From NCBI RefSeq assembly GCF_034259325.1, contig NZ_JAXIVS010000002.1, positions 620,001-684,000 on the forward strand: a DNA stretch of 64,000 bases, given 5' to 3'. The translations under genes and the position numbers were made by a program. Positions 1 through 64,000 of this stretch are shown here, piece after piece; the first letter of the stretch is position 1; each line of letters begins with the position of its first letter. Origin of the DNA: Hyalangium ruber. GTDB taxonomy: Bacteria; Myxococcota; Myxococcia; Myxococcales; Myxococcaceae. The notes under the pieces were generated by a model, which did no database searches, was not told the origin of the DNA, and saw nothing but the letters and a program-made list of their open reading frames with translations.

Positions 1-1660
1 CGGGGCTGAGGGGATCACACCCCAGCTCCCGCTCCACGGCGGACTTGAAGCGGTAGAGGAACCCCTGCCAGGGATTGCTCCCCGGGGCGGTCTTCAGTCG
101 GGGAATGAGGGCCGCGCTCAGGCCCGCCGCGGGCTGGAGCTCCACGGCCGGCGCCGCCAGGGCGACGGGCTGCGAAGGCGAACGCGTCACGCCGAGCAGT
201 TCCAGCAGCGCCTGCTTGAGCGAGGCGCTGTCCTCGGCCGTGTAATACAAGCCGTTGCCCACCTGCGCCGTGTTCCGGAGCAGGTTGCTGTTGATGCCAA
301 AGCCCACCGTGTGGATGGTCAGGCTCTGCCGGCCGGCGGTGTTGAAGTCGCCCACCACGGCAGGCGTGTTGCGCTGTAGATCCTGGGTGGCCAGCATCTT
401 GGCCACGTCATCCAGGAGGTAGTTCGGGTTGTCGTCCGTGTAGCTGGCGAGATTGGTGCCCCGGTCGCGCCCAGTGGTGGAGTTGGAGCCGCACCACGCG
501 GAGTCCGGGCAGTAGACGGGCCCACCATTGAGGATGCGCAGCTTGCTGACGACGGTGTTGTGGAGGTTGTCACCGGTGGGCTCGCCATCGGTGATGATGA
601 CCACGGAGGTGGACTGGCATCCCCAGCACACGCTGCGGCCCGGCGAGGTGAGCGAGCCGTTTCGGAACGCGCTCGGGTACATGTAGCCCGTGCCGAAGCC
701 GAACACGTCCCGGTACACCCCATCATCCGAGGTGAAGTAGTAGCCGATGTTGAGCAGCGAGCGCGCCAGGGGGGTGCCCGTGGTGAAACCCAGGCCGTTG
801 ATGGCGTTGATGTAGCTGCCGCGGTAGGCATCGAAGGCGTTGGGGTTGAGGAGCGTCTGGTCGCAGGATGGGTTCTGACGCTGCCGCAGCTCGGTATTCG
901 CAGTGGTGTTGCTGAAGATGCTGAAGCCGACGCGCGAGCCTTGGAGATCCTTGAGGACCTGCTTGAGCACCGCCCGCATCGTCACGTACTTGGGCGGGTT
1001 GAAGTTGAGGAAGCGGCCCCAGAGGATGAAGTCGAGATTGCTCACATCCCCGCTGTTGTTCGCATACGCCTCCGGCAGCTTGTAATAGCCCCGGGTGCTC
1101 AGGCAGCTCAGGCACCGGATGTAGTCAGTCGCGCGCGAGCTGTTCCAGTTGGGTATCCGCTCCTGGCATGCCTGCTCCTTCGAGGCCCAGTTCGGGGAGG
1201 GGTTCGAGCTGTCTCCCCAGGTCATGTACCCGTAGAACTTGCTGTCCTGGAACAGGTTGGGAAAGCCCGTGTCGGCGCCCAGGCCCGTCCCCACATCCGG
1301 CACGGGATAGAGAATTGCGGGGTCCCAGCCGCGACTGAGCTGGAAGGCATCCAGCTTCGGGTTGGAGCACCCGTTGATGGTGCTGTTGAAGAACGCGACG
1401 TGGTCAGCGTTGGTGACCTGCGGCAGCTCCCGCATCGACCCCGACGTGTCGACGAGGAAGTGGACGTTGGGCGGCGTGGCGGGAGTGACCAGCTGGCGCT
1501 CGTCCCCCGATGGCTCCTTGCTGGTGAGCACATCCTGAATGAGCGACGTGGTGAGCTGACAACAGGCCGCGCTGTTCTGGTTCGTACCGAGCTGCGCGGA
1601 GGCAACACCCGCCACCCCCAGCAGCACCAGCCCCAGGCAGACATTCCGCAGACGCTTCAT
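1..1660 (-). CDS. PilY1-like type IV pilus tip/adhesin protein with N-terminal vWA domain (partial, C-terminus beyond left edge)
   Basis: From an ATG at 1660 the minus-strand frame stays open to the left edge (about 553 codons), so this is the N-terminal part of a larger protein. It starts with a Sec signal peptide (basic MKRLRN, hydrophobic core, cleavage after ASA near residue 22). A von Willebrand A domain follows, with a complete MIDAS motif DTSGS at residues 71-75 and a second vWA strand ending in ITDGEPTGD. The visible part ends in a stretch containing NPWQGFLYRFKSAV, which resembles the linker leading to the beta-propeller of PilY1. PilY1 proteins sit at the tip of type IV pili and work in adhesion, pilus assembly and surface sensing. 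The propeller is not in the window, so assignment rests on the vWA part. No minor pilin genes lie to the right; they could lie to the left. A plain secreted vWA protein is the alternative. Confidence 0.7.
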   Translation of the reverse strand, partial: MKRLRNVCLGLVLLGVAGVASAQLGTNQNSAACCQLTTSLIQDVLTSKEPSGDERQLVTPATPPNVHFLVDTSGSMRELPQVTNADHVAFFNSTINGCSNPKLDAFQLSRGWDPAILYPVPDVGTGLGADTGFPNLFQDSKFYGYMTWGDSSNPSPNWASKEQACQERIPNWNSSRATDYIRCLSCLSTRGYYKLPEAYANNSGDVSNLDFILWGRFLNFNPPKYVTMRAVLKQVLKDLQGSRVGFSIFSNTTANTELRQRQNPSCDQTLLNPNAFDAYRGSYINAINGLGFTTGTPLARSLLNIGYYFTSDDGVYRDVFGFGTGYMYPSAFRNGSLTSPGRSVCWGCQSTSVVIITDGEPTGDNLHNTVVSKLRILNGGPVYCPDSAWCGSNSTTGRDRGTNLASYTDDNPNYLLDDVAKMLATQDLQRNTPAVVGDFNTAGRQSLTIHTVGFGINSNLLRNTAQVGNGLYYTAEDSASLKQALLELLGVTRSPSQPVALAAPAVELQPAAGLSAALIPRLKTAPGSNPWQGFLYRFKSAVERELGCDPLSP

Positions 1661-1770
1661 CGAAGACCCCCAATGCCTTGAACGGAGTGCTAGGTCTCAC
1701 ACTCCCGTTAAGATGGGAATCCTGTTTTTACTGAGCTATCAGTGGATTCTGGCTTGACTGTGGGTCCGGA

Positions 1771-2523
1771 TCAGCCTCCGCGCCTGGTCATGTCGAAGAG
1801 GGCGCGGGCCTGCGGGCCGAGGAAGCCATCGAAGCCGGCGGAGCGCTGGGCGATCTCGAAGTAGGCGTAGGGCCAGGTGCGAGTGCCGCCGCCCTTGAGC
1901 GCCACCGGCAGCGGCGCCGCGTGTGTGGCCGTCTGCCGCAGGGACGTACCCACGGCGCCTTCGATGTCGGCCTTCATCGGCACACCGGCCTCGCGCATGC
2001 GCCGCTGCCAGACTTCCACGTCGTCCACCGAGCCGGTGAAGTGGTTCACCTTGCGGCCGAAGGCCAGCAGCCACGCGCCGTACTGGGACTCCTTCTCCAG
2101 CTCCAGCAGCGCGGACTCCTCCGGCGGCGGAGGCGCGGAGAACCAGGCGGCCAGTGCCTCCACGTCCTCGGGCGGCGGCGGGTCCTCGGGCAGCGCGGAG
2201 AGCAGCTGCCGGGCGCGTGGTGAGAGTTCCTCCGCCTTCAGCTCGGAGATGAAGACGCGCGGCAGTCCCTCCGGGTGGGACATATAGATGGCGGCCAGGT
2301 GCGTGTCCGGGAAGGTGTACTCGCCCGCGCGCTTCCAGCCGAGCCGCTCGAACACGCGCTCGAAGAGGGCGATGCCGCCGCCGGGCCGGGCCAGCGTGCG
2401 CAGCGCCACGTGGTCATTGCGGAAGCTGCCTCCGGAGAGCTGGACGAAGGTCCGCGCGTAGGGCACCTCGGCGGCGTAGCGGTCCCACAGCAGGTCGAGC
2501 AATCGCACGGCGGCAGGGTTCAT
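1771..2523 (-). CDS. DUF1338 family protein (2-oxoadipate dioxygenase/decarboxylase-like, VOC fold)
   Basis: The 250-residue product carries the hallmarks of the DUF1338 family: NDHVALR near residue 37, KVNHFTGS and ADIEGAVGTSLRQTATHAA in the middle, and YFEIAQRS followed by FDGFLGPQARALFDM at the C-terminus. In the characterised member HglS these segments supply two His and one Glu that hold Fe(II), and the enzyme converts 2-oxoadipate to 2-hydroxyglutarate in lysine catabolism. All three candidate ligands are present here. The protein is much shorter than HglS and matches the short DUF1338 subgroup, whose substrate is not settled. It lies about 50 bases downstream of the macro-domain gene on the same strand, so the two are probably co-transcribed. 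No other lysine catabolism gene is nearby, so the substrate is uncertain. Confidence 0.8.
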   Translation of the reverse strand: MNPAAVRLLDLLWDRYAAEVPYARTFVQLSGGSFRNDHVALRTLARPGGGIALFERVFERLGWKRAGEYTFPDTHLAAIYMSHPEGLPRVFISELKAEELSPRARQLLSALPEDPPPPEDVEALAAWFSAPPPPEESALLELEKESQYGAWLLAFGRKVNHFTGSVDDVEVWQRRMREAGVPMKADIEGAVGTSLRQTATHAAPLPVALKGGGTRTWPYAYFEIAQRSAGFDGFLGPQARALFDMTRRGG

Positions 2524-2572
2524 GCGCGCGAGTCATAGCCGGCCCGCGTGCCGGAGACGAGCCCGGGCGTGC

Positions 2573-3088
2573 TCAGGGCCGCCGGTAGCGCACCACCGTC
2601 ACCTCCAGGTCCCCGACGTTCGGCTCCAGCGCCGTGTGCATGAGGCCCAGGGCGCGCTCCTCGTTGAAGCCCCCGCTGCCCGCGCCGATGATGGGGAAGG
2701 CCACCGAGCGCCACCCACGCTCCCGGGTCCGCGCGAGCGCGTTCACCACCGAGTCCCGGATGGACTGCTCGGAGGCGCGCCACAGCATGTTGATGCCGGC
2801 CACGTGGATGATGCCCTGGTACGGCAGCCCACCGGCGGAGGTGACCACGGCGGTGCCCAGCGGCATGGGGCCCACGCGCGCCAGCTCGCGGAAGGGCCCG
2901 TGCCCCGCGCGCCGCTTGATGGCGCCGGACACGCCCTGGGGTATCAGCAGCCACCAGGGGATGATGTTCCGGTTCCACGCGTTGACGATGGCGTCCACGC
3001 GCTGGTCCAGCAGGTCTCCCTCCACGACGCGAACCACCGACACCTCCGGGACAGGCCCCGCATCCTTATATAGGCGAGAGGTGGGCAC
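2573..3088 (-). CDS. Macro domain protein (ADP-ribose binding)
   Basis: This 171-residue protein is essentially one macro domain. It shows GDLLDQRVDAIVNAWN (the adenine/ribose pocket strand), a GVSGAIKRRAG helix, PLGTAVVTSAGGLPYQGIIHVAG and the phosphate-binding FPIIGAGSGGFNEERAL. Macro domains bind ADP-ribose or O-acetyl-ADP-ribose and may remove ADP-ribose from proteins or nucleic acids. The chosen start is a GTG at 3088 preceded by a GGAGG about three bases upstream, which is close for a ribosome site, so a slightly different start is possible. It is divergent from the SDR gene at 3131, with 42 bases between starts, and precedes the DUF1338 gene on its own strand. The family fold is clear; the exact biochemical role is not. 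Confidence 0.85.
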   Translation of the reverse strand: MPTSRLYKDAGPVPEVSVVRVVEGDLLDQRVDAIVNAWNRNIIPWWLLIPQGVSGAIKRRAGHGPFRELARVGPMPLGTAVVTSAGGLPYQGIIHVAGINMLWRASEQSIRDSVVNALARTRERGWRSVAFPIIGAGSGGFNEERALGLMHTALEPNVGDLEVTVVRYRRP

Positions 3089-3130
3089 GGTCCTCCGGAC
3101 GATGGCATCCGGGCGGCGGAGCGATTACCC

Positions 3131-3859
3131 ATGCCGGCCATGACCACGACCAAGAAGGTAGCGGCGGTGTTCGGAGCGGGCCCGGGGCTGGGAGCGGCGG
3201 TGGCCCGGCGCTTCGCGCGCGAGGGCTACACGGTGGCGCTGCTGGCGCGCGGGGAAGCGGGGCTGCGCGAGGTGCAGGCGAGCATCACCCGAGACGGCGG
3301 GAGCGCGGCGGTGTACCCGGCGGACGCGGGGGATGCGGGCTCCGTCTCGGCCGCCTTCTCGAAGGTTCGCGCGGAGCTGGGCGCTCCGGAGGTGCTCGTC
3401 TACAACGCGGGAGCCTTCCAGATGGGCGGCATCCTGGAGCTGGATCCGGCCGCCTTCGAGTCGGCGTGGCGGGCGAACTGCCTGGGCGGCTTCCTCAGTG
3501 CGCGCGAGGTGCTCCCGGCGATGCTCGAGGGCGGACGCGGCACCCTGCTCTTCACGGGCGCCACCGCCTCCCTGCGCGGCGGCGCGCGCTTCGCGGGGCT
3601 GGCCGTGGGCAAGTTCGGGCTCCGGGCGCTGGCGCAGTCGCTGGCACGCGAGTTCGGCCCGCGCGGCATCCACGTGGCCCACATCGTCATCGACGGGCAG
3701 ATCGACACCGCGCGGGTGCGCGGGATGATGCCGGGCCGGGAGGCCTCCACGATGCTCGCGCCGGACGCCATCGCGGAGAGCTACTGGCAGCTCCACCAGC
3801 AGCACCCCAGCGCGTGGACCCAGGAGCTGGACCTGCGCCCCGCCCCCGAGAAGTTCTGA
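3131..3859 (+). CDS. Atypical SDR-family oxidoreductase lacking the catalytic tyrosine
   Basis: The 242-residue protein has a Rossmann nucleotide-binding start (VFGAGPGLGAAVARRFA), the YNAG equivalent of NNAG, and the helix that normally holds YxxxK. At that site it reads LAVGKFGLRALAQ, so the lysine is kept but the tyrosine position is leucine. The glycine motif is also non-canonical (GAGPGLG instead of GxxxGIG). These traits match the subgroup of classical SDRs, such as SDR_c10, that lost the usual active-site tetrad. Such proteins may bind NAD(P) without standard dehydrogenase activity or use a changed mechanism. It is divergent from the macro-domain gene and its stop is one base from the convergent signal peptidase gene. 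The substrate cannot be inferred. Confidence 0.8.
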   Translation: MPAMTTTKKVAAVFGAGPGLGAAVARRFAREGYTVALLARGEAGLREVQASITRDGGSAAVYPADAGDAGSVSAAFSKVRAELGAPEVLVYNAGAFQMGGILELDPAAFESAWRANCLGGFLSAREVLPAMLEGGRGTLLFTGATASLRGGARFAGLAVGKFGLRALAQSLAREFGPRGIHVAHIVIDGQIDTARVRGMMPGREASTMLAPDAIAESYWQLHQQHPSAWTQELDLRPAPEKF

Positions 3860-3860
3860 G

Positions 3861-4568
3861 TCACGGCGGGCAGTTCTTCAGCGCCGGCTCCAGGGAGAGG
3901 GGCAGCAGCGGGCTGGCGTGGACCTCGTGCCCCAACCGCTTCTTCTCCCAGACCGCGGGGTCCTCGCCGGCGAAGACGATGTGGCTCACCCGCGCGCGGA
4001 GGTTCGCGAAGGGCACCGTCCCCCAGTAGCGGCTGTCCCAGGAGTTGTCTCGGTTGTCTCCCATGACGAACACGTCACCTGGGGGAACCACGGCATGGCT
4101 GGGCTCCGCGCGAGCCAGGAGGCTCTGGAGGACGACGTACCGCCGCTCGCCTTGGGTTTCGAGGAACGCGAGCACGGAGTCGACTTGCTGGAGCGCGTCC
4201 GAGGGCCAGGGCCCGAGCAGGCAGCGCGGCAGCGGCGTGCCGTTGACATGCACCTCGCCCGAAGCAAGCACGTCGATGGTATCGCCCGGCAGCCCCACGA
4301 CCCGATGCAGGACGTCGGAGCCCTGCTCGGGGTGCCGGAAGATGACCACATCCCCGCGCTGGGTGGCTTTGGCGGCCGACGCAGCCGAGAGATAGGACCA
4401 CTGGTACCCGGAGATGAGGTCCCCGGCGTTGATGGCCGGGTACATGGAGGAGCTGGGCACGGTCCACGTGTGAACCACCAGGAACCGGAGGGCCAGCACG
4501 CCCGAGACGGCCAGAACACCGAAGCCGACGAGCAGGCCGATGAGGAGACGCAGGTGGGCGGGCTTCAT
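3861..4568 (-). CDS. Signal peptidase I family protein with a Ser/His dyad
   Basis: The 235-residue protein has one N-terminal transmembrane segment (about residues 8-30), the catalytic serine box VPSSSMYPAI (Ser41), RGDVVIFRHP, the box VLHRVVGLPGD, and the C-terminal family signature VMGDNRDNSWDSRYWG. It therefore belongs to signal peptidase I, which removes signal peptides on the outer face of the inner membrane. In bacterial LepB the residue before the conserved Arg in the third box is the general-base lysine (KR); here it is His88 (HR). A Ser/His dyad is known in the ER/archaeal type and in the SipW type, whereas the rest of this protein is bacterial in type. It is followed nine bases downstream-upstream by the serine-hydrolase lipoprotein gene on the same strand, which ends at 4578 and is probably its operon partner. 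It is unlikely to be the only signal peptidase of the genome. Confidence 0.85.
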   Translation of the reverse strand: MKPAHLRLLIGLLVGFGVLAVSGVLALRFLVVHTWTVPSSSMYPAINAGDLISGYQWSYLSAASAAKATQRGDVVIFRHPEQGSDVLHRVVGLPGDTIDVLASGEVHVNGTPLPRCLLGPWPSDALQQVDSVLAFLETQGERRYVVLQSLLARAEPSHAVVPPGDVFVMGDNRDNSWDSRYWGTVPFANLRARVSHIVFAGEDPAVWEKKRLGHEVHASPLLPLSLEPALKNCPP

Positions 4569-4577
4569 GGGTGTCTT

Positions 4578-5696
4578 CTACTTGCGCAGCGCGGAGGTAA
4601 GGACGAAGCGGCCGCACAGCTCCACGGCGAGGGCGGACTCGGGCTCGTTGTAGAGGCTGCCGGTGAAGACGGCCACCAGGCTCTGCGAGGGGAAGACGAA
4701 GACGTACTGGCCGCCGTTGCCACGCGCGAACCAGGCGTCCACGGGGGTGTCGCCAATGCCGAACGTGTTGACCCACCAGAGGTAGCCATACTTCGAGTCC
4801 CCGAGCGGGTGGCGGCCCACGGTCGACTCCCGCACCCAGTCCTCGGGGATGAGCTGCTGGCCCTGCCACCTGCCTCCATCCAGCATCACCTGGCCCAGCT
4901 TGGCGAAGTCCCGAGGGCGCAGGCGCAGGTGGCCTCCGGTGTCGGTGCGCCCGCCGTCGGCCTCCTCCCACTCGAAGTGGGTGATGCCCAGCGGCTCGAA
5001 GAGGTGGCGGCGCGAGAACTCGGGGAACGACATGCCCGCGGCGTCCTCCACCAGCGCGCCCAGCACCACCACGCCGCCGGTGCAGTACGCGCTCGACTGG
5101 CCCGGCTCCTCCGCCATGGGCAGGTCGAGAATGAACTTCACCCAGTCCCGCGAGTCGTACATCCGCTCTTCCTGGCCGGGAGAGTCCTGCTGCCAGTCGT
5201 TGCACGCCAGCCCGGTGCGCATCTCCAGCAGGTGGCGCAGGGTCAGCCGTCCCTTGCGCTCATCCTCATTCTGGAAGGGCGCGTACCGGCTCAGCAGAGG
5301 CAGGATGGGCGCATCCACTCCGGGCAATAGCTTCTGCTCCAGGGCGACGCCCGTCAGCATCGAGGTGACGCTCTTGGTGGCCGAGCGCAGGTCATGCGGC
5401 GTGTCGCGGCGGAAGCCGTTCCAGTAGCGCTCGTACACGAGCTTGCCGTTGCGCGCGATGAGCAGTGAGTCCGGCGCGGGGTACTCCCCAGCCTCGAACT
5501 TCCGCTCCAGCTCCGCGAGCCTCGCGGGGTCCATGCCCTCGGCTTCCAGCGAGGAGACGGGCCACCCATCCTCGAGCGGATCCACCGGACTGCCAGGCCC
5601 CTCCATCCGGAGGCCCCCGCAGGCCGTCAGGCCGCAGGCCAACACCACGATGAGAAGGTCGCGGTACTTCCGCGAGGGTCTCGGATCGATGAGCAT
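4578..5696 (-). CDS. Serine hydrolase lipoprotein (class C beta-lactamase / penicillin-binding fold)
   Basis: The start is placed at the ATG at 5696, because the product then opens with a lipoprotein signal peptide ending in the lipobox LTAC (Cys26); longer versions would run into the divergent gene. The 372-residue product shows the serine-hydrolase motifs: RSATKS (SxxK at 105-108, nucleophile Ser105), the tyrosine motif AYCTGG, and a C-terminal RGNGGQYVFVFP strand in the place of the KTG-type box. Family members include esterases, D-aminopeptidases and class C beta-lactamases; most environmental ones are not antibiotic-hydrolysing. The protein is probably anchored to a membrane facing the periplasm. 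It lies nine bases from the start of the signal peptidase gene, so the two are likely translated from one message. Confidence 0.85.
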   Translation of the reverse strand: MLIDPRPSRKYRDLLIVVLACGLTACGGLRMEGPGSPVDPLEDGWPVSSLEAEGMDPARLAELERKFEAGEYPAPDSLLIARNGKLVYERYWNGFRRDTPHDLRSATKSVTSMLTGVALEQKLLPGVDAPILPLLSRYAPFQNEDERKGRLTLRHLLEMRTGLACNDWQQDSPGQEERMYDSRDWVKFILDLPMAEEPGQSSAYCTGGVVVLGALVEDAAGMSFPEFSRRHLFEPLGITHFEWEEADGGRTDTGGHLRLRPRDFAKLGQVMLDGGRWQGQQLIPEDWVRESTVGRHPLGDSKYGYLWWVNTFGIGDTPVDAWFARGNGGQYVFVFPSQSLVAVFTGSLYNEPESALAVELCGRFVLTSALRK

Positions 5697-5726
5697 GCGG
5701 AGGCGGATAAACCCATGGGAAGCGGC

Positions 5727-5732
5727 AAGGAG
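5727..5732 (+). promoter_or_regulatory. Ribosome binding site fixing the start of the 5739 gene
   Basis: The sequence AAGGAG lies six bases before the ATG at 5739. An upstream in-frame ATG at 5715 has no such site, so the shorter start is preferred. Confidence 0.7.
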
Positions 5733-5738
5733 CAACAG

Positions 5739-6206
5739 ATGTCCAGACGGTGGATGTGCTTCGTGGCGTGCGTGTTCCTCTTCCTCGCGGCTCCGGCGAG
5801 CGCCGACGAGCCGAAGAAGGTCGAGGCGACCAAGGTCAAGAGCTTCCGCGAGCTCTCGAAGGCCAAGAAGGGCCGCGTCTTCTTGCTGCACGTCGCGCCC
5901 TCGGGGGTGCTGGTGGGCTCGCCGGGAACCCTCTACGCCGAGCCGTGTGACCCCAAGGACCCAGCGATCCAGAAGCGCACGGGCCTGGTGGGGACGGTCC
6001 AGGTCGAGGACGTACCGGAACCGGTCTCCGAGCAGATGAACGCGAAGAACAACGAGGAGCTCGAGGCCAAATCAGCCCTCACCTGCTACAGCGTCACCGC
6101 GAAGCTCAAGTCCACCCAGGGCGGGGTGACGCTCTCCTTCGTCTCGGCGGAGCCCTCGGGGACCCGCCCCTACGACGAGCGCCTCAACCCGGCGCGCGGC
6201 GACTGA
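5739..6206 (+). CDS. Small secreted protein of unknown function
   Basis: The 155-residue product begins MSRRWMCFVACVF and has a clear Sec signal peptide with likely cleavage after PASA, giving a mature protein of about 130 residues that starts DEPKKVEATK. The mature part is charged and lysine/glutamate rich, with two cysteines (in AEPCDPKD and ALTCYSV) that could form a disulfide. I recognise no family. It is divergent from the serine-hydrolase lipoprotein gene, whose start lies 42 bases away, and ends two bases before the convergent flavin enzyme gene. It probably works in the periplasm or outside the cell. Confidence 0.75.
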   Translation: MSRRWMCFVACVFLFLAAPASADEPKKVEATKVKSFRELSKAKKGRVFLLHVAPSGVLVGSPGTLYAEPCDPKDPAIQKRTGLVGTVQVEDVPEPVSEQMNAKNNEELEAKSALTCYSVTAKLKSTQGGVTLSFVSAEPSGTRPYDERLNPARGD

Positions 6207-6208
6207 CC

Positions 6209-7180
6209 CTACGCGCGGGACAGGGCGGGGAGCACCTTCTCTCCGAAGGCCTCGATGAAGGCGTCCTGCTCCCGGTTGACGTTGTGGAGGTAGAGCCGAT
6301 CGAAGCCCAGGCGCGCATCCTCCCCCAGCCAGTCGAGGTGCCGCTGGAGGCTGGAGGAGATGCGCACCGCGCGGTCGAGGTCCTGGGCGCGCACCGTGTT
6401 GGCGGCCTCCGCGAACTGCGAGGGTCCCCGGAGGTCGGTGAGCACCGAGCTGGGGAAGATGTTCGACCCCCACTGCTCGAGCGCCCCCGAGCGGGCCGCC
6501 GCCTCATCCGCGGCGTAGGACACCTGCACCTTGAGGAACATCGGCTTGCCCTCGCCACCACCGCGCCGGAAGGCTTCCACCACCTGGCGCAGCGCCTCCG
6601 GCGGCTGGGAGATGGTGATGAGCCCGTCGGCCCAGCTCCCCACCCACTCGGCCGTCTTCGCGGTGATGGCGGCACCCACCAGCAGCGGTGGCTCCTTCGG
6701 CCGGGTGTAGAGCTTCGCCTCCTCCACGGTGACGAGGCCCCGGTGCGTCACCGTCTCGCCGCGAAAGAGGGCACGGAGGATGTCCACGCACTCGCGCAGC
6801 CGTGCGTTGCGCTGTTCCTTGGTGGGCCAGCCCTGTCCGGTGATGGCCTCGTTGAGCAACTGCCCGCTGCCGAGCGCCGCCCAGACACGCCCCGGGAACA
6901 TCTCCGCCAGGGTCCCCAGGGCCTGGGCGATGATGGCGGGGTGGTAGCGCTGGCCGGGCGCGTTCACCACGCCCAGGGAGAGCTGCGTGGTGGCGAGCGC
7001 CGCGCCCATGAAGGACCAGGCGAAGCCACTCTGGCCCTGAGCCTCCGTCCACGGGTGGAAGTGGTCGGAGTTGAGCGCGGCGCGAAAGCCCACCCCTTCC
7101 GCCTTGCGCACCATGCGCAGCAACGCGCTGGGGGGAAACTGCTCATGAGAGGCGTGGTAGCCGACCTGGACCCTGGACAT
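6209..7180 (-). CDS. LLM-class flavin-dependent oxidoreductase (probable non-F420 'flavin_revert' type)
   Basis: The ATG at 7180 gives a 323-residue bacterial-luciferase-like TIM barrel opening RVQVGYHASHEQFPPSALL. Further markers are the NSDHFHPW segment after the first strands, AWSFMGAALATTQLSLGVVNAPG, GRVWAALGSGQ, LLVGAAITAKTAEWVGSWADGLI and a C-terminal GFDRLYLHNVNREQ. The opening and overall pattern resemble the subfamily that descends from F420-dependent enzymes but occurs in organisms without F420, and so is expected to use FMN. The substrate is unknown. A longer frame reaches a start at 7261, but the added residues look unlike protein and the homologous start fits 7180. It lies downstream of rarD on the same strand, with about 110 bases between them. 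Confidence 0.8.
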   Translation of the reverse strand: MSRVQVGYHASHEQFPPSALLRMVRKAEGVGFRAALNSDHFHPWTEAQGQSGFAWSFMGAALATTQLSLGVVNAPGQRYHPAIIAQALGTLAEMFPGRVWAALGSGQLLNEAITGQGWPTKEQRNARLRECVDILRALFRGETVTHRGLVTVEEAKLYTRPKEPPLLVGAAITAKTAEWVGSWADGLITISQPPEALRQVVEAFRRGGGEGKPMFLKVQVSYAADEAAARSGALEQWGSNIFPSSVLTDLRGPSQFAEAANTVRAQDLDRAVRISSSLQRHLDWLGEDARLGFDRLYLHNVNREQDAFIEAFGEKVLPALSRA

Positions 7181-7291
7181 GGAGGCCCGAACCTTGTCGC
7201 AGGGGCAGGCGGGCCGGGAGCGCTCTGGCCCCCGACTGTCCGCTAACGAAAGCGGCCCCACGCCACGAGTGTCTCCACCTGTTCCTTCGGG

Positions 7292-8233
7292 CTACGCGGA
7301 CTGGGTCCGCCGCGGCTTCGTGACGGGCACGGGCGTGCCTCCGAGCCGGCTACCCCGCACACTGTCGGCGGCGTAGAGGAGCACGGCCGTCCAGATGAGG
7401 GCGAAGGTGACGGCGTGGCGAGAGGTGAACGACTCGCCATAGACCAGCACCGCCAGGGCGAGCTGGCCGGTGGGCGCCAGGTACTGGATGAAGCCCAGCG
7501 TGGAGTAGCGCAGCCGCTTGGCGCCCAGGGCGAACCACAGGAGCGGCAGCGCGGTGGCCACGCCACTGCCCACCAGCAACAGCGACTCGCGCACGGTGCC
7601 CGCGAACAGCTGGCCCTGCTGGGCCATGGGCACCAGCAGCAGGAACAGCACCCCCACGGGCGCGGCGAAGCCCGTCTCCACCGCCAGCCCCGTGAGCGGC
7701 TCCACGGGGGCCATCTTGCGCACCAGCCCGTAGAAACCAAAGGTGAGCGCGAGCAGCAGCGACACCCAGGGCAGCACCCCCAGCCCCACGGTGAGGTAGA
7801 GCACGCCGAGCGCCGCGAGCCCCACCGCCACGAGCTGCAGCGGACGCAGCCGCTCGCCCAGCACGACCCGGGCGAGCACCACGTTGAGCAGCGGGTTGAT
7901 GTAGTAGCCCAGGCTGGCCTCCAGCACATGGCCGGTGTTGACGGCCCAGATGAAGAGGAACCAGTTGGAGGAGATGAGGGCGGTGGACACGAGCAGCGCC
8001 ACCAGCGTCTTGCGCTGGCTCAGCGCGCGCTTCACCTCCGGCCAGCGCCGGGCGAAGGTGAGCAGGCCTGCGACGAAGAGGAAGGACCAGACCACCCGGT
8101 GGGCGATGACCACCAGGGGTGGCACCTGCGCCAGTTGCTTCCAATAGATGGGGAACAGGCCCCATGACAGGTAGGCCGCGATGGCGTAGGCGAAGCCTGA
8201 CGCGCGCGGAGCGGGCGAGGGCTCGCTGGGCAT
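7292..8233 (-). CDS. rarD: RarD-type EamA/DMT family transporter
   Basis: This is a ten-helix EamA/DMT-superfamily permease. It matches RarD in its opening (GFAYAIAAYLSWGLFPIYWKQL), the HRVVWSF segment, LISSNWFLFIWAVN, EASLGYYINPLLNV and the late SFTSRHAVTFALIWTA. RarD proteins are inner-membrane exporters or importers of unknown physiological substrate, first named for chloramphenicol sensitivity. The start is taken as the ATG at 8233 (313 residues); a longer frame to 8302 would add a hydrophilic GC-rich tail. A GAGAG purine run precedes the start. The gene is divergent from the HMG-CoA synthase gene across about 105 bases that must hold both promoters. Confidence 0.85.
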   Translation of the reverse strand: MPSEPSPAPRASGFAYAIAAYLSWGLFPIYWKQLAQVPPLVVIAHRVVWSFLFVAGLLTFARRWPEVKRALSQRKTLVALLVSTALISSNWFLFIWAVNTGHVLEASLGYYINPLLNVVLARVVLGERLRPLQLVAVGLAALGVLYLTVGLGVLPWVSLLLALTFGFYGLVRKMAPVEPLTGLAVETGFAAPVGVLFLLLVPMAQQGQLFAGTVRESLLLVGSGVATALPLLWFALGAKRLRYSTLGFIQYLAPTGQLALAVLVYGESFTSRHAVTFALIWTAVLLYAADSVRGSRLGGTPVPVTKPRRTQSA

Positions 8234-8339
8234 GGCTGCTTTCTCTCTCTCTCGTCCCTCTCGGGCTGGACCTAGATAACATCCCCCCTGGCCGCACCGC
8301 ATGACGAAGCACGCTCTCCTTTAGGACCCGCCAACCGCC

Positions 8340-9602
8340 ATGAAGAAGCCCGTCGGAATCGAAGCCCTGGCCATCGCCGTCCCCCGCCGTTACGTGGACC
8401 TCGCGGAGCTCGCTCGCGCGCGCGGAGTGGACCCGGCCAAGTACACCTCGGGCCTCGGAGCGCGGGAGATGGCGGTGTACGACCCGGGCGAGGACACGGT
8501 GGCGCTGGCGGCCTCGGCGGTCTCGCGGCTGCTGCGTACGCACCAGGTGGACGCCTCGCGCATCGGCATGCTGGTGGTGGGCACCGAGACGGGCGTGGAC
8601 CACTCCAAGCCGGTGGCCTCGCACGTCCAGGGCTTGCTGAAGCTGCCGCGCACCATGCGCGTGTATGACACCCAGCACGCCTGCTATGGCGGCACGGCGG
8701 GGCTCATGGCGGCGGCGGAGTGGATTGCCTCGGGAGCGGCGGCCGGGCGCAGCGCGGTGGTGGTGTGCTCGGACATCGCCCGCTACGGGCTGAACACGGC
8801 GGGCGAGCCCACGCAGGGCGCGGGCGCGGTGGCGCTGCTGGTGAGCGAGCAGCCGGACCTGCTGGCGCTGGACGTGGGGCTCAACGGCTCGTGCAGCATG
8901 GACGTGTACGACTTCTGGCGTCCGCTGGGCCGGCGCGAGGCGGTGGTGGACGGGCACTACTCCATCCAGTGCTACCTGGAGGCGCTCTCGGGGGCCTACC
9001 GAGGCTGGCGTGAGCGGGCGCTGGCGCACGAGGTGGTGCGCTGGGGCTCCACGACTCCGGGAGAGCAGCTGGCGCGAATCCTCTACCACGTGCCTTTCTG
9101 CAAGATGGCGCGCAAGGCGCATACCCAGCTGCGGCTGTGTGACTTGGAGGACGCGCCCAACGCGGCCACCACGACGGCCGAGGCGCGCGAGGAGCTGGCC
9201 AAGTCGAGCGCCAGCTACGAGGCGCAGGTGGCCTCCTCGCTGAGCCTCAACGCGCGCGTGGGCAATGTGTACACCGCCTCGCTGTACCTGGCGCTGGCAG
9301 GGCTGCTGCACGCCGAGAGCAGCGCACTGGCCGGGCAGCGGCTGGGCCTGCTGTCCTACGGCAGTGGCTGCGCCTCGGAGTTCTTCTCCGGCGTGGTGGG
9401 AGCGCAGGCGGCCCAGCGCATGGCGCGCACGGACGTGGAGGCGGTGATGGCGCGGCGCGAGCGCGTGTCCGTGGAGGAGTACGAGCGCCTCATGAAGCTG
9501 CCGGGAGATGCGCCGGAGGCGCTGGCCCCCGCGCCGGGAGAGTTCCGCCTGGCGGAGATTCGGGACCACAAGCGCCGCTACGTCGAGGGTGCCGAGAGCT
9601 GA
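8340..9602 (+). CDS. mvaS: Hydroxymethylglutaryl-CoA synthase
   Basis: The 420-residue protein is an HMG-CoA synthase, which condenses acetyl-CoA with acetoacetyl-CoA to give HMG-CoA at the head of the mevalonate pathway. The catalytic triad is visible: Glu83 in VGTETGVD, the acyl-accepting Cys115 in TQHACYGGTAG, and His250 in YHVPFCKMARKA. The C-terminal SYGSGCASEFFSG is also a family signature. Myxobacteria make isoprenoids through mevalonate and also use such an enzyme for an alternative route to isovaleryl-CoA. No aibABC genes are adjacent here, so the general mevalonate role is more likely. Polyketide beta-branching synthases are related, but no PKS genes are nearby. Confidence 0.9.
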   Translation: MKKPVGIEALAIAVPRRYVDLAELARARGVDPAKYTSGLGAREMAVYDPGEDTVALAASAVSRLLRTHQVDASRIGMLVVGTETGVDHSKPVASHVQGLLKLPRTMRVYDTQHACYGGTAGLMAAAEWIASGAAAGRSAVVVCSDIARYGLNTAGEPTQGAGAVALLVSEQPDLLALDVGLNGSCSMDVYDFWRPLGRREAVVDGHYSIQCYLEALSGAYRGWRERALAHEVVRWGSTTPGEQLARILYHVPFCKMARKAHTQLRLCDLEDAPNAATTTAEAREELAKSSASYEAQVASSLSLNARVGNVYTASLYLALAGLLHAESSALAGQRLGLLSYGSGCASEFFSGVVGAQAAQRMARTDVEAVMARRERVSVEEYERLMKLPGDAPEALAPAPGEFRLAEIRDHKRRYVEGAES

Positions 9603-9658
9603 ACTCATCCCAGCGGGCAATGCTCCGCGCGCGATGACTTCCGCTAGGCTCGGTGGCC

Positions 9659-12600
9659 ATGACGCCGACCCTGGACGAGAGAGCCTTCATCGCGCGTGTC
9701 GAAGCCTCGGAGCCGGATCAGTTCGCCGCCTTGCTCTATCGTCCCAGTCGAGACGAGGAGCGCGCACTCCGGTCGTATTTCGGTGACGAGCGCTTCGAGC
9801 GGCTGCACACCCTGGCCGTGCGCCGCTCGGGAACCCGGCGCGGGTTCCGAGGCGCGCAGGGCAACGTCGTCGTCCTGCCCGGCATCATGGGCAGCGAGCT
9901 GTCCGAGTACTCAGGCACCCACGCGAGCCGCATCTGGGTCAACCCCCTGGGGCTGGTGGGGGGCCGCATCGGCCGCCTGCGCCTGGACTCCGAGGGCCGC
10001 CCGGAGTTCGACGTGCGCCCCTCGGGCGTGGTGAAGCTCTTCTATGGAGAGCTGATCCTCGCGCTGTCCGAGCGCTGGAACGTGCAGACGTTCTGGTACG
10101 ACTGGCGCAGGGACTTGAGGGACTCGGCCGCGGCGCTGGAGGAGCGGCTGCGGGCCTGGTTCCCCGAGGACGCGCCCGTCCACCTGGTCTGCCACTCGAT
10201 GGGAGGGCTGGTGGCGCGCACCTTCATCCAGGCCTACCCGCAGCGCTGGCGGACGATGTTGGACCGGGACCCGAGCCAGCCCGGAGCGCAGGGAGGCCGG
10301 CTCATCATGATGGGCACGCCGAACCACGGCTCGTTCGCCGCGCTGCAGGTCATCACCGGCCTGGAGTCGCTGGTGCGCTGGCTGTCGCGGCTGGACCTGA
10401 AGCACTCGCACGTGGAGCTGCTGTCGGTGCTCAACACCTTCGTGGGCACCTTCCAGATGCTGCCTTCTCCGCTGGAGATGCCTCACCTGAAGGCGCTGTA
10501 CCAGGCAGCCACCTACGGGGACCTGCGCATCGCCCAAGCGCGGCTGGACCTCGCGCGCGCGCACCACGAGCGGCTGGCGGACGTGGTGGACCCGAAGCGG
10601 ATGCACTACATCGCCGGCTACAACCAGCCCACGCTGCACGGCCTCACGCGGGTGGATCAGCTCCAGTCCTCGAACGCCTATACGGTGACGCGGGCGGGAG
10701 ATGGGCGGGTGCCACACTCGCTGGGCCTGCTGAAGGACGTGGAAACCTATTTCGTGGAGGCAGGCCACGCGGCGCTGGCGCTGGACGAGCGGGTGCAGCG
10801 CGCGCTGGAGGACGTGTTGTCCAAGGGCAGCACCACCCAGCTGACGAAGACGCTCCCCCAGCTGGAGCGCGGCTCGAAGCAGGACGACCGTCGCGCGCGC
10901 GAGGAGCTGGAGCAGGAGGTCGCGCGCCAGGACCAGGAGGTGGAGCGGCTGGTGCAGCACCTCCAGGCACGGACGCTGCGGGGCACCACGCCGCCCTACC
11001 TGACGAAGGAGGAGGTGGAACTCGAGACGCTGCTGGCCGGCTCCCTGCTGGGCACGCCGGAGGCCCCCTTCTCCCAGAAGGGCCCGACGGGCGCGGTACC
11101 GCAGCGGGTGCGCGTGGAACTGCGCATCGCCCGAGGGTACATCCAGTCCTTCGAGGAGACGCCTGGGAAGGGCCAGCCCGTGGACGCGATCTCCGTGGGC
11201 CACTACCTGGGCGTGGTGCCGCAGCGAGCCGAGCGCGCGCTGGACGAGGCCATCAGCCGGGCGTTGCTGGAGCGCCAGGGCCGCACGCTGACGCGGCTGC
11301 CGGAGTCCGAGCTGCTGCTGACGCAATACTCGGAGCGAGGCGTGCTGCGAGGAGACCTGGGGCAGCCCTTCTTCGTGGACGACCCGCGCTCACCAGGGCG
11401 GCTCATCGTCCTCGCGGGCATGGGGGTGCCGGGACGCTTCGGGATGCCGGAGCTGACGGTCACCGTGCGCGAGCTGTTCTGGTCGCTCAGTCGGATGGGG
11501 AAGAAGCACCTGGCGACGGTGCTGATCGGCACGGGAGAAGGGAACCTGCAGGTGAAGGAGGCGGTGCGCGCGTGGGTGCGAGGACTGCAGCAGGTGACAG
11601 CGGGGGCCAACCGCACGTTGCTGGAGCGCATCACCTTCGTGGAGGTGGACGCCGACAAGGCCCGCCTGCTCCAGGAGGCGCTGGAGGCCGAAAAGGAGCG
11701 GCTGGCGCGAGACCCAAGGCTGGAGCTGGACTTCGTGCCGCTCTCGCCCCAAGAACTGCGCCGCAAGCTGCGGCCTCCAGCGGGCACGGAGCAGAACGAA
11801 CCACCACCGGCCGAGCGCAACCCGGTGCCTACGCGGGTGACGCTGGCGCTGGCCAACAAGATCTACCGCTTCGGCGCCATCACCGAGGGAGCAGCCATTC
11901 CGGAGCGGGAGGTATCGATTGATCCGCTGTTGGTGATGCAGGCCAACGACGAGCTGGCGGCGGAGCGAACGACGGCCAAACAGCTCTACCACGGCCAGTT
12001 CCTGGAGCGGCTGCTGGTGCCGCCGGACCTGCGCAAGGAGTTCTACCGGCACCGGGAGAACCCGGTGGTGCTGATGCTGGACGCATCCACGGCGCGCATC
12101 CACTGGGAGGCCATCGCGCAATCGGACGCGGAGGTGCCATCCGAGGCGATCGCGGACAACGCGGAGGCGGCGATGGAGCTCTTCCTGGGCACGAGCCGGG
12201 GGCTGACGCGGCAGCTGCGCACGACGTTCGCGCCGCCGCCGGAGCCGCCACCGCCGCCGAGGCGGGTGCTGCGGGTGCTGGTGGTAGCGGACCCGGCCGA
12301 GGACGACCACCTGCCAGGAGCGGAGCAGGAAGGCCTGGAGGTGGCGGAGCTGTTCGAGCAGTTCAACCGGGTATACACGGACGGGCCCAACCGGGTGGAG
12401 GTGGTGAAGCTGTTTGGTCCGCACGACGCGACGCGGACGAACGTGCTGCGCCACCTGTTGATGCGGACCGAGCCGTACGACGTGCTGCACTTCGCGGGGC
12501 ACTGCGTCTACGAGGAGAAGGATCCAAGCGCGTCAGGCTGGGTGTTCAGCCGAGCCGAGCGGCTGACGGCGAACGAGCTGAAGAGACTGGACCGGGTGCC

Positions 12601-13057
12601 CTCCTTCGTCTTCTCCAACGCGTGCGAGTCGGGGAAGACGCCGGACCGGGCGGACCTGCGCTCGGTGGGGTTGGCGCCGACGTTCGCGGAGTCCTTCTTC
12701 GAGCGAGGGGTATCCAACTTCGTCTGCACGGCGTGGCCGGTGGAGGACCACGCGGCAAGGCAGTTCGCGCTCACGCTCTACGCGGGGTTGCTGGGCCTGG
12801 CGTACCGGAACGGCCAGTACGTCCGAGGCCCGGTGCTGCCGATGCACGAGGCGATGATGCAAGCGCGGCGGGACATCGCGACCTCCTCGGCGGGGACGCG
12901 GACGTGGGCGGCGTACCAGCACTACGGCAACCCGTTCCTGCGCCTCTTCGAGCCCGCCGGCTTCCAGGAGGAACCCAAGCCCACCCGGCCCGCCCGCGCG
13001 AAGAAGACACCAGCCCGAACGACACGCCAGCGGCGGGGACAACGGACACGCAGCTGA
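9659..13057 (+). CDS. Fusion protein: LCAT-like alpha/beta-hydrolase (lipase) + middle domain + C-terminal CHAT caspase-like protease
   Basis: The 1132-residue protein joins two hydrolases. The N-terminal ~400 residues resemble lecithin:cholesterol acyltransferase/lipases: VVVLPGIMGSELSE (oxyanion strand), the FWYDWRRDL segment, and the nucleophile elbow VCHSMGGLVA with Ser180; a late GDGRVPHSLG segment may hold the acid. After a charged coiled-coil stretch (about residues 400-445) comes a middle alpha/beta domain (VGHYLGVVPQRAERALDEAI ... LIVLAGMGVPG) of no named family. The C-terminal ~180 residues form a CHAT domain, a caspase-like peptidase, with His948 in HFAGHC and Cys989 in SNACES. A Lys/Arg-rich tail ends the protein. 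There is no signal peptide, so it is cytosolic. CHAT proteases act in bacterial immune and cell-death systems; a fused lipase suggests a membrane-directed effector. The start could also be a GTG six bases upstream. Base composition is native. Confidence 0.85.
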   Translation: MTPTLDERAFIARVEASEPDQFAALLYRPSRDEERALRSYFGDERFERLHTLAVRRSGTRRGFRGAQGNVVVLPGIMGSELSEYSGTHASRIWVNPLGLVGGRIGRLRLDSEGRPEFDVRPSGVVKLFYGELILALSERWNVQTFWYDWRRDLRDSAAALEERLRAWFPEDAPVHLVCHSMGGLVARTFIQAYPQRWRTMLDRDPSQPGAQGGRLIMMGTPNHGSFAALQVITGLESLVRWLSRLDLKHSHVELLSVLNTFVGTFQMLPSPLEMPHLKALYQAATYGDLRIAQARLDLARAHHERLADVVDPKRMHYIAGYNQPTLHGLTRVDQLQSSNAYTVTRAGDGRVPHSLGLLKDVETYFVEAGHAALALDERVQRALEDVLSKGSTTQLTKTLPQLERGSKQDDRRAREELEQEVARQDQEVERLVQHLQARTLRGTTPPYLTKEEVELETLLAGSLLGTPEAPFSQKGPTGAVPQRVRVELRIARGYIQSFEETPGKGQPVDAISVGHYLGVVPQRAERALDEAISRALLERQGRTLTRLPESELLLTQYSERGVLRGDLGQPFFVDDPRSPGRLIVLAGMGVPGRFGMPELTVTVRELFWSLSRMGKKHLATVLIGTGEGNLQVKEAVRAWVRGLQQVTAGANRTLLERITFVEVDADKARLLQEALEAEKERLARDPRLELDFVPLSPQELRRKLRPPAGTEQNEPPPAERNPVPTRVTLALANKIYRFGAITEGAAIPEREVSIDPLLVMQANDELAAERTTAKQLYHGQFLERLLVPPDLRKEFYRHRENPVVLMLDASTARIHWEAIAQSDAEVPSEAIADNAEAAMELFLGTSRGLTRQLRTTFAPPPEPPPPPRRVLRVLVVADPAEDDHLPGAEQEGLEVAELFEQFNRVYTDGPNRVEVVKLFGPHDATRTNVLRHLLMRTEPYDVLHFAGHCVYEEKDPSASGWVFSRAERLTANELKRLDRVPSFVFSNACESGKTPDRADLRSVGLAPTFAESFFERGVSNFVCTAWPVEDHAARQFALTLYAGLLGLAYRNGQYVRGPVLPMHEAMMQARRDIATSSAGTRTWAAYQHYGNPFLRLFEPAGFQEEPKPTRPARAKKTPARTTRQRRGQRTRS

Positions 13058-13175
13058 AGCGATGAGCCCGGGCGTTCATCTTGGTGACGAAGCTACTGAA
13101 GCACAGCTTCTCCAAGCAGTCGTTATCAGGAAGGATGGAGCGCAGGTAGTGTGCGCGTCCAGTCGCGGGGTTCCG

Positions 13176-14825
13176 ATGAACGAGACGAAGTCCTCCAGGC
13201 CTACGGTCACACGGCGCCCGGTTGCGCAGTCCTACATGGTAGACTCCCTGTTGGACCGCGTCGTCCAAGGGCAAGTTCGCGTCCCCCCCTTTCAGCGAGC
13301 ATTGAAGTGGGATGCGGCAGACGTTCGGAAGCTGCTCGACAGTGTGTGGCGAGGATTTCCCATCGGGACGCTGCTGCTTTGGAAACGCACCACGCCAGCA
13401 GAGGCCCAGACTCTCCAACTCGGGCCTGTGCGGATTGATGCACCGCAATCCGCTGAGGCCTTGTGGGTTGTGGATGGGCAGCAGCGCCTGACAGCGCTGA
13501 CCGGCACCCTTCTTCACCCTCCTCCAGACTACGGCTTGCCTCCGGATGACTTCGAGTTCTACTTCGACCTTGAAAAGGAAGCTTTCGTCCGACGTGCCAT
13601 CCGCAACAAACCTCTGCCGAACTGGCTTCCTATGTGGGAAGTCCTCGACTCAGCGCGTCTGCTCAAGTGGCTGCGAGCCCATGGAAACGCACTGAATGAA
13701 GAAACCGAAGCCCGTGCCATCGAGCTCGGGAAGTCTTTTCGCGAGTATCAAGTCCCAGGCATCGTCGTGGAGAGTGACAGCGACGAGGTTCTCCGCGAAA
13801 TCTTCGCGCGAACCAACAGCGCGGGCCGGCCGCTCACGCAGGATGACATCTTCCACGCATTGTACGCAGCACGGCCCGGAGAAACTCCGAAGGGACTGGA
13901 CGAAATGGCCGCAGCTCTCGCGGACCTTCGATTCGGCGACGCACGTGAACTTCCGCTAAGACAAACAGTGCTTGTTGTGCAGGGTGTCGATCCGACAAGG
14001 CCGGTGAAGGAACTCTCCCTTGATAAAGACAGCCTGCGTGGCGCAATGGCCAAGGCTACTCAGGCCCTACGTCGAACCATCATCTTCCTAAAAAAGGACG
14101 CTCGAATTCCTCATGTGCGATTGCTGCCTTACAGCTTCTTGGTAGTTCCTCTCGTGCGGTTCTTCGATTGGTTTCCTCAGCCTAGGCCCCGTTCCAGGGA
14201 CTTGCTTGCACGATGGCTTTGGCGAACCTCTGCAGCGGGGACCCTGCGTGGTGGAGCGCCGCCGCTCCGCGCCGCTGTGCGCGCGATCGTCCAGGACAAC
14301 GAAGAGAAAAGTGTGCAAGCACTGCTCACCCTTGTAAGTCACGAGAAGCCTTCCTTCTCGATCAGCACGCGCTTCGATCCCAGGACAGCAGAGAGCCGTA
14401 TGGCCGCACTTGCTCTGCTCGCCCAAGATCCTGTGGATCTTGATCAGGGAACTCCCCTGGATATCGAGACGCTCCTTCTGGATCAGGGGCCTTCACTTTT
14501 CGCACGCGTCTTCCTGCAAAGCCCCTTGGGAATGAAGATAGAACCCGGCGCGCTCGCCAACAGGTTTGTGTACCGAGGGACAGAGGGTGTCCCTCTGCAG
14601 AAACTTCTCCAAGTGCTTGCCCAGTCGCACTCAGAACGTCTTTCAGGGCACATCGTGCCCGAGCATGCGAGAGTTGCATTGGCCAGGGGGGATTGGAAAG
14701 GTTTCTTCGCGCATCGAACGGAAGCTCTCGCGCGCCATGTCGAAATCTACGTATCCAAACGCGCCCGGTGGGGGGAAACGGATCGACCGTCCCTAGCGGC
14801 CTTAATTGCCGAGGCGAACGAATGA
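13176..14825 (+). CDS. DUF262 (ParB/GmrS-like) protein
   Basis: From the ATG at 13176 the product has 549 residues. The N-terminal half is a DUF262 domain: VPPFQRALKWD, RGFPIGTLLLWK, the hallmark VVDGQQRLTALTG (Asp100) and IFARTNSAGRPLTQDDIFHAL. DUF262 has a ParB/sulfiredoxin-like fold and, in GmrS, SspE and BrxU, hydrolyses or senses nucleotides to drive cutting of modified DNA. Those proteins usually also carry a DUF1524 HNH nuclease; I see no HNH motif in the C-terminal half here, which instead ends in the helical tail common to DUF262-only proteins (GHIVPEHARVALARGDW). The gene has visibly lower GC than its neighbours: a hand count gives 53% for 14041-14100 against 72% for 12841-12900. 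Its stop overlaps the start of the HipA-like gene by four bases (ATGA), so the two are translated as a unit. Confidence 0.85.
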   Translation: MNETKSSRPTVTRRPVAQSYMVDSLLDRVVQGQVRVPPFQRALKWDAADVRKLLDSVWRGFPIGTLLLWKRTTPAEAQTLQLGPVRIDAPQSAEALWVVDGQQRLTALTGTLLHPPPDYGLPPDDFEFYFDLEKEAFVRRAIRNKPLPNWLPMWEVLDSARLLKWLRAHGNALNEETEARAIELGKSFREYQVPGIVVESDSDEVLREIFARTNSAGRPLTQDDIFHALYAARPGETPKGLDEMAAALADLRFGDARELPLRQTVLVVQGVDPTRPVKELSLDKDSLRGAMAKATQALRRTIIFLKKDARIPHVRLLPYSFLVVPLVRFFDWFPQPRPRSRDLLARWLWRTSAAGTLRGGAPPLRAAVRAIVQDNEEKSVQALLTLVSHEKPSFSISTRFDPRTAESRMAALALLAQDPVDLDQGTPLDIETLLLDQGPSLFARVFLQSPLGMKIEPGALANRFVYRGTEGVPLQKLLQVLAQSHSERLSGHIVPEHARVALARGDWKGFFAHRTEALARHVEIYVSKRARWGETDRPSLAALIAEANE

Positions 14826-16045
14826 GCAAGGAGCAGACTCTCGACGTCTTCCTGAACGAGTTGCTCGTGGGAGAGCTTCGCGAGGAGCAGAACGGGAGGA
14901 CAGCCTTTCGGTTCACGGCCGAGTACCTGGAGCAGAGCCCTCGTCCCGTAATGAGCCAGTCTTTCTTAGACGATCCAGGAGCAACGTATGCGGGCAAGCT
15001 CTATGCCCTGCCAAGTTTCTTCTCAAACCTACTCCCAGACCCGGATGGTCACCTACGTGGGTTGATCGCACATCAACTGGGCGTGAAGCGCCACCATGAG
15101 TTTGCGTTGATTTCCGCCTTGGGAGAAGATCTACCCGGCGCGGTCGTCCTCCGTGCGCGCCAGCCCCTGATGCATTCTGCCGCGGAAGAAGTCGAGCCCG
15201 CGCGCCCCAGAGAGCAGGGAGTAATGCGTTTCTCGCTGGCAGGGGCCCAGCTCAAGTTCTCCATGGTTCGCCAAGGCAAGCGCCTCACATACCCCTCCGG
15301 TGGTCGAGGCGGTAACGTCATCGTCAAGCTGCCCGACCCAGACATTCCCTATGTTCCCGAGAATGAGTACTCGATGATGTGCTGGGCGGGTGCATGCGGC
15401 ATAGACGTGCCAGAGGTAGAACTCCTCCCGATGGAGCGAGTCGAAGGACTCCCACCAAGCGTGGCACGAACGTCAGGCTACGCCTATGTCATCCAGCGCT
15501 TCGATCGGCCTAAAGAAGGTGGACGTATCCACATCGAAGACATGGCGCAGGTCTTCGATCTACCGCCGGAGAAGAAAGATGAGGAGCGGCATTACCAGCA
15601 CATCGGGCGACTGCTGGTTACCCTCCCTGACCTCCATGGCTTCGAGCAGTTCGTGCGACGACTTGTCTTCATGATGGCCAGCGGTAACTCGGACGCTCAC
15701 TTGAAGAATTGGTCACTCGTTTACCCGGACGGAGTACACGCACAGCTTTCTCCAGCATACGATCTCGTCTCGACCCAAGTTTATGAGCGATTCCGCTCGG
15801 CAAGGTTCTCTCAAAAACTGGTCCGCATCCGCGAATACAGGGAAGTGAATCTTCCAGCCTTCCGACACTTCGCTGAAAAGAGCGGCGCCTCCCCCGACGA
15901 GGTCGAACGTATCGTCCTAGAGATGGTAGACCGCATACGCGATGAGTGGAGGACGTTGAGAACAGACCTACCGATGCCAGACTCCTTCAAGGCTGCCATC
16001 GAGGACCACTGGAAGGAAGTGCCGCTTCTCAGCACAAGGTCCTGA
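14822..16045 (+). CDS. hipA: HipA-like Ser/Thr kinase, without an adjacent HipB
   Basis: The 407-residue product starts at the ATG inside the stop of the DUF262 gene. It has the N-terminal couple_hipA region (LDVFLNELLVGELREEQNG), the family segment FSLAGAQLKFSM, the catalytic loop SGNSDAHLKNWSLVY (Asp in SDAH as catalytic base) and the metal-binding YDLVS. Active HipA phosphorylates a translation factor, classically glutamyl-tRNA synthetase, causing growth arrest, and is restrained by the DNA-binding antitoxin HipB encoded just upstream. No HTH antitoxin gene is present upstream or downstream; the partner position is taken by the DUF262 gene. The gene shares the lower GC of that partner, suggesting joint transfer. 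It could be a toxin, a defence effector or a regulatory kinase. Confidence 0.85.
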   Translation: MSKEQTLDVFLNELLVGELREEQNGRTAFRFTAEYLEQSPRPVMSQSFLDDPGATYAGKLYALPSFFSNLLPDPDGHLRGLIAHQLGVKRHHEFALISALGEDLPGAVVLRARQPLMHSAAEEVEPARPREQGVMRFSLAGAQLKFSMVRQGKRLTYPSGGRGGNVIVKLPDPDIPYVPENEYSMMCWAGACGIDVPEVELLPMERVEGLPPSVARTSGYAYVIQRFDRPKEGGRIHIEDMAQVFDLPPEKKDEERHYQHIGRLLVTLPDLHGFEQFVRRLVFMMASGNSDAHLKNWSLVYPDGVHAQLSPAYDLVSTQVYERFRSARFSQKLVRIREYREVNLPAFRHFAEKSGASPDEVERIVLEMVDRIRDEWRTLRTDLPMPDSFKAAIEDHWKEVPLLSTRS

Positions 16046-16148
16046 GCGACACCCGCAGCCTTACTCCCAACGTCATCATAGTCTAGCTTGGCGACTAACT
16101 CTGCTCATTGAGAGTCGTGTATGGGCACGGTACTGCTCGGACACCGCC

Positions 16149-17570
16149 CTACTCCTTCAGGGACTGCGGCAGTTTAGCTGACGGATAGATCGGCAGGTAG
16201 CATCCGCCTCGATACTCGTAGCCCTTCACCTTGCACTTCTCGTCAGACGCGTAGACATGGACCCAGCAACTCCGCGTCTCCTTCTTGCCAGGGGTCAGTT
16301 CGATCTCCACCTCGATGTCTCGGTCACATGGGGGAAGGCTCTGTCCAGGGAAGGGCCGCTTGGGCATCTCCAGCCCGATCCCTGTGGGCTGAGCTCGCCG
16401 CGCTCCAAGTGCCTCAGGCACCAGAGAGATGGTGTCTCCCAGCGCCACCGGACTCTCGTCCTCCTCGGCGGCGGTGCTTACCGCCTGACTCTCCTGAGAT
16501 AGTCCCTCCCATGGATGCACCACCCACCATGTCAGGGCAGTGAGAGCGGCGCCTCCTATGGCGCCTCCGAGCCAAGGCCCTGCTAGGATGAGGCGTTGGC
16601 GCAAACGGCGGCCTCTGCGTGCCCTCTTCTCGGAAACTACCTCGTGCCAACGTGGAGCGATGGAAGCATTCGCCTTGCGACCCGCGGAGTGCGCCGCCCC
16701 CTCCAACTCCAGCGCCACCTCCGCCGCACTGCCTCGTTCCGCTGGCGAGTCCGCCAACATCCGCAAGATGAGCAGATCGAGTTCCGGGCACACGGTGGCA
16801 AGCGCGCTCGGCGGCTGAAGCGGAGGCTGCGGCGCACGTGTCGGATCGACGGCCCGACCCAGGTCCGTCCCGGGCGGCGGGTAGCGCCCCGTTACCGCTC
16901 GGTAGGCCGTCACCCCCAGCGCATACACATCATCCGCCTCAGTGGCCGCGTAGTGAGCCCGAGGGTCACGGTAGCTGGCCCACAGGAAGCGCAGTGCCTG
17001 GGGACTGCGATACGGCTCGGTACCTGGAGGCAGTGTCTCCCGCGTCACCAGACGCGCTCCCGTGAATGTCCCGGCCCCTAAATCCAACAGGGTCGCGAAC
17101 CCCTCGGGACTCACCAGCACGTTTTCCCCTTTGACATCCCGGTGCAGGCCGTCGGCTCGATGCGTGGCCTCCAACGCTCGGGCCAGCTGCGCCAGCACCC
17201 GCATCATCTGCCGGCTGGTGCGCTCGCCCTCGGCAGCCCACGCGTACAGTTCCACGCCCTCCACCCAGTTCATCACCAGGAAGGGGTACGGCTCCCCGCC
17301 CGGCCGTCTCCACCAACCGCGCTCCCTCAGCTTCGGAACGTGGTCGTGTCGAATGCGCGAGAGCAACTCCCCCTCTCGCTCGAAGCGCGGATCCAGGGGG
17401 AAGTGCGCAAGCTTCAGCGCGAAGAACCCCGCCTCCGCAGGCTCCACACTCCGCACGCGATACACCGTGCCGTAGGTGCCTCGGCCGTGCAGACCCTCCA
17501 CGCGCCAGCCGCCTATCTCCGTGCCAGAGGGAAGTGCATCCGGTCTCCACTCCATCTCACGACCAGACAT
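16149..17570 (-). CDS. Membrane-anchored Hanks-type Ser/Thr protein kinase
   Basis: The 473-residue protein opens with a kinase domain (about residues 20-290): glycine loop GRGTYGTVYRV, ATP lysine Lys53 in FALKLAH, catalytic HRDVKGEN (Asp145), and DLGAG at 163-167 in place of DFG. A basic stretch (EKRARRGRRLRQR) precedes one transmembrane segment (about 330-352), and the C-terminal ~120 residues lie outside the membrane with several cysteines (LPPCDRD, RSCWVHV, EKCKVKG, GGCYLPI). This is the usual layout of a receptor-like bacterial kinase. The extracytoplasmic part matches no family I know. The start could also be Met6 at 17555. It is divergent from the DUF418 gene at 17660 and separated by about 100 bases from the HipA-like gene, which runs toward it. 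Confidence 0.9.
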   Translation of the reverse strand: MSGREMEWRPDALPSGTEIGGWRVEGLHGRGTYGTVYRVRSVEPAEAGFFALKLAHFPLDPRFEREGELLSRIRHDHVPKLRERGWWRRPGGEPYPFLVMNWVEGVELYAWAAEGERTSRQMMRVLAQLARALEATHRADGLHRDVKGENVLVSPEGFATLLDLGAGTFTGARLVTRETLPPGTEPYRSPQALRFLWASYRDPRAHYAATEADDVYALGVTAYRAVTGRYPPPGTDLGRAVDPTRAPQPPLQPPSALATVCPELDLLILRMLADSPAERGSAAEVALELEGAAHSAGRKANASIAPRWHEVVSEKRARRGRRLRQRLILAGPWLGGAIGGAALTALTWWVVHPWEGLSQESQAVSTAAEEDESPVALGDTISLVPEALGARRAQPTGIGLEMPKRPFPGQSLPPCDRDIEVEIELTPGKKETRSCWVHVYASDEKCKVKGYEYRGGCYLPIYPSAKLPQSLKE

Positions 17571-17659
17571 CCGACTTCTCCTCTCGCGAGACGCGCACGT
17601 CCCCTGAGCACATCCTACCCTCCAGGTCGCGGCTCGCCTACCATGCGCTCTCCAAGCTC

Positions 17660-18976
17660 ATGAGCGCCTCTCCATCTCCTGACTCCGCATCGCCCTCCGA
17701 GTCTCAACCGATGGATGGCGGCGAGCGCCTGGTCCTCATCGACACGCTGCGAGGCTTCGCGCTCTGCGGCATCTTCGTGTCGAACGTCTTCATGTGGTTC
17801 AGCGGCCGCTTCTACCTGTCCCGCGCCCAGCAGACTGCCCTCGCGGACAACGAGTCCCTCCTCGACACGGTGGCGCGGCACGCGGCGCAGTTCTTCGTCT
17901 ACGGGAAGTTCATCACCCTCTTCGCGTTCCTCTTCGGCCTGGGCTTCGCCGTGCAGATGGGACGTGCCGAGAAGCGGGGTGCCTCCATCGTCCCACTCTA
18001 CGCCCGCCGCCTGGGCGTGCTGCTGTGCCTCGGCCTCGCACACCTGTTCCTGCTCTGGCACGGCGACATCCTCACCACCTACGCGCTCGTGGGCTTCACG
18101 CTGCTCCTGTTCCGAGGCCGCTCGGACAAGGCGTTGCTCAGCTGTGCCGCCGTCCTCATCTTCCTGGTGCCCATCGCCATCCTGGCCATCCAGCGCTTCC
18201 CCCAGCTCCTGGGCTCCGCGGAGGCCACGGCCGCCGCCACCCAGGAAGCCACGGAGCGCGCCACGGCCCTCAGGACCCAGACGTGGGAGGCCTTCACGAG
18301 CGGCAGCTACTTCGAGGTGCTGAGCGCCAGCGCCACCTACTACCTCCACGAGATCCTCAAGCCCATGCTGTTCGGAACGTGCGCCGTCCTGGGCAGGTTC
18401 CTGCTGGGCCTGCTGGCGGGCCGCAGCGGGCTCTTCCACCATGCCTCTCAGCACCAGCGCCTCTTCCGCAAGGTGCTGCTCTGGGGCTTCGTGGCCGGAG
18501 TGCTCGGCACCAGCGCCGGATTGGTGGTGCGCCAGCTCACCGCACAGAAGGTGCTGGATCCCGCCAGCATGCCCTGGCTGCCCCTGATCACAACGCCCCT
18601 GCGGCACCTGGGCGATCTGGGCCTGGGCGCCTTCTACGTGGCGAGCCTCACCCTGCTCTTCCAGCGTCCCCACTGGCAACGCTGGCTCTCGGTGCTTGCG
18701 CCAGCGGGCCGCATGACGCTCACGAACTACCTGTGCCAGACCGTGAGCAGCGTCCTGCTCTTCTATGGATACGGGCTGGGACTCTTCGGCAAGGCCGGGC
18801 CCGCGCTGTGCGTGGCGCTCGCCGTGGGCATCTTCACCGTGCAACTGGCCCTGAGCCACCTGTGGCTCGCGCGCTTCCGCTTCGGCCCCGCCGAGTGGCT
18901 ATGGCGCTCGCTGACCTACGGCAAGGCCCAGCCCATGCGCCGCGCCCCCGCCACAGTCCCAACAGTGGCTGTGTAA
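17660..18976 (+). CDS. DUF418 family polytopic membrane protein (YeiB-like)
   Basis: The ATG at 17660 gives 438 residues. The opening LIDTLRGFALCGIFVSNVF and the C-terminal half with AGRMTLTNYLCQTVSSVLLFYGYGLGLFG are the two signatures of the DUF418/YeiB family, and roughly ten hydrophobic helices are present, including LITLFAFLFGLGFAVQMGRAE-like and LLCLGLAHLFLLWHGDILTTYAL stretches. The N-terminal helix block resembles acyltransferase-3/heparan-acetyltransferase-type proteins. The biological role is not established; an inner-membrane transport or acyl-transfer role is possible. Longer starts would overlap the divergent kinase gene and add non-hydrophobic sequence, so 17660 is preferred. Confidence 0.85.
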   Translation: MSASPSPDSASPSESQPMDGGERLVLIDTLRGFALCGIFVSNVFMWFSGRFYLSRAQQTALADNESLLDTVARHAAQFFVYGKFITLFAFLFGLGFAVQMGRAEKRGASIVPLYARRLGVLLCLGLAHLFLLWHGDILTTYALVGFTLLLFRGRSDKALLSCAAVLIFLVPIAILAIQRFPQLLGSAEATAAATQEATERATALRTQTWEAFTSGSYFEVLSASATYYLHEILKPMLFGTCAVLGRFLLGLLAGRSGLFHHASQHQRLFRKVLLWGFVAGVLGTSAGLVVRQLTAQKVLDPASMPWLPLITTPLRHLGDLGLGAFYVASLTLLFQRPHWQRWLSVLAPAGRMTLTNYLCQTVSSVLLFYGYGLGLFGKAGPALCVALAVGIFTVQLALSHLWLARFRFGPAEWLWRSLTYGKAQPMRRAPATVPTVAV

Positions 18977-19031
18977 CGGCTCGCGTCCCCTGGCACTGCT
19001 GAGTGGCTGCTACCGGTTTTGGGTAGGGCAC

Positions 19032-19070
19032 AAACCTGTCCGACATCAGACAGGTTTGGCAAAAGTGCCA
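19032..19070. terminator. Two adjacent stem-loops between convergent genes
   Basis: AAACCTGTC (19032-19040) pairs with GACAGGTTT (19049-19057) around an eight-base loop, and TGGCA/TGCCA (19057-19070) forms a second short hairpin directly after it. They sit between the DUF418 gene and the convergent gene ending at 19095, so a bidirectional terminator is the simplest reading. There is no long T run, and the palindromic part could instead bind a regulator. Confidence 0.5.
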
Positions 19071-19094
19071 CCGAAGCGGCCTCGGCAGTCCATC

Positions 19095-19454
19095 TCACTC
19101 GCTCATCAACTGGACCGCGACTTCCAGGCCCTCGCGCATCTCTCTCCCCGGCTTGGGATGCCGCTTCCGATACTCCCGAGCGGACTGCGTCGTGATGACC
19201 GGCTCGGCCTCGAGCTCGTACCTGTCCAGCTCGACGAAGGCGATGAGGTCAGGGCCCACGACCACCGTGTAGAGGTCCTCGCCCTGATCAGGGATGCGGG
19301 AAACGAGGTAGGCCTTCGCGAGGCCTGGGAACTTCTCCCGCAGCGCCGACAGGAGCCGCTCGCCCTCAGGCCCGAACAGCCACTGGCGGTCTCGCTCCAA
19401 CTGCTCGCGAACCCCCGCTTCCCATTCCGGCTTCAGCTTCGTCCAGAGTGCCAT
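19095..19454 (-). CDS. Small hypothetical cytoplasmic protein
   Basis: The 119-residue protein has no signal peptide or membrane segment. It is rich in charged residues and contains a central beta-rich stretch (AYLVSRIPDQGEDLYTVVVGPDLIAFVELDRY) and an Arg/Lys-rich segment YRKRHPKPGREMREGL near the end. I do not recognise the family. It starts 14 bases after the stop of the cytochrome c' gene on the same strand, so the two are probably co-transcribed. The coding frame follows native high-GC codon use, which supports a real gene. Confidence 0.7.
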   Translation of the reverse strand: MALWTKLKPEWEAGVREQLERDRQWLFGPEGERLLSALREKFPGLAKAYLVSRIPDQGEDLYTVVVGPDLIAFVELDRYELEAEPVITTQSAREYRKRHPKPGREMREGLEVAVQLMSE

Positions 19455-19468
19455 TCAGACTCCCGCCC

Positions 19469-19957
19469 TCACTGTCGCTTCAGGTACGCCGCGTGGCAGG
19501 CGACACACGTCTCCATGAGGCGGCCATAGCTCTCGGCGAGAGCCTTGTCGTCCTTCTTCTCGGCGGCGGCGGCGACGGCCTGGGCCCGCGTGCGCGCCTC
19601 GTCCTGGAGGACGAAGAAGCGCTCGGGCAGCAGGGCGTTCAGATCATCCTCGCCCCCCGCGATGGGACGCACGAGCCGAGGCTCGGCGGAGATGCGCAGG
19701 GCGGTGGCCCGCGCCACGTCGTACTGGAGCAACGCGACGCCGAACATCAGGTCCCGCGCATCCTGCCCGTGGCGCTCCATCTTCTTGCGCAGCAAGCCCC
19801 GCGCGCTCTCGGGCAGGTAGTCCGGCGCGGGCAGCCCGGGGCTCGCCTTCGCCTCGGAGACCTTCTTCTTCGGCTCGGCGGCCGAGGCGTGGAGGAGAAA
19901 GCCCGCGCACAGGAAACCCACCACCACCAACGTCCTGCGAAAGACAGACAGCTTCAT
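19469..19957 (-). CDS. Secreted cytochrome c' (class II c-type cytochrome-like)
   Basis: The 162-residue protein has a Sec signal peptide (MKLSVFRRTLVVVGFLCAGFLLHASA) and a single heme-attachment motif CVACH only nine residues from the C-terminus. A C-terminal CxxCH preceded by a helical, alanine-rich domain is typical of cytochrome c', a four-helix bundle that binds NO or CO and sometimes acts in electron transfer. The preceding helices (ESARGLLRKKMERHGQDARDLMFGVALL ... EKKDDKALAESYGRLMETC) fit this fold. The start has a good ribosome site (GAGGTGA). It is the first gene of a probable two-gene unit with the hypothetical gene at 19454. Confidence 0.8.
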   Translation of the reverse strand: MKLSVFRRTLVVVGFLCAGFLLHASAAEPKKKVSEAKASPGLPAPDYLPESARGLLRKKMERHGQDARDLMFGVALLQYDVARATALRISAEPRLVRPIAGGEDDLNALLPERFFVLQDEARTRAQAVAAAAEKKDDKALAESYGRLMETCVACHAAYLKRQ

Positions 19958-20129
19958 GGAATCACCTCGCTTTCTCAGGACTTAAGCATCCAGACGCACG
20001 TCGGGGTGATGACCGGAGGGACAGGTCGTACGAGCCCCAACAGTGTTGACGGGTGAGAATCAATGATCGACCATTTCCCCCCGAGCGAGCGGGAGCCGGC
20101 CGGAACTCCCTGGGCGTGCTCCCCTACCT

Positions 20130-22796
20130 ATGAATCCTCTGCTCGGTCCCCCCTCCACACGTAGGACTCGTGTGCCCAGGAACGCCTCGCGGCACCTCCT
20201 CTTGCTCGGAGTGCTGCTCACGGGCAGCGCCAGCGCCTACGAAGGCGCGACTCCCCCGAGCGAGCAGCAGGCCGCCGAGGCCGAAACTCCACCTCCGGCG
20301 CCCCAGCTCACCAAGGCCCCCGAGGTGCTCAAGTTCGTCGAGGCCACCTACCCGCCCGAGGCACTCGCGCGAGGCGAGACGGCCCAGGTGGTCTTCTTCA
20401 TCGACATCGACGAGACGGGCAAGGTGACGCAGGCGGAGGTGACGCGCTCGGCTGGAGCCGAGTTCGACGCGGCAGCGCGCGAGGCCGTGCTGCAGCTCGA
20501 GTTCTCCCCGGCCGAGGTGGACGGCAAGCCCGCCCCCGTGCGCATCGAATACGCCTACCACTTCGAGCCGAAGCCGCCGCCGCCGACCGCGCCGACCGCC
20601 GAGGTCGAGAAGCCCATCAACTTCCGAGGGCGCGTCGTCCAGCGAGGAACGCGAGACCCCGTCGCCAACGCCACGGTGTACCTGCCCGAGCAGAACCTCT
20701 CCGCGGAGACGGACGCGGACGGCAACTTCGAGCTGCGCGGCGTCACCCCGGGCCGGCTCAGGGTGGAAATCTCCGAGCCGAAGCACAAGAAGTTCTTCAC
20801 CGTCGAGGAGGTGCGCGAAGGGGAAGTCACCGAGCTGACCGCCTACATCTGGAAGAAGGTGGAGAACGGCTTCGAGACGGTGGTGGTGGGCGCGCGGGAG
20901 AAGAAGGAGGTCGCCCGCCGCACGCTCGCCAAGCAGGAGGTCCAGAGCGTGCCGGGCACCTTCGGCGACCCGGTGCGCGTGCTGCAGAACATGCCGGGCA
21001 TGGCGCGGGCGCCCTACATCTCCGGCGCCCTGCTGGTGCGCGGCGCGCAGCCGGAAGACAGCCAGGTGATGATCGACGGCGTCCCCATCCCGCTGCTCTA
21101 CCACTTCGCCGGCGGCCCCTCGGTCATCACCCCGTCCATCATCGACCGGATCGACTTCTTCCCCGGGGCCTACGGGGCGAAGTACGGGCGGGCCATCGCG
21201 GGCATCGTGGACGTGGGGACGCGGCCCCCCGAGCCCAAGCGACTCCACGGCCTGGTGGACATCGACCTGCTGGACGCGGGCTTCTACGTCGAGTCTCCGC
21301 TCAGCCAGACGAAGAACCGGGGCACGCTGGCGCTCGCCGCGCGGCGCAGCTACATCGACGTGCTGCTGCCTCCCGTGCTGGAGGCCTTCCGCGAGCCCGG
21401 CTCGGCCTCCACGGCGGTGGCGCCGTACTACTGGGACTACCAGGCCCGCTATGACTTGAAGCTCGGCAAGGACCGCTTCGAGGTCGTCGCCTTCGGCTCC
21501 AGCGACACGCTGGTGGTTTCGCAGACCGGCTCGGAGGAGACCCAGCCCTTCTCGCTGGACACGCACCAGTCCTTCCACCGGCTGCGGCTGGCCTGGAGCC
21601 GGCCCACCGAGTCCGGCTGGAGGCTGTCGCTGGCGCCCACCGTCGGGCTCACCGTCAACAACATCGGCATCGGAGACCAGTTCGAGGGCGGGCTGAACTC
21701 GCGCGACCTGAACCTGCGCGGCGCCGCCGAGAAGGAGTTCTCCAAGTCGCTCTCCTTCGAGGCGGGCGTGGACGTCAACGCCACCTTCTACACGCTCAAG
21801 CTCGAGGTGCCGGGAGTCGCCGGGCCCGGCGAGGAGGACCCACCTCCCGTCACCCGCGAGCAGGACGTGCCCATGGCCTCCTATGCGACGTACGCCGAGG
21901 CGGTGTGGTCTCCCATCGAGCGGTTGAAGTTCGTCCCCGGGCTGCGCTTCGAGGCGTACCGGCTGCCCAGCGGCTGGCACCCCTCGCTCGAGCCGCGCCT
22001 GGCCACGCGCTTCGAGGTGAACGAGCTGATCACCGCGAAGGCGGCGTGGGGCCTCTACCGGCAGGCTCCGCAGCCGGGCCAGGTGGACACGGTGTTCGGC
22101 AACCCGGACCTGGGGCTCTCGCGCAGCCACCAGACGGTGGCGGGCTTCGAGTGGAAGCTCACCGACGCGGTGCTGCTGGACATGCAGGGCTTCTACAACT
22201 GGCGGCAGCGGCTCGTCGTCTCGTCGGATCAGTTCGTGGAGCGCGATGGCGAGCGGGTGCCCGAGCTCTACACCCACGCGGGCCGAGGGCGCGCGTACGG
22301 CATGGAGGTGCTGCTCAAGCACGAGCTCACCGAGCGCTTCTACGGCTGGGTGGCCTACACCCTCTCGCGCTCCGAGCAGTTCGACGAGGAGGCGAAGCTC
22401 TACGCCCCGGTCCAGTTCGACCAGTCCCACATCCTGACGCTGGTGGGCTCCTACAAGCTCGACAACGGGTGGGAGCTGGGGGCGCGCTTCCGGCTCACCA
22501 CGGGGCGCCCGGAGACGCCCATCATCGGCTCGACGTTCGACGCGGACCGGGGCCGGTACGTGCCCCTGGAGGGTGTGCCCGGCTCGGCGCGCGGCTCGAC
22601 GTTCCACCAGTTGGACCTGCGCGCCGAGCGGCAGTGGACGTTCGAGCGCTGGCGGCTCTCGGCGTACCTGGACATCCAGAACATCTACAACGCCGCCAAC
22701 CCGGAGGGAGTGCTCTGGGACTACCGCTACCGCGAGAACGCCCCGCTCCGGGGCCTGCCGCTGCTGCCCACCTTCGGCGTGAAGGGAGAGTTCTGA
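20130..22796 (+). CDS. TonB-dependent outer-membrane receptor with an N-terminal TonB C-terminal-type domain
   Basis: The 888-residue protein has a signal peptide and then four parts. A TonB-CTD-like domain covers about residues 60-145 (VEATYPPEALARGETAQVVF, VTRSAGAEFDAAAREAVLQLEF). A Pro-rich linker and a carboxypeptidase-regulatory-like domain follow at about 163-240 (FRGRVVQRGTRDPVANATVYL). A plug domain sits at about 245-360 (SVPGTFGDPVRVLQNMPG, GALLVRGAQPEDSQVMIDGVPI), and a 22-strand-type barrel runs to the final GVKGEF, ending in the aromatic residue expected for barrel insertion. Such receptors use proton-motive force relayed by TonB/ExbB/ExbD to import ligands. Carrying a TonB-like domain at the receptor N-terminus is unusual; it would lie in the periplasm. 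The following lipoprotein gene starts within the stop codon, so the two are coupled. Confidence 0.9.
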   Translation: MNPLLGPPSTRRTRVPRNASRHLLLLGVLLTGSASAYEGATPPSEQQAAEAETPPPAPQLTKAPEVLKFVEATYPPEALARGETAQVVFFIDIDETGKVTQAEVTRSAGAEFDAAAREAVLQLEFSPAEVDGKPAPVRIEYAYHFEPKPPPPTAPTAEVEKPINFRGRVVQRGTRDPVANATVYLPEQNLSAETDADGNFELRGVTPGRLRVEISEPKHKKFFTVEEVREGEVTELTAYIWKKVENGFETVVVGAREKKEVARRTLAKQEVQSVPGTFGDPVRVLQNMPGMARAPYISGALLVRGAQPEDSQVMIDGVPIPLLYHFAGGPSVITPSIIDRIDFFPGAYGAKYGRAIAGIVDVGTRPPEPKRLHGLVDIDLLDAGFYVESPLSQTKNRGTLALAARRSYIDVLLPPVLEAFREPGSASTAVAPYYWDYQARYDLKLGKDRFEVVAFGSSDTLVVSQTGSEETQPFSLDTHQSFHRLRLAWSRPTESGWRLSLAPTVGLTVNNIGIGDQFEGGLNSRDLNLRGAAEKEFSKSLSFEAGVDVNATFYTLKLEVPGVAGPGEEDPPPVTREQDVPMASYATYAEAVWSPIERLKFVPGLRFEAYRLPSGWHPSLEPRLATRFEVNELITAKAAWGLYRQAPQPGQVDTVFGNPDLGLSRSHQTVAGFEWKLTDAVLLDMQGFYNWRQRLVVSSDQFVERDGERVPELYTHAGRGRAYGMEVLLKHELTERFYGWVAYTLSRSEQFDEEAKLYAPVQFDQSHILTLVGSYKLDNGWELGARFRLTTGRPETPIIGSTFDADRGRYVPLEGVPGSARGSTFHQLDLRAERQWTFERWRLSAYLDIQNIYNAANPEGVLWDYRYRENAPLRGLPLLPTFGVKGEF

Positions 22797-23737
22797 TGTC
22801 TGCCCGCAAGACCCTGCTGTTCGCCGCGCTCCTGGCCCTGCCGGCGTGCTCCTTCGACTTCGCCCGCTCGACCGACGTCACCGACCGGCGGATCCTCGCC
22901 ATCCAGGTGGAGCCCCCGGAGCTGGCCGGAGGCGCCGCGCTGCCTGCCTTCGTCCAGGCCCGGGCGCTGGTCGTGGATCCGAGCGCGCCGGATGCGGTCA
23001 CAGAGATTCACTGGTGGTCGTGCATGGTGGTTGATCTCGCCAGCGGCGCGGGAGACTCCCGCTGTCCGGAGGGCGAGGCCACCGTCCTGCTCGCCAGCGG
23101 AGAGGCGCCGCTGTCCGCCGTCTCGCAGACCGTTCCGCTGCCCCCAGAGGTGGTGGGCGTGCTGGCCTCGGGGCGCGACGTGCCCGCGCCGCAGGTCCAG
23201 GTGCAGCTCAAGGTCGGCTCGGGGGAGGGAGAGCTGTTCGCCATCAAGGAGGTGGCGGTGACGCCGCTGCTGCCCGAGGGGCAGGAGGCCAACCGGAACC
23301 CGGTGCTCCAGCGGCTCATGCTCAACGGCGAGGAGTGGCTGCCGGATGTGCCGCGGGTGCTGAGGTACGGCGAGTGCCCGGACGAGGAGCGGAAGGAAGT
23401 GGAGGCGGAGGATGGCAGCCGCGTGCGGGTATGCGAGCACGACATCGAGCCGATCTTCGACGAGGCCGAGGCCCAGTTCTACGAGGAGCGGGGCCTGAGC
23501 GGGGAGCCTGAGACGCAGCGCGAGCGGCTCCGGTTCAACTGGTTCTCCGACGCGGGCTCGTTCCGCCGTGGGCGCACGGACCAGAAGGACCCGAGGGACC
23601 CTTCACCCGACAACATCGGGCCCAAGGCAGAGTGGCGCGAGCCACCGACAAAGAACGCGGGGGCGACGATCTGGGTCGTCATTCGCGACGGTCGCGGCGG
23701 CATCCACTGGGAGCGCCGCGAGGTGCGCTTCGAATAA
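22796..23737 (+). CDS. Lipoprotein coupled to the TonB-dependent receptor
   Basis: The ATG shares its first base with the last base of the receptor stop (TGATG), showing translational coupling. The 313-residue product has a lipoprotein signal peptide ending in LPAC/S (Cys18) and no recognised family. It contains an N-terminal beta-rich domain (RRILAIQVEPPELAGGAALP, resembling an Ig-like opening), a WWSCMVVD segment, a cysteine pair in the middle (GECPDEERKEV ... RVCEHDIEPI) and an acidic C-terminal part ending WVVIRDGRGGIHWERREVRF. By its position it is probably an outer-membrane-attached partner that binds the receptor's ligand. The ligand is unknown. Confidence 0.8.
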   Translation: MSARKTLLFAALLALPACSFDFARSTDVTDRRILAIQVEPPELAGGAALPAFVQARALVVDPSAPDAVTEIHWWSCMVVDLASGAGDSRCPEGEATVLLASGEAPLSAVSQTVPLPPEVVGVLASGRDVPAPQVQVQLKVGSGEGELFAIKEVAVTPLLPEGQEANRNPVLQRLMLNGEEWLPDVPRVLRYGECPDEERKEVEAEDGSRVRVCEHDIEPIFDEAEAQFYEERGLSGEPETQRERLRFNWFSDAGSFRRGRTDQKDPRDPSPDNIGPKAEWREPPTKNAGATIWVVIRDGRGGIHWERREVRFE

Positions 23738-23744
23738 GCGGGGC

Positions 23745-26159
23745 TCACCCCCCGGGAGCGCCGCGCGGCAGGTGGACCGTGAACGTCGTGCCCGTCGCCT
23801 CGTCGGAGCGCACCTCGATGCGCCCCCCATGCGCGCGGACGATGCTGTCGACGATGAAGAGCCCCAGCCCGATGCTGCGACCGGCGCTCCCCTGCTCCGT
23901 GCCGCGCCGCATGGGCTCGAAGAGCAAGGGCAGCATGTCCGACGGAATCGGCGGCCCCTGGTTGTGGACGCACAAGAGGACCTCGCGCTCCTCCCCGCGC
24001 GTCTCCACCCGCACCGGTGTCTCCGGGGGACTGTAGGCCAGGGCGTTGTTCACCAGGTTGGTCACCACCTGGGCCAGCCGGTCCGCATCCCAGGAGCCTC
24101 GCGGGTCTCCCCTCCCGTCGAACGCGATGAGCCGCTCGGGGTGGGCCGCCTGCACCTCCTCGAGCACCTGCCGCACCGCCGCCTGGAAATCGAGCGGCTT
24201 GCGCTCGATGGGGATGCCTCCGCCCAGGCGCGCCTGGGTGAAGTCGAGCAAATCCCGCGTCATCCGCGTGGCGCGCTCCGCCGACGACACGAGGCGGGCC
24301 ACCGACTTGGCCTGGCGCGCGGTGAGCTCCTCGCCCCGCAGCAGCGCGTGCGCCGACAGGGTGATGGCGTTGAGGGGGTTGCGCAAGTCATGGCTGACGA
24401 TGCCGATGAGCTGCTGCTCGAAGCTCGCGGTTCGCCGCAGCTCCGCCTCGGAGCGCTTGAGCTCATCGATATCGGTGCTCGTGCCCACCCACCGGATGAT
24501 GCGTCCCTGCTCGTCCCGGACGGGCACGGCGCGCGTGAGGTGCCAGCGGTAGGTCCCCTCCGCGTGTCGCAGGTGCTGCTCCACCTGATAGGGCTCACCC
24601 GTGGCGATGGACCGCCTCCAGGCCTCCAGCACGAGGGGGAGGTTGTCGGGATGGAGGAGCTTCTCCCAGCCGTCGCGGAGGAGCGCCTCGACGCTCTTGC
24701 CGACGTACTCCGCGAACCGCTGGTTGGCGTAGTCCACCTGGCCGTTGGGACGGGCGGCCCAGACGATCTGCGGAATCGAATCGGCCAGGGTGCGGAACTG
24801 CCGCTCGCTGAGCTCCAGGGACTCCTGCGCCTGCTTGAGGGCGGAGATGTCCTGCACGGTGCCGATGAAGCGCACCGCGCGCCCTTCCTCGAAGTGGGTC
24901 CGCCCGATGGACCGCGCCCAGCGCTCCTGCCCGTCTCGGAGCCCCACCACGCGGTACTCGATGTCGAACTCGCCGCGCCCGTGCGGCTCCAGCGCCTGCT
25001 GCACGGCGGCATCCACGCGCGAGCGATCCTCGGGGTGCAGTCCCGCCAGGAACGTCTCGTACGTCACCTCCGCCTCCGGCGGCAGGCCGAACAAGGCCTT
25101 GCACCGCTCGTCCCAGTGCAGCACCCCCGTCACGGGGCGGAAGTCCCAGGTGCCCAGCTGCCCGGCGATGACCGCCAGGCGCAGGCGGTCCTCGCTCTCG
25201 CGCAGCTGGGTGTTGGCATCGTGCAGCTGCCCGAAGAGCAGCGTCCGGTCGATGATGCCGGAGAGGTACTCCACCAGCGTCTCGAAGTAGCGACGCGCCT
25301 GGGGCTCGAAGGAGCGCACCTCGGCGAGGCCCACGTAGAGCACCCCGAGCAGCTTGCCATGGGGCCAGAGCCGCAACCCCAGCAGCGAGCGCAGCCGCGA
25401 GGAACACAGCCCCTCGGTGGTCTCCTTCAAGGCGCTGGCGGCATCCGGCAGGTGCAGGGGCTCCTCGGACTCCGCCACCTGGCCCAGGAAGGAAGCGGGG
25501 GACAGGGCCACCGGAGCGCTGAACGGGTGGCTCTCGCAGCTCCCCGTGGCGGTGATCGCGAAGAGCCGCTCACCGGACGCATCCGCGAGATACAGCTCCG
25601 CCCCGCTCGCGCCTATCGCCTCCTGGATGACCTCCACCAGGGGCGTGAGCTGCCGTCTCAAGGCGGCGGGCTCGCGGCTCGGCTCCAGGGCCTTGGGGGA
25701 GAGCGCGTCCAGGCGGCGCAGGGTGCGCTTCTCTCTCTGCCGGTCCTCCAGGGTGTAGCCACTGAAGAGCGCGATGGCGAAGTCCATCGCCTCCTGGAGC
25801 TCGGCGAAGAGCAGGGCCGTGTCCTCCGGGGACGGCTGCTGCTCGCGCGACAGCCCCGACCAGAGGCCGGCGATGAGGCGCCCCATGATGGCGTACTCGG
25901 TGGTGACCTCCTCCTGCTTGTAGCCAAGCCGCAGGCGCAAGGAGAGGTGCGTCTCCTCCAACCGTCGCTTCGTCCGGGCCGTGTCTCCCCGGTCGCCCCG
26001 GCGCGAGCTGGCGGACAGGGTGTCGAGGTACTCGGGGAACGTGTTCGTCAGCTCATAGACGGAGAGGCCGCGGGCGGAGTCCAGCTTGGCCACCTCCTCG
26101 GCGTACCGCTGGACCAGGTGGGCGCGATGTTCCTCGATGAAGTCAGCAACGCTCGGCAT
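23745..26159 (-). CDS. Sensor histidine kinase: RsbRD-like N-terminus, GAF, two PAS/PAC, HisKA, HATPase
   Basis: From the ATG at 26159 the product has 804 residues and no membrane segment, so it is a soluble sensor. The first ~135 residues resemble the RsbRD/globin-like N-terminal domain (FIEEHRAHLVQRYAEEVA ... YKQEEVTTEYAIMGRLI). A GAF domain follows (about 155-300, GASGAELYLADASGERLF), then two PAS/PAC units (about 315-430 with FIGTVQDIS, and 440-565 with WVGTSTDID), a HisKA domain with phospho-acceptor His590 in SHDLRNPLNAI, and an ATPase domain with N-box NLVNNALAYS, VHNQGPPIP and the G2 box SIGLGLFIV. The aspartate of the usual DxG box is Asn, a common variant. No response regulator gene is adjacent, so it is an orphan kinase, as is frequent in myxobacteria. 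Confidence 0.88.
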   Translation of the reverse strand: MPSVADFIEEHRAHLVQRYAEEVAKLDSARGLSVYELTNTFPEYLDTLSASSRRGDRGDTARTKRRLEETHLSLRLRLGYKQEEVTTEYAIMGRLIAGLWSGLSREQQPSPEDTALLFAELQEAMDFAIALFSGYTLEDRQREKRTLRRLDALSPKALEPSREPAALRRQLTPLVEVIQEAIGASGAELYLADASGERLFAITATGSCESHPFSAPVALSPASFLGQVAESEEPLHLPDAASALKETTEGLCSSRLRSLLGLRLWPHGKLLGVLYVGLAEVRSFEPQARRYFETLVEYLSGIIDRTLLFGQLHDANTQLRESEDRLRLAVIAGQLGTWDFRPVTGVLHWDERCKALFGLPPEAEVTYETFLAGLHPEDRSRVDAAVQQALEPHGRGEFDIEYRVVGLRDGQERWARSIGRTHFEEGRAVRFIGTVQDISALKQAQESLELSERQFRTLADSIPQIVWAARPNGQVDYANQRFAEYVGKSVEALLRDGWEKLLHPDNLPLVLEAWRRSIATGEPYQVEQHLRHAEGTYRWHLTRAVPVRDEQGRIIRWVGTSTDIDELKRSEAELRRTASFEQQLIGIVSHDLRNPLNAITLSAHALLRGEELTARQAKSVARLVSSAERATRMTRDLLDFTQARLGGGIPIERKPLDFQAAVRQVLEEVQAAHPERLIAFDGRGDPRGSWDADRLAQVVTNLVNNALAYSPPETPVRVETRGEEREVLLCVHNQGPPIPSDMLPLLFEPMRRGTEQGSAGRSIGLGLFIVDSIVRAHGGRIEVRSDEATGTTFTVHLPRGAPGG

Positions 26160-26382
26160 GGGGCTGGGGACTCCAACACGAGGACGCGACTCCCGCACAA
26201 CCTGTCCTCCCGGAAAGAACCCAGAGCGTCCACCGCCCGTCCTTTGAGCTCCAACGCCTTGGATCCTCCCCCACAGGGCGGATTTCCAGTCCCGACACAT
26301 TGACTCCATGCGTTGTCCCACGGACGATTGAGTTTCGAACGGTCCAACCATCCGGGTGGACGTTCATCCGCCGCCAATTCTT

Positions 26383-26388
26383 AAGAGG
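26383..26388 (+). promoter_or_regulatory. Ribosome binding site of the SusC-like gene
   Basis: AAGAGG lies ten bases before the ATG at 26399, which marks that codon as the start. Upstream in-frame codons reach further left but would add a non-signal-peptide tail. Confidence 0.6.
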
Positions 26389-26398
26389 TAGACACCGA

Positions 26399-29479
<3,081 letters not shown>

Positions 29480-29497
29480 GCCATGAGGAATCGCACC

Positions 29498-30865
29498 ATG
29501 AAGAAGACCTTCATCGCGGCGCTCTGCGCCTCCTCCGTGGGCCTCGGGGCCTGCGGTCTCGACATCCCCGACCTGAACAACCCCAGCCTGGAGTCGCTCC
29601 AGCAGACGCCCACGCGCTCCAGCGTGACAGCGGCTGCCCATGGGTTGCTCATCGGCAACCGGGACAACAAGTCGGACCACAACGGGTACGTCGCCCACCT
29701 GGGCCTGCTCGGCCGGGAGTCGTACACGTTCGACACCACGGACCCGCGCTTCGGCAACGAGATGCTCACGGGCACGCTCAACCCGGGCAACGCGGCCTTC
29801 GGCGGCAACTTCTGGACCGGCCCCTACGCCAACATCCGCAACGCCAACACGCTGATGGAGGCGTTGGACAAGGTGCCGGCGGACGACCTGAATGACGCCC
29901 AGAAGGAGGCCATCCGCGGCTTCGCCAAGACGATCCAGGCGCATGAGTTCTTGACGATCGTCTCCGCGCGCGACACCAACGGCGGCCCCATCGACGTGAG
30001 CGGTGACCCCCGGACCCTGGCGCCCATCGTCTCCAAGGACGAGATGCTCACGCGCGTCGTCTCGCTGCTGGACGAGGCCAAGGGGCACCTGGACGCGAGC
30101 GTGGCGGCCGAGAATGACGCGTTCCCCTTCACGCTCGGTAGCGGCTACGCGGGCTTCGAAAAGCCGTCGACCTACGTGAAGTTCAACCGCGCCCTCAAGG
30201 CGCGGGCCCAGGTGTACCTGAAGGACTGGACCGGGACGCTGACGTCGCTGGGCGAGTCCTTCCTGGACACCAACCGGGAGCTGACGCTGGGCACCTACTA
30301 CTCCTTCGGCACGGGCTCGGGAGACACGATCAACGGGCTGACCAACACGGCCATCTACGCCCACCCCTCCATCGTCCGGGATGCGGAGCGCAAGCCCGAC
30401 TGCGTGGATGTGGGCGCCGAGCCGTTCCGGTGCCTGGATGCCCGCGTGGGCCGGAAGATCGCCCAGGTGGCGCAGGGCACCTACCAGAACCTCAGCTCCA
30501 CGTATGGGTTCACCATGTACGAGCAGCCCACCGCCCCGCTGCCCATCATCCGCAACGAGGAGCTGGTGCTGCTGCGCGCCGAGGCCAACATCAACATCGG
30601 CACGGAAGCGGCGCTCACGGCGGCCGAGGAGGACCTCAACCGCATCCGGGTCATCAACGGCCTGGAGCCGGTGCTGCTCACGACCGAGAACGCGGTGGAC
30701 GTGCTGCTCAAGGAGCGGCGCTACTCGCTGCTGTTCGAGGGCGGACACCGCTGGATCGACATGCGGCGCTACAACCGGTTGAACCAGCTGCCCAAGGATC
30801 GGACGAACGACGTCGTCCACGAGCGCTTCCCCATCCCCGTGCTGGAGACGGACGCGCGACAGTAG
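29498..30865 (+). CDS. SusD/RagB-type substrate-binding outer-membrane lipoprotein
   Basis: The chosen start, ATG at 29498, has a GAGGA eight bases upstream and gives a lipoprotein signal peptide ending LGAC (Cys19); an ATG at 29483 is an alternative. The 455-residue product shows SusD family traits: NPSLESLQQTPTRSSV near the N-terminus, GPYANIRNANTLMEAL, the TPR-like EAIRGFAKTIQAHEFL helices, and the C-terminal signatures RNEELVLLRAEANI and LKERRYSLLFEGGHRWIDMRRYNRL. SusD forms the lid over the SusC channel and binds the nutrient at the cell surface. The gene starts 18 bases after susC and is followed by a hairpin terminator, so the two form an operon. Confidence 0.93.
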   Translation: MKKTFIAALCASSVGLGACGLDIPDLNNPSLESLQQTPTRSSVTAAAHGLLIGNRDNKSDHNGYVAHLGLLGRESYTFDTTDPRFGNEMLTGTLNPGNAAFGGNFWTGPYANIRNANTLMEALDKVPADDLNDAQKEAIRGFAKTIQAHEFLTIVSARDTNGGPIDVSGDPRTLAPIVSKDEMLTRVVSLLDEAKGHLDASVAAENDAFPFTLGSGYAGFEKPSTYVKFNRALKARAQVYLKDWTGTLTSLGESFLDTNRELTLGTYYSFGTGSGDTINGLTNTAIYAHPSIVRDAERKPDCVDVGAEPFRCLDARVGRKIAQVAQGTYQNLSSTYGFTMYEQPTAPLPIIRNEELVLLRAEANINIGTEAALTAAEEDLNRIRVINGLEPVLLTTENAVDVLLKERRYSLLFEGGHRWIDMRRYNRLNQLPKDRTNDVVHERFPIPVLETDARQ

Positions 30866-30889
30866 GCAACCAGGCATTCGCTTCACCCT

Positions 30890-30937
30890 GAAGGGACCTT
30901 CGCCGTGCCGCGCTCCGCGGCCGGTGGGGGTCCCTTC
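30890..30937 (+). terminator. Hairpin terminator after the SusC/SusD operon
   Basis: GAAGGGACC (30890-30898) pairs with GGTCCCTTC (30929-30937); the 30-base interior is itself GC-rich and can form a CCGCG/CGCGG inner stem. It is followed by CTCATTT. It lies 25 bases after the susD stop. Confidence 0.65.
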
Positions 30938-31046
30938 CTCATTTCGGGGTTCACCCTGAGCGAAGTGCCCTCGGAGCGCGCTAGAGTGCCGGCGGCCTCG
31001 GGGTTCCCCGCGCAGAGGTCTTTCCCGAAAAAGTTGGAGGAGCATC

Positions 31047-33095
31047 ATGGGTTTGAAGAAGTTCGCTCCCGCGGCGCTGCTGCTCTGGGGTGTCACCCCG
31101 GTCATGGCGCACGCACAGGTGGTGCCCGGCATCGAGCAGCCGGCGGTGGACCGCGAGTTGTGGATCAGCATTGGCGCCGAGGCGCTGGAGCCCGTGCAGT
31201 CGGAGTTCCGCGCCGCGGGCTTCGAGCCACCCGTCGGGGTGCAGGTGCAGAACGACCTGGCGATGATGAAGGTGCATGAGTCGCAGCTGCACACCATCTC
31301 CCGGGTGATGCACGACAAGTACAACCGGTGCGCCGGCTTCCTGGCGCATGAGTCCGAGCAGGAGGCACGGGCAGCGCTGACGAAGGCGGGCTCGCCGACG
31401 CCGCCGATCCACACACAGGTGACCTACAGCATCGACAACGCGGGCACAGTGAACGCGCTGATGAGTGAGATGGCGGAGCCCAACATCCGGGCCACCATCG
31501 GCACGCTGTCGAGCTACACCACGCGCTACTACACCTCGGCGACGGGCCTGGAGTCGGCCAACTGGATCAAGACGACGTGGCAGAACCTGGCGGCGGGGCG
31601 CTCGGACGTGAGCGTCACCACCTTCGCCCATAGCGGCTACAACCAGCCCTCGGTCATCCTCACCATCACCGGCACCAGCCTGCCCAACGAGGTGGTGGTG
31701 CTGGGCGGGCACCTGGACTCGACCAACACCTCGGGTGGCGCGGCGCCGGGGGCGGATGATGATGCCTCGGGCATCGCCTCGCTCACGGAGATCATCCGCT
31801 CGGCGATGGTGAAGGGGTACCGGCCGGCACGCACGGTGAAGTTCATGGGCTACGCGGCCGAGGAGGTGGGCCTGCGCGGCTCCCAGGCCATCGCCCAGTG
31901 GCACAAGACCAACCAGGTGAACGTGGTGGGCGTGCTGCAGCTGGACATGACGAACTACCGCGGCTCGAGCGTGGACATCGGCCTGGTGACCGACAACACG
32001 AACGCGGCGCAGAATTCGTTCCTCACCAGCGTCATCGACACGTACCAGATCGCCACGTGGGCGACCACCGTGTGCGGCTATGGGTGCTCGGACCATGCCT
32101 CGTGGCACGCGCAGGGCTTCCCGGCGTCGATGCCGTTCGAGGCGCTGATGAACCAGCACAACTCGGCGATCCACAGCACGGGGGACACGCTGGCGCGGAG
32201 CGCGGGTTCGGCGACGCACGCGGTGAAGTTCTCCAAGCTGGGCGCGGCGTTCATGGCGGAGCTGGCCAAGGGCACGGTGAGCGACGACACGGGAGACACG
32301 ACGCCTCCCATGGCGGCCATTACCGCGCCGGCGCCGGGGGCCACGGTAAGCGGCACGACGACGGCGATGGCCAACGCGGCGGACAACGTGGGCGTGAGCC
32401 GGGTGGACTTCCTGGTGGACGGAGCGCTGAAGGGCACGGACAACACGTCGCCCTATACGTTCGCGTGGGACACGACGAGCGTGGGCAACGGCAGCCACGT
32501 GCTGGTGGTGAAGGCGTATGACGCCTCGGGCAACGTGGGCACGAGCGCGGGCGTCACGGTGAACGTGAGCAACACGAGCACCACGGCGACGTATGACCCG
32601 ACGCTGAAGGCGCCCAAGTGCGCCACGGTGAACAGCGTGTGTGACTCGGGCCTGTCGCTGCTCAACGGGCGCGCGAACCTGGGCCCCGAGGTGAACAAGC
32701 CGAACACGATTGGCGGGACGTGCGCGGATGGAACCCAGGGCGTGTACCACTCGGACGAGTCGAACGACCGCATCCGCGTGCTGACGACGGATGGGACGCC
32801 GTTCGCGGCGGGGAAGACGGTTCGCATCGAGGCCACGGTGTGGGCCTACTCCACCTACACCTCGGACAAGCTGGACCTGTACTACGCGGCGAACGCGAAC
32901 GCGCCGAGCTGGGTGTTCCTGGGCACGTACACCCCGACGAAGGCGGGCTCGCAGGTGTTGTCGGCGACGTACGCGCTGCCGGCGGGCGGGCTGCAGGCGG
33001 TGCGCGCCAACTTCCGCTACGGCGGGACGGCGGGCACCTGCGCGGCCGGCTCGTACACGGACCACGACGATCTGATCTTCGCCGTGACGCCGTAG
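31047..33095 (+). CDS. Secreted M28 zinc aminopeptidase with Ig-like and C-terminal accessory domains
   Basis: The 682-residue protein has a signal peptide (cleavage after MAHA, near 23), a propeptide-like region to about residue 125, and an M28 peptidase domain close to Vibrio/Aeromonas leucyl aminopeptidases. Candidate zinc ligands and the general base are His222 (GGHLDS), Asp238 (GADDDASG), Glu272/273 (AAEEVGL), Asp300 (LQLDMT) and the late His in AIHSTGD. An Ig-like module (about 430-515, PAPGATVSGTTTAMANAADN) and a beta-sandwich C-terminal domain (about 520-682, with CDSGLSLLNG and TYALPAG) follow; the latter type recurs in secreted myxobacterial hydrolases. The enzyme should trim N-terminal residues from extracellular peptides during predation. 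A strong ribosome site (GGAGGAG) precedes the start. It lies just after the SusC/SusD genes. Confidence 0.9.
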   Translation: MGLKKFAPAALLLWGVTPVMAHAQVVPGIEQPAVDRELWISIGAEALEPVQSEFRAAGFEPPVGVQVQNDLAMMKVHESQLHTISRVMHDKYNRCAGFLAHESEQEARAALTKAGSPTPPIHTQVTYSIDNAGTVNALMSEMAEPNIRATIGTLSSYTTRYYTSATGLESANWIKTTWQNLAAGRSDVSVTTFAHSGYNQPSVILTITGTSLPNEVVVLGGHLDSTNTSGGAAPGADDDASGIASLTEIIRSAMVKGYRPARTVKFMGYAAEEVGLRGSQAIAQWHKTNQVNVVGVLQLDMTNYRGSSVDIGLVTDNTNAAQNSFLTSVIDTYQIATWATTVCGYGCSDHASWHAQGFPASMPFEALMNQHNSAIHSTGDTLARSAGSATHAVKFSKLGAAFMAELAKGTVSDDTGDTTPPMAAITAPAPGATVSGTTTAMANAADNVGVSRVDFLVDGALKGTDNTSPYTFAWDTTSVGNGSHVLVVKAYDASGNVGTSAGVTVNVSNTSTTATYDPTLKAPKCATVNSVCDSGLSLLNGRANLGPEVNKPNTIGGTCADGTQGVYHSDESNDRIRVLTTDGTPFAAGKTVRIEATVWAYSTYTSDKLDLYYAANANAPSWVFLGTYTPTKAGSQVLSATYALPAGGLQAVRANFRYGGTAGTCAAGSYTDHDDLIFAVTP

Positions 33096-33165
33096 CATCA
33101 CGCCCTGCCCCGTTGGGCGAAGGCTAGAGGTGCGGGCTGTCGGGTCCTCACCTCTTGTTTCATGG

Positions 33166-33197
33166 GCCCGGGAGACACTCCCGGGCCTTTGTGTTTT
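33166..33197 (+). terminator. Rho-independent terminator
   Basis: GCCCGGGAG (33166-33174) and CTCCCGGGC (33178-33186) form a perfect nine-base-pair stem with a three-base loop, followed by CTTTGTGTTTT. It terminates the aminopeptidase gene and isolates the esterase gene that starts at 33209. Confidence 0.85.
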
Positions 33198-33208
33198 GAG
33201 GGCACGCC

Positions 33209-34258
33209 ATGGACGTGAAGACGCTGGAGGCGCGGGTCCTCGACGAGGGCTCGCCGGTCATCGACCTGGACCAGGCCACCTTCGTGTGGCGGGGAAGCAA
33301 GCCTGTCTCCGTGAGGGGAGACTTCCAGGACTGGCAAGGAGCGCCGCTGCCGCTGGAGCAGCTCGCGCCCAGACTGTGGGCCCGCTCGCTGCCCCTGCCT
33401 TCGGACTCCTATGTCGAGTACGCCCTCGTGGACGCACGAGGCCGCCGGGTGAAGGACCCGCTCAACCACTGCCTCTCCGACAATGGCATGGGGAAGTTCA
33501 ACCACTTCTTCCGCATGCCCGAGAACAGGCCCGCGGCCGTTGCCCGACGCGGCCGTGGCGCTCACCCGCGAGGCCGCGTCACCCGCCACAAGCTGGAGAC
33601 CTCGGAGTTCGCGGTGGGCCGCACGCGCGAGGTGTTCCTCTACCAGCCCGCCGCGCCCGGGCCCTACCCGCTGCTCCTGGTGCTGGATGGGCCCGACTAC
33701 CTGCGGCGCGCGAGCCTCGCCGTGGTGCTGGACAACCTCATTCGCCAGAAGCGCATCCGCCCCATCGCCATGGCCCTGGTGGCCAACGGCGGTCCCGCAC
33801 GCACCGTGGAGTACACCTGCAGCGAGGCCACCCTGGGCCTCATGCGGGACAAGGTGCTGGCCCTCGCCCGAGAGAAGCTGCCCCTCGTGGATGAGCGCCG
33901 CAAGCCCGGCGTCCATGCCGTGCTCGGTGCCTCCTATGGAGGGCTCATGGCCCTGTACCTGGGGCTGCGCGCGCCCCAGGTCTTCGGACACGTGCTCAGC
34001 CAGTCGGGGGCCTTCGCCATCCCCGAGCATGGGGACTTCGTCGTGTTCGACCTGGCCCGCGCGGCGCCGAGCCGCCGGCTCAAGGTGTGGATGGACTGCG
34101 GCCGCTTCGAGTGGCTCACCGGGTGCAACCGGCGGATGTTCCCCGTCCTGAAGGAGGCCGGCCACCGGGTGCGCTACCAGGAATATTCCGGTGGGCATAA
34201 CTACCCCGCGTGGCGGGATGACGTGGTGCAGGGCCTGGAGTGGCTCTTCCCGCCGTAG
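33209..34258 (+). CDS. Enterochelin-esterase-like (esterase D family) hydrolase with N-terminal CBM48-like domain
   Basis: The 349-residue protein starts with a beta-sandwich like the E-set/CBM48 domain of Fes-type esterases (ATFVWRGSKPVSVRGDFQDW, SDSYVEYALVDARGRRVKDP). It then has an alpha/beta-hydrolase fold with YPLLLVLDGPDYL, the nucleophile elbow LGASYGGLMAL (Ser242) and the C-terminal catalytic His in SGGHNYPAWRDD. There is no signal peptide, so it acts in the cytoplasm. Relatives cleave siderophore trilactones, but many members have other ester substrates, and no siderophore genes are nearby. It stands alone between a strong terminator and the RDD gene, which begins about 70 bases downstream and may share the message. 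Confidence 0.85.
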   Translation: MDVKTLEARVLDEGSPVIDLDQATFVWRGSKPVSVRGDFQDWQGAPLPLEQLAPRLWARSLPLPSDSYVEYALVDARGRRVKDPLNHCLSDNGMGKFNHFFRMPENRPAAVARRGRGAHPRGRVTRHKLETSEFAVGRTREVFLYQPAAPGPYPLLLVLDGPDYLRRASLAVVLDNLIRQKRIRPIAMALVANGGPARTVEYTCSEATLGLMRDKVLALAREKLPLVDERRKPGVHAVLGASYGGLMALYLGLRAPQVFGHVLSQSGAFAIPEHGDFVVFDLARAAPSRRLKVWMDCGRFEWLTGCNRRMFPVLKEAGHRVRYQEYSGGHNYPAWRDDVVQGLEWLFPP

Positions 34259-34327
34259 GCGGTGACGCGGTGCGCGTGGGCACGCACGCCCGGAGCGTGT
34301 ACGCTGTGCCCAGGCCCGGGAGTCACG

Positions 34328-34918
34328 ATGGAACTGTCCCCCTCAATGGTGGTGGAGGTGGCGAGCAACAGCTCGGCGGGCTTTGGTTTGCGCCTCGCCG
34401 CTCGGCTCATCGACGTGATGTTCGGCCTTCTGGTGATGACGCTGGGCGGCATGGTCGGCAGCGTCGTCCTCGAGGTGCTCGCGGCCCGGGGCCTCGTGCA
34501 GGGGAACTGGACCACCGCCTTGCAGCTGGCGAGCCCGGCGGGCGTCGTGTGGGGCACCCTGGGCGGCCTGCTGTACCAGATGACCGCCGAGGCCGTCGGT
34601 GGCGCGACGCTCGGCAAGCTCATCCTCCGGCTGCGCGTCACGGCGGAGGACCTCACCCCCTCCTCCTTCAAGGGCGCGCTCCTGCGCAACCTGGCCCTCT
34701 GCGTGGACGCCCTCTGCGTGCCCGCGTACCTGGCCATGTCCCGGTCGATCATGAACCAGCGCTACGGAGACCAGTGGGGCGGCACCGTGGTGCTGCGCGC
34801 CAGCTCCGTGCTGCCGGATGCGCGAAAAGGCACGGGACTCATCCTCCTGGGCCTCTTCAGCGGCAGCACCCTGTGGGGGCTCTGCATCGTCCTCTCCTGC
34901 GTGCTTCGGGCGCTGTGA
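34328..34918 (+). CDS. RDD family membrane protein
   Basis: The ATG at 34328 gives 196 residues with the RDD signature: GFGLRLAARLIDVMFGLL (the first R and D), then GGATLGKLILRLRVTAED and a last helix region with AYLAMSRSIMNQRYGDQWGGTVVLR. About four to five hydrophobic segments are present. RDD proteins are inner-membrane proteins; a few have been linked to Na+/H+ exchange, but function is mostly unknown. A longer frame from 34262 adds a Cys-rich tail without signal character and is rejected. Its neighbour on the opposite strand is a small Zn-finger membrane protein whose stop lies 17 bases away. Confidence 0.85.
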   Translation: MELSPSMVVEVASNSSAGFGLRLAARLIDVMFGLLVMTLGGMVGSVVLEVLAARGLVQGNWTTALQLASPAGVVWGTLGGLLYQMTAEAVGGATLGKLILRLRVTAEDLTPSSFKGALLRNLALCVDALCVPAYLAMSRSIMNQRYGDQWGGTVVLRASSVLPDARKGTGLILLGLFSGSTLWGLCIVLSCVLRAL

Positions 34919-34935
34919 CGCGCGGGGCCCGGCGC

Positions 34936-35343
34936 TCAGCTCCGGGACAAGCCCATCCACCCCGACACGAGCCCCACCGCCACCGCCATCAGCACGTTCA
35001 TCCACCCGAGCACCACCCCAGCCTTGGCCCACTCCCGGCCAGCGCGCGGTGAGTCTCCCCGCTCGATGCTCCGCAGCTCCGCGTAGCCGAGCGCCAGCCC
35101 GAGCAGCCCTGGAGCGAAGGCGCAACACAGGCCCACGCTCCCCAGCACCCCGGAGGCCACGGCGCGCCGGGAGGCTGGGCCCCTCCGCGAGTGCTCCTCG
35201 CAGCTTCGGCACCAGCCCCGCGCACCCGAGAGGGACAGGCACGCCACGCAGGTGAGGACACCACACCGATGGCAGGCCACCACCGTGCCCTGCGCGGGAT
35301 GAAAGGGACACGCGGGCGGGGGTGTCCCCGGAGCTTCATGCAT
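34936..35343 (-). CDS. Small membrane protein with N-terminal B-box-like zinc finger and DUF4190-like helices
   Basis: The 135-residue protein opens with a Cys/His cluster, CPFHPAQGTVVACHRCGVLTCVAC ending WCRSCEEH, in the spacing of a B-box-type zinc ribbon. Two hydrophobic segments follow (VASGVLGSVGLCCAFAPGLLGLALG and AGVVLGWMNVLMAVAVGLVSGWMGL) separated by AELRSIERGDSPRAGREWAKAG, which is the DUF4190 pattern. Proteins of this plan are common in myxobacteria; the function is unknown. The gene is convergent with the RDD gene and divergent from the SDR gene at 35460. Confidence 0.8.
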   Translation of the reverse strand: MHEAPGTPPPACPFHPAQGTVVACHRCGVLTCVACLSLSGARGWCRSCEEHSRRGPASRRAVASGVLGSVGLCCAFAPGLLGLALGYAELRSIERGDSPRAGREWAKAGVVLGWMNVLMAVAVGLVSGWMGLSRS

Positions 35344-35459
35344 GGTCGGGCCTCACGCGGGAGCCGCACGGCCTCCGTGCCGTGCAGCGCTCGCGGGGGA
35401 GTGTTACCAGTGGGGCTGACTTGCTCCCCACCTGGGAGAGCTTCGAGGAGAAGTCGCGC

Positions 35460-36269
35460 ATGGCGGATGGGCGCATCGTCTTGGTGACAGGAGCAACGGA
35501 TGGCATCGGCCTGAGGACGGCCCTCGACATCGCCCGGACGGGCGCGCGGCTCGTGGTGCATGGTCGAAGCCCGGCGAGGGTAGACAAGGCCCGGAAGACG
35601 ATCGAGGAGGCAGGGGGTAGGGCGGAGGGCATCACGTTCGATTTCGCCTCGCTGGCGAGCGTACGCCAGGGTGCGGAGGAGCTCGCGAGACGCTTCCCCC
35701 GGCTGGATGTACTGGTGAACAACGCGGGCGTGTACATGAACGAGCGCGTGGTGACGGAGGATGGGCAGGAGACGACATTCCAGGTGAACCACCTGGGGCC
35801 CTTCCTGCTGACGAACCTGTTGCTGAAGGGGACGCTGACGGGGCCCGGGGCGCGCATCATCAACGTGAGCTCCATCGCGCACTCGCGCGGGCGCATGTCC
35901 TTCGAGGACCCGCAGCTCGCGCGGGGCTTCAGCCCCTATGGGGCCTACGCGCAGTCGAAGCTGGCCAACATCCTCTTCACCTTCGAGCTGGCGGAGCGGC
36001 TCCCGGCCGAGCAGGCCACCGTGAACTGTCTGCACCCGGGCGTCGTGAGCACGAAGCTGCTGACCGAGGGCTTCGGCATGCAGGGCAACGACACGGTGGA
36101 GGAAGCGGCGGCAACCTCGGTGTACCTGGCGACCTCGCCCGAGGTGGAGGGCGTGACCGGGCGCTACTTCGTGCGCCAGCGCGAGGCCTCCCCCGCCCCG
36201 CAGGCCCAGGACACGGGCGCGAGGCGGAGGCTCTGGGAGCTCAGCGAACAGCTGTGCAGCCTGCGCTGA
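35460..36269 (+). CDS. SDR family oxidoreductase (retinol-dehydrogenase-like)
   Basis: The ATG at 35460 gives 269 residues of a classical short-chain dehydrogenase with all key motifs: cofactor loop VTGATDGIG, NNAGVYMNE, catalytic Ser in INVSSIA, and YAQSK with both Tyr and Lys. The GRSPARVDKA segment after the second strand favours NADP(H). The LNHLGPFLLTNLLL-like stretch (here QVNHLGPFLLTNLLLK) and late LHPGVVSTKL resemble the retinol dehydrogenase/WW-domain oxidoreductase group. Unlike the SDR at 3131 this one should be catalytically competent. The substrate is unknown. A longer frame from 35322 lacks supporting features. Confidence 0.85.
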   Translation: MADGRIVLVTGATDGIGLRTALDIARTGARLVVHGRSPARVDKARKTIEEAGGRAEGITFDFASLASVRQGAEELARRFPRLDVLVNNAGVYMNERVVTEDGQETTFQVNHLGPFLLTNLLLKGTLTGPGARIINVSSIAHSRGRMSFEDPQLARGFSPYGAYAQSKLANILFTFELAERLPAEQATVNCLHPGVVSTKLLTEGFGMQGNDTVEEAAATSVYLATSPEVEGVTGRYFVRQREASPAPQAQDTGARRRLWELSEQLCSLR

Positions 36270-36299
36270 CCCCTCGGTGACGGAGGCCCCCGCCCTGCC

Positions 36300-37382
36300 T
36301 CAGCGGGCCCCTCCGTCCTTCGGCTGCCGGGCCTGGGCCCACGCCGCGCATGGCGCGCGCGCCGGCTCCAGCTCCTTCTCCGTGCGCTTCTCGATGAGGG
36401 GACACGTCTCCGCCTCGGTCCACAGGTTCACCTCATCGTGGCGCGCGTCGTAGCGCAGGGTGCGCACCTCCTTGCCATCGAGCACGAGCACCTCGGGGGT
36501 GCTGTCCGCATCGAGGTCCAGCTCCGCCATGGCGACGCGCTGCCCCTGCCGCTCCAGGGGGAGGGCGTGCCGACGCACGGCCTGGCGGCTGAGCTCCGAG
36601 CCTCCCGTGAGCTTGAACACCTCGAGCCACGCCTTCGCGCTCACATTGGACGTTCCGGGAGAGGTCGGCGAGTCGTCCTCGCCCGCGAGCACCCACACCT
36701 CGGGGCTGAACTTGCGCACCGGCCGGTAGTTGTCATGCCGGCTGCCGATGAGGTTCACCCGCGCGAGCGAGCCCATGTCCGAGCGCAGCACCCAGACCGA
36801 GTCCGCATCGCTCATGCGGCACAGCTGCGTCACCGCATCCTTCGGCCCCTCGAGCGGCAGGGACACGCAGGAGAAGGTCACCTGCTGGCGCTCGCACGTC
36901 TCCTCCGGCGCCTCGGCCTCGGACGCCTCTGGCGGGTTCGTCACCCCGGTGCGCAGCTCCCAGGTGTTCAGCGCGGTGGCCACCTGCTTCAGGTCCTCCT
37001 TCTCCGTCCCCTCGATGAAGAGGCGCTCGGCGGCGACGCCGCCCTTCTGCTCCTGCGCCTGCTGGAGCGCGGCCTGGAGCGGAGGGGGCACCTTGGCCTC
37101 TTTCATGCGCTCTCGCATGGCCGCCGGGTCCCCGCGCCAGCTCTCCGCGAGGCTGTCCCGCAGCGCCTCCAGCTTGCGCTCCTCGGCCGCCCGGGCGTCC
37201 TCCTCCACCTGGATCTGCTTGCGCATCCAGCCCACCTCCTCGGTGAGCACCTGGGTCCTCGCCTCCAACTCGCGCTGGTCTCGCTGCGCCACCTCCAGCC
37301 GTTGACTCACCGCCTCCAGGTTGTCGCCCTGGCATCCCGCCAGCGCCAGCCCCACCACCATGGCCACTCCCAGCCGCTTCAT
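36300..37382 (-). CDS. Coiled-coil lipoprotein, second gene of a lipoprotein pair
   Basis: The 360-residue protein has a lipoprotein signal peptide ending LAGC (Cys17). A long coiled coil follows (about residues 22-85, EAVSQRLEVAQRDQRELEA ... RAAEERKLEALRDSLAES), then a globular C-terminal half with two close cysteines (CERQQVTFSCVSLPL) and a beta-rich region with LDLDADSTPEVLVLDGKEVRTL, which looks like an FG-GAP/VCBS-type repeat. I recognise no named family. Its ATG overlaps the TGA of the upstream lipoprotein gene by four bases, so the two are made together and probably act together at the outer membrane or in the periplasm. Confidence 0.8.
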   Translation of the reverse strand: MKRLGVAMVVGLALAGCQGDNLEAVSQRLEVAQRDQRELEARTQVLTEEVGWMRKQIQVEEDARAAEERKLEALRDSLAESWRGDPAAMRERMKEAKVPPPLQAALQQAQEQKGGVAAERLFIEGTEKEDLKQVATALNTWELRTGVTNPPEASEAEAPEETCERQQVTFSCVSLPLEGPKDAVTQLCRMSDADSVWVLRSDMGSLARVNLIGSRHDNYRPVRKFSPEVWVLAGEDDSPTSPGTSNVSAKAWLEVFKLTGGSELSRQAVRRHALPLERQGQRVAMAELDLDADSTPEVLVLDGKEVRTLRYDARHDEVNLWTEAETCPLIEKRTEKELEPARAPCAAWAQARQPKDGGAR

Positions 37383-39046
37383 GGCGCCACCTCCCCCGCA
37401 TCGGACGTCCCCGCATCAGAATCGGAGGTCCCCGCATCGGACGTCCCCGCATCGGCGGGCTCCTCAGGGGACGTGGGCGTGCCCGCATCCACCTCCGCCG
37501 CGACGGGCGCCGGCTCGGCACAGCTCTTCAGGAAGGCCTCCGGGAAGCGCTTCGGGTCGGCGTTCATCGCCGCGCAGACCGCCTGGGGCTCGAGCGCCAC
37601 CACCGGCGCCTGCCCAGGCTGATTCTTGAAGGCATACGCCCGCACCTTGCCCCCCTGGAGTCCAATGAGGGTGGGGCCCTCCATGCCCGGAAGCGGCGCC
37701 AGCGAGGGCTTGCCTCCCTCGCTCAGCACCTCGCTCAGAGCAGCCACCTCCTCGAGCTCGCCCAGGGCGTCCTTGTTCGGCAGCGCCTCCTTGAGCCAGA
37801 GCGACACGAGCGCCGGGTGCTTCAGCACGAGCGTGTGGAGCTCCCTCTCCAGCACCTTCTCGCTCCCATCCAGCACGCTCAGCTCTCGCGACACCACGAA
37901 GATGCCCGGCGCAGGGGTCGCTTGCAGCTTCACGGCCACCTCGGTGGACACGGCCACCGGCGCTCCTCCCTCGTCGGACGCTCCCGCCTCGGAGCCCTTC
38001 TCCGGCTCGCATACGGAGAGGCACTGCTGGTACTGGAACTCGCGCTCGGCCTCCTGCACGCGTGCCTGAGCCTCCTCCGCCTCGGCCTGCGCGGCGGCAG
38101 CGGCCTCTCGCGCCTGGCGTACCTCGTACGGCTCCTCGTCCTCCGCGTCCTCCTCGTCCCCGGGCTCCGAGTACTCGCTCGTCGTGTCATACGCGGGCTC
38201 GGGCTGGCTGCAGGCGCACGGGTCGTCGTAGCGGTCGAAGCTCACCTCGCAGTCGTGGATGCACTGGTTGCGGCTCGTCTCCGCCTTGCACGCCACCAGC
38301 GGCTCCACATTGGCGGGGTTGTAGAGGGTGGGATCCGGAGCGGGGAAGTCACTCACGTGGAGGCGCCCCTGGTGGGCGAAGGCTACGCGCACCACCCGCA
38401 GCCAGGTGCTCAAGTCACGCTCGGCATAGTCCGAGCTCACGTCGCCAGCGGGCGCCGAGTGCCGGAGCCGGAAGGTGCAGAAGGCCGCGGGCGGCAGGCC
38501 CTCGCCCGTCCGCGCCAGCGCCTCGCACTCCCACTCGGGAGAGGGAATGCGATTCGTCTCCACGCCCACGCAGGCATCCTCGAAGGGAGCCACCTCGCAC
38601 GGAGGGCACGCGTCCCCCATCTCGTCCGTCTCCTTGCTGGCAACGCAGGGGCGCAGGTCATCCAGAGTCGTGGACACCAATTCCTTGAGCGCCTCTCCGT
38701 CCTTCTGACGCGTGGCTTCCTCGAGCTGGAAGCCTTCCCGCGCGGCGGTCATCTCCGCGTCGAGCACCAGGCCACTCCCCTTCTCGGCGGCAAGGTAGGC
38801 GGCTCCAGCGAGGGTCTGGTGGTGCAGCCCCCGCACCTCCTCCTTGCGTCCCCTGGCCTCGGCGAGCTTCTTGGCGAGCAGCGTCTTCTCGCGCTCCAGC
38901 CCTTCGTGAAAGGCGCGCGCGTCGGACAGCTTCTTCTCGGCGGCGGCGGCCTCCTGTTCCTTCTTCTCGCGTTCCTGCCGCGCGCCACCGCACGCGGTGA
39001 GCGCGAGCAGCGCCACCACGGCTCCCGTGACTCCCAGGCGACCCAT
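37379..39046 (-). CDS. Large Cys-rich coiled-coil lipoprotein, first gene of a lipoprotein pair
   Basis: The ATG at 39046 yields 555 residues with a lipoprotein signal ending LTAC (Cys18). A coiled coil follows (QEREKKEQEAAAAEKKLSDA ... KLAEARGRKEEV). The central region holds many cysteines (ACPPCEVAPFEDACVG, NQCIHDCEVSFDRYDDPCACSQ, QCLSVCEPEKG), then a very acidic stretch and a second alanine-rich coil. The tail is a low-complexity Asp/Ala/Gly/Thr/Ser repeat (DAGTSD units, 37382-37460 in DNA). Similar domain style and the four-base ATGA overlap link it with the next lipoprotein. No family is recognised. It is divergent from the graspetide-like precursor gene, with 165 bases between the starts. 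Confidence 0.8.
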   Translation of the reverse strand: MGRLGVTGAVVALLALTACGGARQEREKKEQEAAAAEKKLSDARAFHEGLEREKTLLAKKLAEARGRKEEVRGLHHQTLAGAAYLAAEKGSGLVLDAEMTAAREGFQLEEATRQKDGEALKELVSTTLDDLRPCVASKETDEMGDACPPCEVAPFEDACVGVETNRIPSPEWECEALARTGEGLPPAAFCTFRLRHSAPAGDVSSDYAERDLSTWLRVVRVAFAHQGRLHVSDFPAPDPTLYNPANVEPLVACKAETSRNQCIHDCEVSFDRYDDPCACSQPEPAYDTTSEYSEPGDEEDAEDEEPYEVRQAREAAAAAQAEAEEAQARVQEAEREFQYQQCLSVCEPEKGSEAGASDEGGAPVAVSTEVAVKLQATPAPGIFVVSRELSVLDGSEKVLERELHTLVLKHPALVSLWLKEALPNKDALGELEEVAALSEVLSEGGKPSLAPLPGMEGPTLIGLQGGKVRAYAFKNQPGQAPVVALEPQAVCAAMNADPKRFPEAFLKSCAEPAPVAAEVDAGTPTSPEEPADAGTSDAGTSDSDAGTSDAGEVAP

Positions 39047-39211
39047 GTTTTGGATGTCTCCCTCCCGCCTCCAGCATGACGCATCAGCGGGCTGCCTGTC
39101 AGGGTGGACTTCCACGGCGACCGGTCCTGTCACACGCCATGGTGGTGGACTCAGCCCTTCTCGAATGCACCAGCGCTGCCTTCCGGCGCGCCCCCATCCG
39201 AGGAGATCCCC

Positions 39212-39412
39212 ATGAAGAAGCACACCCCCCGCAAGTCCTTCATCCAGTACGAGCTGCCCGAGAAGACCCTGAAGCAGGTTCAGGGTGGCCAGGGAATGAC
39301 GACAATGGCCCTGGGAGAAGAGGGCGGCGGTCCCATCACGACGAAGGCCATCGGCGAGGAGAGCGGCGGCCCCATCACGACGCTGGCGGTGGGCGAAGAG
39401 ACCGGCTGCTGA
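39212..39412 (+). CDS. Putative graspetide (plesiocin-type omega-ester peptide) precursor, three core repeats
   Basis: This 66-codon gene has a strong ribosome site (GAGGAGA, about five bases before the ATG). The N-terminal leader is charged and ends ELPEKTLKQVQGGQG, i.e. an L....L..V.GG pattern typical of double-glycine leaders. The core, from Thr30, consists of three near-identical units: TTMALGEE, TTKAIGEE and TTLAVGEE, joined by GGGPI and SGGPI linkers, with Cys66 last. TTxxxxEE is the core motif of group 2 graspetides such as plesiocin, also from a myxobacterium, where an ATP-grasp ligase forms two Thr-Glu side-chain esters per repeat and makes hairpin bicycles. Three units would give six esters. 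No RimK/PsnB-like ligase gene is in the window, so maturation would rely on an enzyme elsewhere. The motif match and repeats are seen; product and modification are inferred. Confidence 0.75.
   Translation: MKKHTPRKSFIQYELPEKTLKQVQGGQGMTTMALGEEGGGPITTKAIGEESGGPITTLAVGEETGC
39299..39409 (+). repeat. Three in-frame core repeats of the precursor peptide
   Basis: Units at 39299-39337 and 39338-39376 are each 13 codons, and the last at 39377-39409 is 11 codons. Each begins with two Thr codons and has two Glu codons at positions 7 and 8. Codon choice varies between units (for example GAAGAG, GAGGAG, GAAGAG), so the repeats are kept at the protein level rather than being a recent DNA duplication. 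Confidence 0.8.
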
Positions 39413-39416
39413 GCCC

Positions 39417-41330
39417 TCAGCGCGCGCCGTCGATGAAGGGGCGAGACTGGACGATCCAAACCTTCTCGCCCTCCAGCACCCACTCGATGTCCAACGGCCC
39501 GCTGTCGGGGAAGACCTTGCGCAGCTTCGCCGCCGCCAGCGACAAATCCCGGGCGCGCGCCTCCGCCAACACGGGGGCCGCGCTCCCGGTGGGCACCTCC
39601 TTGATGCCGCCCTGCGCGTCGAACACCAGCATCGTGGCGTCGTCCGAGCGCGACAGCACCCGGGCGCCCGGGTAGCGGATGTCGTAGAGCACCTGCTCGG
39701 GGACGGTGACGCCGCTCACCACGCTCAGCCCCAACCCGCGCTTGGCGTTGATGGTGAAGGTGTGTTTGTCGCGCGGGTCATAGAGGTTCTTCGTCACCAG
39801 CACGCCCGCGGCGGTGGCGTTGATTCCCACCTGCACCAGCACCGCCGAGAACACCGAGCGCGGCTCGATGCCGAAGCGCTTGCGCTCCTCCACGGCGTGG
39901 AAGTTCCACAGCGAGGCCCAGACCTGCCGGATGGCCGCGCTCAGCGCCTCGCGTCCCACCACGTTGGGCACCGTGTCGTACAGGCCCGCGCCGTTGAAGC
40001 CCTTCAGGTCCTCGGCGTTGGTGGACGAGCGCACGAAGACGCCCTTGCCTCCCAGTTGCTCGCGCACCTGGGTCTCCACCTGGTTCAGGAACGCCTCATC
40101 CAGAGGCGCCCCGGCGATGCGCGCGCGGAACTTCTCCAGCCGCTCCTTGCGAAACGCTGCCTCCTGCTGAAAGCGAGGCTCGGCCAGCATCGCCTCCAGC
40201 TCCGTGTGCAGGCCGTGGCGCTGGAGGTGCTCGACGTAGAAGGCGAACGGGATGCCGAACCCGTCCGGGACATGAACTCCCGGGAGCTTGGCGTGAATGA
40301 TTTCTCCCAGGTTGGCCGCCTTGGTGCCGTAGAGGCGGGTGTCCCGGGCGCGCATGCGCTTGAGCGGACGGAGCTCGTGGGCCGTCAGGTCCGCGGCCGG
40401 CACCAGGACGGTGCGAGCCGCCTCGCGGGCCTGCTTCCAGGTGGCCAGCTCCTTCTCGGTGGCCGGGCGCAGCACGTGGGTGTTGCCCCGCACATCCAAC
40501 CGGACCACCTGACCGTCCAGCGCGGCGTAGCGCGTGGCGGCGTCCTTGAGCGTGGCGTTGGGGATGCCCCAGGCCCGGGCGCGCAGGTTCACGTGGGACA
40601 GCGGCGTGGAGAACTGGGTGGAGAGCACGCCCGCCACGGGCGGCAGGTCCGGATAGGACTCCTGGAGGATGACGATGTCCTCGGAGTCGAACAGCAGCGA
40701 CTCGTACGGGGTCCCCGGAGGGACGACGCGCAGGCGGCCCGTGGCCGCACCCGTGTTGAAGGGCCGGTAGTCGGCCTGCTTGTAGAGCGTGTCGCTGGTG
40801 ACGGTGGGAATGTCCTTCAGCTCGGCGAGCAGCTCCTCCTGCCGGGTGGACTCGGGCCGGAAGGCGATGTCCTGGACGAAGAACGTCTTGAGCAGTGTGT
40901 CCCGCGCGCGGCGCACGTCGGCGGGGCGGATCCGGTCGCTCTCCCAGAAGCTGAACGTCCAGCGCTTCGCGGCGCGGTGGTGGGTGACGTAACCGAGGAT
41001 GTAGTGCGGCTTGTCCTCCCGGTAGTTGCGGAAGTACTCGGTCCGCTCCTCGTCCGTCATCGGCCGCCGGAAGAGGACCTGGATGACGAAGTCCTGGTGC
41101 AGCCGGTAGAGGTTGACGTCGAAGTAGTAGATGCCCCCCGACTTCAGATCGATGAGGAACTTGCCGACGTCGTCGGTCTCGACTGGCAGGGCGTAGGCGG
41201 AGAAGGTGGCCGCGTCCCGAATCTCCGAGACATAGGGAGCATGGCGGCGAGGAGCGGCCTCTGCCTGGAACAGCGCGACGAAGAGAACCAGCAGCCACGC
41301 GGAGGACAACGCCCGTGCGAAGTGTTGCAT
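39417..41330 (-). CDS. Secreted PEP/pyruvate-binding (PPDK-N, ATP-grasp) protein with upstream swivel domain
   Basis: The 637-residue protein has a signal peptide (cleavage near AEA, residue 26). After an unknown N-terminal domain (30-230) comes a phosphohistidine-swivel-like segment, FSTPLSHVNLRARAWGIPNAT, with His246, and then a C-terminal PEP/pyruvate-binding ATP-grasp domain (about 345-637: LYGTKAANLGEI, VPDGFGIPFAFY, FVRSSTNAEDLKGFNGAGLYDT, and the closing LDIEWVLEGEKVWIVQSRPF). In PEP synthase and PPDK the order is ATP-grasp then swivel; here the swivel comes first, as in glucan water dikinases. An ATP-using fold with a signal peptide is odd, since the periplasm lacks ATP. The gene is convergent with the peptide precursor, with four bases between stops. 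It is not of the RimK type expected for graspetide ligases. Confidence 0.8.
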   Translation of the reverse strand: MQHFARALSSAWLLVLFVALFQAEAAPRRHAPYVSEIRDAATFSAYALPVETDDVGKFLIDLKSGGIYYFDVNLYRLHQDFVIQVLFRRPMTDEERTEYFRNYREDKPHYILGYVTHHRAAKRWTFSFWESDRIRPADVRRARDTLLKTFFVQDIAFRPESTRQEELLAELKDIPTVTSDTLYKQADYRPFNTGAATGRLRVVPPGTPYESLLFDSEDIVILQESYPDLPPVAGVLSTQFSTPLSHVNLRARAWGIPNATLKDAATRYAALDGQVVRLDVRGNTHVLRPATEKELATWKQAREAARTVLVPAADLTAHELRPLKRMRARDTRLYGTKAANLGEIIHAKLPGVHVPDGFGIPFAFYVEHLQRHGLHTELEAMLAEPRFQQEAAFRKERLEKFRARIAGAPLDEAFLNQVETQVREQLGGKGVFVRSSTNAEDLKGFNGAGLYDTVPNVVGREALSAAIRQVWASLWNFHAVEERKRFGIEPRSVFSAVLVQVGINATAAGVLVTKNLYDPRDKHTFTINAKRGLGLSVVSGVTVPEQVLYDIRYPGARVLSRSDDATMLVFDAQGGIKEVPTGSAAPVLAEARARDLSLAAAKLRKVFPDSGPLDIEWVLEGEKVWIVQSRPFIDGAR

Positions 41331-41392
41331 GGCCCGACAGTCTAGCGTCCCACGCCCACGCCGGAATCCACCTTTGAGGTAGGCAGGCGGCC

Positions 41393-41833
41393 ATGAAGCT
41401 CTACACCATCGGCTTCACCCAGAAGAGCGCCCAGGAGTTCTTCGAGGCGCTGAAGCAGGCCGGGGTCCGGAAGCTGCTCGACATCCGGCTCAACAACACC
41501 TCCCAGCTCTCGGGGTTCGCGAAGCGGGATGACCTGGGCTACTTCGCCCAGTCCCTCTGCGGCGCCAGCTACCACCACCTGCCGGACCTCGCCCCCACGC
41601 AGGAGCTGCTCGACTCCATGAAGAAGCACAAGGGCTCGTGGGAAGACTACGAGCCGCGCTTCCAGGCGCTGATGCGGGAGCGGCGCGCCATCGAGCGCCT
41701 GAAGCGCCCGTTCTTCGAGGAGGAGCCCTGCTGCCTGCTGTGCAGCGAGGCGAGCCCCAAGCACTGCCACCGGCGCCTCGTCGCCGAGGCGCTTCAGCGG
41801 AAGTGGAAGGACCTGGAGCTCATCCACCTCTGA
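41393..41833 (+). CDS. DUF488 family protein
   Basis: The 146-residue protein matches DUF488 from end to end: LYTIGFTQKSAQEFFEAL, LLDIRLNNTSQLSGFAKRDDL, and the C-terminal CCLLCSEASPKHCHRRLVAEAL with its cysteine/histidine cluster. The family is widespread and uncharacterised; conserved Cys and His suggest metal binding or a catalytic role. It is a soluble single-domain protein starting about 60 bases from the divergent PEP/pyruvate-binding gene and ending 17 bases before the convergent dehydrogenase gene. Nothing around it reveals a pathway. Confidence 0.88.
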   Translation: MKLYTIGFTQKSAQEFFEALKQAGVRKLLDIRLNNTSQLSGFAKRDDLGYFAQSLCGASYHHLPDLAPTQELLDSMKKHKGSWEDYEPRFQALMRERRAIERLKRPFFEEEPCCLLCSEASPKHCHRRLVAEALQRKWKDLELIHL

Positions 41834-41850
41834 AGGTCCGGCGCGGGGCC

Positions 41851-42885
41851 TCAGCCGACGGGCGACATCACGGTCTTGCCAATCGCCTTGCCGCTCTCAC
41901 TGAGCCGGTGGGCCTCGACCAGCCCGGGCAGGGTCCAGGGCGTCTGCGTCATCAGGGTGCTGCGCAGCGTCTTGGCGTCCAGCAGCGCCGAGAGGTGGTC
42001 CAGGATGGAGCCCTGCATCTCGGGCTGCGCGTTGAACAACCCGCGGGTGAACATCAGCTCGAAGGACACCGAGATGCGCCGGTCGAAGAGCGCCGCCAGG
42101 TTCACCGGCCGGACGACGGGCAGGATGCAGCACATCCTCCCCAGAGGCGCCAGCAGGGAGACGACGGCGTCGAAGTTGGTGTTCGGGTCGGTGGTGTTCA
42201 GCACGTAGTCCACCGCGTCGATGCGGTTCTCGGCCAGCTGCGCCTTCATGTCCTTGTAGTGGTCGATGACGACCGAGGCGCCCATCTTCCGGCAGTGGTC
42301 GGCGCTCTGCTGGCGCGAGGCCGTGGCCACCACGCTCAGGCCACACACGCGTGAGAGGATCTGGATGCCGATGGAGCCCACCCCTCCGGCCCCTCCGACG
42401 ACCAGGGCCGTCTTCGGCTTGCCGGGACGCGGCTCGAGCGGGATGCCGCAGCCTTCGATCATCCCCTCCCAGACGGTGAGCGCGGTGAGGGGAATGGCCG
42501 CCGCCTCGGCGAAGGACAGCGAGACGGGCTTGCGGCCGACGATGCGCGAGTCCACCACCGTGTACTCGGACTGACACCCACGGCGCGCCAGGTTCCCCGC
42601 GAAGAACACCTCGTCTCCCACGCGGAAGCGCCCATCCGCCAGGGGCCCCACCGCCTCGACGATGCCGGCCCCGTCCCAGCCGGTGAGGGAGATCTCCTGC
42701 TTCTGGAGCTGGCCGAAGCCGTTGGTGTTCTGCCGCGCCAGCGAGTCCACGGGGTTGATGCCCACCGCCTTGACGCGGATCAGCAGATCCGTCCCCTGCG
42801 GCTCGGGGATGGGCAGGTTGAACTCCTCGAGCACCTCGGTGCCCCCAAACCGCTTCTGCCCCAGCGCCTTCATCGTCTCCTGCAT
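41851..42885 (-). CDS. Zinc-binding-dehydrogenase family quinone reductase (MDR superfamily)
   Basis: The 344-residue protein is a medium-chain dehydrogenase/reductase of the zinc-free quinone-reductase type. It has the GroES-like N-terminal part (LLIRVKAVGINPVDSLAR, GWDGAGIVEAVG), the helix segment AAAIPLTALTVWEGM, and an NADPH Rossmann loop VVGGAGGVGSIGIQIL. The structural and catalytic zinc cysteines are missing. It resembles the family annotated as zinc-binding alcohol dehydrogenase family 1 (TIGR02817), which reduces quinones or enones with NADPH. The start is the ATG at 42885. Its neighbours on both sides are unrelated, so it is probably a single-gene unit. Confidence 0.88.
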   Translation of the reverse strand: MQETMKALGQKRFGGTEVLEEFNLPIPEPQGTDLLIRVKAVGINPVDSLARQNTNGFGQLQKQEISLTGWDGAGIVEAVGPLADGRFRVGDEVFFAGNLARRGCQSEYTVVDSRIVGRKPVSLSFAEAAAIPLTALTVWEGMIEGCGIPLEPRPGKPKTALVVGGAGGVGSIGIQILSRVCGLSVVATASRQQSADHCRKMGASVVIDHYKDMKAQLAENRIDAVDYVLNTTDPNTNFDAVVSLLAPLGRMCCILPVVRPVNLAALFDRRISVSFELMFTRGLFNAQPEMQGSILDHLSALLDAKTLRSTLMTQTPWTLPGLVEAHRLSESGKAIGKTVMSPVG

Positions 42886-42977
42886 GTCTCCGCTCCCCGG
42901 ATGGCGTTACCAGGAAGAGAGCCTGCTACGAACCCGGGCCCGCTGCACCTCCCCCGAGCACCCGAACCGCTTTGGGC

Positions 42978-44090
42978 TCAGAGGTTCAGGCGGAAGACGT
43001 CCGCATACACGCCCCTGGCGCCATGCCGGCGGTGAGGGGCTGGGTCGTCGTAGACCACGAGCACGCTGTCGGACTCATCGAAGTAGCTGAAGTTGGCCAT
43101 CCCCTCCGCGTGGTCGAGCTGACCCACGGGGGGGATGTCGAACAACGGCTCGAGCACTCCCTTCCCCTGGTCCAGGAGGTTGTCGCCTTCGAGCTCGAGG
43201 AAGTTCCTCAACCGGAAGAGGCGGATGGGGGCCTCCACCTGCATCGTCGGCCCGGCGAGCACCAGCAGGTCCTCCCCGCGCACACACAGCTCGCGGATGC
43301 CCAGCCCGTCCAGGTTGAGGAAGTGCTTGGCATAGCGGCGCCCCTTCTTCCCCGGCCGGGGTTCGAGGACGCCCTGCCCCGCCCCCATCAGCCGCATGTC
43401 CAGCAGCGCCGCGTAGCCGCGCAGCACCGGCCCGCGCAGCCCCAGGAATACCCGGTCCGTGTCGGTGACGACGAGCCCCTCGATGTCCAGGCCGTTGTCC
43501 TTGCTCGGAATGGGGAGCAGCGGTCCCCCCTCCGCATCAGCGCGCGCGAGGAAGGGAGCGAAGTGCGGATCCCTCCGCAGCAACTCCACCAGGAGGTTCT
43601 CGGACGGCGTCTCCACGGGCTTCACCAGCGCCGCCGAGCGTGTGCGCTTCTTGGTGCCCGGCTTCTTCAGCTCCGCGACGAGCTCACCCTTCACCAGCGG
43701 GATGCGGGCGAGCAGGAAGCGCTGGGGCTCGTGCGCCACGGTGGCCAGGCGCGCCAGGTCCTTCCCCATCCGCTTGCCCTTGGGCCGCTTGCGCTTGGCG
43801 CTGTGGCTGCCCATGACCCAGAGGTAGTCGGCGTGCATGTCCAGCGCCTCGATGTCGATCTCGGCGCCCTTCTCCACCTCGCCAAAGAAGTCCGCCACCT
43901 CGAAGCGGGTGTGCTGGGCGTAGGCGCGGGGGCCGGTAGGGGTGAGCCGCTCGACCATGCCCCGCTCGTCCGAGGCCACCCAGAGGTTGCCGTCCGGAGA
44001 GAACACCGCGGCCGAGAGGTCTTCGATGACTTCCTCCGCGCCCTCCTCGAACCGCAGCAACAACCGTCCCAGGAGCTGCCCCGATTCCAT
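42978..44090 (-). CDS. DUF3616 beta-propeller-like protein
   Basis: The start is the ATG at 44090, which has a strong GGAGGAGGG ribosome site. The 370-residue product shows repeated strands typical of the DUF3616 family: EDLSAAVFSPDGNLWVASDERG, IDIEALDMHADYLWVMGSHSAKRKR, GLDIEGLVVTDTDRVFLGLRGP, FLNLDGLGIRELCVRGEDLLVLAG, and AEGMANFSYFDESDSVLVVYDDPA. The pattern of about seven blades with Gly-Leu and Glu-Gly strands suggests a beta propeller. No signal peptide is visible. The function is unknown. It is divergent from the deacylase gene at 44160, with 69 bases between the starts. Confidence 0.82.
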   Translation of the reverse strand: MESGQLLGRLLLRFEEGAEEVIEDLSAAVFSPDGNLWVASDERGMVERLTPTGPRAYAQHTRFEVADFFGEVEKGAEIDIEALDMHADYLWVMGSHSAKRKRPKGKRMGKDLARLATVAHEPQRFLLARIPLVKGELVAELKKPGTKKRTRSAALVKPVETPSENLLVELLRRDPHFAPFLARADAEGGPLLPIPSKDNGLDIEGLVVTDTDRVFLGLRGPVLRGYAALLDMRLMGAGQGVLEPRPGKKGRRYAKHFLNLDGLGIRELCVRGEDLLVLAGPTMQVEAPIRLFRLRNFLELEGDNLLDQGKGVLEPLFDIPPVGQLDHAEGMANFSYFDESDSVLVVYDDPAPHRRHGARGVYADVFRLNL

Positions 44091-44159
44091 GCCCTCCTCC
44101 TCGGGGCAACATGGGGCGTCCGCGCGCAGGGCGCCAGCGGTCCGGCTAGGCTTTGTCTC

Positions 44160-45899
44160 GTGGACCTCATCATCGAGAACGGTCGTGTCTTCGATGGGCT
44201 CGGCGGCCCGTCGCGCGAGTGTCACGTAGGTATCCAGGCGGGCACTGTCGCCGCTGTGTCCGAGGCCCCCCTGCCCCGCGCTCCGGGCACGCGGGTCATC
44301 GACGCACGCGGACACTGGGTGATGCCGGGCTTCATCGACCTGCACACCCACTATGACGCGGAGGTGGAGCTGGCGCCCTCGCTCTCCGAGTCGGTGCGGC
44401 ACGGCGTCACCACGGTGGCCCTGGGGAGCTGCTCGCTGAGCCTCGCCCTGGGAACGCCCGAGGACCTGGCGGACATGTTCTGCCGCGTGGAGGCCATCCC
44501 CTACGACACCGTGCGCACGCTGCTCGAGGAGCGCAAGAGCTGGAAGACCCTCGGCGGCTACCTGGAGCACCTGGACTCGCTGCCGTTGGGGCCCAACGTC
44601 ACCTCCTTCCTGGGCCACTCTGCGCTGCGGGCGCACATCATGGGCCTCCACCGCAGCCTGGACCGGCACGAGCGCCCTACCTCGGAAGAGCTCTCGCGCA
44701 TGGAGTCCCTGGTACGCGAGGGGCTGGACCTGGGCTACCTGGGCCTGTCCATCCAGACGCTGCGCTGGGACAAGATGGGCGGCAGCCGCGACATCCGCAG
44801 CCGGCCCCTGCCCTCCACCTTCGCGCGCTGGAGTGAGTACCGCCGCCTCACCCGCCTGCTGCGCGAGCGCGGCCGTGTCTTCCAGGGAGTGCCCAACATC
44901 AGCACCAAGGTGAACGTGCTGCTCTTCCTCTTGGAGAGCGTGGGCCTGCTGCGCAAGCCGCTGAAGACCACCGTCATCTCACTGATGGATCCGCGAGCCA
45001 GTCGCGGCGTCCACCGGCTGGTGGGGCACCTGTCGCGCGCCTTCAACCGGCTGTTGGGCGCGGACTTCCGGTGGCAGGCCTTGCCGGAAGTGTTCGACCT
45101 GTGGGCGGACGGCATCGACCTGGTCGTCTTCGAGGAGTTCGGCGCGGGCACGGCGGCGCTGCACCTCCAGGATGCCGCCTCGCGGGCGGAGCTGTTCAAG
45201 GATGCGGCCTACCGGGAGCGCTTCCGGCGCGAGTGGACCAGCCGCTGGCTGCCCAAGGCCTTCCACCGCGACTTCAATCAGTCGGAGATCCTCCAGTGCC
45301 CGGACGCGAGCCTGGTGGGCAAGTCCTTCGCGCAGGTGGCGAAGGAGCAGGGCCGGCACGTGGTGGACGTCTTCCTGGACCTCGTGGCGACATACGGAGA
45401 GGCGCTGCGCTGGTACACGGTGATGGCCAACGACCGGCCCGAGGAGCTGGACTTCATCTGCCAGCACCCGGACGCGCTGATCGGCTTCTCGGATGCGGGG
45501 GCGCACCTGCGCAACATGGCCCACTACAACTTCCCGCTGCGGCTGCTGCGCCGGGTGCGCGAGGCCGAGAAGCGGGGCCACCCCTTCATGAGCCTGGAGC
45601 GCGCGGTGCATCGGTTGACCGGAGAGATCGGCCAGTGGATGGGGATGGACGCCGGCGTGCTGGCGCCCGGCAAGCGCGCGGACGTGGTGGTGGTGAACCC
45701 CGAGGGGCTGGACGAGCGGCTGGAGGTCGCCACCGAGGCGCCCATGGAGAACTTCGGCGGCTTCGTGCGGCTGGTGCGCCGCAACGACGCCGCCGTGAAG
45801 GCGGTGCTCATCTCCGGCCGCGAGGCGGTACGAGACGGGGCCCTCACCCCTCAGCTCGGCCAGGAGCGCGGCTTCGGGCGGGTGCTGCGCGCGACCTGA
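44160..45899 (+). CDS. N-acyl-D-amino-acid deacylase family amidohydrolase
   Basis: From a GTG at 44160 the product has 579 residues. It is an amidohydrolase with the N-terminal beta-sandwich (IIENGRVFDGLGGPS), the metal motif MPGFIDLHTHYDAE (His62, His64), VTTVALGSCSLSLAL (the cysteine-bearing strand typical of D-aminoacylases), the late FSDAGAHLRNM aspartate motif, and the C-terminal sandwich LAPGKRADVVVVNPEGL. D-aminoacylases release D-amino acids from N-acyl forms; other members act on D-hydantoins or lipids. There is no signal peptide, so it is cytosolic. An active enzyme is likely because all metal ligand positions are present. It precedes two protease lipoprotein genes on the same strand, the first starting 12 bases downstream. 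Confidence 0.85.
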   Translation: MDLIIENGRVFDGLGGPSRECHVGIQAGTVAAVSEAPLPRAPGTRVIDARGHWVMPGFIDLHTHYDAEVELAPSLSESVRHGVTTVALGSCSLSLALGTPEDLADMFCRVEAIPYDTVRTLLEERKSWKTLGGYLEHLDSLPLGPNVTSFLGHSALRAHIMGLHRSLDRHERPTSEELSRMESLVREGLDLGYLGLSIQTLRWDKMGGSRDIRSRPLPSTFARWSEYRRLTRLLRERGRVFQGVPNISTKVNVLLFLLESVGLLRKPLKTTVISLMDPRASRGVHRLVGHLSRAFNRLLGADFRWQALPEVFDLWADGIDLVVFEEFGAGTAALHLQDAASRAELFKDAAYRERFRREWTSRWLPKAFHRDFNQSEILQCPDASLVGKSFAQVAKEQGRHVVDVFLDLVATYGEALRWYTVMANDRPEELDFICQHPDALIGFSDAGAHLRNMAHYNFPLRLLRRVREAEKRGHPFMSLERAVHRLTGEIGQWMGMDAGVLAPGKRADVVVVNPEGLDERLEVATEAPMENFGGFVRLVRRNDAAVKAVLISGREAVRDGALTPQLGQERGFGRVLRAT

Positions 45900-45911
45900 T
45901 AAAAGGCGACC

Positions 45912-46823
45912 ATGCCCTCCCGCTGGACATTCCTTGCACCGCATCTGCTGGCGGCGGTCGCACTGCTGCTCTGCGGAGGATGCAAGGAACGCACTGCCGA
46001 AGTTCCCGTCCCCCGCACACCGGCAGATGCCGGGAGTCGTACTCCCGAGAGGTGGGAGCCCCTCTCCTTCGACAACCGCTTGCTCGCATTGGGTGGAGAG
46101 GTGGACTCCTCCAATCGCTACTCAGCCGCTGTCATGATCGCGGTGAGGTTGGAGGGGGCGGAGACCATGAGATGCGGCGGGGTCGCCATCGGCCGTCGTC
46201 TCGTCCTCACGGCAGGGCACTGTGTCTGTGCTCGACGCAGGTCCCAACTCTCCGGCACCATCGATACGTCGGCATGCGCGACGACCGCCACCGTGGAAAC
46301 AGTCCTCTACAAGCCCACCACGCTCGGCAAGGAGCCCGGCGCCTCGCGCAGGGACGTCTACCAGGGAAGGGTCCGTCCCCATCCCCAGCTCCAGGTTCTC
46401 CTCGATAAGGACGGGCGCGTGGTCTCGAGCCAGGCGGATCTCGCGCTCGTTCTTCTGAACGAAGAACTCGGAGAAGGGGTTCGAGCCGTCTCTCTCGCGG
46501 AGACAGACGTCCGGGTAGGCGAGCCCATCTCCATCGTGGGCTACGGCTACGACGAAGTCTCCAACGTCCATGGAGCAGACCGCCGCATCAGCCGGAACAA
46601 GGCTCTGGCATCCACGGGCGAAATCGTCCGGATCGAACAGCCCGGGCAGCACCGCTATCGGGGAGAAAGTGGCGGCCCCTGTCTCCGCGAAGACGCCCGG
46701 GAATCGGAGCTCGTCGGGGTGTCGAGTCGATACCTGGGAGAAGGCTCAACCTTCACGAGCATCCATGGCTACCGCGGCTGGCTGCGTGACGAACTCCAGC
46801 GCTCGGACACCGTGAAAGACTGA
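45912..46823 (+). CDS. Trypsin-like serine protease lipoprotein (S1), first of a tandem pair
   Basis: The 303-residue protein has a lipoprotein signal ending in LCGGC (Cys24). The S1 catalytic triad is complete: His103 in LTAGHCVC, Asp in SQADLALVLL, and Ser253 in GESGGPC. Extra cysteines (MRCGGV, CVCARR, SACATTATV) could form the usual S1 disulfides. The chain lacks the residue context that defines trypsin specificity in an obvious way, so specificity is not assigned. It should sit on a membrane facing the periplasm or the cell surface. The next gene is a paralogue in the same direction, 13 bases downstream, with the same CVC after the catalytic His. Confidence 0.88.
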   Translation: MPSRWTFLAPHLLAAVALLLCGGCKERTAEVPVPRTPADAGSRTPERWEPLSFDNRLLALGGEVDSSNRYSAAVMIAVRLEGAETMRCGGVAIGRRLVLTAGHCVCARRRSQLSGTIDTSACATTATVETVLYKPTTLGKEPGASRRDVYQGRVRPHPQLQVLLDKDGRVVSSQADLALVLLNEELGEGVRAVSLAETDVRVGEPISIVGYGYDEVSNVHGADRRISRNKALASTGEIVRIEQPGQHRYRGESGGPCLREDARESELVGVSSRYLGEGSTFTSIHGYRGWLRDELQRSDTVKD

Positions 46824-46836
46824 CCGGAGTCAACCC

Positions 46837-47844
46837 ATGCCTCACTCCAGAGCCCAGCTGACGCGCCTCCTCCTGATGCTGCTCGTGTGTCACGGCTGCT
46901 CGTCGAGCGCTCCCGCACTCGGCCCTGAGTTCGAGCACCTCCCACTCGGCCACGAGCTGCCCGTTGTCTCCGAGAGCAAGATCGACAGCCTGAATCGCTA
47001 CCGCTCCACCGTCAAAGTCACCACCACCTTCCTGCATCCAGACACCGGGGCGCTGGTCAAGACGTGTAGCGGCGTCCTCATCCACCATCGCGTGGTCCTG
47101 ACCGCCGGGCACTGTGTCTGTGCCGAGCGCGAACCGGTACCGCCGGAGCCCCAGGGCATCACCCTCATCGACTCCAGATCGAGCTGCGCGAAGGTCGCGA
47201 CCGTTCGACTGCTTACCTACCGACCCATGGAGGTAGAAGCCGAGGAGGTCCTGAGCGTGCCCTCGGATGAGAGCGAGCCCTACCCCGGAGTGGTCCACCC
47301 CAACGAGGACATCCAGATCATCTACAAAGAGGTCGAGACCGACTCCGGTAGAAGGATCAAAGACACGGTAGCCAGCCACGCGGATCTCGCGGTCATCTTC
47401 CTGAAACAGTCGCTTGAGGGCGTGGTCGAACCCGTGCGCCTCGCCAAGGAGCCCGCGCGGAGGAACGAGCAGGTGGTCCTGGTCGGCTATGGCTCCGAGA
47501 CCCTCGTGGGAGGTGCCATCGGCAAGGAGCGTCGCTACGGCGAGAACGACGTCCTGGCCATCAAGAGCGATGGGTCCACGTTCCAGGTCGGCAGGCAGCT
47601 CAACATCCAGGACACCTATGAGGGCGAGAAGCCCGACGTCATCCGCAAGAAAGGCTCCTACGCCACCGCCGGAGATAGCGGCGGGCCCTGCTTCCGGAAG
47701 AGAGGCGCGGGCTTCGAACTCGTCGGGATCGCCAAGTCCACCTTCGCTCCTCCCATCGTGCTGTCGGCATACACGAGCACGCCCCGGTATCTGGGCTGGC
47801 TACGGAAGAAGATCGGCGAGTCCCAAGCCGCCCAAACCGATTAG
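46837..47844 (+). CDS. Trypsin-like serine protease lipoprotein (S1), second of a tandem pair
   Basis: The 335-residue protein is a paralogue of the one before it. It has a lipoprotein signal ending CHGC (Cys21), His92 in LTAGHCVCAE, Asp in SHADLAVIFL and Ser281 in GDSGGPC. It is about 30 residues longer, chiefly in a loop after the His (PPEPQGITLIDSRSSC) and an acidic insertion (EVLSVPSDESEPYPGV). Both paralogues share the SLNRYRS/SSNRYSA opening of the protease domain. Tandem duplication followed by divergence is the likely origin. Its stop overlaps that of the convergent trehalase gene. Confidence 0.88.
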   Translation: MPHSRAQLTRLLLMLLVCHGCSSSAPALGPEFEHLPLGHELPVVSESKIDSLNRYRSTVKVTTTFLHPDTGALVKTCSGVLIHHRVVLTAGHCVCAEREPVPPEPQGITLIDSRSSCAKVATVRLLTYRPMEVEAEEVLSVPSDESEPYPGVVHPNEDIQIIYKEVETDSGRRIKDTVASHADLAVIFLKQSLEGVVEPVRLAKEPARRNEQVVLVGYGSETLVGGAIGKERRYGENDVLAIKSDGSTFQVGRQLNIQDTYEGEKPDVIRKKGSYATAGDSGGPCFRKRGAGFELVGIAKSTFAPPIVLSAYTSTPRYLGWLRKKIGESQAAQTD

Positions 47845-49751
47845 CCGATGGCCCGCAGGGGCTCGTTGCCTCCGGACGGCACGTCGCTGGGGCCCGGCAG
47901 CGGCTCGGCGGGCAGGCCCACGTCGAGCGCCTCGCGCAGTTCCGGGGACAGCCCGTCCATCAGCACCATCACCGACGCGTTCGTCCACGCGAAGCCCAGC
48001 GTCCGCTCGGCGCGCGGCGCCAGGTACGGCCCTCGGTCCGCGCCCTGGTTGCCGTACTCCACCGGCACGTCCACCGAGCGCCGCACCACGTCGTACTTCT
48101 CCTTGATCATCCCGTTGTGGCGGCCCGCCGTGTCCATGATCATCGCCAGCCAGCGGTAGGCCACCTGGTCCGCCTCGGCGTGGAAGCCGTAGCGGCGCAG
48201 CCCCTCCACCGCGATGATCTGGTGAGGCGCCCAGCCAAACGGCCACTCCCACTGCAGGTCCTCTCCCCCGGCCGCCTCGCGCGACTCGCGGGTGGTGGCC
48301 GTCAGCCCTCCAGCCTGCAGGAAGCGCGGCAGCGCGGCGGCCACCGCGGCCGCCTCCTTGCGCGTCGCCCACCCCGTCCACAGCGGATAGAAGGTCGCCA
48401 GCGACTCGTAGCCCGAGCGACGCCCCGCCACGAAGTCGTGGTCGAAGAACATCCCCCGCTCCTCGTCCCAGAAGCGAGCGCGCATCGTCCGCGCACGGGC
48501 CCTCGCCGCCTTCTCGTACTTGGCCGCCCGCAGCGAGTTCTCCCCCTCCACCAACCGGAGGATGCGCGCCAGGTCCATCTCGTACTGGTAGAGCAGCGAG
48601 TTGAGGCACACCGGCTCGTGCTGGTGCGTGGCCGTGCCGAAGCGGTGGCACATGTCCCAGCCGCTCTCGCGGATGGCCCGGTCATGCACGTGGAACTCGG
48701 TGTTGTCCGGCCGCCACAGGTAGTAGCCCGACAGGTCCTCCGCGTCCGGCCCCTCGGCGTCGTCCTTGTAGCGAGACAGCCCGCTCGGCGTGGCGCGCGG
48801 CCCCGTGCGGAACACCGTCTCCAGCTCCTTGATGGCTGCCTTCGCCACCCGCTGCAGCAGCCCGCGATTCGGGCTCGCCGCGTGTACCTCCAGCGCCAGC
48901 CGGGGCATGAGCGGCGGCTGGGTACGCGACAGGTGGTAGCCCAGGTTCGAGTTCGGAATCTTCCCGTAGTGCTCGATGGCGTAGAGCTGGTTCTCCAGCA
49001 TGTCGCGGGCCAGCTCCACTCGCCCCGACGCCATCGCCCCCCGCCCGTTGAAGTAGCTGTCCCAGCCGAACATCTGCACGAAGCGCCCGCCCGGGACGAT
49101 GTAGGGGCGCGGCAGGTACGCCATGCCCGGCTCCTGGTTGAGCCGCTGCCAGTCGGCTGCCTCGCGCGGCGGACGCAGCGCCACCACTTCGATGCCGGTG
49201 CGCACCGCCTGGGCCCGCAGCTTCTTCAGCGCCTTCTTGTCCCCCGCGGGCACGTACACGCGCTGGCGCCCGTCCGGACTCTGCACCGGCATCACCCGCA
49301 GCGCTTCCTTCAGCGAGTCGATGCGGTCCGAGCGGCGCACCAGCCCACCCCAGCTCTGATCCACCAGCCGCCGCAGCGCCACCGTGCGCCGCTCCAGCAT
49401 CCGCGCCACCGGCAGGCCGGGCACATCCCCGCGCCCCTCCAGAATCTCCTCGGCGAGCACGTCCGCCGCGTGCGCCAACCGCTCGGGCCCCGCCAGCTCC
49501 AGTCGCACCCCCGGGCCCAGTTGGATGTCCACCGCGAAGCGCAGGTTGCTGGCCCGCGCCCGCTCCGCGTCTCGCGCGGTGATGCACCCATCCCGATCGA
49601 GATCCAACGCCATCAACACCTCGTACGCCAGGCGCGCGGTGAAGGTGCTCGGAGACAGGGGCCGTGGCGAAGCATCGGCCACGGAGGGACGATCCAGCGG
49701 CGCGCTCAGCGCACGCACGGAGACAGAACGAGAAGCAGTCGGGGAGGACAT
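47841..49751 (-). CDS. GH37 trehalase with neutral-trehalase-type calcium loop
   Basis: The 636-residue protein is a glycoside hydrolase of family 37, which splits trehalose into two glucoses. Signature 1 is PGGRFVQMFGWDSYF (220-234), signature 2 QWEWPFGWAP. The catalytic acid Asp is in RESGWDMCHRF and the base Glu is expected in IKEKYDV. Before the catalytic domain, residues 50-61 read DLDRDGCITARD, an EF-hand-like loop with Asp at positions 1, 3, 5 and 12, and a YVPAG...LNQEPGMAYLP stretch follows. Both resemble the layout of fungal neutral trehalases, which carry a calcium loop of this kind. No signal peptide is present, so it is cytosolic. The ATG at 49751 is preferred; the longer frame adds unlikely sequence. 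Trehalose is a stress and spore sugar in myxobacteria. Confidence 0.87.
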   Translation of the reverse strand: MSSPTASRSVSVRALSAPLDRPSVADASPRPLSPSTFTARLAYEVLMALDLDRDGCITARDAERARASNLRFAVDIQLGPGVRLELAGPERLAHAADVLAEEILEGRGDVPGLPVARMLERRTVALRRLVDQSWGGLVRRSDRIDSLKEALRVMPVQSPDGRQRVYVPAGDKKALKKLRAQAVRTGIEVVALRPPREAADWQRLNQEPGMAYLPRPYIVPGGRFVQMFGWDSYFNGRGAMASGRVELARDMLENQLYAIEHYGKIPNSNLGYHLSRTQPPLMPRLALEVHAASPNRGLLQRVAKAAIKELETVFRTGPRATPSGLSRYKDDAEGPDAEDLSGYYLWRPDNTEFHVHDRAIRESGWDMCHRFGTATHQHEPVCLNSLLYQYEMDLARILRLVEGENSLRAAKYEKAARARARTMRARFWDEERGMFFDHDFVAGRRSGYESLATFYPLWTGWATRKEAAAVAAALPRFLQAGGLTATTRESREAAGGEDLQWEWPFGWAPHQIIAVEGLRRYGFHAEADQVAYRWLAMIMDTAGRHNGMIKEKYDVVRRSVDVPVEYGNQGADRGPYLAPRAERTLGFAWTNASVMVLMDGLSPELREALDVGLPAEPLPGPSDVPSGGNEPLRAIG

Positions 49752-49844
49752 CCAGAGGGACCTTCGGCTCAAGACGAGCCTAAAGGTACACGAGTCCCCC
49801 TGTCGGAATGGAGAGCTAGCCTTCCAGTCTGCTCGCTTGGGCGA

Positions 49845-49879
49845 TTGATTGCAACCCAAAAAATTGGGCCTCCAATCAA
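49845..49879. promoter_or_regulatory. Nested inverted repeat in a divergent promoter region
   Basis: TTGATTG (49845-49851) is mirrored by CAATCAA (49873-49879), and inside it CCCAA/TTGGG (49855-49868) forms a second palindrome around AAAA. The element is AT-rich in a GC-rich genome and lies in the 263-base space between the trehalase start (49751) and the lipoprotein start (50015). It could be an operator or an RNA hairpin. No other feature was seen in that gap. Confidence 0.4.
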
Positions 49880-50014
49880 CACCCGGACATTTCACTGTCC
49901 CCCGGATACCAATTCCGCTTCGCGGGGGGGGACCATACCTGGGAGGCCACCTGCCCGCCGTGGGATCCTCTCGGTCAGGGTCTCGGGCAAGGCGGATCCT
50001 GAAGGGACAATACC

Positions 50015-51028
50015 GTGAGAAGTCATCTGTTTTGGCGGGGAGCCTGCGCGCTCATCCTGGCGGTGGGGCTCGTCGCGTGCGGGGAGGAACCCCAGGGCAC
50101 GGGCGGTCAGTTGCAGGCGCTCTACATCCACCCTCCGGGTTACATGGTGGCCGCGGGCCTGTGGACGCGCGTGGAGATTCCGGACCGGCGCTACTTCCCG
50201 ATCGGCGCCAACCGCTCCTCCGCGACGCGCACCGCCTCGTGGGACTTCAATGACACCACCCTGGAGATCGACGCGCCAACGGGGTTCGACTTCGAGGTGA
50301 GCTCGGTGACGAACTCGGACTCGGAGGAGGCCCAGGACTTCCGCGAGCGCCATGACGCCGGGGGCTTCATCCTGCGCACGATGTGCAACGCCGAGGCGGG
50401 CTTCCCCCACGACATTCACCTGCGGGTGAAGAAGGGCGCGGAGGTGCGCTACGAGGACATCTTCACCCTGACGTGCCACAACCCCACGCGGCTGCGGCTG
50501 CTGGGACTGACGCCGGGACGCTACATGGTGGGAGGCCGGGTGCTGACCGAGGTGCGCCTCACCGTGACGACGGCCCTGGGCCCCACGCCGCTGGGAGGCG
50601 AGGGGCTCGCGCTCACCGACCGCAAGGGCCTGCTCCAGATCGAGTCCTCTTCCCAGGTGGCGCGGACCCACATCGCGCTGCTCGAGGTGGTGGCCCCCGG
50701 CTCCGAGCCGGAGATCTCCTTCGAGAACGTCCGCTCCCGGCTGCCCATGGAGACGGTCGCGGTCGAACAGGATGCCTGGCGGCTCGAGCTCGGGGCGGCG
50801 CAGCCCGACACCGAGGGCCCGAACGTGAACTGGTGGACGCTGCCGGTCCAGGCGTTCGACGCGAAGGGCGAGCTGTTCGGCCTGCACACCTGCTCGTGGG
50901 AAATCACCACGGTGGGAGGCACCACGCTCAAGATGTCTGGCTGCCTGGCCACGGTGCGTGGCCCCAGCGCGCCAGCGCGCGCGTGTGTGAAGACGATGGG
51001 CAAGGATGTCTGCCGCGACTACCTATAG
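50015..51028 (+). CDS. Lipoprotein of unknown function
   Basis: A GTG at 50015 with a GAAGGGA ribosome site upstream starts this 337-residue protein. The signal peptide ends in the lipobox LVAC (Cys22). The mature part looks all-beta, with two or three Ig-like or C2-like sections (YIHPPGYMVAAGLWTRVEI, YMVGGRVLTEVRLTVTTAL, INVRSR-like strands) and four C-terminal cysteines (HTCSWEITT, SGCLATV, ARACVK, DVCRDYL) likely paired as disulfides. No family is recognised. It ends 46 bases before xdhC, in the same direction, but a shared function is not suggested by sequence. Confidence 0.78.
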   Translation: MRSHLFWRGACALILAVGLVACGEEPQGTGGQLQALYIHPPGYMVAAGLWTRVEIPDRRYFPIGANRSSATRTASWDFNDTTLEIDAPTGFDFEVSSVTNSDSEEAQDFRERHDAGGFILRTMCNAEAGFPHDIHLRVKKGAEVRYEDIFTLTCHNPTRLRLLGLTPGRYMVGGRVLTEVRLTVTTALGPTPLGGEGLALTDRKGLLQIESSSQVARTHIALLEVVAPGSEPEISFENVRSRLPMETVAVEQDAWRLELGAAQPDTEGPNVNWWTLPVQAFDAKGELFGLHTCSWEITTVGGTTLKMSGCLATVRGPSAPARACVKTMGKDVCRDYL

Positions 51029-51074
51029 AGAGAGAGGCTAGAGTGCCCCTCCCCACCGCCACAGGAGACGAGAC

Positions 51075-52187
51075 GTGAAGGAGCTCGAGGACATCCTCCG
51101 GGCGCGCGCGCGCGCTTCGGGCCCGCTGGTGCTGGCCACCGTGGTGGCCGTGTCGGGCTCGGCCTACCGCCGGCCCGGAGCGCGCATGCTGATGGGCGAG
51201 GACGGCTGGCTCTCGGGAGGCGTGAGCGGCGGGTGCCTGGAGGGTGACATCGTCCGCAAGGCGTTCTTCTGGACGGCCCAGGGCCCGCGCGTGCTGCGCT
51301 ACGACTCCACGGGAGACAACGCCGAGGACGAGGGCGGCCTGTCCTTCGCGCTCGGGTGCAACGGCGTGGTGGACGTGCTGCTGGAGCGCTGGGAGCCCGG
51401 GCCGATGGATCCGCTCGCCTTCGTCGACGAGGCGCGGCGACAGTCGCGGCGCGCGGTGGTGGCCACGGTGTACCAGGGGCCCTCGAGCGCCCTGGGCGCG
51501 CGGTTGCTGCTGCGGGACGACGGCGTGGAGGCCAGCAACCTCTCGGGGCCGCTGAGGGACGCGGTGCGCACGGCGGCCGGCGAGGCGCTGGCGGTGGGAC
51601 GCACCTGGAGCGGCCCGTGCGGCGGCGCGGACGTGCTGGTGGAGGTGGTGGATCCGCCCACGCCGGTGGTGGTGTTCGGCGGCGGCTTCGACGTGGCGCC
51701 GGTGGTGACGCAGGCGGTGAGCCTCGGCTGGCACGTCACCGTGGTGGCCGACAAGCCCGCCGAGACGTTGCGGCGGCGCTTCCCCAAGGCCCACGCCGTG
51801 GTGGCCTCCAAGGCCGTCGAGGTGCTGGAGAAGGTGACTCTGTCGCCGCGCACCCTGGCGGTGGTGATGACGCACAGCCTGCCGCAGGACCGTGAGCTGC
51901 TCGCCCGGCTGCTGCCCCAGCCGGTGCGCTACCTGGGCGTGCTGGGGCCGCGCTCACGCACGGACCGCCTGTTGGCGGAGCTGTCCCCCGCGCCGATGGC
52001 CGCGCACCTCGACAAGCTGCATGCGCCCATCGGGTTGGACGTGGGCGCCGAGGGGCCGGAGGAAGTGGCCCTCTCCATCGTGGCTGAGCTGCGCGCGGTG
52101 CTGGCCGAGCGCGAGGGCGGCAAGCTGCGCGAGCGGCAGGCACCCATCCACGCTCCCGCCTCTCCGGAGATGCGGAGGCTTGCGTGA
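51075..52187 (+). CDS. xdhC: XdhC/CoxF family molybdenum-enzyme maturation protein
   Basis: The 370-residue protein has the two XdhC parts: the N-terminal segment VVAVSGSAYRRPGARMLM and GVSGGCLEGDIVRKAF, and the C-terminal Rossmann domain VVVFGGGFDVAPVVTQAV, VVMTHSLPQDRELLARLL and YLGVLGPRSRTDRLL. XdhC binds the molybdenum cofactor, helps its sulfuration and passes it to xanthine dehydrogenase-type hydroxylases. The mocA-like gene overlaps its stop by four bases (GTGA), so both are made together. The hydroxylase genes they serve (large, FAD and 2Fe-2S subunits) are not in the window. Confidence 0.9.
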   Translation: MKELEDILRARARASGPLVLATVVAVSGSAYRRPGARMLMGEDGWLSGGVSGGCLEGDIVRKAFFWTAQGPRVLRYDSTGDNAEDEGGLSFALGCNGVVDVLLERWEPGPMDPLAFVDEARRQSRRAVVATVYQGPSSALGARLLLRDDGVEASNLSGPLRDAVRTAAGEALAVGRTWSGPCGGADVLVEVVDPPTPVVVFGGGFDVAPVVTQAVSLGWHVTVVADKPAETLRRRFPKAHAVVASKAVEVLEKVTLSPRTLAVVMTHSLPQDRELLARLLPQPVRYLGVLGPRSRTDRLLAELSPAPMAAHLDKLHAPIGLDVGAEGPEEVALSIVAELRAVLAEREGGKLRERQAPIHAPASPEMRRLA

Positions 52188-52756
52188 GGGTGGCCGGGGT
52201 GGTGCTCGCCGCGGGGGGCTCCTCGCGGCTGGGGCGCCCCAAGCAGCTGCTCGTGCATGAGGGCAGGACGCTGGTGCGCCGCGTGGCCGAGGCGGCCGTG
52301 GCGGCGGGGCTCTCTCCGGTGGTGGTGGTGCTCGGCGCCCGCGCCGAGGAGGTGGCCTCCGAGCTGGCGGGGCTCCCCGTGCGCACCGTCCACAACCCGG
52401 CGTGGGAGGCCGGAATGGGCAGCTCGCTCCACGTGGGCGTGCGGGCGCTCGGCGAGCCGGTGGACGCGGCGCTGGTGATGCTGTGCGATCAGCTCCGCGT
52501 GGATGCCGCGCACCTCCAGGCGTTGGCGGAGACCTTCGCGCGCACGGGCGCCCCCATCGTGGCCTCGGGCTACGGCGACACGCGCGGGGTGCCCGCGCTG
52601 TTTGCTCGCTCCGTCTTCCCCGAACTGGAGGCGCTCGGAGCGGACCAGGGGGCGCGCGGGGTGATTGCCCACGAGCCCTCCCGCGTGGTGGAGGTGGCCC
52701 TACCGGGCGGCGTCGAGGACATCGACACCGCCTCGGACTTGAGCCGCCTGCGCTGA
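52184..52756 (+). CDS. mocA: MocA-type molybdenum cofactor cytidylyltransferase (NTP transferase)
   Basis: The 190-residue protein starts at a GTG that overlaps the xdhC stop. It is a compact nucleotidyltransferase: VVLAAGGSSRLGRPKQLL (nucleotide loop), VVVLGARAEEVASELA, HNPAWEAGMGSSLHVG, LVMLCDQLRVDAAHLQAL and a final DIDTASDLSRL. This pattern fits MocA, which adds CMP to molybdopterin for xanthine-dehydrogenase-type enzymes; pairing with XdhC supports that over other NTP transferases. It ends nine bases before the convergent lipoprotein gene. Confidence 0.88.
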   Translation: MRVAGVVLAAGGSSRLGRPKQLLVHEGRTLVRRVAEAAVAAGLSPVVVVLGARAEEVASELAGLPVRTVHNPAWEAGMGSSLHVGVRALGEPVDAALVMLCDQLRVDAAHLQALAETFARTGAPIVASGYGDTRGVPALFARSVFPELEALGADQGARGVIAHEPSRVVEVALPGGVEDIDTASDLSRLR

Positions 52757-52764
52757 GGTCTGCC

Positions 52765-54564
52765 TCAGCACCCGTCCTTCACGGCGACCTTCACGCCTGG
52801 ATCCGCCTCGACCTCGTCCAGGGTGAGCTTGTCGGCCACGCAGTTGCGGATCGGCAGCTTCACGGCCTTGAAGGCGACGTTCTTCACCGTGCCGCCCGTC
52901 CCACCGCGGTTGAGGTGGATGCCTGGGCGTCCATCGGTGACCTTCTCCACGACGGCGTGCTCCAGCTGGAGCTGGCCCTTCGAGTAGAGGTTGAGCCCCT
53001 TCCACCCCTGGGTCGCCGCGGTGAAGGTGATGGGCTTCTCGGCGGTGCCCACGGCCGAGAGCACCCCCGGCCGCTCGTAGCCGAAGCTGAACCGGGCCTC
53101 GGGTTCGAACTGGACCACCACGCCCGGCTCGAGGGTGAGCGTGGTGGGCCGCGTCGTCTCGACGCCCTCGATGGTGACGTCGCCCAGCACCCGGTAGGGC
53201 ACGCCCTGCGCGGTGAGCACCGCGTCGCTCTCGATCTTCCCGTCGAACTCGATGGCGCCATCCTGGGGGTATTTGTTGCCCGCGCCGAGTCCGGAGACCA
53301 GGTGCGCATCCAGCCGCAGCGTGGCCCGGGCGATCTCCTCGAAGGTGTTGTCGCTGAAGGCCGTGAAGCCCTCGCTCTTCGGCCCTCGGGCCGAGAGGGC
53401 GTAGCCCTGGGACTTGCGGATGGTGACGTGCGTGACTTTTCCGAGCCCTCGGGCGTTCTCGAAGCGCACCGCGGCCCCTCCCTTCTGCCCCGCGTGCTCG
53501 ATTCGCACGTGCTCGAGCACGGGCGCCCGCGCCCCGTCGAAGAACGTCAACCCGCGCCAGCTTCCCGCCTTCGCATCCCCGAAGCCGGTGAAGACGATGG
53601 GCTGCTCCGCGGTGCCCACCGCCTCCAGGTGCCCGTGCTGGGCGTAGCCGATGTCCCACTTGGTCTCCTCGGCCATCTCGAACACCACGCCCGGAGCAAT
53701 CTTCACGTTCACGGTGCCGTTGGCATCCTTCGCCACGGCGGTCACCGTGTCCGTCACCCGGTAGGGCACTCCAGGATTGGGGATCCGCAGATCCTTCTCG
53801 ATGCGGCCCACGAGCTGCACCACGGCCTTGTCCGGCCACTTGTTGGCGCCCTGGAGGGCCGGCGCGCTCTCGAACGCCATCCGGACGATGACCTGCGAGC
53901 CTCCCGACTGGGACACGTCGTTGTCCGAGAACTCGGTCGTCCTGCCCTTGATGTCCTCCTGATAGGCCCGGCCCCGGTTGCCCACGAAGCGGACGTTCTT
54001 GATACGCACGTCGCTGGCGTTGTTCTCCAGGGCGCCTTCGTTCTCACGGCCCGCGTGCTCGATGAGGACATGCTCCAGCGTGGAGCCAGCCGCGTGCTCG
54101 TACAGGGAGATCTTCCGCCACGCGCCTGGCTCCTTGCGGCCATTGGACACGAACCGGATGGGCTTCTCGGCCGTGCCACGGGCAATGAGGCGGGACTGCT
54201 GGTTGTAGCCCACCTCGATGCGCTGATCCCCTTCGATGCGGATCTCCACCCCAGGCTCGATGGTGAGGTCCCACCCGTCCACGCTCAGCGTCTGCTTGAG
54301 GGTGTACGGGCTGCACTGCTCGGTGAGCGTGTGGTGGACCTCGAGGCGCTGGGAGAAGTCGCTGTTGCAGCCCTCGGGCGCCTTCTTGTCCACGGGCTTG
54401 GAGCCCCTGGGGCCCTCCGCGGGAGCTCCGACCTTGGGCTGCTGCGTCCCGGCGGCCGTCGGCTGGGGAGGTGGAGGCGGCGGCGGGACCGGCTCCTCCT
54501 TCTTGCAGCCCTGCACGAGCAGCACCGTCGCCAGGGACACCACCCACTTCAGCTCCCGATTCAT
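52765..54564 (-). CDS. Large lipoprotein with parallel-beta-helix-like repeats
   Basis: The ATG at 54564, with a GAAGGAG ribosome site, starts a 599-residue protein. Its signal peptide ends LVQGC (Cys20) and is followed by a Pro-rich stretch. The remainder is built of three similar blocks, each containing a TIEPGVEIRIEG-type segment (also KIAPGVVFEMAE and TLEPGVVVQFEP), an IARGTAEKPIRF-type segment (EAVGTAEQPIVF, SAVGTAEKPITF) and a WRKISLYEHA-type strand (WRGLTFFDGA, WKGLNLYSKG) leading to LEHVLIEHAG. These repeats are typical of right-handed beta-helix surface proteins. The threefold internal repeat is clear; the function is not. It is divergent from the LuxR-type gene. Confidence 0.83.
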   Translation of the reverse strand: MNRELKWVVSLATVLLVQGCKKEEPVPPPPPPPQPTAAGTQQPKVGAPAEGPRGSKPVDKKAPEGCNSDFSQRLEVHHTLTEQCSPYTLKQTLSVDGWDLTIEPGVEIRIEGDQRIEVGYNQQSRLIARGTAEKPIRFVSNGRKEPGAWRKISLYEHAAGSTLEHVLIEHAGRENEGALENNASDVRIKNVRFVGNRGRAYQEDIKGRTTEFSDNDVSQSGGSQVIVRMAFESAPALQGANKWPDKAVVQLVGRIEKDLRIPNPGVPYRVTDTVTAVAKDANGTVNVKIAPGVVFEMAEETKWDIGYAQHGHLEAVGTAEQPIVFTGFGDAKAGSWRGLTFFDGARAPVLEHVRIEHAGQKGGAAVRFENARGLGKVTHVTIRKSQGYALSARGPKSEGFTAFSDNTFEEIARATLRLDAHLVSGLGAGNKYPQDGAIEFDGKIESDAVLTAQGVPYRVLGDVTIEGVETTRPTTLTLEPGVVVQFEPEARFSFGYERPGVLSAVGTAEKPITFTAATQGWKGLNLYSKGQLQLEHAVVEKVTDGRPGIHLNRGGTGGTVKNVAFKAVKLPIRNCVADKLTLDEVEADPGVKVAVKDGC

Positions 54565-54679
54565 CAGGGCTTCTCCTTCACTGAATGACTTAGCCTGGGT
54601 TGACTTGGAGTGCGTCTTGGGACGTGATGGTCCAAAAGCACCTCCTGCGACCATCGCCGATTCTCTCCCCAGGTAACGC

Positions 54680-55891
54680 TTGCGTCGAGAAGCCACACCA
54701 GCCGCACTGGCTCAAGCCAAGGTCGGCTTCACCCTGGGCATCAAGATCGCCAACAAGCGGGACTTCGTCTGCGAGCGCTTCGGAATGCCCGCCTGGCAGG
54801 CGCTGCTGGCCACCTTGTCGGAGGGGGACCGCACCCGCATCGAGGCGGTGGATCCGGCCGCCTGGTACGAGACGGGACTGCACGAGCGGCTGCTCAACGC
54901 CTTGTGCCAGCAGCTCCACGCCGACGACGCGCTGCTGTTGACGATGGGGCGGGCGGACGCGGACCGGGAGCTGTCCACGGTGTTCCGCTGGTTCCTGCGG
55001 CTGATGCGCCCCTCGTTCGCCATCCGCAACATGAACCTGTACTGGCGAAGGGCGCACGACACCGGACATTGGAACTCGCGCCAGGAGGGCACGCAGGTCA
55101 CCGCGGAGCTGCGGGACTGGGCGCTCGTCCACCGTGCCGCGTGCATCACGGTGCTCGGCAACATGGGCCGCGTCATGGAGCTCTTCGGTGCGCGGGTGGG
55201 CCTGCTGGAGCACCCCGAGTGTCGCGCCGAGGGCGCTCCGCTGTGCATCTTCCGGGCTCATCTGGAGCTGGCCTCGGATGAGCCGCGAACGGGGGCCCGG
55301 CCGACGCGCGCGGACCTGTCGGCGGTGGCCCGTGAGCTGACCCAGTATCGGGACCGGGCGGCGCTGGCCGAGGCGCTGGCGCGGCTGGTGCGCTCGATGC
55401 TGAGCTGCCCTCGGATGGAGCTCTGGGCCACGGGCCCCAACGGGCGGATGCAGCTGCTCTGCCTCTCGGGAGACCGAGGGGCGGGCGACACGCGCCACTT
55501 CGTGCTCGAGGTGGCGGGCCAGTCCGTGGGGCGGCTGGAGGTGGAGCTTCCGGACGGCAACTCCGGGCGCGGGGTGGATGAGCTGCTGCGCGAGCTGGTG
55601 CCGTGGATCGCGGTGTCGCTGCAGATGACCCGCTCCGAAACGGATGCGGCCGAGGGGAACGGGGAGAGCGAGCTGGCGCGCCGGCTGCGCCGGGCCCGCG
55701 AGGCCTGTCAGCTCACGCGCCGGCAGGTGGAGGTGCTGGAGCTGGTGGTGTCCGGGAAGACGAACAAGGAGATCGCCCTCACGCTCGGGCTGAGCGAGGG
55801 GACGGTGGAGGTACACGTCACCAACCTGCTGCGCAAGCTGGGCACCAGCAACCGCGCCGGGCTTGTGGCCTTGTTCTGGGGTGAGCTGTAA
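54680..55891 (+). CDS. LuxR-type regulator with N-terminal V4R-like sensor domain
   Basis: The 403-residue protein seems to start at a TTG (54680), the first codon after an in-frame stop, with AGGT a few bases before. Residues 1-195 (FTLGIKIANKRDFVCERFG, AWYETGLHERLLNAL, EHPECRAEGAPLCIFRAHL) resemble the V4R/heme-NO-like sensor modules found in many myxobacterial regulators. A second alpha/beta section covers about 215-320. The C-terminus is a LuxR/GerE HTH: LTRRQVEVLELVVSGKTNKEIALTLGLSEGTVEVHVTNLL... with all usual positions. It should bind DNA and respond to a small ligand. It is divergent from the beta-helix lipoprotein gene, a possible target. Confidence 0.83.
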   Translation: MRREATPAALAQAKVGFTLGIKIANKRDFVCERFGMPAWQALLATLSEGDRTRIEAVDPAAWYETGLHERLLNALCQQLHADDALLLTMGRADADRELSTVFRWFLRLMRPSFAIRNMNLYWRRAHDTGHWNSRQEGTQVTAELRDWALVHRAACITVLGNMGRVMELFGARVGLLEHPECRAEGAPLCIFRAHLELASDEPRTGARPTRADLSAVARELTQYRDRAALAEALARLVRSMLSCPRMELWATGPNGRMQLLCLSGDRGAGDTRHFVLEVAGQSVGRLEVELPDGNSGRGVDELLRELVPWIAVSLQMTRSETDAAEGNGESELARRLRRAREACQLTRRQVEVLELVVSGKTNKEIALTLGLSEGTVEVHVTNLLRKLGTSNRAGLVALFWGEL

Positions 55892-55948
55892 CCCTGGCTC
55901 CTCGGGCCTCGGTCCGCTAGGTAGTCTCCCTCTCGAGCCGGGAGTCCC

Positions 55949-57658
55949 ATGCGCGCCATCGCCTCGACCCTCCTCATCGCCAGCGGGCTGCTGTTCTCCG
56001 CCTGCGCCACGACTCCCTCCGCGTCCGGCTCGCAGGCCGCTGAGTACGATGTCATCCTTCGGGGAGGCACCGTCTATGACGGCAGCGGCGGCGAGCCCTT
56101 CGTCTCCGACGTGGCCATCCGGGGAGACTCCCTCGCTGCGATTGGAGACCTGCGCGAGGCGCGTGGGCGGACGGAGGTCGATGCGCGGGGCCTCGCGGTG
56201 GCCCCCGGCTTCATCAACATGCTGAGCTGGGCCACGGAGTCACTGCTGGTCGACGGGCGCTCTCAGAGTGACCTCCGCCAGGGTGTCACGCTGGAGGTCT
56301 TCGGCGAGGGCTCGTCCATGGGGCCCCTCAACGCGGCGATGAAGAAGGAGATGATCGACGAGCAGGGAGACCTGAAGTTCGAGGTGAAGTGGACGACGCT
56401 GGGCGAGTACCTCGAGCACCTCGAGCGGCGCGGCATCTCTCCGAATGTCGCCTCGTTCGTGGGCGCCACCACCGTGCGGATCCACGAGGTCGGCTATGCC
56501 GACCGCGCACCCTCCCCCGAGGAGCTGGAGCGGATGCGGGCACTGGTGCGTCAGGCGATGGAGGAAGGGGCGCTGGGTGTCGGCTCGTCGCTCATCTACG
56601 CGCCCGCAGCCTATGCGAAGACCGATGAGCTGATCGCCCTGTCGAAGGTCGCCGCCGGGCATGGGGGCATGTACATCACCCACCTGCGCAGCGAAGGCGG
56701 CCGACTGCTGGAGGCGCTCGATGAGGCCCTCACCATCGGGCGCGAGGCGGGACTGCCGGTGGAGATCTACCACCTGAAGGCGGCGGGACGGGCGAACTGG
56801 GGGAAGCTGGATGCCGCCATCGCTCGTATCGAGCAGGCGCGGCGGGACGGGCTCCGGGTGACGACGGACATGTACCCGTATACGGCCGCCGCCACGGGGT
56901 TGGATGCGGCGATGCCTCCGTGGGTGCAGGAGGGCGGACAGAAGGCCTGGGAGGAACGGCTGAAGGATCCGGCCGTCCGCCAGCGCGTGGTGCGGGAGAT
57001 GGAGACGCCCTCCACCACCTGGGAGAACTTCTTCCTGGCGGCTGGCTCACCCGAGAACATCCTGCTCACGGGCTTCAAGAGCGAGGCGCTCAAGCCACTG
57101 AAGGGCAAGACGCTGGCGGAGGTGGCGAAGTCGCGCGGCAAGTCTCCCGCGGAGACGGCGATCGATCTGGTCATCGAGGATGGCAGCCGCATCTCCACGG
57201 TGTACTTCCTCATGTCCGAGGAGAACGTACGCCGGCAGTTGGGACTGCCGTGGATGAGCTTCTGCTCGGACATGGCGTCTGTGGCCGCCGAGGGCGTGTT
57301 CCTCAAGTCGAGCATCCACCCTCGGGCCTACGGCAGCTTCGCGCGAGTCATTGGCCACTACGCGAGGGACGAGAAGGTGCTCTCGCTCCAGGAGGCCATT
57401 CGACGGCTGACCTCACTTCCGGCGGGGAACCTGCGGCTGGAGCGGCGCGGCCAGTTGAAGGTGGGCCACTTCGCCGACGTGGTGCTCTTCGATGCGGCGA
57501 CGGTGAAGGACCTCGCCACCTATGACAAGCCGCACCAGTACGCCACGGGCGTGCGCCATGTCTTCGTCAACGGGGTGCAGGTGCTCCGGAACGGAGAGCA
57601 CACCGGCGCCACCCCTGGCCGGGTGGTGCGCGGGCCAGCATGGAAGGGCGCACGGTAA
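55949..57658 (+). CDS. D-aminoacylase-family lipoprotein lacking the HxH metal motif
   Basis: The 569-residue protein has a lipoprotein signal ending FSAC (Cys19). It follows the N-acyl-D-amino-acid deacylase plan (VILRGGTVYDGSGGEPF, YITHLRSEG, VEIYHLKAAG, FCSDMASVAAEG, QLKVGHFADVVLFDAATV). However, the usual GFIDxHTHxD is replaced by PGFINMLSWATESLL, and the strand normally holding the metal cysteine reads VFGEGSSMGP. The two later His residues and the SD aspartate remain. A one-metal or changed active site is therefore likely. Sequences with this motif form a recognisable subgroup of the family. Compared with the intact family member at 44160, it is exported and membrane-anchored. Confidence 0.85.
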   Translation: MRAIASTLLIASGLLFSACATTPSASGSQAAEYDVILRGGTVYDGSGGEPFVSDVAIRGDSLAAIGDLREARGRTEVDARGLAVAPGFINMLSWATESLLVDGRSQSDLRQGVTLEVFGEGSSMGPLNAAMKKEMIDEQGDLKFEVKWTTLGEYLEHLERRGISPNVASFVGATTVRIHEVGYADRAPSPEELERMRALVRQAMEEGALGVGSSLIYAPAAYAKTDELIALSKVAAGHGGMYITHLRSEGGRLLEALDEALTIGREAGLPVEIYHLKAAGRANWGKLDAAIARIEQARRDGLRVTTDMYPYTAAATGLDAAMPPWVQEGGQKAWEERLKDPAVRQRVVREMETPSTTWENFFLAAGSPENILLTGFKSEALKPLKGKTLAEVAKSRGKSPAETAIDLVIEDGSRISTVYFLMSEENVRRQLGLPWMSFCSDMASVAAEGVFLKSSIHPRAYGSFARVIGHYARDEKVLSLQEAIRRLTSLPAGNLRLERRGQLKVGHFADVVLFDAATVKDLATYDKPHQYATGVRHVFVNGVQVLRNGEHTGATPGRVVRGPAWKGAR

Positions 57659-57763
57659 CGACTTTCAACAGGGCGTCGGGTGGTGAACCTCGAGCAGGAG
57701 AGTGCGAGCAGCAGACCTCGTCCGGACTGCTACGCTCTCGCGCTGTCTTTGCCCGGAGCAGCG

Positions 57764-58168
57764 ATGCGACCTCAGGGCCGAACCCTCCAGCTGGCGGAGC
57801 TCCTCGTGCTCGGCGGCGCGACCGCTTGCCTGCTGTCGTGTGGGACACAGCACGCGGGTACACGGGATGTGCTGCGCTCCGGTTACGATCGTGGACCCGG
57901 AAGCTTCTGCGCGCTGAATCCAGAAGGCTGTCCTCCACCTGAACCCGCCCCTTCCTCACAACCCGATGCCTTCGACCTGGATTCCTGTCTCGACGCATGC
58001 GAGGCGGGTGGCGCAGCGCTCGAAAGCTATTGCCGGGGTTTGGTGGAGAACTGGCAGCGGCGGCTCTGCTGGTCGGTCGTACAAGGCTCCAAGGTGGCCT
58101 GTCGAAATATGTGCCACAGGCTCCACCTCTGCGCTGCTTCCACCGAATGCCCAGAGCGTGAGGAGTGA
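57764..58168 (+). CDS. Small Cys-rich lipoprotein
   Basis: The ATG at 57764, preceded by GGAGCAGCG, gives 134 residues with a lipoprotein signal ending LLSC (Cys26). The mature protein has about nine cysteines, in CALNPEGC, CLDACEAGGAALESYC, RRLCWSV, ACRNMCHRLHLC and TEC, suggesting a disulfide-rich fold. No family is recognised. The stop overlaps the next gene's GTG start (GTGA), so the two are a unit. Similar Cys-rich lipoproteins precede small cytoplasmic genes elsewhere in myxobacteria, and another such pair is at 63252-63859. Confidence 0.72.
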   Translation: MRPQGRTLQLAELLVLGGATACLLSCGTQHAGTRDVLRSGYDRGPGSFCALNPEGCPPPEPAPSSQPDAFDLDSCLDACEAGGAALESYCRGLVENWQRRLCWSVVQGSKVACRNMCHRLHLCAASTECPEREE

Positions 58169-58488
58169 GCACCTCCATGGGAAACTGGCTCCCTCAGCTG
58201 ACCTCCATCAATGATCCGATCGCCGACGACTTCTGGTCGTATGAGACGGACGAGGGAGTCCAGCGCGTCGTGCGCGTGACGATCGGTCGCCCAACGCCCA
58301 TCCCTGGAGATCCAAATGGGGACTGGTACTGCCCGCTGCGCATCGAACACCGAGCACCCGAGATCCTGTGCATGGTGGGCGTCGGACCCGTGGATGCTCT
58401 GGGAAACGCCATGCGCGTCGTGTCAGAGCACTTCCAAGAGCTGCGCAAGGTCAGCCCGCGCGCGCGACCTCTCGTGCAGAGTCCCTGA
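58165..58488 (+). CDS. Small cytoplasmic protein paired with the Cys-rich lipoprotein
   Basis: The 107-residue protein starts at a GTG overlapping the stop of the lipoprotein gene; an ATG at 58177 is an alternative. It has a compact alpha/beta look: VQRVVRVTIGRPTPIP, GDWYCPLRIEHRAPEILCMVGVGPVDALGNAMRVV. The GPVDALGNAM segment resembles the DUF6968 group of small myxobacterial and cyanobacterial proteins, though I am not sure. There is no signal peptide. The pairing with a secreted Cys-rich lipoprotein hints at a joint function that cannot be named. Confidence 0.7.
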   Translation: MSTSMGNWLPQLTSINDPIADDFWSYETDEGVQRVVRVTIGRPTPIPGDPNGDWYCPLRIEHRAPEILCMVGVGPVDALGNAMRVVSEHFQELRKVSPRARPLVQSP

Positions 58489-58505
58489 AGCGTTGGTGGC
58501 GCTGC

Positions 58506-59024
58506 TCAGTTCAGGAAGTCCGGCGCCATCGGCAGGCCGTGGAAGAAACCTCGCCCGTTCTCGAAGCGACGGATGAAGGAGGCCCGATCGTGGAGGAACA
58601 GCTCCGCCATCTCCTGCTCGCCGTACTCGCGGAAGAAGGTCGCGCGCGCCTCGTCGCAGGCGATGTCGTACTGGCGGCACAGCGCCTCCCACTCCTCCGG
58701 CGCCTCGCCTGAACCCCAGGCGGCATCCTCCAGCAGCCCGTAGTCCTGCTCCATCTTCTCCAGCTCGCGGCCCAGCTCCAGCACCTGCGCGTCCTCGGCG
58801 ATCGCCTCGTCCGCCATGGCCAGCAGGATGTGCGCCACCAGGAAAAAGCCCGCGTCCGCCGGCACCGTGCCGTTGTCCCGTGCCTCCCGAAACGTCACCA
58901 ACAACTGCGCGTCCAGCGCGTTGTCGTCCATGTCCGCCAACCGGCTCGCCAGCTCTCGCAACTCCCCTTCACTGCTGGGGCTCGGAAGGTTCGGGGTGGA
59001 CTTGCCAGGTCGTGGCTTCTTCAT
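58506..59024 (-). CDS. Acidic hypothetical cytoplasmic protein
   Basis: The 172-residue protein is acidic and mostly helical. It starts with a basic, Pro/Ser-rich tail (MKKPRPGKSTPNLPSPSSE) and continues with helices such as LRELASRLADMDDNALDAQLLVTF, FFLVAHILLAMADEAIAEDAQVLELGRELEKMEQDYGLL and CRQYDIACDEARATFFREYGEQEMAELFL. It has no signal peptide, membrane segment or recognised domain. Native codon use and its tight convergent spacing with the gene ending at 58488 support a real gene. Confidence 0.7.
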   Translation of the reverse strand: MKKPRPGKSTPNLPSPSSEGELRELASRLADMDDNALDAQLLVTFREARDNGTVPADAGFFLVAHILLAMADEAIAEDAQVLELGRELEKMEQDYGLLEDAAWGSGEAPEEWEALCRQYDIACDEARATFFREYGEQEMAELFLHDRASFIRRFENGRGFFHGLPMAPDFLN

Positions 59025-59217
59025 GGTCTCTCCAGGTCACTTTCACCCGAAGCGTCTCATGTGGGTCCGACGCTTCTTCCCCTCGGTACTGACGCCTGGC
59101 AGAGGCCTTGCTTCAGCCCGGATGTCCGCCTCCGGACGTCGGGCGCCGCGCTGTCCGAAGGTGGATGAAGACACGCGTGCCGACAGCGCCACACCCGGGC
59201 GTTAAGGTGGACGGACC

Positions 59218-59715
59218 GTGGCCCACCTCTTCTCCCTGCGCTCCGTCACCGCCGAGGACGACGCGTTCCTCTTCGAGCTGTACGCCAGCACCCGGCCGGA
59301 CATTGCATCCCTGGGCCTCGGTGATGCGCAGCGCGGCGCCCTCCTGCGCATCCAGTGGCTGGCGCAGCGGCAGGGCTACCTGGCGCGCTACCCGCACGGC
59401 GAGCATCAGCTCGTCCTCGTGGAGGGGCACCCCGCCGGCCGCCTCTGGGTGGCGCACGAGCCGGCCGAGCTGCGGCTGGTGGACCTCTCGCTGCTTCCCA
59501 CGCACCGGGGCGCTGGCGTGGGCACCGCCCTGCTGCGCGTACTGCAGGAGCAGGCCGCTCGGGCCGGCACGCCCCTGCGCCTGAGCGTTGCCCAGGACAA
59601 CCCGGCGCGGCGGCTCTACGCGCGCCTCGGCTTCATGCCCGTGGCGGCTGGAGCGGAGAGCGCGCTGGATCCATACCTCGCGCTCGAGTGGAGCCCCTCG
59701 CCCCGCGAGGACTGA
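59218..59715 (+). CDS. GNAT family N-acetyltransferase
   Basis: The 165-residue protein is a GNAT acetyltransferase. The acetyl-CoA pyrophosphate loop is THRGAGVGTALLRVLQ (motif RxxGxG/A), preceded by RLVDLSLLP, and followed by LRLSVAQDNPARRLYARLGF, the late GNAT strand and helix. The N-terminal segment FLFELYASTRPDIASLGL with WLAQRQGYLARYP resembles GNATs often encoded beside Mdp-type tail-collar genes, and such a gene lies at 62230. Its start is a GTG. The acceptor is unknown. Its end faces the collagen-like lipoprotein gene across a terminator hairpin. Confidence 0.85.
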   Translation: MAHLFSLRSVTAEDDAFLFELYASTRPDIASLGLGDAQRGALLRIQWLAQRQGYLARYPHGEHQLVLVEGHPAGRLWVAHEPAELRLVDLSLLPTHRGAGVGTALLRVLQEQAARAGTPLRLSVAQDNPARRLYARLGFMPVAAGAESALDPYLALEWSPSPRED

Positions 59716-59746
59716 GCGCCCAACACATCCGGGCCCAAGAATGAAA

Positions 59747-59776
59747 CGGCCCGCGAGCACGGATGCCCGCGGGCCG
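59747..59776 (-). terminator. Hairpin terminator of the collagen-like gene
   Basis: CGGCCCGCG (59747-59755) pairs with CGCGGGCCG (59768-59776) around 12 bases. Read on the minus strand the stem is followed by TTTCATTCTT. It lies between the convergent GNAT and collagen-like genes and may serve both. Confidence 0.7.
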
Positions 59777-59804
59777 CTGAAGTCAGGACCGCTCCCGCGC
59801 TAGC

Positions 59805-62003
59805 TCAGAGCAGGTTCTCCGGCGAAGGAATGACCACCTGGAGGATGTGGCCCGCCGCACCCGCTTGAGCCGGGTTGGCGGCACCGGTGAACGCCGTGGA
59901 GCCGCCTCCATCGCCCCCATCGCCACCGGAAGCGCCTCCGCCACTTCCAGCGTTATTGCTCCCCGGGGAGGCCACCAGCAGATCCGTTCCCGGAGCTCCG
60001 CCGTTCGCCTGCACGGTTCCCGTCACGGAGATGGGATTGGCCGAGACGAGGTGGACGATGCCACCACCCCCTCCACCGCCACCTCCCGCGCCCAGGGTGC
60101 CACCGTTGCTGTTGACCGCGTTGCCGCCCCTGCCACCGGTGGCTTGGATGGATCCACCCACGGTGAGGTTGCCCTTGGCCGCGACGAAGATGATGCCGCC
60201 GCCTCCTCCCCCCGGCCCTCCGACGTCACCCATGGTGGCGGTGGTGGTGGCGTTGCCTCCCAGCGCAGTGATGCTCCCACCCACGGGGATACTCACGTTG
60301 CCGCGAACCGCGAGGACGAAGGAACCTCCGCCTGCGCCACCTGTTCCGGCGGTGAACACGCCTTCACCCGCGCCTCCTCCCTGATGGGAGGAGACCGACA
60401 CCCGCGCCGCCGAGAGCAGCGAGACTCCCGTACCCCCGTGGAAGGTCCCCGGAACCCCTCGCGCGATGCCGGGAGCGGGGGGGCCGTTGCCCGTGTCCTC
60501 GGTCCCCGGGAGAACGGTGATGGTGCCGGTCACGGTGACGTCTCCCGTGGCGCGCAGCACCGTCCCGCTGGGCACGATGAGGGTTCCGGCGATGGTGATG
60601 TTGGTGAACTGCGTGTTCGACCTGCCCGGCAGCGAGTTCACCACCGTGGTGTTGGAGAGATCCAACGTGCTGCTCAGTGGCACGGAGAGCGCGCCCGCTG
60701 AACCATCCCCATAGGCGGAGAGTGTCCCAGCGGGGCCCTGCGGACCTTGCACACCTTGCACACCTTGCACACCTTGGGGACCGGTGGCGCCCTGCGGACC
60801 CGCCGGGCCCTGCGGACCTGTGGCGCCCGCCGGACCCTGCGGACCCTGGGCGCCGTTGCACACGTAGCGCGTCAGCGCGGCATTCACCTCGCCTGTGTCG
60901 AGCGTGCCGTTCCGGTTGTTGTCCGCTCCCATCTCCAGCTTCACTCCGCCCGTCGCGCAGTTGGCGCCCGATGGCTCGGCGGTGGTCCGCGCCAACGTGG
61001 GCACTCCCGACGGCCCCTCGGGACCCTGCGGACCCTGCGCTCCGGTGGCACCCGCGACGCCCTGCGGACCCGCCGGACCTGCCGGACCCTGCGGACCCGC
61101 CGGGCCCTGCGCCCCCGTGTCGCCCGGGGCTCCCTGCGGACCCGCCGCGCCCTGCGGCCCTGCCGGACCCTGCGGACCCACTGCACCCGCCGGGCCCTGC
61201 GCTCCGGTGGCACCCGGGACGCCCTGCGGACCCGCCGGACCCGCCGGGCCCTGCGGACCTGCGGGTCCCTGCTCGCCAGTGAGGCCCTGAGGGCCCGCCG
61301 CGCCCTGCGGGCCCGTCTCACCCGTCAGTCCCTGCGGACCCTGAGGGCCCTGGGGACCGTTGCACACGTAGCGCGTCAGCGAGGCGTCCACCTCGCCCGC
61401 ATCGAGCGTACCGTTCCGGTTGGCGTCACGCCCCACCTCCAGCTTCACGCCGCCCGTCGCGCAGTTGCCGCCCGCCGCCTCGGTCGTGGTCACCACCAGC
61501 GTGGCCAGCCCCTCCGGCCCCGGCGCTCCTTGCGGCCCCGGCGCTCCTTGCGGCCCCTGTGCTCCCGACTCCCCCTGAGGGCCCGTCGCACCCGTGTCAC
61601 CCCGCGCCCCCTGCATGCCGTTGCAGACGTAGCGGGTCAGCGTCGCGTCGACCTCCGCGTCGTCGAGCGTGCCGTCGCGGTCCGCATCCAGGCCCACCGT
61701 GAGCCGCACTCCCGCCATCGCGCAGTTGGCTCCCGGCAGCTCGGCCGTGGTCGCCACCAGCGTCCTCAATCCCTCGGGCCCGGGCTCGCCTTGCGGACCC
61801 TGGGGACCGCCCGCTGGACCCGCGGGTCCTTCAGGCCCCTGCGGTCCCGCGGGGCCCGCGGGTCCTTGAGGCCCAGTCTCGCCGGGGTCGCCCTTGGGGC
61901 CCTCCGAGCTCGTGCATGCGGTCAGCGCCAGCAGCGCCGAGACCGGCAAGGCACGCAGCCAGCGGCCTCCTGAAAAACGTCGCCAACTCGATGGACTCTG
62001 CAT
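59805..62003 (-). CDS. Collagen-like lipoprotein with three calcium-loop modules and Gly-rich C-terminal domain
   Basis: From the ATG at 62003 the 732-residue protein has a lipoprotein signal ending LTAC (Cys30), then long collagen-like Gly-X-Y tracts ([13 protein letters not shown] and similar) broken by three copies of a module. Each copy has TLVxTTxExxGxNCAxGGVKLxxG, a calcium-loop-like D.N.NGTLD..EV ([39 protein letters not shown]) and LTRYVCNG. The two cysteines per module (NCA and VCNG) could pair. The C-terminal ~230 residues are Gly-rich and beta-helix-like ([25 protein letters not shown]). It is expected on the outer membrane, perhaps as a trimeric stalk. Longer frames to the right are rejected because the signal peptide starts at 62003. 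Confidence 0.85.
60721..61917 (-). repeat. Collagen Gly-X-Y coding repeats
   Basis: The DNA is a degenerate nine-base repeat (CCTGCGGAC/CCGCCGGGC style on the plus strand) that encodes Gly-Pro-Gln/Gly-Pro-Ala triplets. A short exact run of the nine-mer CACACCTTG is seen at 60750-60776, encoding Gly-Val-Gln three times. Three spacer modules interrupt the tract. These are coding repeats, not a CRISPR array. Confidence 0.8.
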
Positions 62004-62160
62004 CCCCGTGCTCCTTACGCGATGAGCGGGACAGCTCCGGACAAAGGACGGCCCCGAATGAATGGGTGGGTGCGGGGCCGCGCACGGTGTCTCTGAAGCG
62101 ACGTTCTCATTCTGCCCTGACAAGGACTCCTCTGACCAGAACAGCCACACCACTTGTGCA

Positions 62161-62222
62161 GTCCTTTCACCGGCAGAGAGCTTCGTGGTTTGTTCCGCAC
62201 CCCACACCTGAAGTGAAAGGAC
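62161..62222 (+). promoter_or_regulatory. Inverted repeat covering the ribosome binding site of the tail-collar gene
   Basis: GTCCTTTCAC (62161-62170) is the exact reverse complement of GTGAAAGGAC (62213-62222). The right arm contains AAAGGA, the likely Shine-Dalgarno site eight bases before the ATG at 62230. In RNA the left arm could hide that site, giving a translational switch; in DNA it could be a protein-binding site. The 42-base loop shows no riboswitch pattern I know. Confidence 0.5.
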
Positions 62223-62229
62223 GCACCCC

Positions 62230-62760
62230 ATGTCCGAGCCGTTCCTTGGTGAGATCCGGATTTTCGCAGGCAACTTCGCCCCCCGCGGCTGGGCGTTCTG
62301 CGAGGGACAGTTGCTGTCCATCGCCCAGAACACCGCCCTCTTCTCGATCCTGGGCACCACCTATGGAGGCAACGGGCAGACCACCTTCGCGCTGCCGGAT
62401 CTGCGTGGGCGTGTCCCGATTCAGCCGGGCCAGGGCCCTGGGCTGTCGCCGCACACCCTGGGCGAGGCCGCCGGCCAGGAGACCGTCACGCTGATCAGCA
62501 ACCAGATGCCGGCCCACACCCACCCGTTCGGCGCGCACAACGGCCAGGGCGATACCTTCTCCCCGGAGGGGGCCGTGAACGCGGCGGCGGTGGACTCGAC
62601 GCAGCAGCCGCTGAACATCTACAGCACGCAGGTCAACACCGTCATGGGGCCGCAGAGCGTGGGCATCTCCGGCGGCAACCAGCCGCACCCCAACATGCAG
62701 CCCTACCTCTGCTTGAACTTCATCATCGCGCTCGAGGGAATCTTCCCCTCGCGCGGCTGA
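62230..62760 (+). CDS. Phage tail-collar / microcystin-dependent protein (Mdp) family protein
   Basis: The 176-residue protein matches the Mdp/tail-collar family: [67 protein letters not shown] (the conserved His-containing collar motif) and the C-terminal [19 protein letters not shown]. Such proteins derive from phage tail-fibre collars but occur widely in chromosomes without phage genes, where the role is unclear. No structural phage genes lie nearby, so it is not a prophage remnant here. Its ribosome site is inside an inverted repeat. A GNAT gene, a frequent companion of this family, lies 2.5 kb to the left. Confidence 0.9.
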
Positions 62761-62761
62761 G

Positions 62762-63226
62762 TCAACCGTTGGCGGGTGGAGGCGGGCTCACGGCGGGCTC
62801 GCCTCCAGCAGTCGCCGGCGCGAAGGTGCGCCGGTAGTACGGCCAGGCGTCATACAGGTAGAGCGAGAACGGCACCCACCAGATGAAGTCGTTGGTGAGG
62901 CAGAGCACGAGCGTGGCTGGGGGCCACTCGCCCTGGAGGATGAGGACGCCCAGCCCCAGTGGGCCGAGCACCTTGCCGAGCAGCCCCACCGCCGCCAGCA
63001 GGAAGCCGTGCTCCGGGCGGCGAGCCACCTCGGCGTAGACGATGCCGTACACGCCGATGACCATGCCCAGGCAGGCGAAGATGGGAGCGTGGTTGAGCGG
63101 CGGCATCCGCGCGAAGCGGAACAGCCACTGCGGATCCACCGAGGAGTACAAGCCCCACAGTACGTTGTAGCCCGCGGCGGCCAGGAACACCGCGCGGTGC
63201 AGCGAGCGCCGCTTCATGGCGGACAA
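62762..63226 (-). CDS. Small integral membrane protein, four helices
   Basis: The 154-residue protein has four hydrophobic segments (AVFLAAAGYNVLWGLYS, IFACLGMVIGVYGIVYAEV, FLLAAVGLLGKVLGPLGLGVLIL and LVLCLTNDFIWWVPFSLYLY) and a Pro-rich C-terminal tail. The pattern DPQWLFRFARMPPLNHAPIFACLG and NDFIWWVPFSLYLYDAW recur in a family of small uncharacterised membrane proteins. It is an inner-membrane protein of unknown role. It ends two bases after the convergent tail-collar gene's stop and starts 26 bases from the divergent Cys-rich lipoprotein start at 63252. Confidence 0.78.
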   Translation of the reverse strand: MSAMKRRSLHRAVFLAAAGYNVLWGLYSSVDPQWLFRFARMPPLNHAPIFACLGMVIGVYGIVYAEVARRPEHGFLLAAVGLLGKVLGPLGLGVLILQGEWPPATLVLCLTNDFIWWVPFSLYLYDAWPYYRRTFAPATAGGEPAVSPPPPANG

Positions 63227-63251
63227 GCATAGCCGAGCTATCGTGGGTCAC

Positions 63252-63462
63252 ATGAGGCGCCTGAGCCTTGCGCTCATCCTGGGTGTACACGTCCTGCTGG
63301 GAGGAGGCACAGGCTGCGCGCAAGCAAAAGCAGGAGTGCATCAGGTACTACGTTGACTGTCAGAACAAGGGATGGACGGGCAACTGCCACGACTGCATCC
63401 GGCGTTGCGAAGGGCAGCAGGAATGGCCGTTCTCCCTCTGTGCGCCGTCCGAGAAAAGGTAA
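63252..63462 (+). pseudogene. Small Cys-rich lipoprotein gene with an apparent frameshift
   Basis: From the ATG at 63252 the frame encodes a lipoprotein signal peptide (MRRLSLALILGVHVLLGGGTGC) but stops at 63354-63356 after 34 codons. The +1 frame, open from 63268 to 63462, continues with a plausible mature sequence: KQKQECIRYYVDCQNKGW, GNCHDCIRRCEGQQEW, SLCAPSEKR, with six cysteines. Joining the two between about 63310 and 63340 gives one complete lipoprotein of about 70 residues. A single-base indel (real or a sequencing error) is the best explanation; programmed frameshifting has no clear signal. The stop lies four bases before the DUSAM gene. Confidence 0.6.
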
Positions 63463-63466
63463 AGCG

Positions 63467-63859
63467 ATGGAGCCCCGGGACGCGAACCTCGACTCGCTCT
63501 GGAATCAACTCTGGGAACTGGAGCACCGGTTTCAACAGGGACACGCCCTGGAACTCACCGACGAGCTTCTCGACCTTCTCCGGCGCGCCGCCCCAACGGT
63601 GGACATCCGCGAGCACGAGGTCGTCGCTGCCTTCTCCAGGGTGGAAAGCACCACCGACCTGCTGCGGAACATCCGAGCGCGCATTCGTGACGGCTCGCGC
63701 CGACTGGGCAATGCGTTGCACCGGATGTACCGCCTCCAGGAAAAGGGGGACCTCGATGGAGCACGTCAGCAGATGCGCGACGTGCTCGCGGTGGAGGTTG
63801 TCCCGCTGTACCGGAAGATCGCCCAGGGAGAGCTCGAAAAGATGAACGAGCGGGCCTAG
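63467..63859 (+). CDS. DUSAM domain protein (myxobacterial paralogous family)
   Basis: The 130-residue protein fits the DUSAM/TIGR02267 family that is greatly expanded in Myxococcus and Stigmatella: LWELEHRFQQGHALELTDELLDLLRRAAPTV-type opening, TDLLRNIRARIRDGSRRLGNAL, and the characteristic C-terminal GDLDGARQQMRDVLAVEVVPLYRKIA. It is helical, soluble and of unknown function. The start at 63467 follows the Cys-rich lipoprotein stop by four bases, so the two would be co-translated if the lipoprotein were intact. This gene is good evidence for a Cystobacterineae host. Its stop overlaps the next, minus-strand gene's stop. Confidence 0.85.
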   Translation: MEPRDANLDSLWNQLWELEHRFQQGHALELTDELLDLLRRAAPTVDIREHEVVAAFSRVESTTDLLRNIRARIRDGSRRLGNALHRMYRLQEKGDLDGARQQMRDVLAVEVVPLYRKIAQGELEKMNERA

Positions 63860-64000
63860 CCCTCTTCTGAGGGGTAGGACGTGGCGTGCCACTTCTTCCC
63901 ATCGAAGAGATAGACCCACGTGGCGTTCCCCTCGCCCCAATCGACCAGCCCTTGCCGCTTCGTCGCGGGCACACCGTAAGGGCCGGGCTTGCGGCGCGGG
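63856..64000 (-). CDS. C-terminal end of a hypothetical protein (partial)
   Basis: The minus frame entering from the right edge is open for 47 codons and ends at 63856-63858. The visible end reads KPGPYGVPATKRQGLVDWGEGN, WVYLFDGKKWHATSYPSEEG. The residue pattern (aromatic strands, Gly turns) looks like real protein, and its stop overlaps the DUSAM gene's stop, as with other convergent pairs here. The start and family lie outside the window. Confidence 0.55.
   Translation of the reverse strand, partial: PRRKPGPYGVPATKRQGLVDWGEGNATWVYLFDGKKWHATSYPSEEG

Follow-up and report, generated by a model that had tools for sequence, protein, structure and literature searches.

How is a peptide with a graspetide core matured when its precursor gene stands apart from any ATP-grasp ligase? 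The gene that raises this question lies on the forward strand of the window, a 64,000-nt stretch of the Hyalangium ruber genome (G000:C2:620001-684000; 10.77 Mb, 43 contigs), at positions 39212..39412, and encodes a peptide of 66 aa, MKKHTPRKSFIQYELPEKTLKQVQGG/QGMTTMALGEEGGGPITTKAIGEESGGPITTLAVGEETGC, an assignment based on the open reading frame and on six homologues. A ribosome-binding site, GAGGAG (39200..39205, +), stands upstream of the ATG at 39212. The leader of 26 aa (39212..39289, +) contains the motif FIQYELP (39239..39259, +), a proposed ligase recognition site that also occurs in ligase-adjacent precursors, and it ends in L(-12)-x4-L(-7)-x2-V(-4)-x-G(-2)-G(-1), a double-glycine signature. 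The core holds three units on the same strand, TTMALGEE (39299..39322), TTKAIGEE (39338..39361) and TTLAVGEE (39377..39400), the last followed by TGC and the stop codon. The 66-codon frame, the ribosome site and the three units are exactly as a sequence-only reading had given them, and none of the curated Pfam and NCBIfam models matches the peptide. The C-terminal Cys to which that reading drew attention is present here, but its position is not conserved among the homologues and it is best regarded as a species detail; the cores of all seven unlinked copies (window 39212-39412 and L093-L098) contain one Cys or more, at positions that are not homologous.

The same reading had found nothing for maturation in the 64 kb. 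For ligases this holds, as searches with MvdD and RimK models detected no RimK-type or MvdD-type ATP-grasp ligase inside the window. As worded, however, the claim that there is no protease gene does not, because the window encodes an M28 peptidase (31047-33095) and, 6.5 kb downstream of the orphan gene, two trypsin-like proteases in tandem (45912-46823 and 46837-47844), neither kind being the leader-processing C39 type. Homologues of the trypsin-like proteases, 47-50% identical, lie near the orphan in one relative (G042), inverted; searches at the remaining orphan sites detected none, and we therefore set these enzymes aside as targets or processors of the peptide.

The orphan gene is real and not a chance reading frame. 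A search of 96 same-family genomes of myxobacteria recovered six full-length homologues (67-70 aa, 57-69% identity, E 1e-13 or better), an Archangium violaceum protein 62% identical to the orphan was retrieved from 85,000 prokaryotic genomes, and an HMM of the seven unlinked copies, referred to here as trans precursors, found no additional full-length member with a comparable score in 195 genomes of the phylum. Pairwise dN/dS among the seven ranges from 0.21 to 0.65, below 1 for every pair, and T-T-x-x-x-G-E-E is kept in 21/21 core units. The codons at ring positions have changed silently (ACC/ACG/ACA/ACT, GAG/GAA) while the remaining core positions vary: 12/12 ring positions are invariant columns versus 5/27 of the other ungapped core columns (p 2e-6). 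The Thr and Glu positions therefore do not vary freely among relatives, and the orphan is under selection for the graspetide pattern. A relic, a decoy or an unmodified regulatory peptide that is a substrate no more would fit the isolation of the gene, which has neither a transporter nor an immunity or ligase gene as its neighbour; seven intact copies within this range of dN/dS, the retention of all units through synonymous changes and the conservation of the leader and of an upstream element described below make this quite improbable.

A ligase is present elsewhere in the genome. When the MvdD and RimK models were run over all contigs, the nearest real candidate to the orphan was C2:567973, corresponding to the gene at G000:C2:567613-568566 (317 aa). 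This gene shares a contig with the orphan and lies upstream of it, at a distance of 90,646 nt; as it falls 51 kb beyond the window, the sequence-only reading could not have seen it. With a PsnB-like ligase encoded this close by, the suggestion that the gene might be a stand-alone precursor is unsupported. The best solved relative of the ligase is 7drm (E 4e-42), 76 bits ahead of the next graspetide synthetase; we take structures 7drm-7drp, whose PDB entry name is ATP-grasp domain-containing protein, to be PsnB, the plesiocin synthetase. The alignment with 7drm spans the K-P-x-x-G-G, D-x-R and E-L-N motifs, all of which are intact, and K167, D204, R206, E282 and N284 are invariant among ten relatives. 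Genes neighbouring the ligase at the loci examined encode RuvC/RuvA, a DksA-type protein, a phosphoesterase and a LysR regulator, with no transporter and no peptidase at these loci.

Divergent from the ligase, on the opposite strand and 117 nt away, is a second precursor gene (C2:567277-567495), MTRHHKGASFIDYELPDWIGGK...VTTLAVGEEGGGGSTPGIVTTMALGEEGNSQG, with a SFIDYELP leader and two TTxxxGEE units. It has S-F-I-x-Y-E-L-P in common with the orphan, and an HMM built from the trans precursors alone matches it over its full length (E 7e-7). This common F-I-x-Y-E-L-P is the strongest link between the orphan and the ligase. Across 18 genomes, its codon pattern gave 12 exact matches, which correspond to the seven trans precursors and five ligase-adjacent precursors and to nothing else; the two places matched in H. 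ruber are the orphan and the ligase-adjacent gene, those of the 18 genomes without a close ligase had 0 matches, and so did a control with the motif reversed. F-I-x-Y-E-L-P is also similar to a leader motif, 'Phhx(1,2)h', reported for about half of graspetide precursors (PMC8939145).

The distribution of the two genes points the same way. The ligase is present in 7/7 orphan genomes (E 1e-168 or better, 80-100% identity), so that the graspetide reading withstood a search for it in this genome and in relatives bearing the gene. Of all 96 genomes, 24 have the ligase, with a cut-off of about E 1e-117. This co-occurrence, which covers three genera of one family, gives a Fisher p of 3e-5, a descriptive value that ignores kinship. 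Within Archangium (genus g3), four species have both genes and two have neither; in the two species without the orphan, the flanking gene is intact and DNA homology ends at the orphan border. The ligase is never beside the orphan: 91 kb (G000), 153 kb (G040), 0.67 Mb (G007) and 5.1 Mb (G003) separate them, and they are on separate contigs in G004, G005 and G042. Adjacency of precursor and ligase, which is usual in group 2 and not chemically defining, is thus absent in 7/7 orphan genomes; in the remaining ligase genomes, precursor matches adjoin the ligase. Together, the presence of the ligase in every orphan genome and the common leader motif strongly support maturation in trans at the level of genomics. 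Identification of the gene as a group 2 (plesiocin-type) precursor is supported by the core motif, its conservation, the leader and the occurrence of a PsnB-like ligase in this genome.

H. ruber encodes other ATP-grasp ligases that could modify the peptide, namely a microviridin pair (C12:235518/236513) and MvdD-like proteins at C11:177647, C11:163810 and C1:1108810. These outscore the PsnB-like ligase against the MvdD model, and the microviridin leader likewise ends in GG. However, the C12 pair is accompanied by a precursor of its own, whose PFFARLLEAQE leader and TLKYPSDSDE core do not resemble FIQYELP and TTxxxxEE, the remaining MvdD-like candidates have no TTxxxxEE precursor nearby, and the leader motif tracks the PsnB-like ligase across the 18 genomes, so that modification by one of these enzymes is very improbable. 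The C12 locus is itself a microviridin-type locus (235518-237469, L028) with two MvdD/MvdC-like ligases and a precursor. The C11 ligase (177647-178600, L030) has a C39 peptidase ABC transporter (C11:188494) at a distance of about 10 kb, with no clear precursor recognised.

Ligase-adjacent precursors take several forms. In genera g1, g3 and g8 they have one or two units, no Gly-Gly before the core and no Cys in the listed cores, and those of g19 genomes have 11-15 units. The Archangium copies read P-F-I-K-F in the leader. At four Archangium ligase loci (L100, L101, L103, L104) the precursor adjoins ruvC/ruvA and contains just one TTxxxxEE unit; taken by itself, such a locus could yield no product with more than one hairpin. 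In G041 (C370, L108), a second ligase of the PsnB-like type (66% identical) was observed beside a long repeat precursor with a SFIKYESP leader, in which units of the form (R/Q)T-x-A-x-PEE, such as MRTMAYPEEGG, replace TTxxxGEE; this may be a ring-pattern variant with one Thr per unit. In an uncultured bacterium, a 396-aa precursor-like protein (L004, 8275-10441) carries many scattered TTxxxGEE-type units and has a divergent ATP-grasp gene alongside. An Aquabacterium precursor (L006) was considered as a second orphan and rejected, as a ligase-like frame lies just downstream.

The orphan occupies one syntenic site in G000, G042 and G040 and another in the Archangium genomes; in the stretches compared, no conserved functional neighbours were found, and the g1/g8 and Archangium sites have no genes in common. 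An amidohydrolase gene adjoins the orphan in G042 and G040 yet is present in G041 without the orphan, and we rejected it as a partner. The end of the orphan is 5 nt from that of a minus-strand gene (39417-41330) for a protein with a PPDK_N domain, a PEP-synthase type ATP-binding domain of ATP-grasp-like fold, which raises the question of whether this neighbour is the modifying enzyme. The two genes are convergent and not co-transcribed, the syntenic sites in G042 and G040 have the amidohydrolase gene directly after the orphan and lack the PPDK_N gene, the Archangium copies adjoin unrelated genes, and PPDK_N enzymes, to our knowledge, phosphorylate and are not graspetide synthetases. With no conserved linkage, we rejected the neighbour as the ligase; such a role is barely conceivable.

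Despite the two unrelated chromosomal sites, TCACA(A/C)G occurs 62-115 nt before the start codon in 7/7 trans precursors (window and L093-L098), in H. ruber as GTCACACG (39129..39136, +), a possible promoter element. A common 8-mer with at most one mismatch was found upstream of the seven and in 0/100 dinucleotide shuffles of the same sequences, a result inflated by common ancestry, so that a role as promoter or operator is a suggestion only. As for a GTCACA element at the ligase promoter, there were just two inexactly placed matches by eye, and we make no claim for it.

The conservation of the leader bears on how the peptide would be released. L15, L20, V23, G25 and G26, the positions of the double-glycine signature (L(-12), L(-7), V/I(-4), G(-2) and G/A(-1) before the core), are invariant in 7/7 trans precursors, and the signature is absent from the ligase-adjacent ones. 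Since the latter differ after the leader motif and have no Gly-Gly before the core, the trans and cis peptides may be processed differently. No C39 peptidase or transporter gene was found on the contig of the orphan; every orphan genome has unlinked C39 genes, as have all other genomes tested, so these transporters do not discriminate and we did not retain them as a diagnostic partner. C39 peptidase domains of H. ruber are encoded at C5:542583, C5:303021 and C11:188494. Such a distribution is expected, because the leader peptidase is not typically encoded in the graspetide locus (PMC8939145); an NHLM-type transporter is reported to be frequent in group 2 loci (PMC13097080).

A less favoured model is a split system in g1, g3 and g8, in which the ligase-adjacent precursor, having shrunk to one or two units (one in Archangium), came to do something else, for instance to regulate or activate the ligase, to act as its decoy or to supply one of the two peptides of a joint product. 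The peptide actually exported would then derive from the trans precursor, which is unlinked, carries the double-glycine signal and Cys, and has a conserved promoter element of its own; we consider this model rather unlikely. Our preferred reading, to which we assign a probability of roughly 0.85, is that the orphan encodes a group 2 graspetide precursor that is cyclised in trans by the PsnB-like ligase and whose leader has an added double-glycine signal. The trans peptide would be made from its own locus, and the one PsnB-like ATP-grasp ligase that this genome encodes would recognise the F-I-x-Y-E-L-P leader of both precursors and close two Thr-to-Glu side-chain esters per TTxxxGEE unit. By analogy, six esters in a three-hairpin topology are predicted, that is, three hairpin-like bicycles with a mass change of -108.06 Da. 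The calculated monoisotopic mass would fall from 6902.46 to 6794.40 Da for the whole peptide with its initiator Met, and from 3849.80 to 3741.73 Da for the core after Gly-Gly. Cleavage after Gly-Gly and export would then, we infer, fall to an ABC transporter with a C39 peptidase domain whose gene lies elsewhere, and the released 40-aa core would be expected to inhibit serine proteases, by analogy with plesiocin.

This appears to be a known kind of system in a new genomic arrangement and not a new class. Like plesiocin (group 2; PsnA2/PsnB of Plesiocystis pacifica), the orphan system has TTxxxxEE repeats, Gly-rich linkers and a single ligase related to PsnB (7drm), and a hairpin-type multi-bicyclic product may be expected by analogy. 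In contrast to plesiocin, the orphan is unlinked from its ligase (the distance is 91 kb to 5.1 Mb in genomes with the two genes on the same contig), has a canonical double-glycine signal in the leader, exactly three units and at least one Cys per trans core, and the ligase locus retains a separate short precursor. Multi-unit group 2 precursors adjacent to ligases in G053, G068, G073 and G067 resemble it in their ligase (77-78% identical), F-I-x-Y-E leader and TTxxxGEE units and differ in having 13-15 units in one precursor beside the ligase and no double-glycine leader; no trans copy was found in these four genomes. The features of microviridin (group 1; PFFARFL-type leader, TxKYPSDxD/E core, two ligases) are absent from the orphan and present at C12. 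A parallel in organisation is that of the prochlorosins, in which one synthetase, ProcM, serves ProcA precursors scattered over the genome via a common leader. Prochlorosins differ in their lanthionine chemistry, enzyme family and many hypervariable cores, whereas the orphan is one trans copy with a conserved core.

The practical interest of the orphan is that neighbourhood-based mining cannot see unlinked precursors. This case, conserved in seven genomes, in which an unlinked precursor is tied to a ligase via a common leader motif, suggests that some substrates of such ligases are missed when mining is confined to adjacent DNA, and it provides a search recipe, namely taking the leader motif linked to a ligase and scanning the whole genome with it. 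It would also make it possible to ask, in a natural setting, if a single PsnB-like enzyme accepts two substrates that are processed in different ways.
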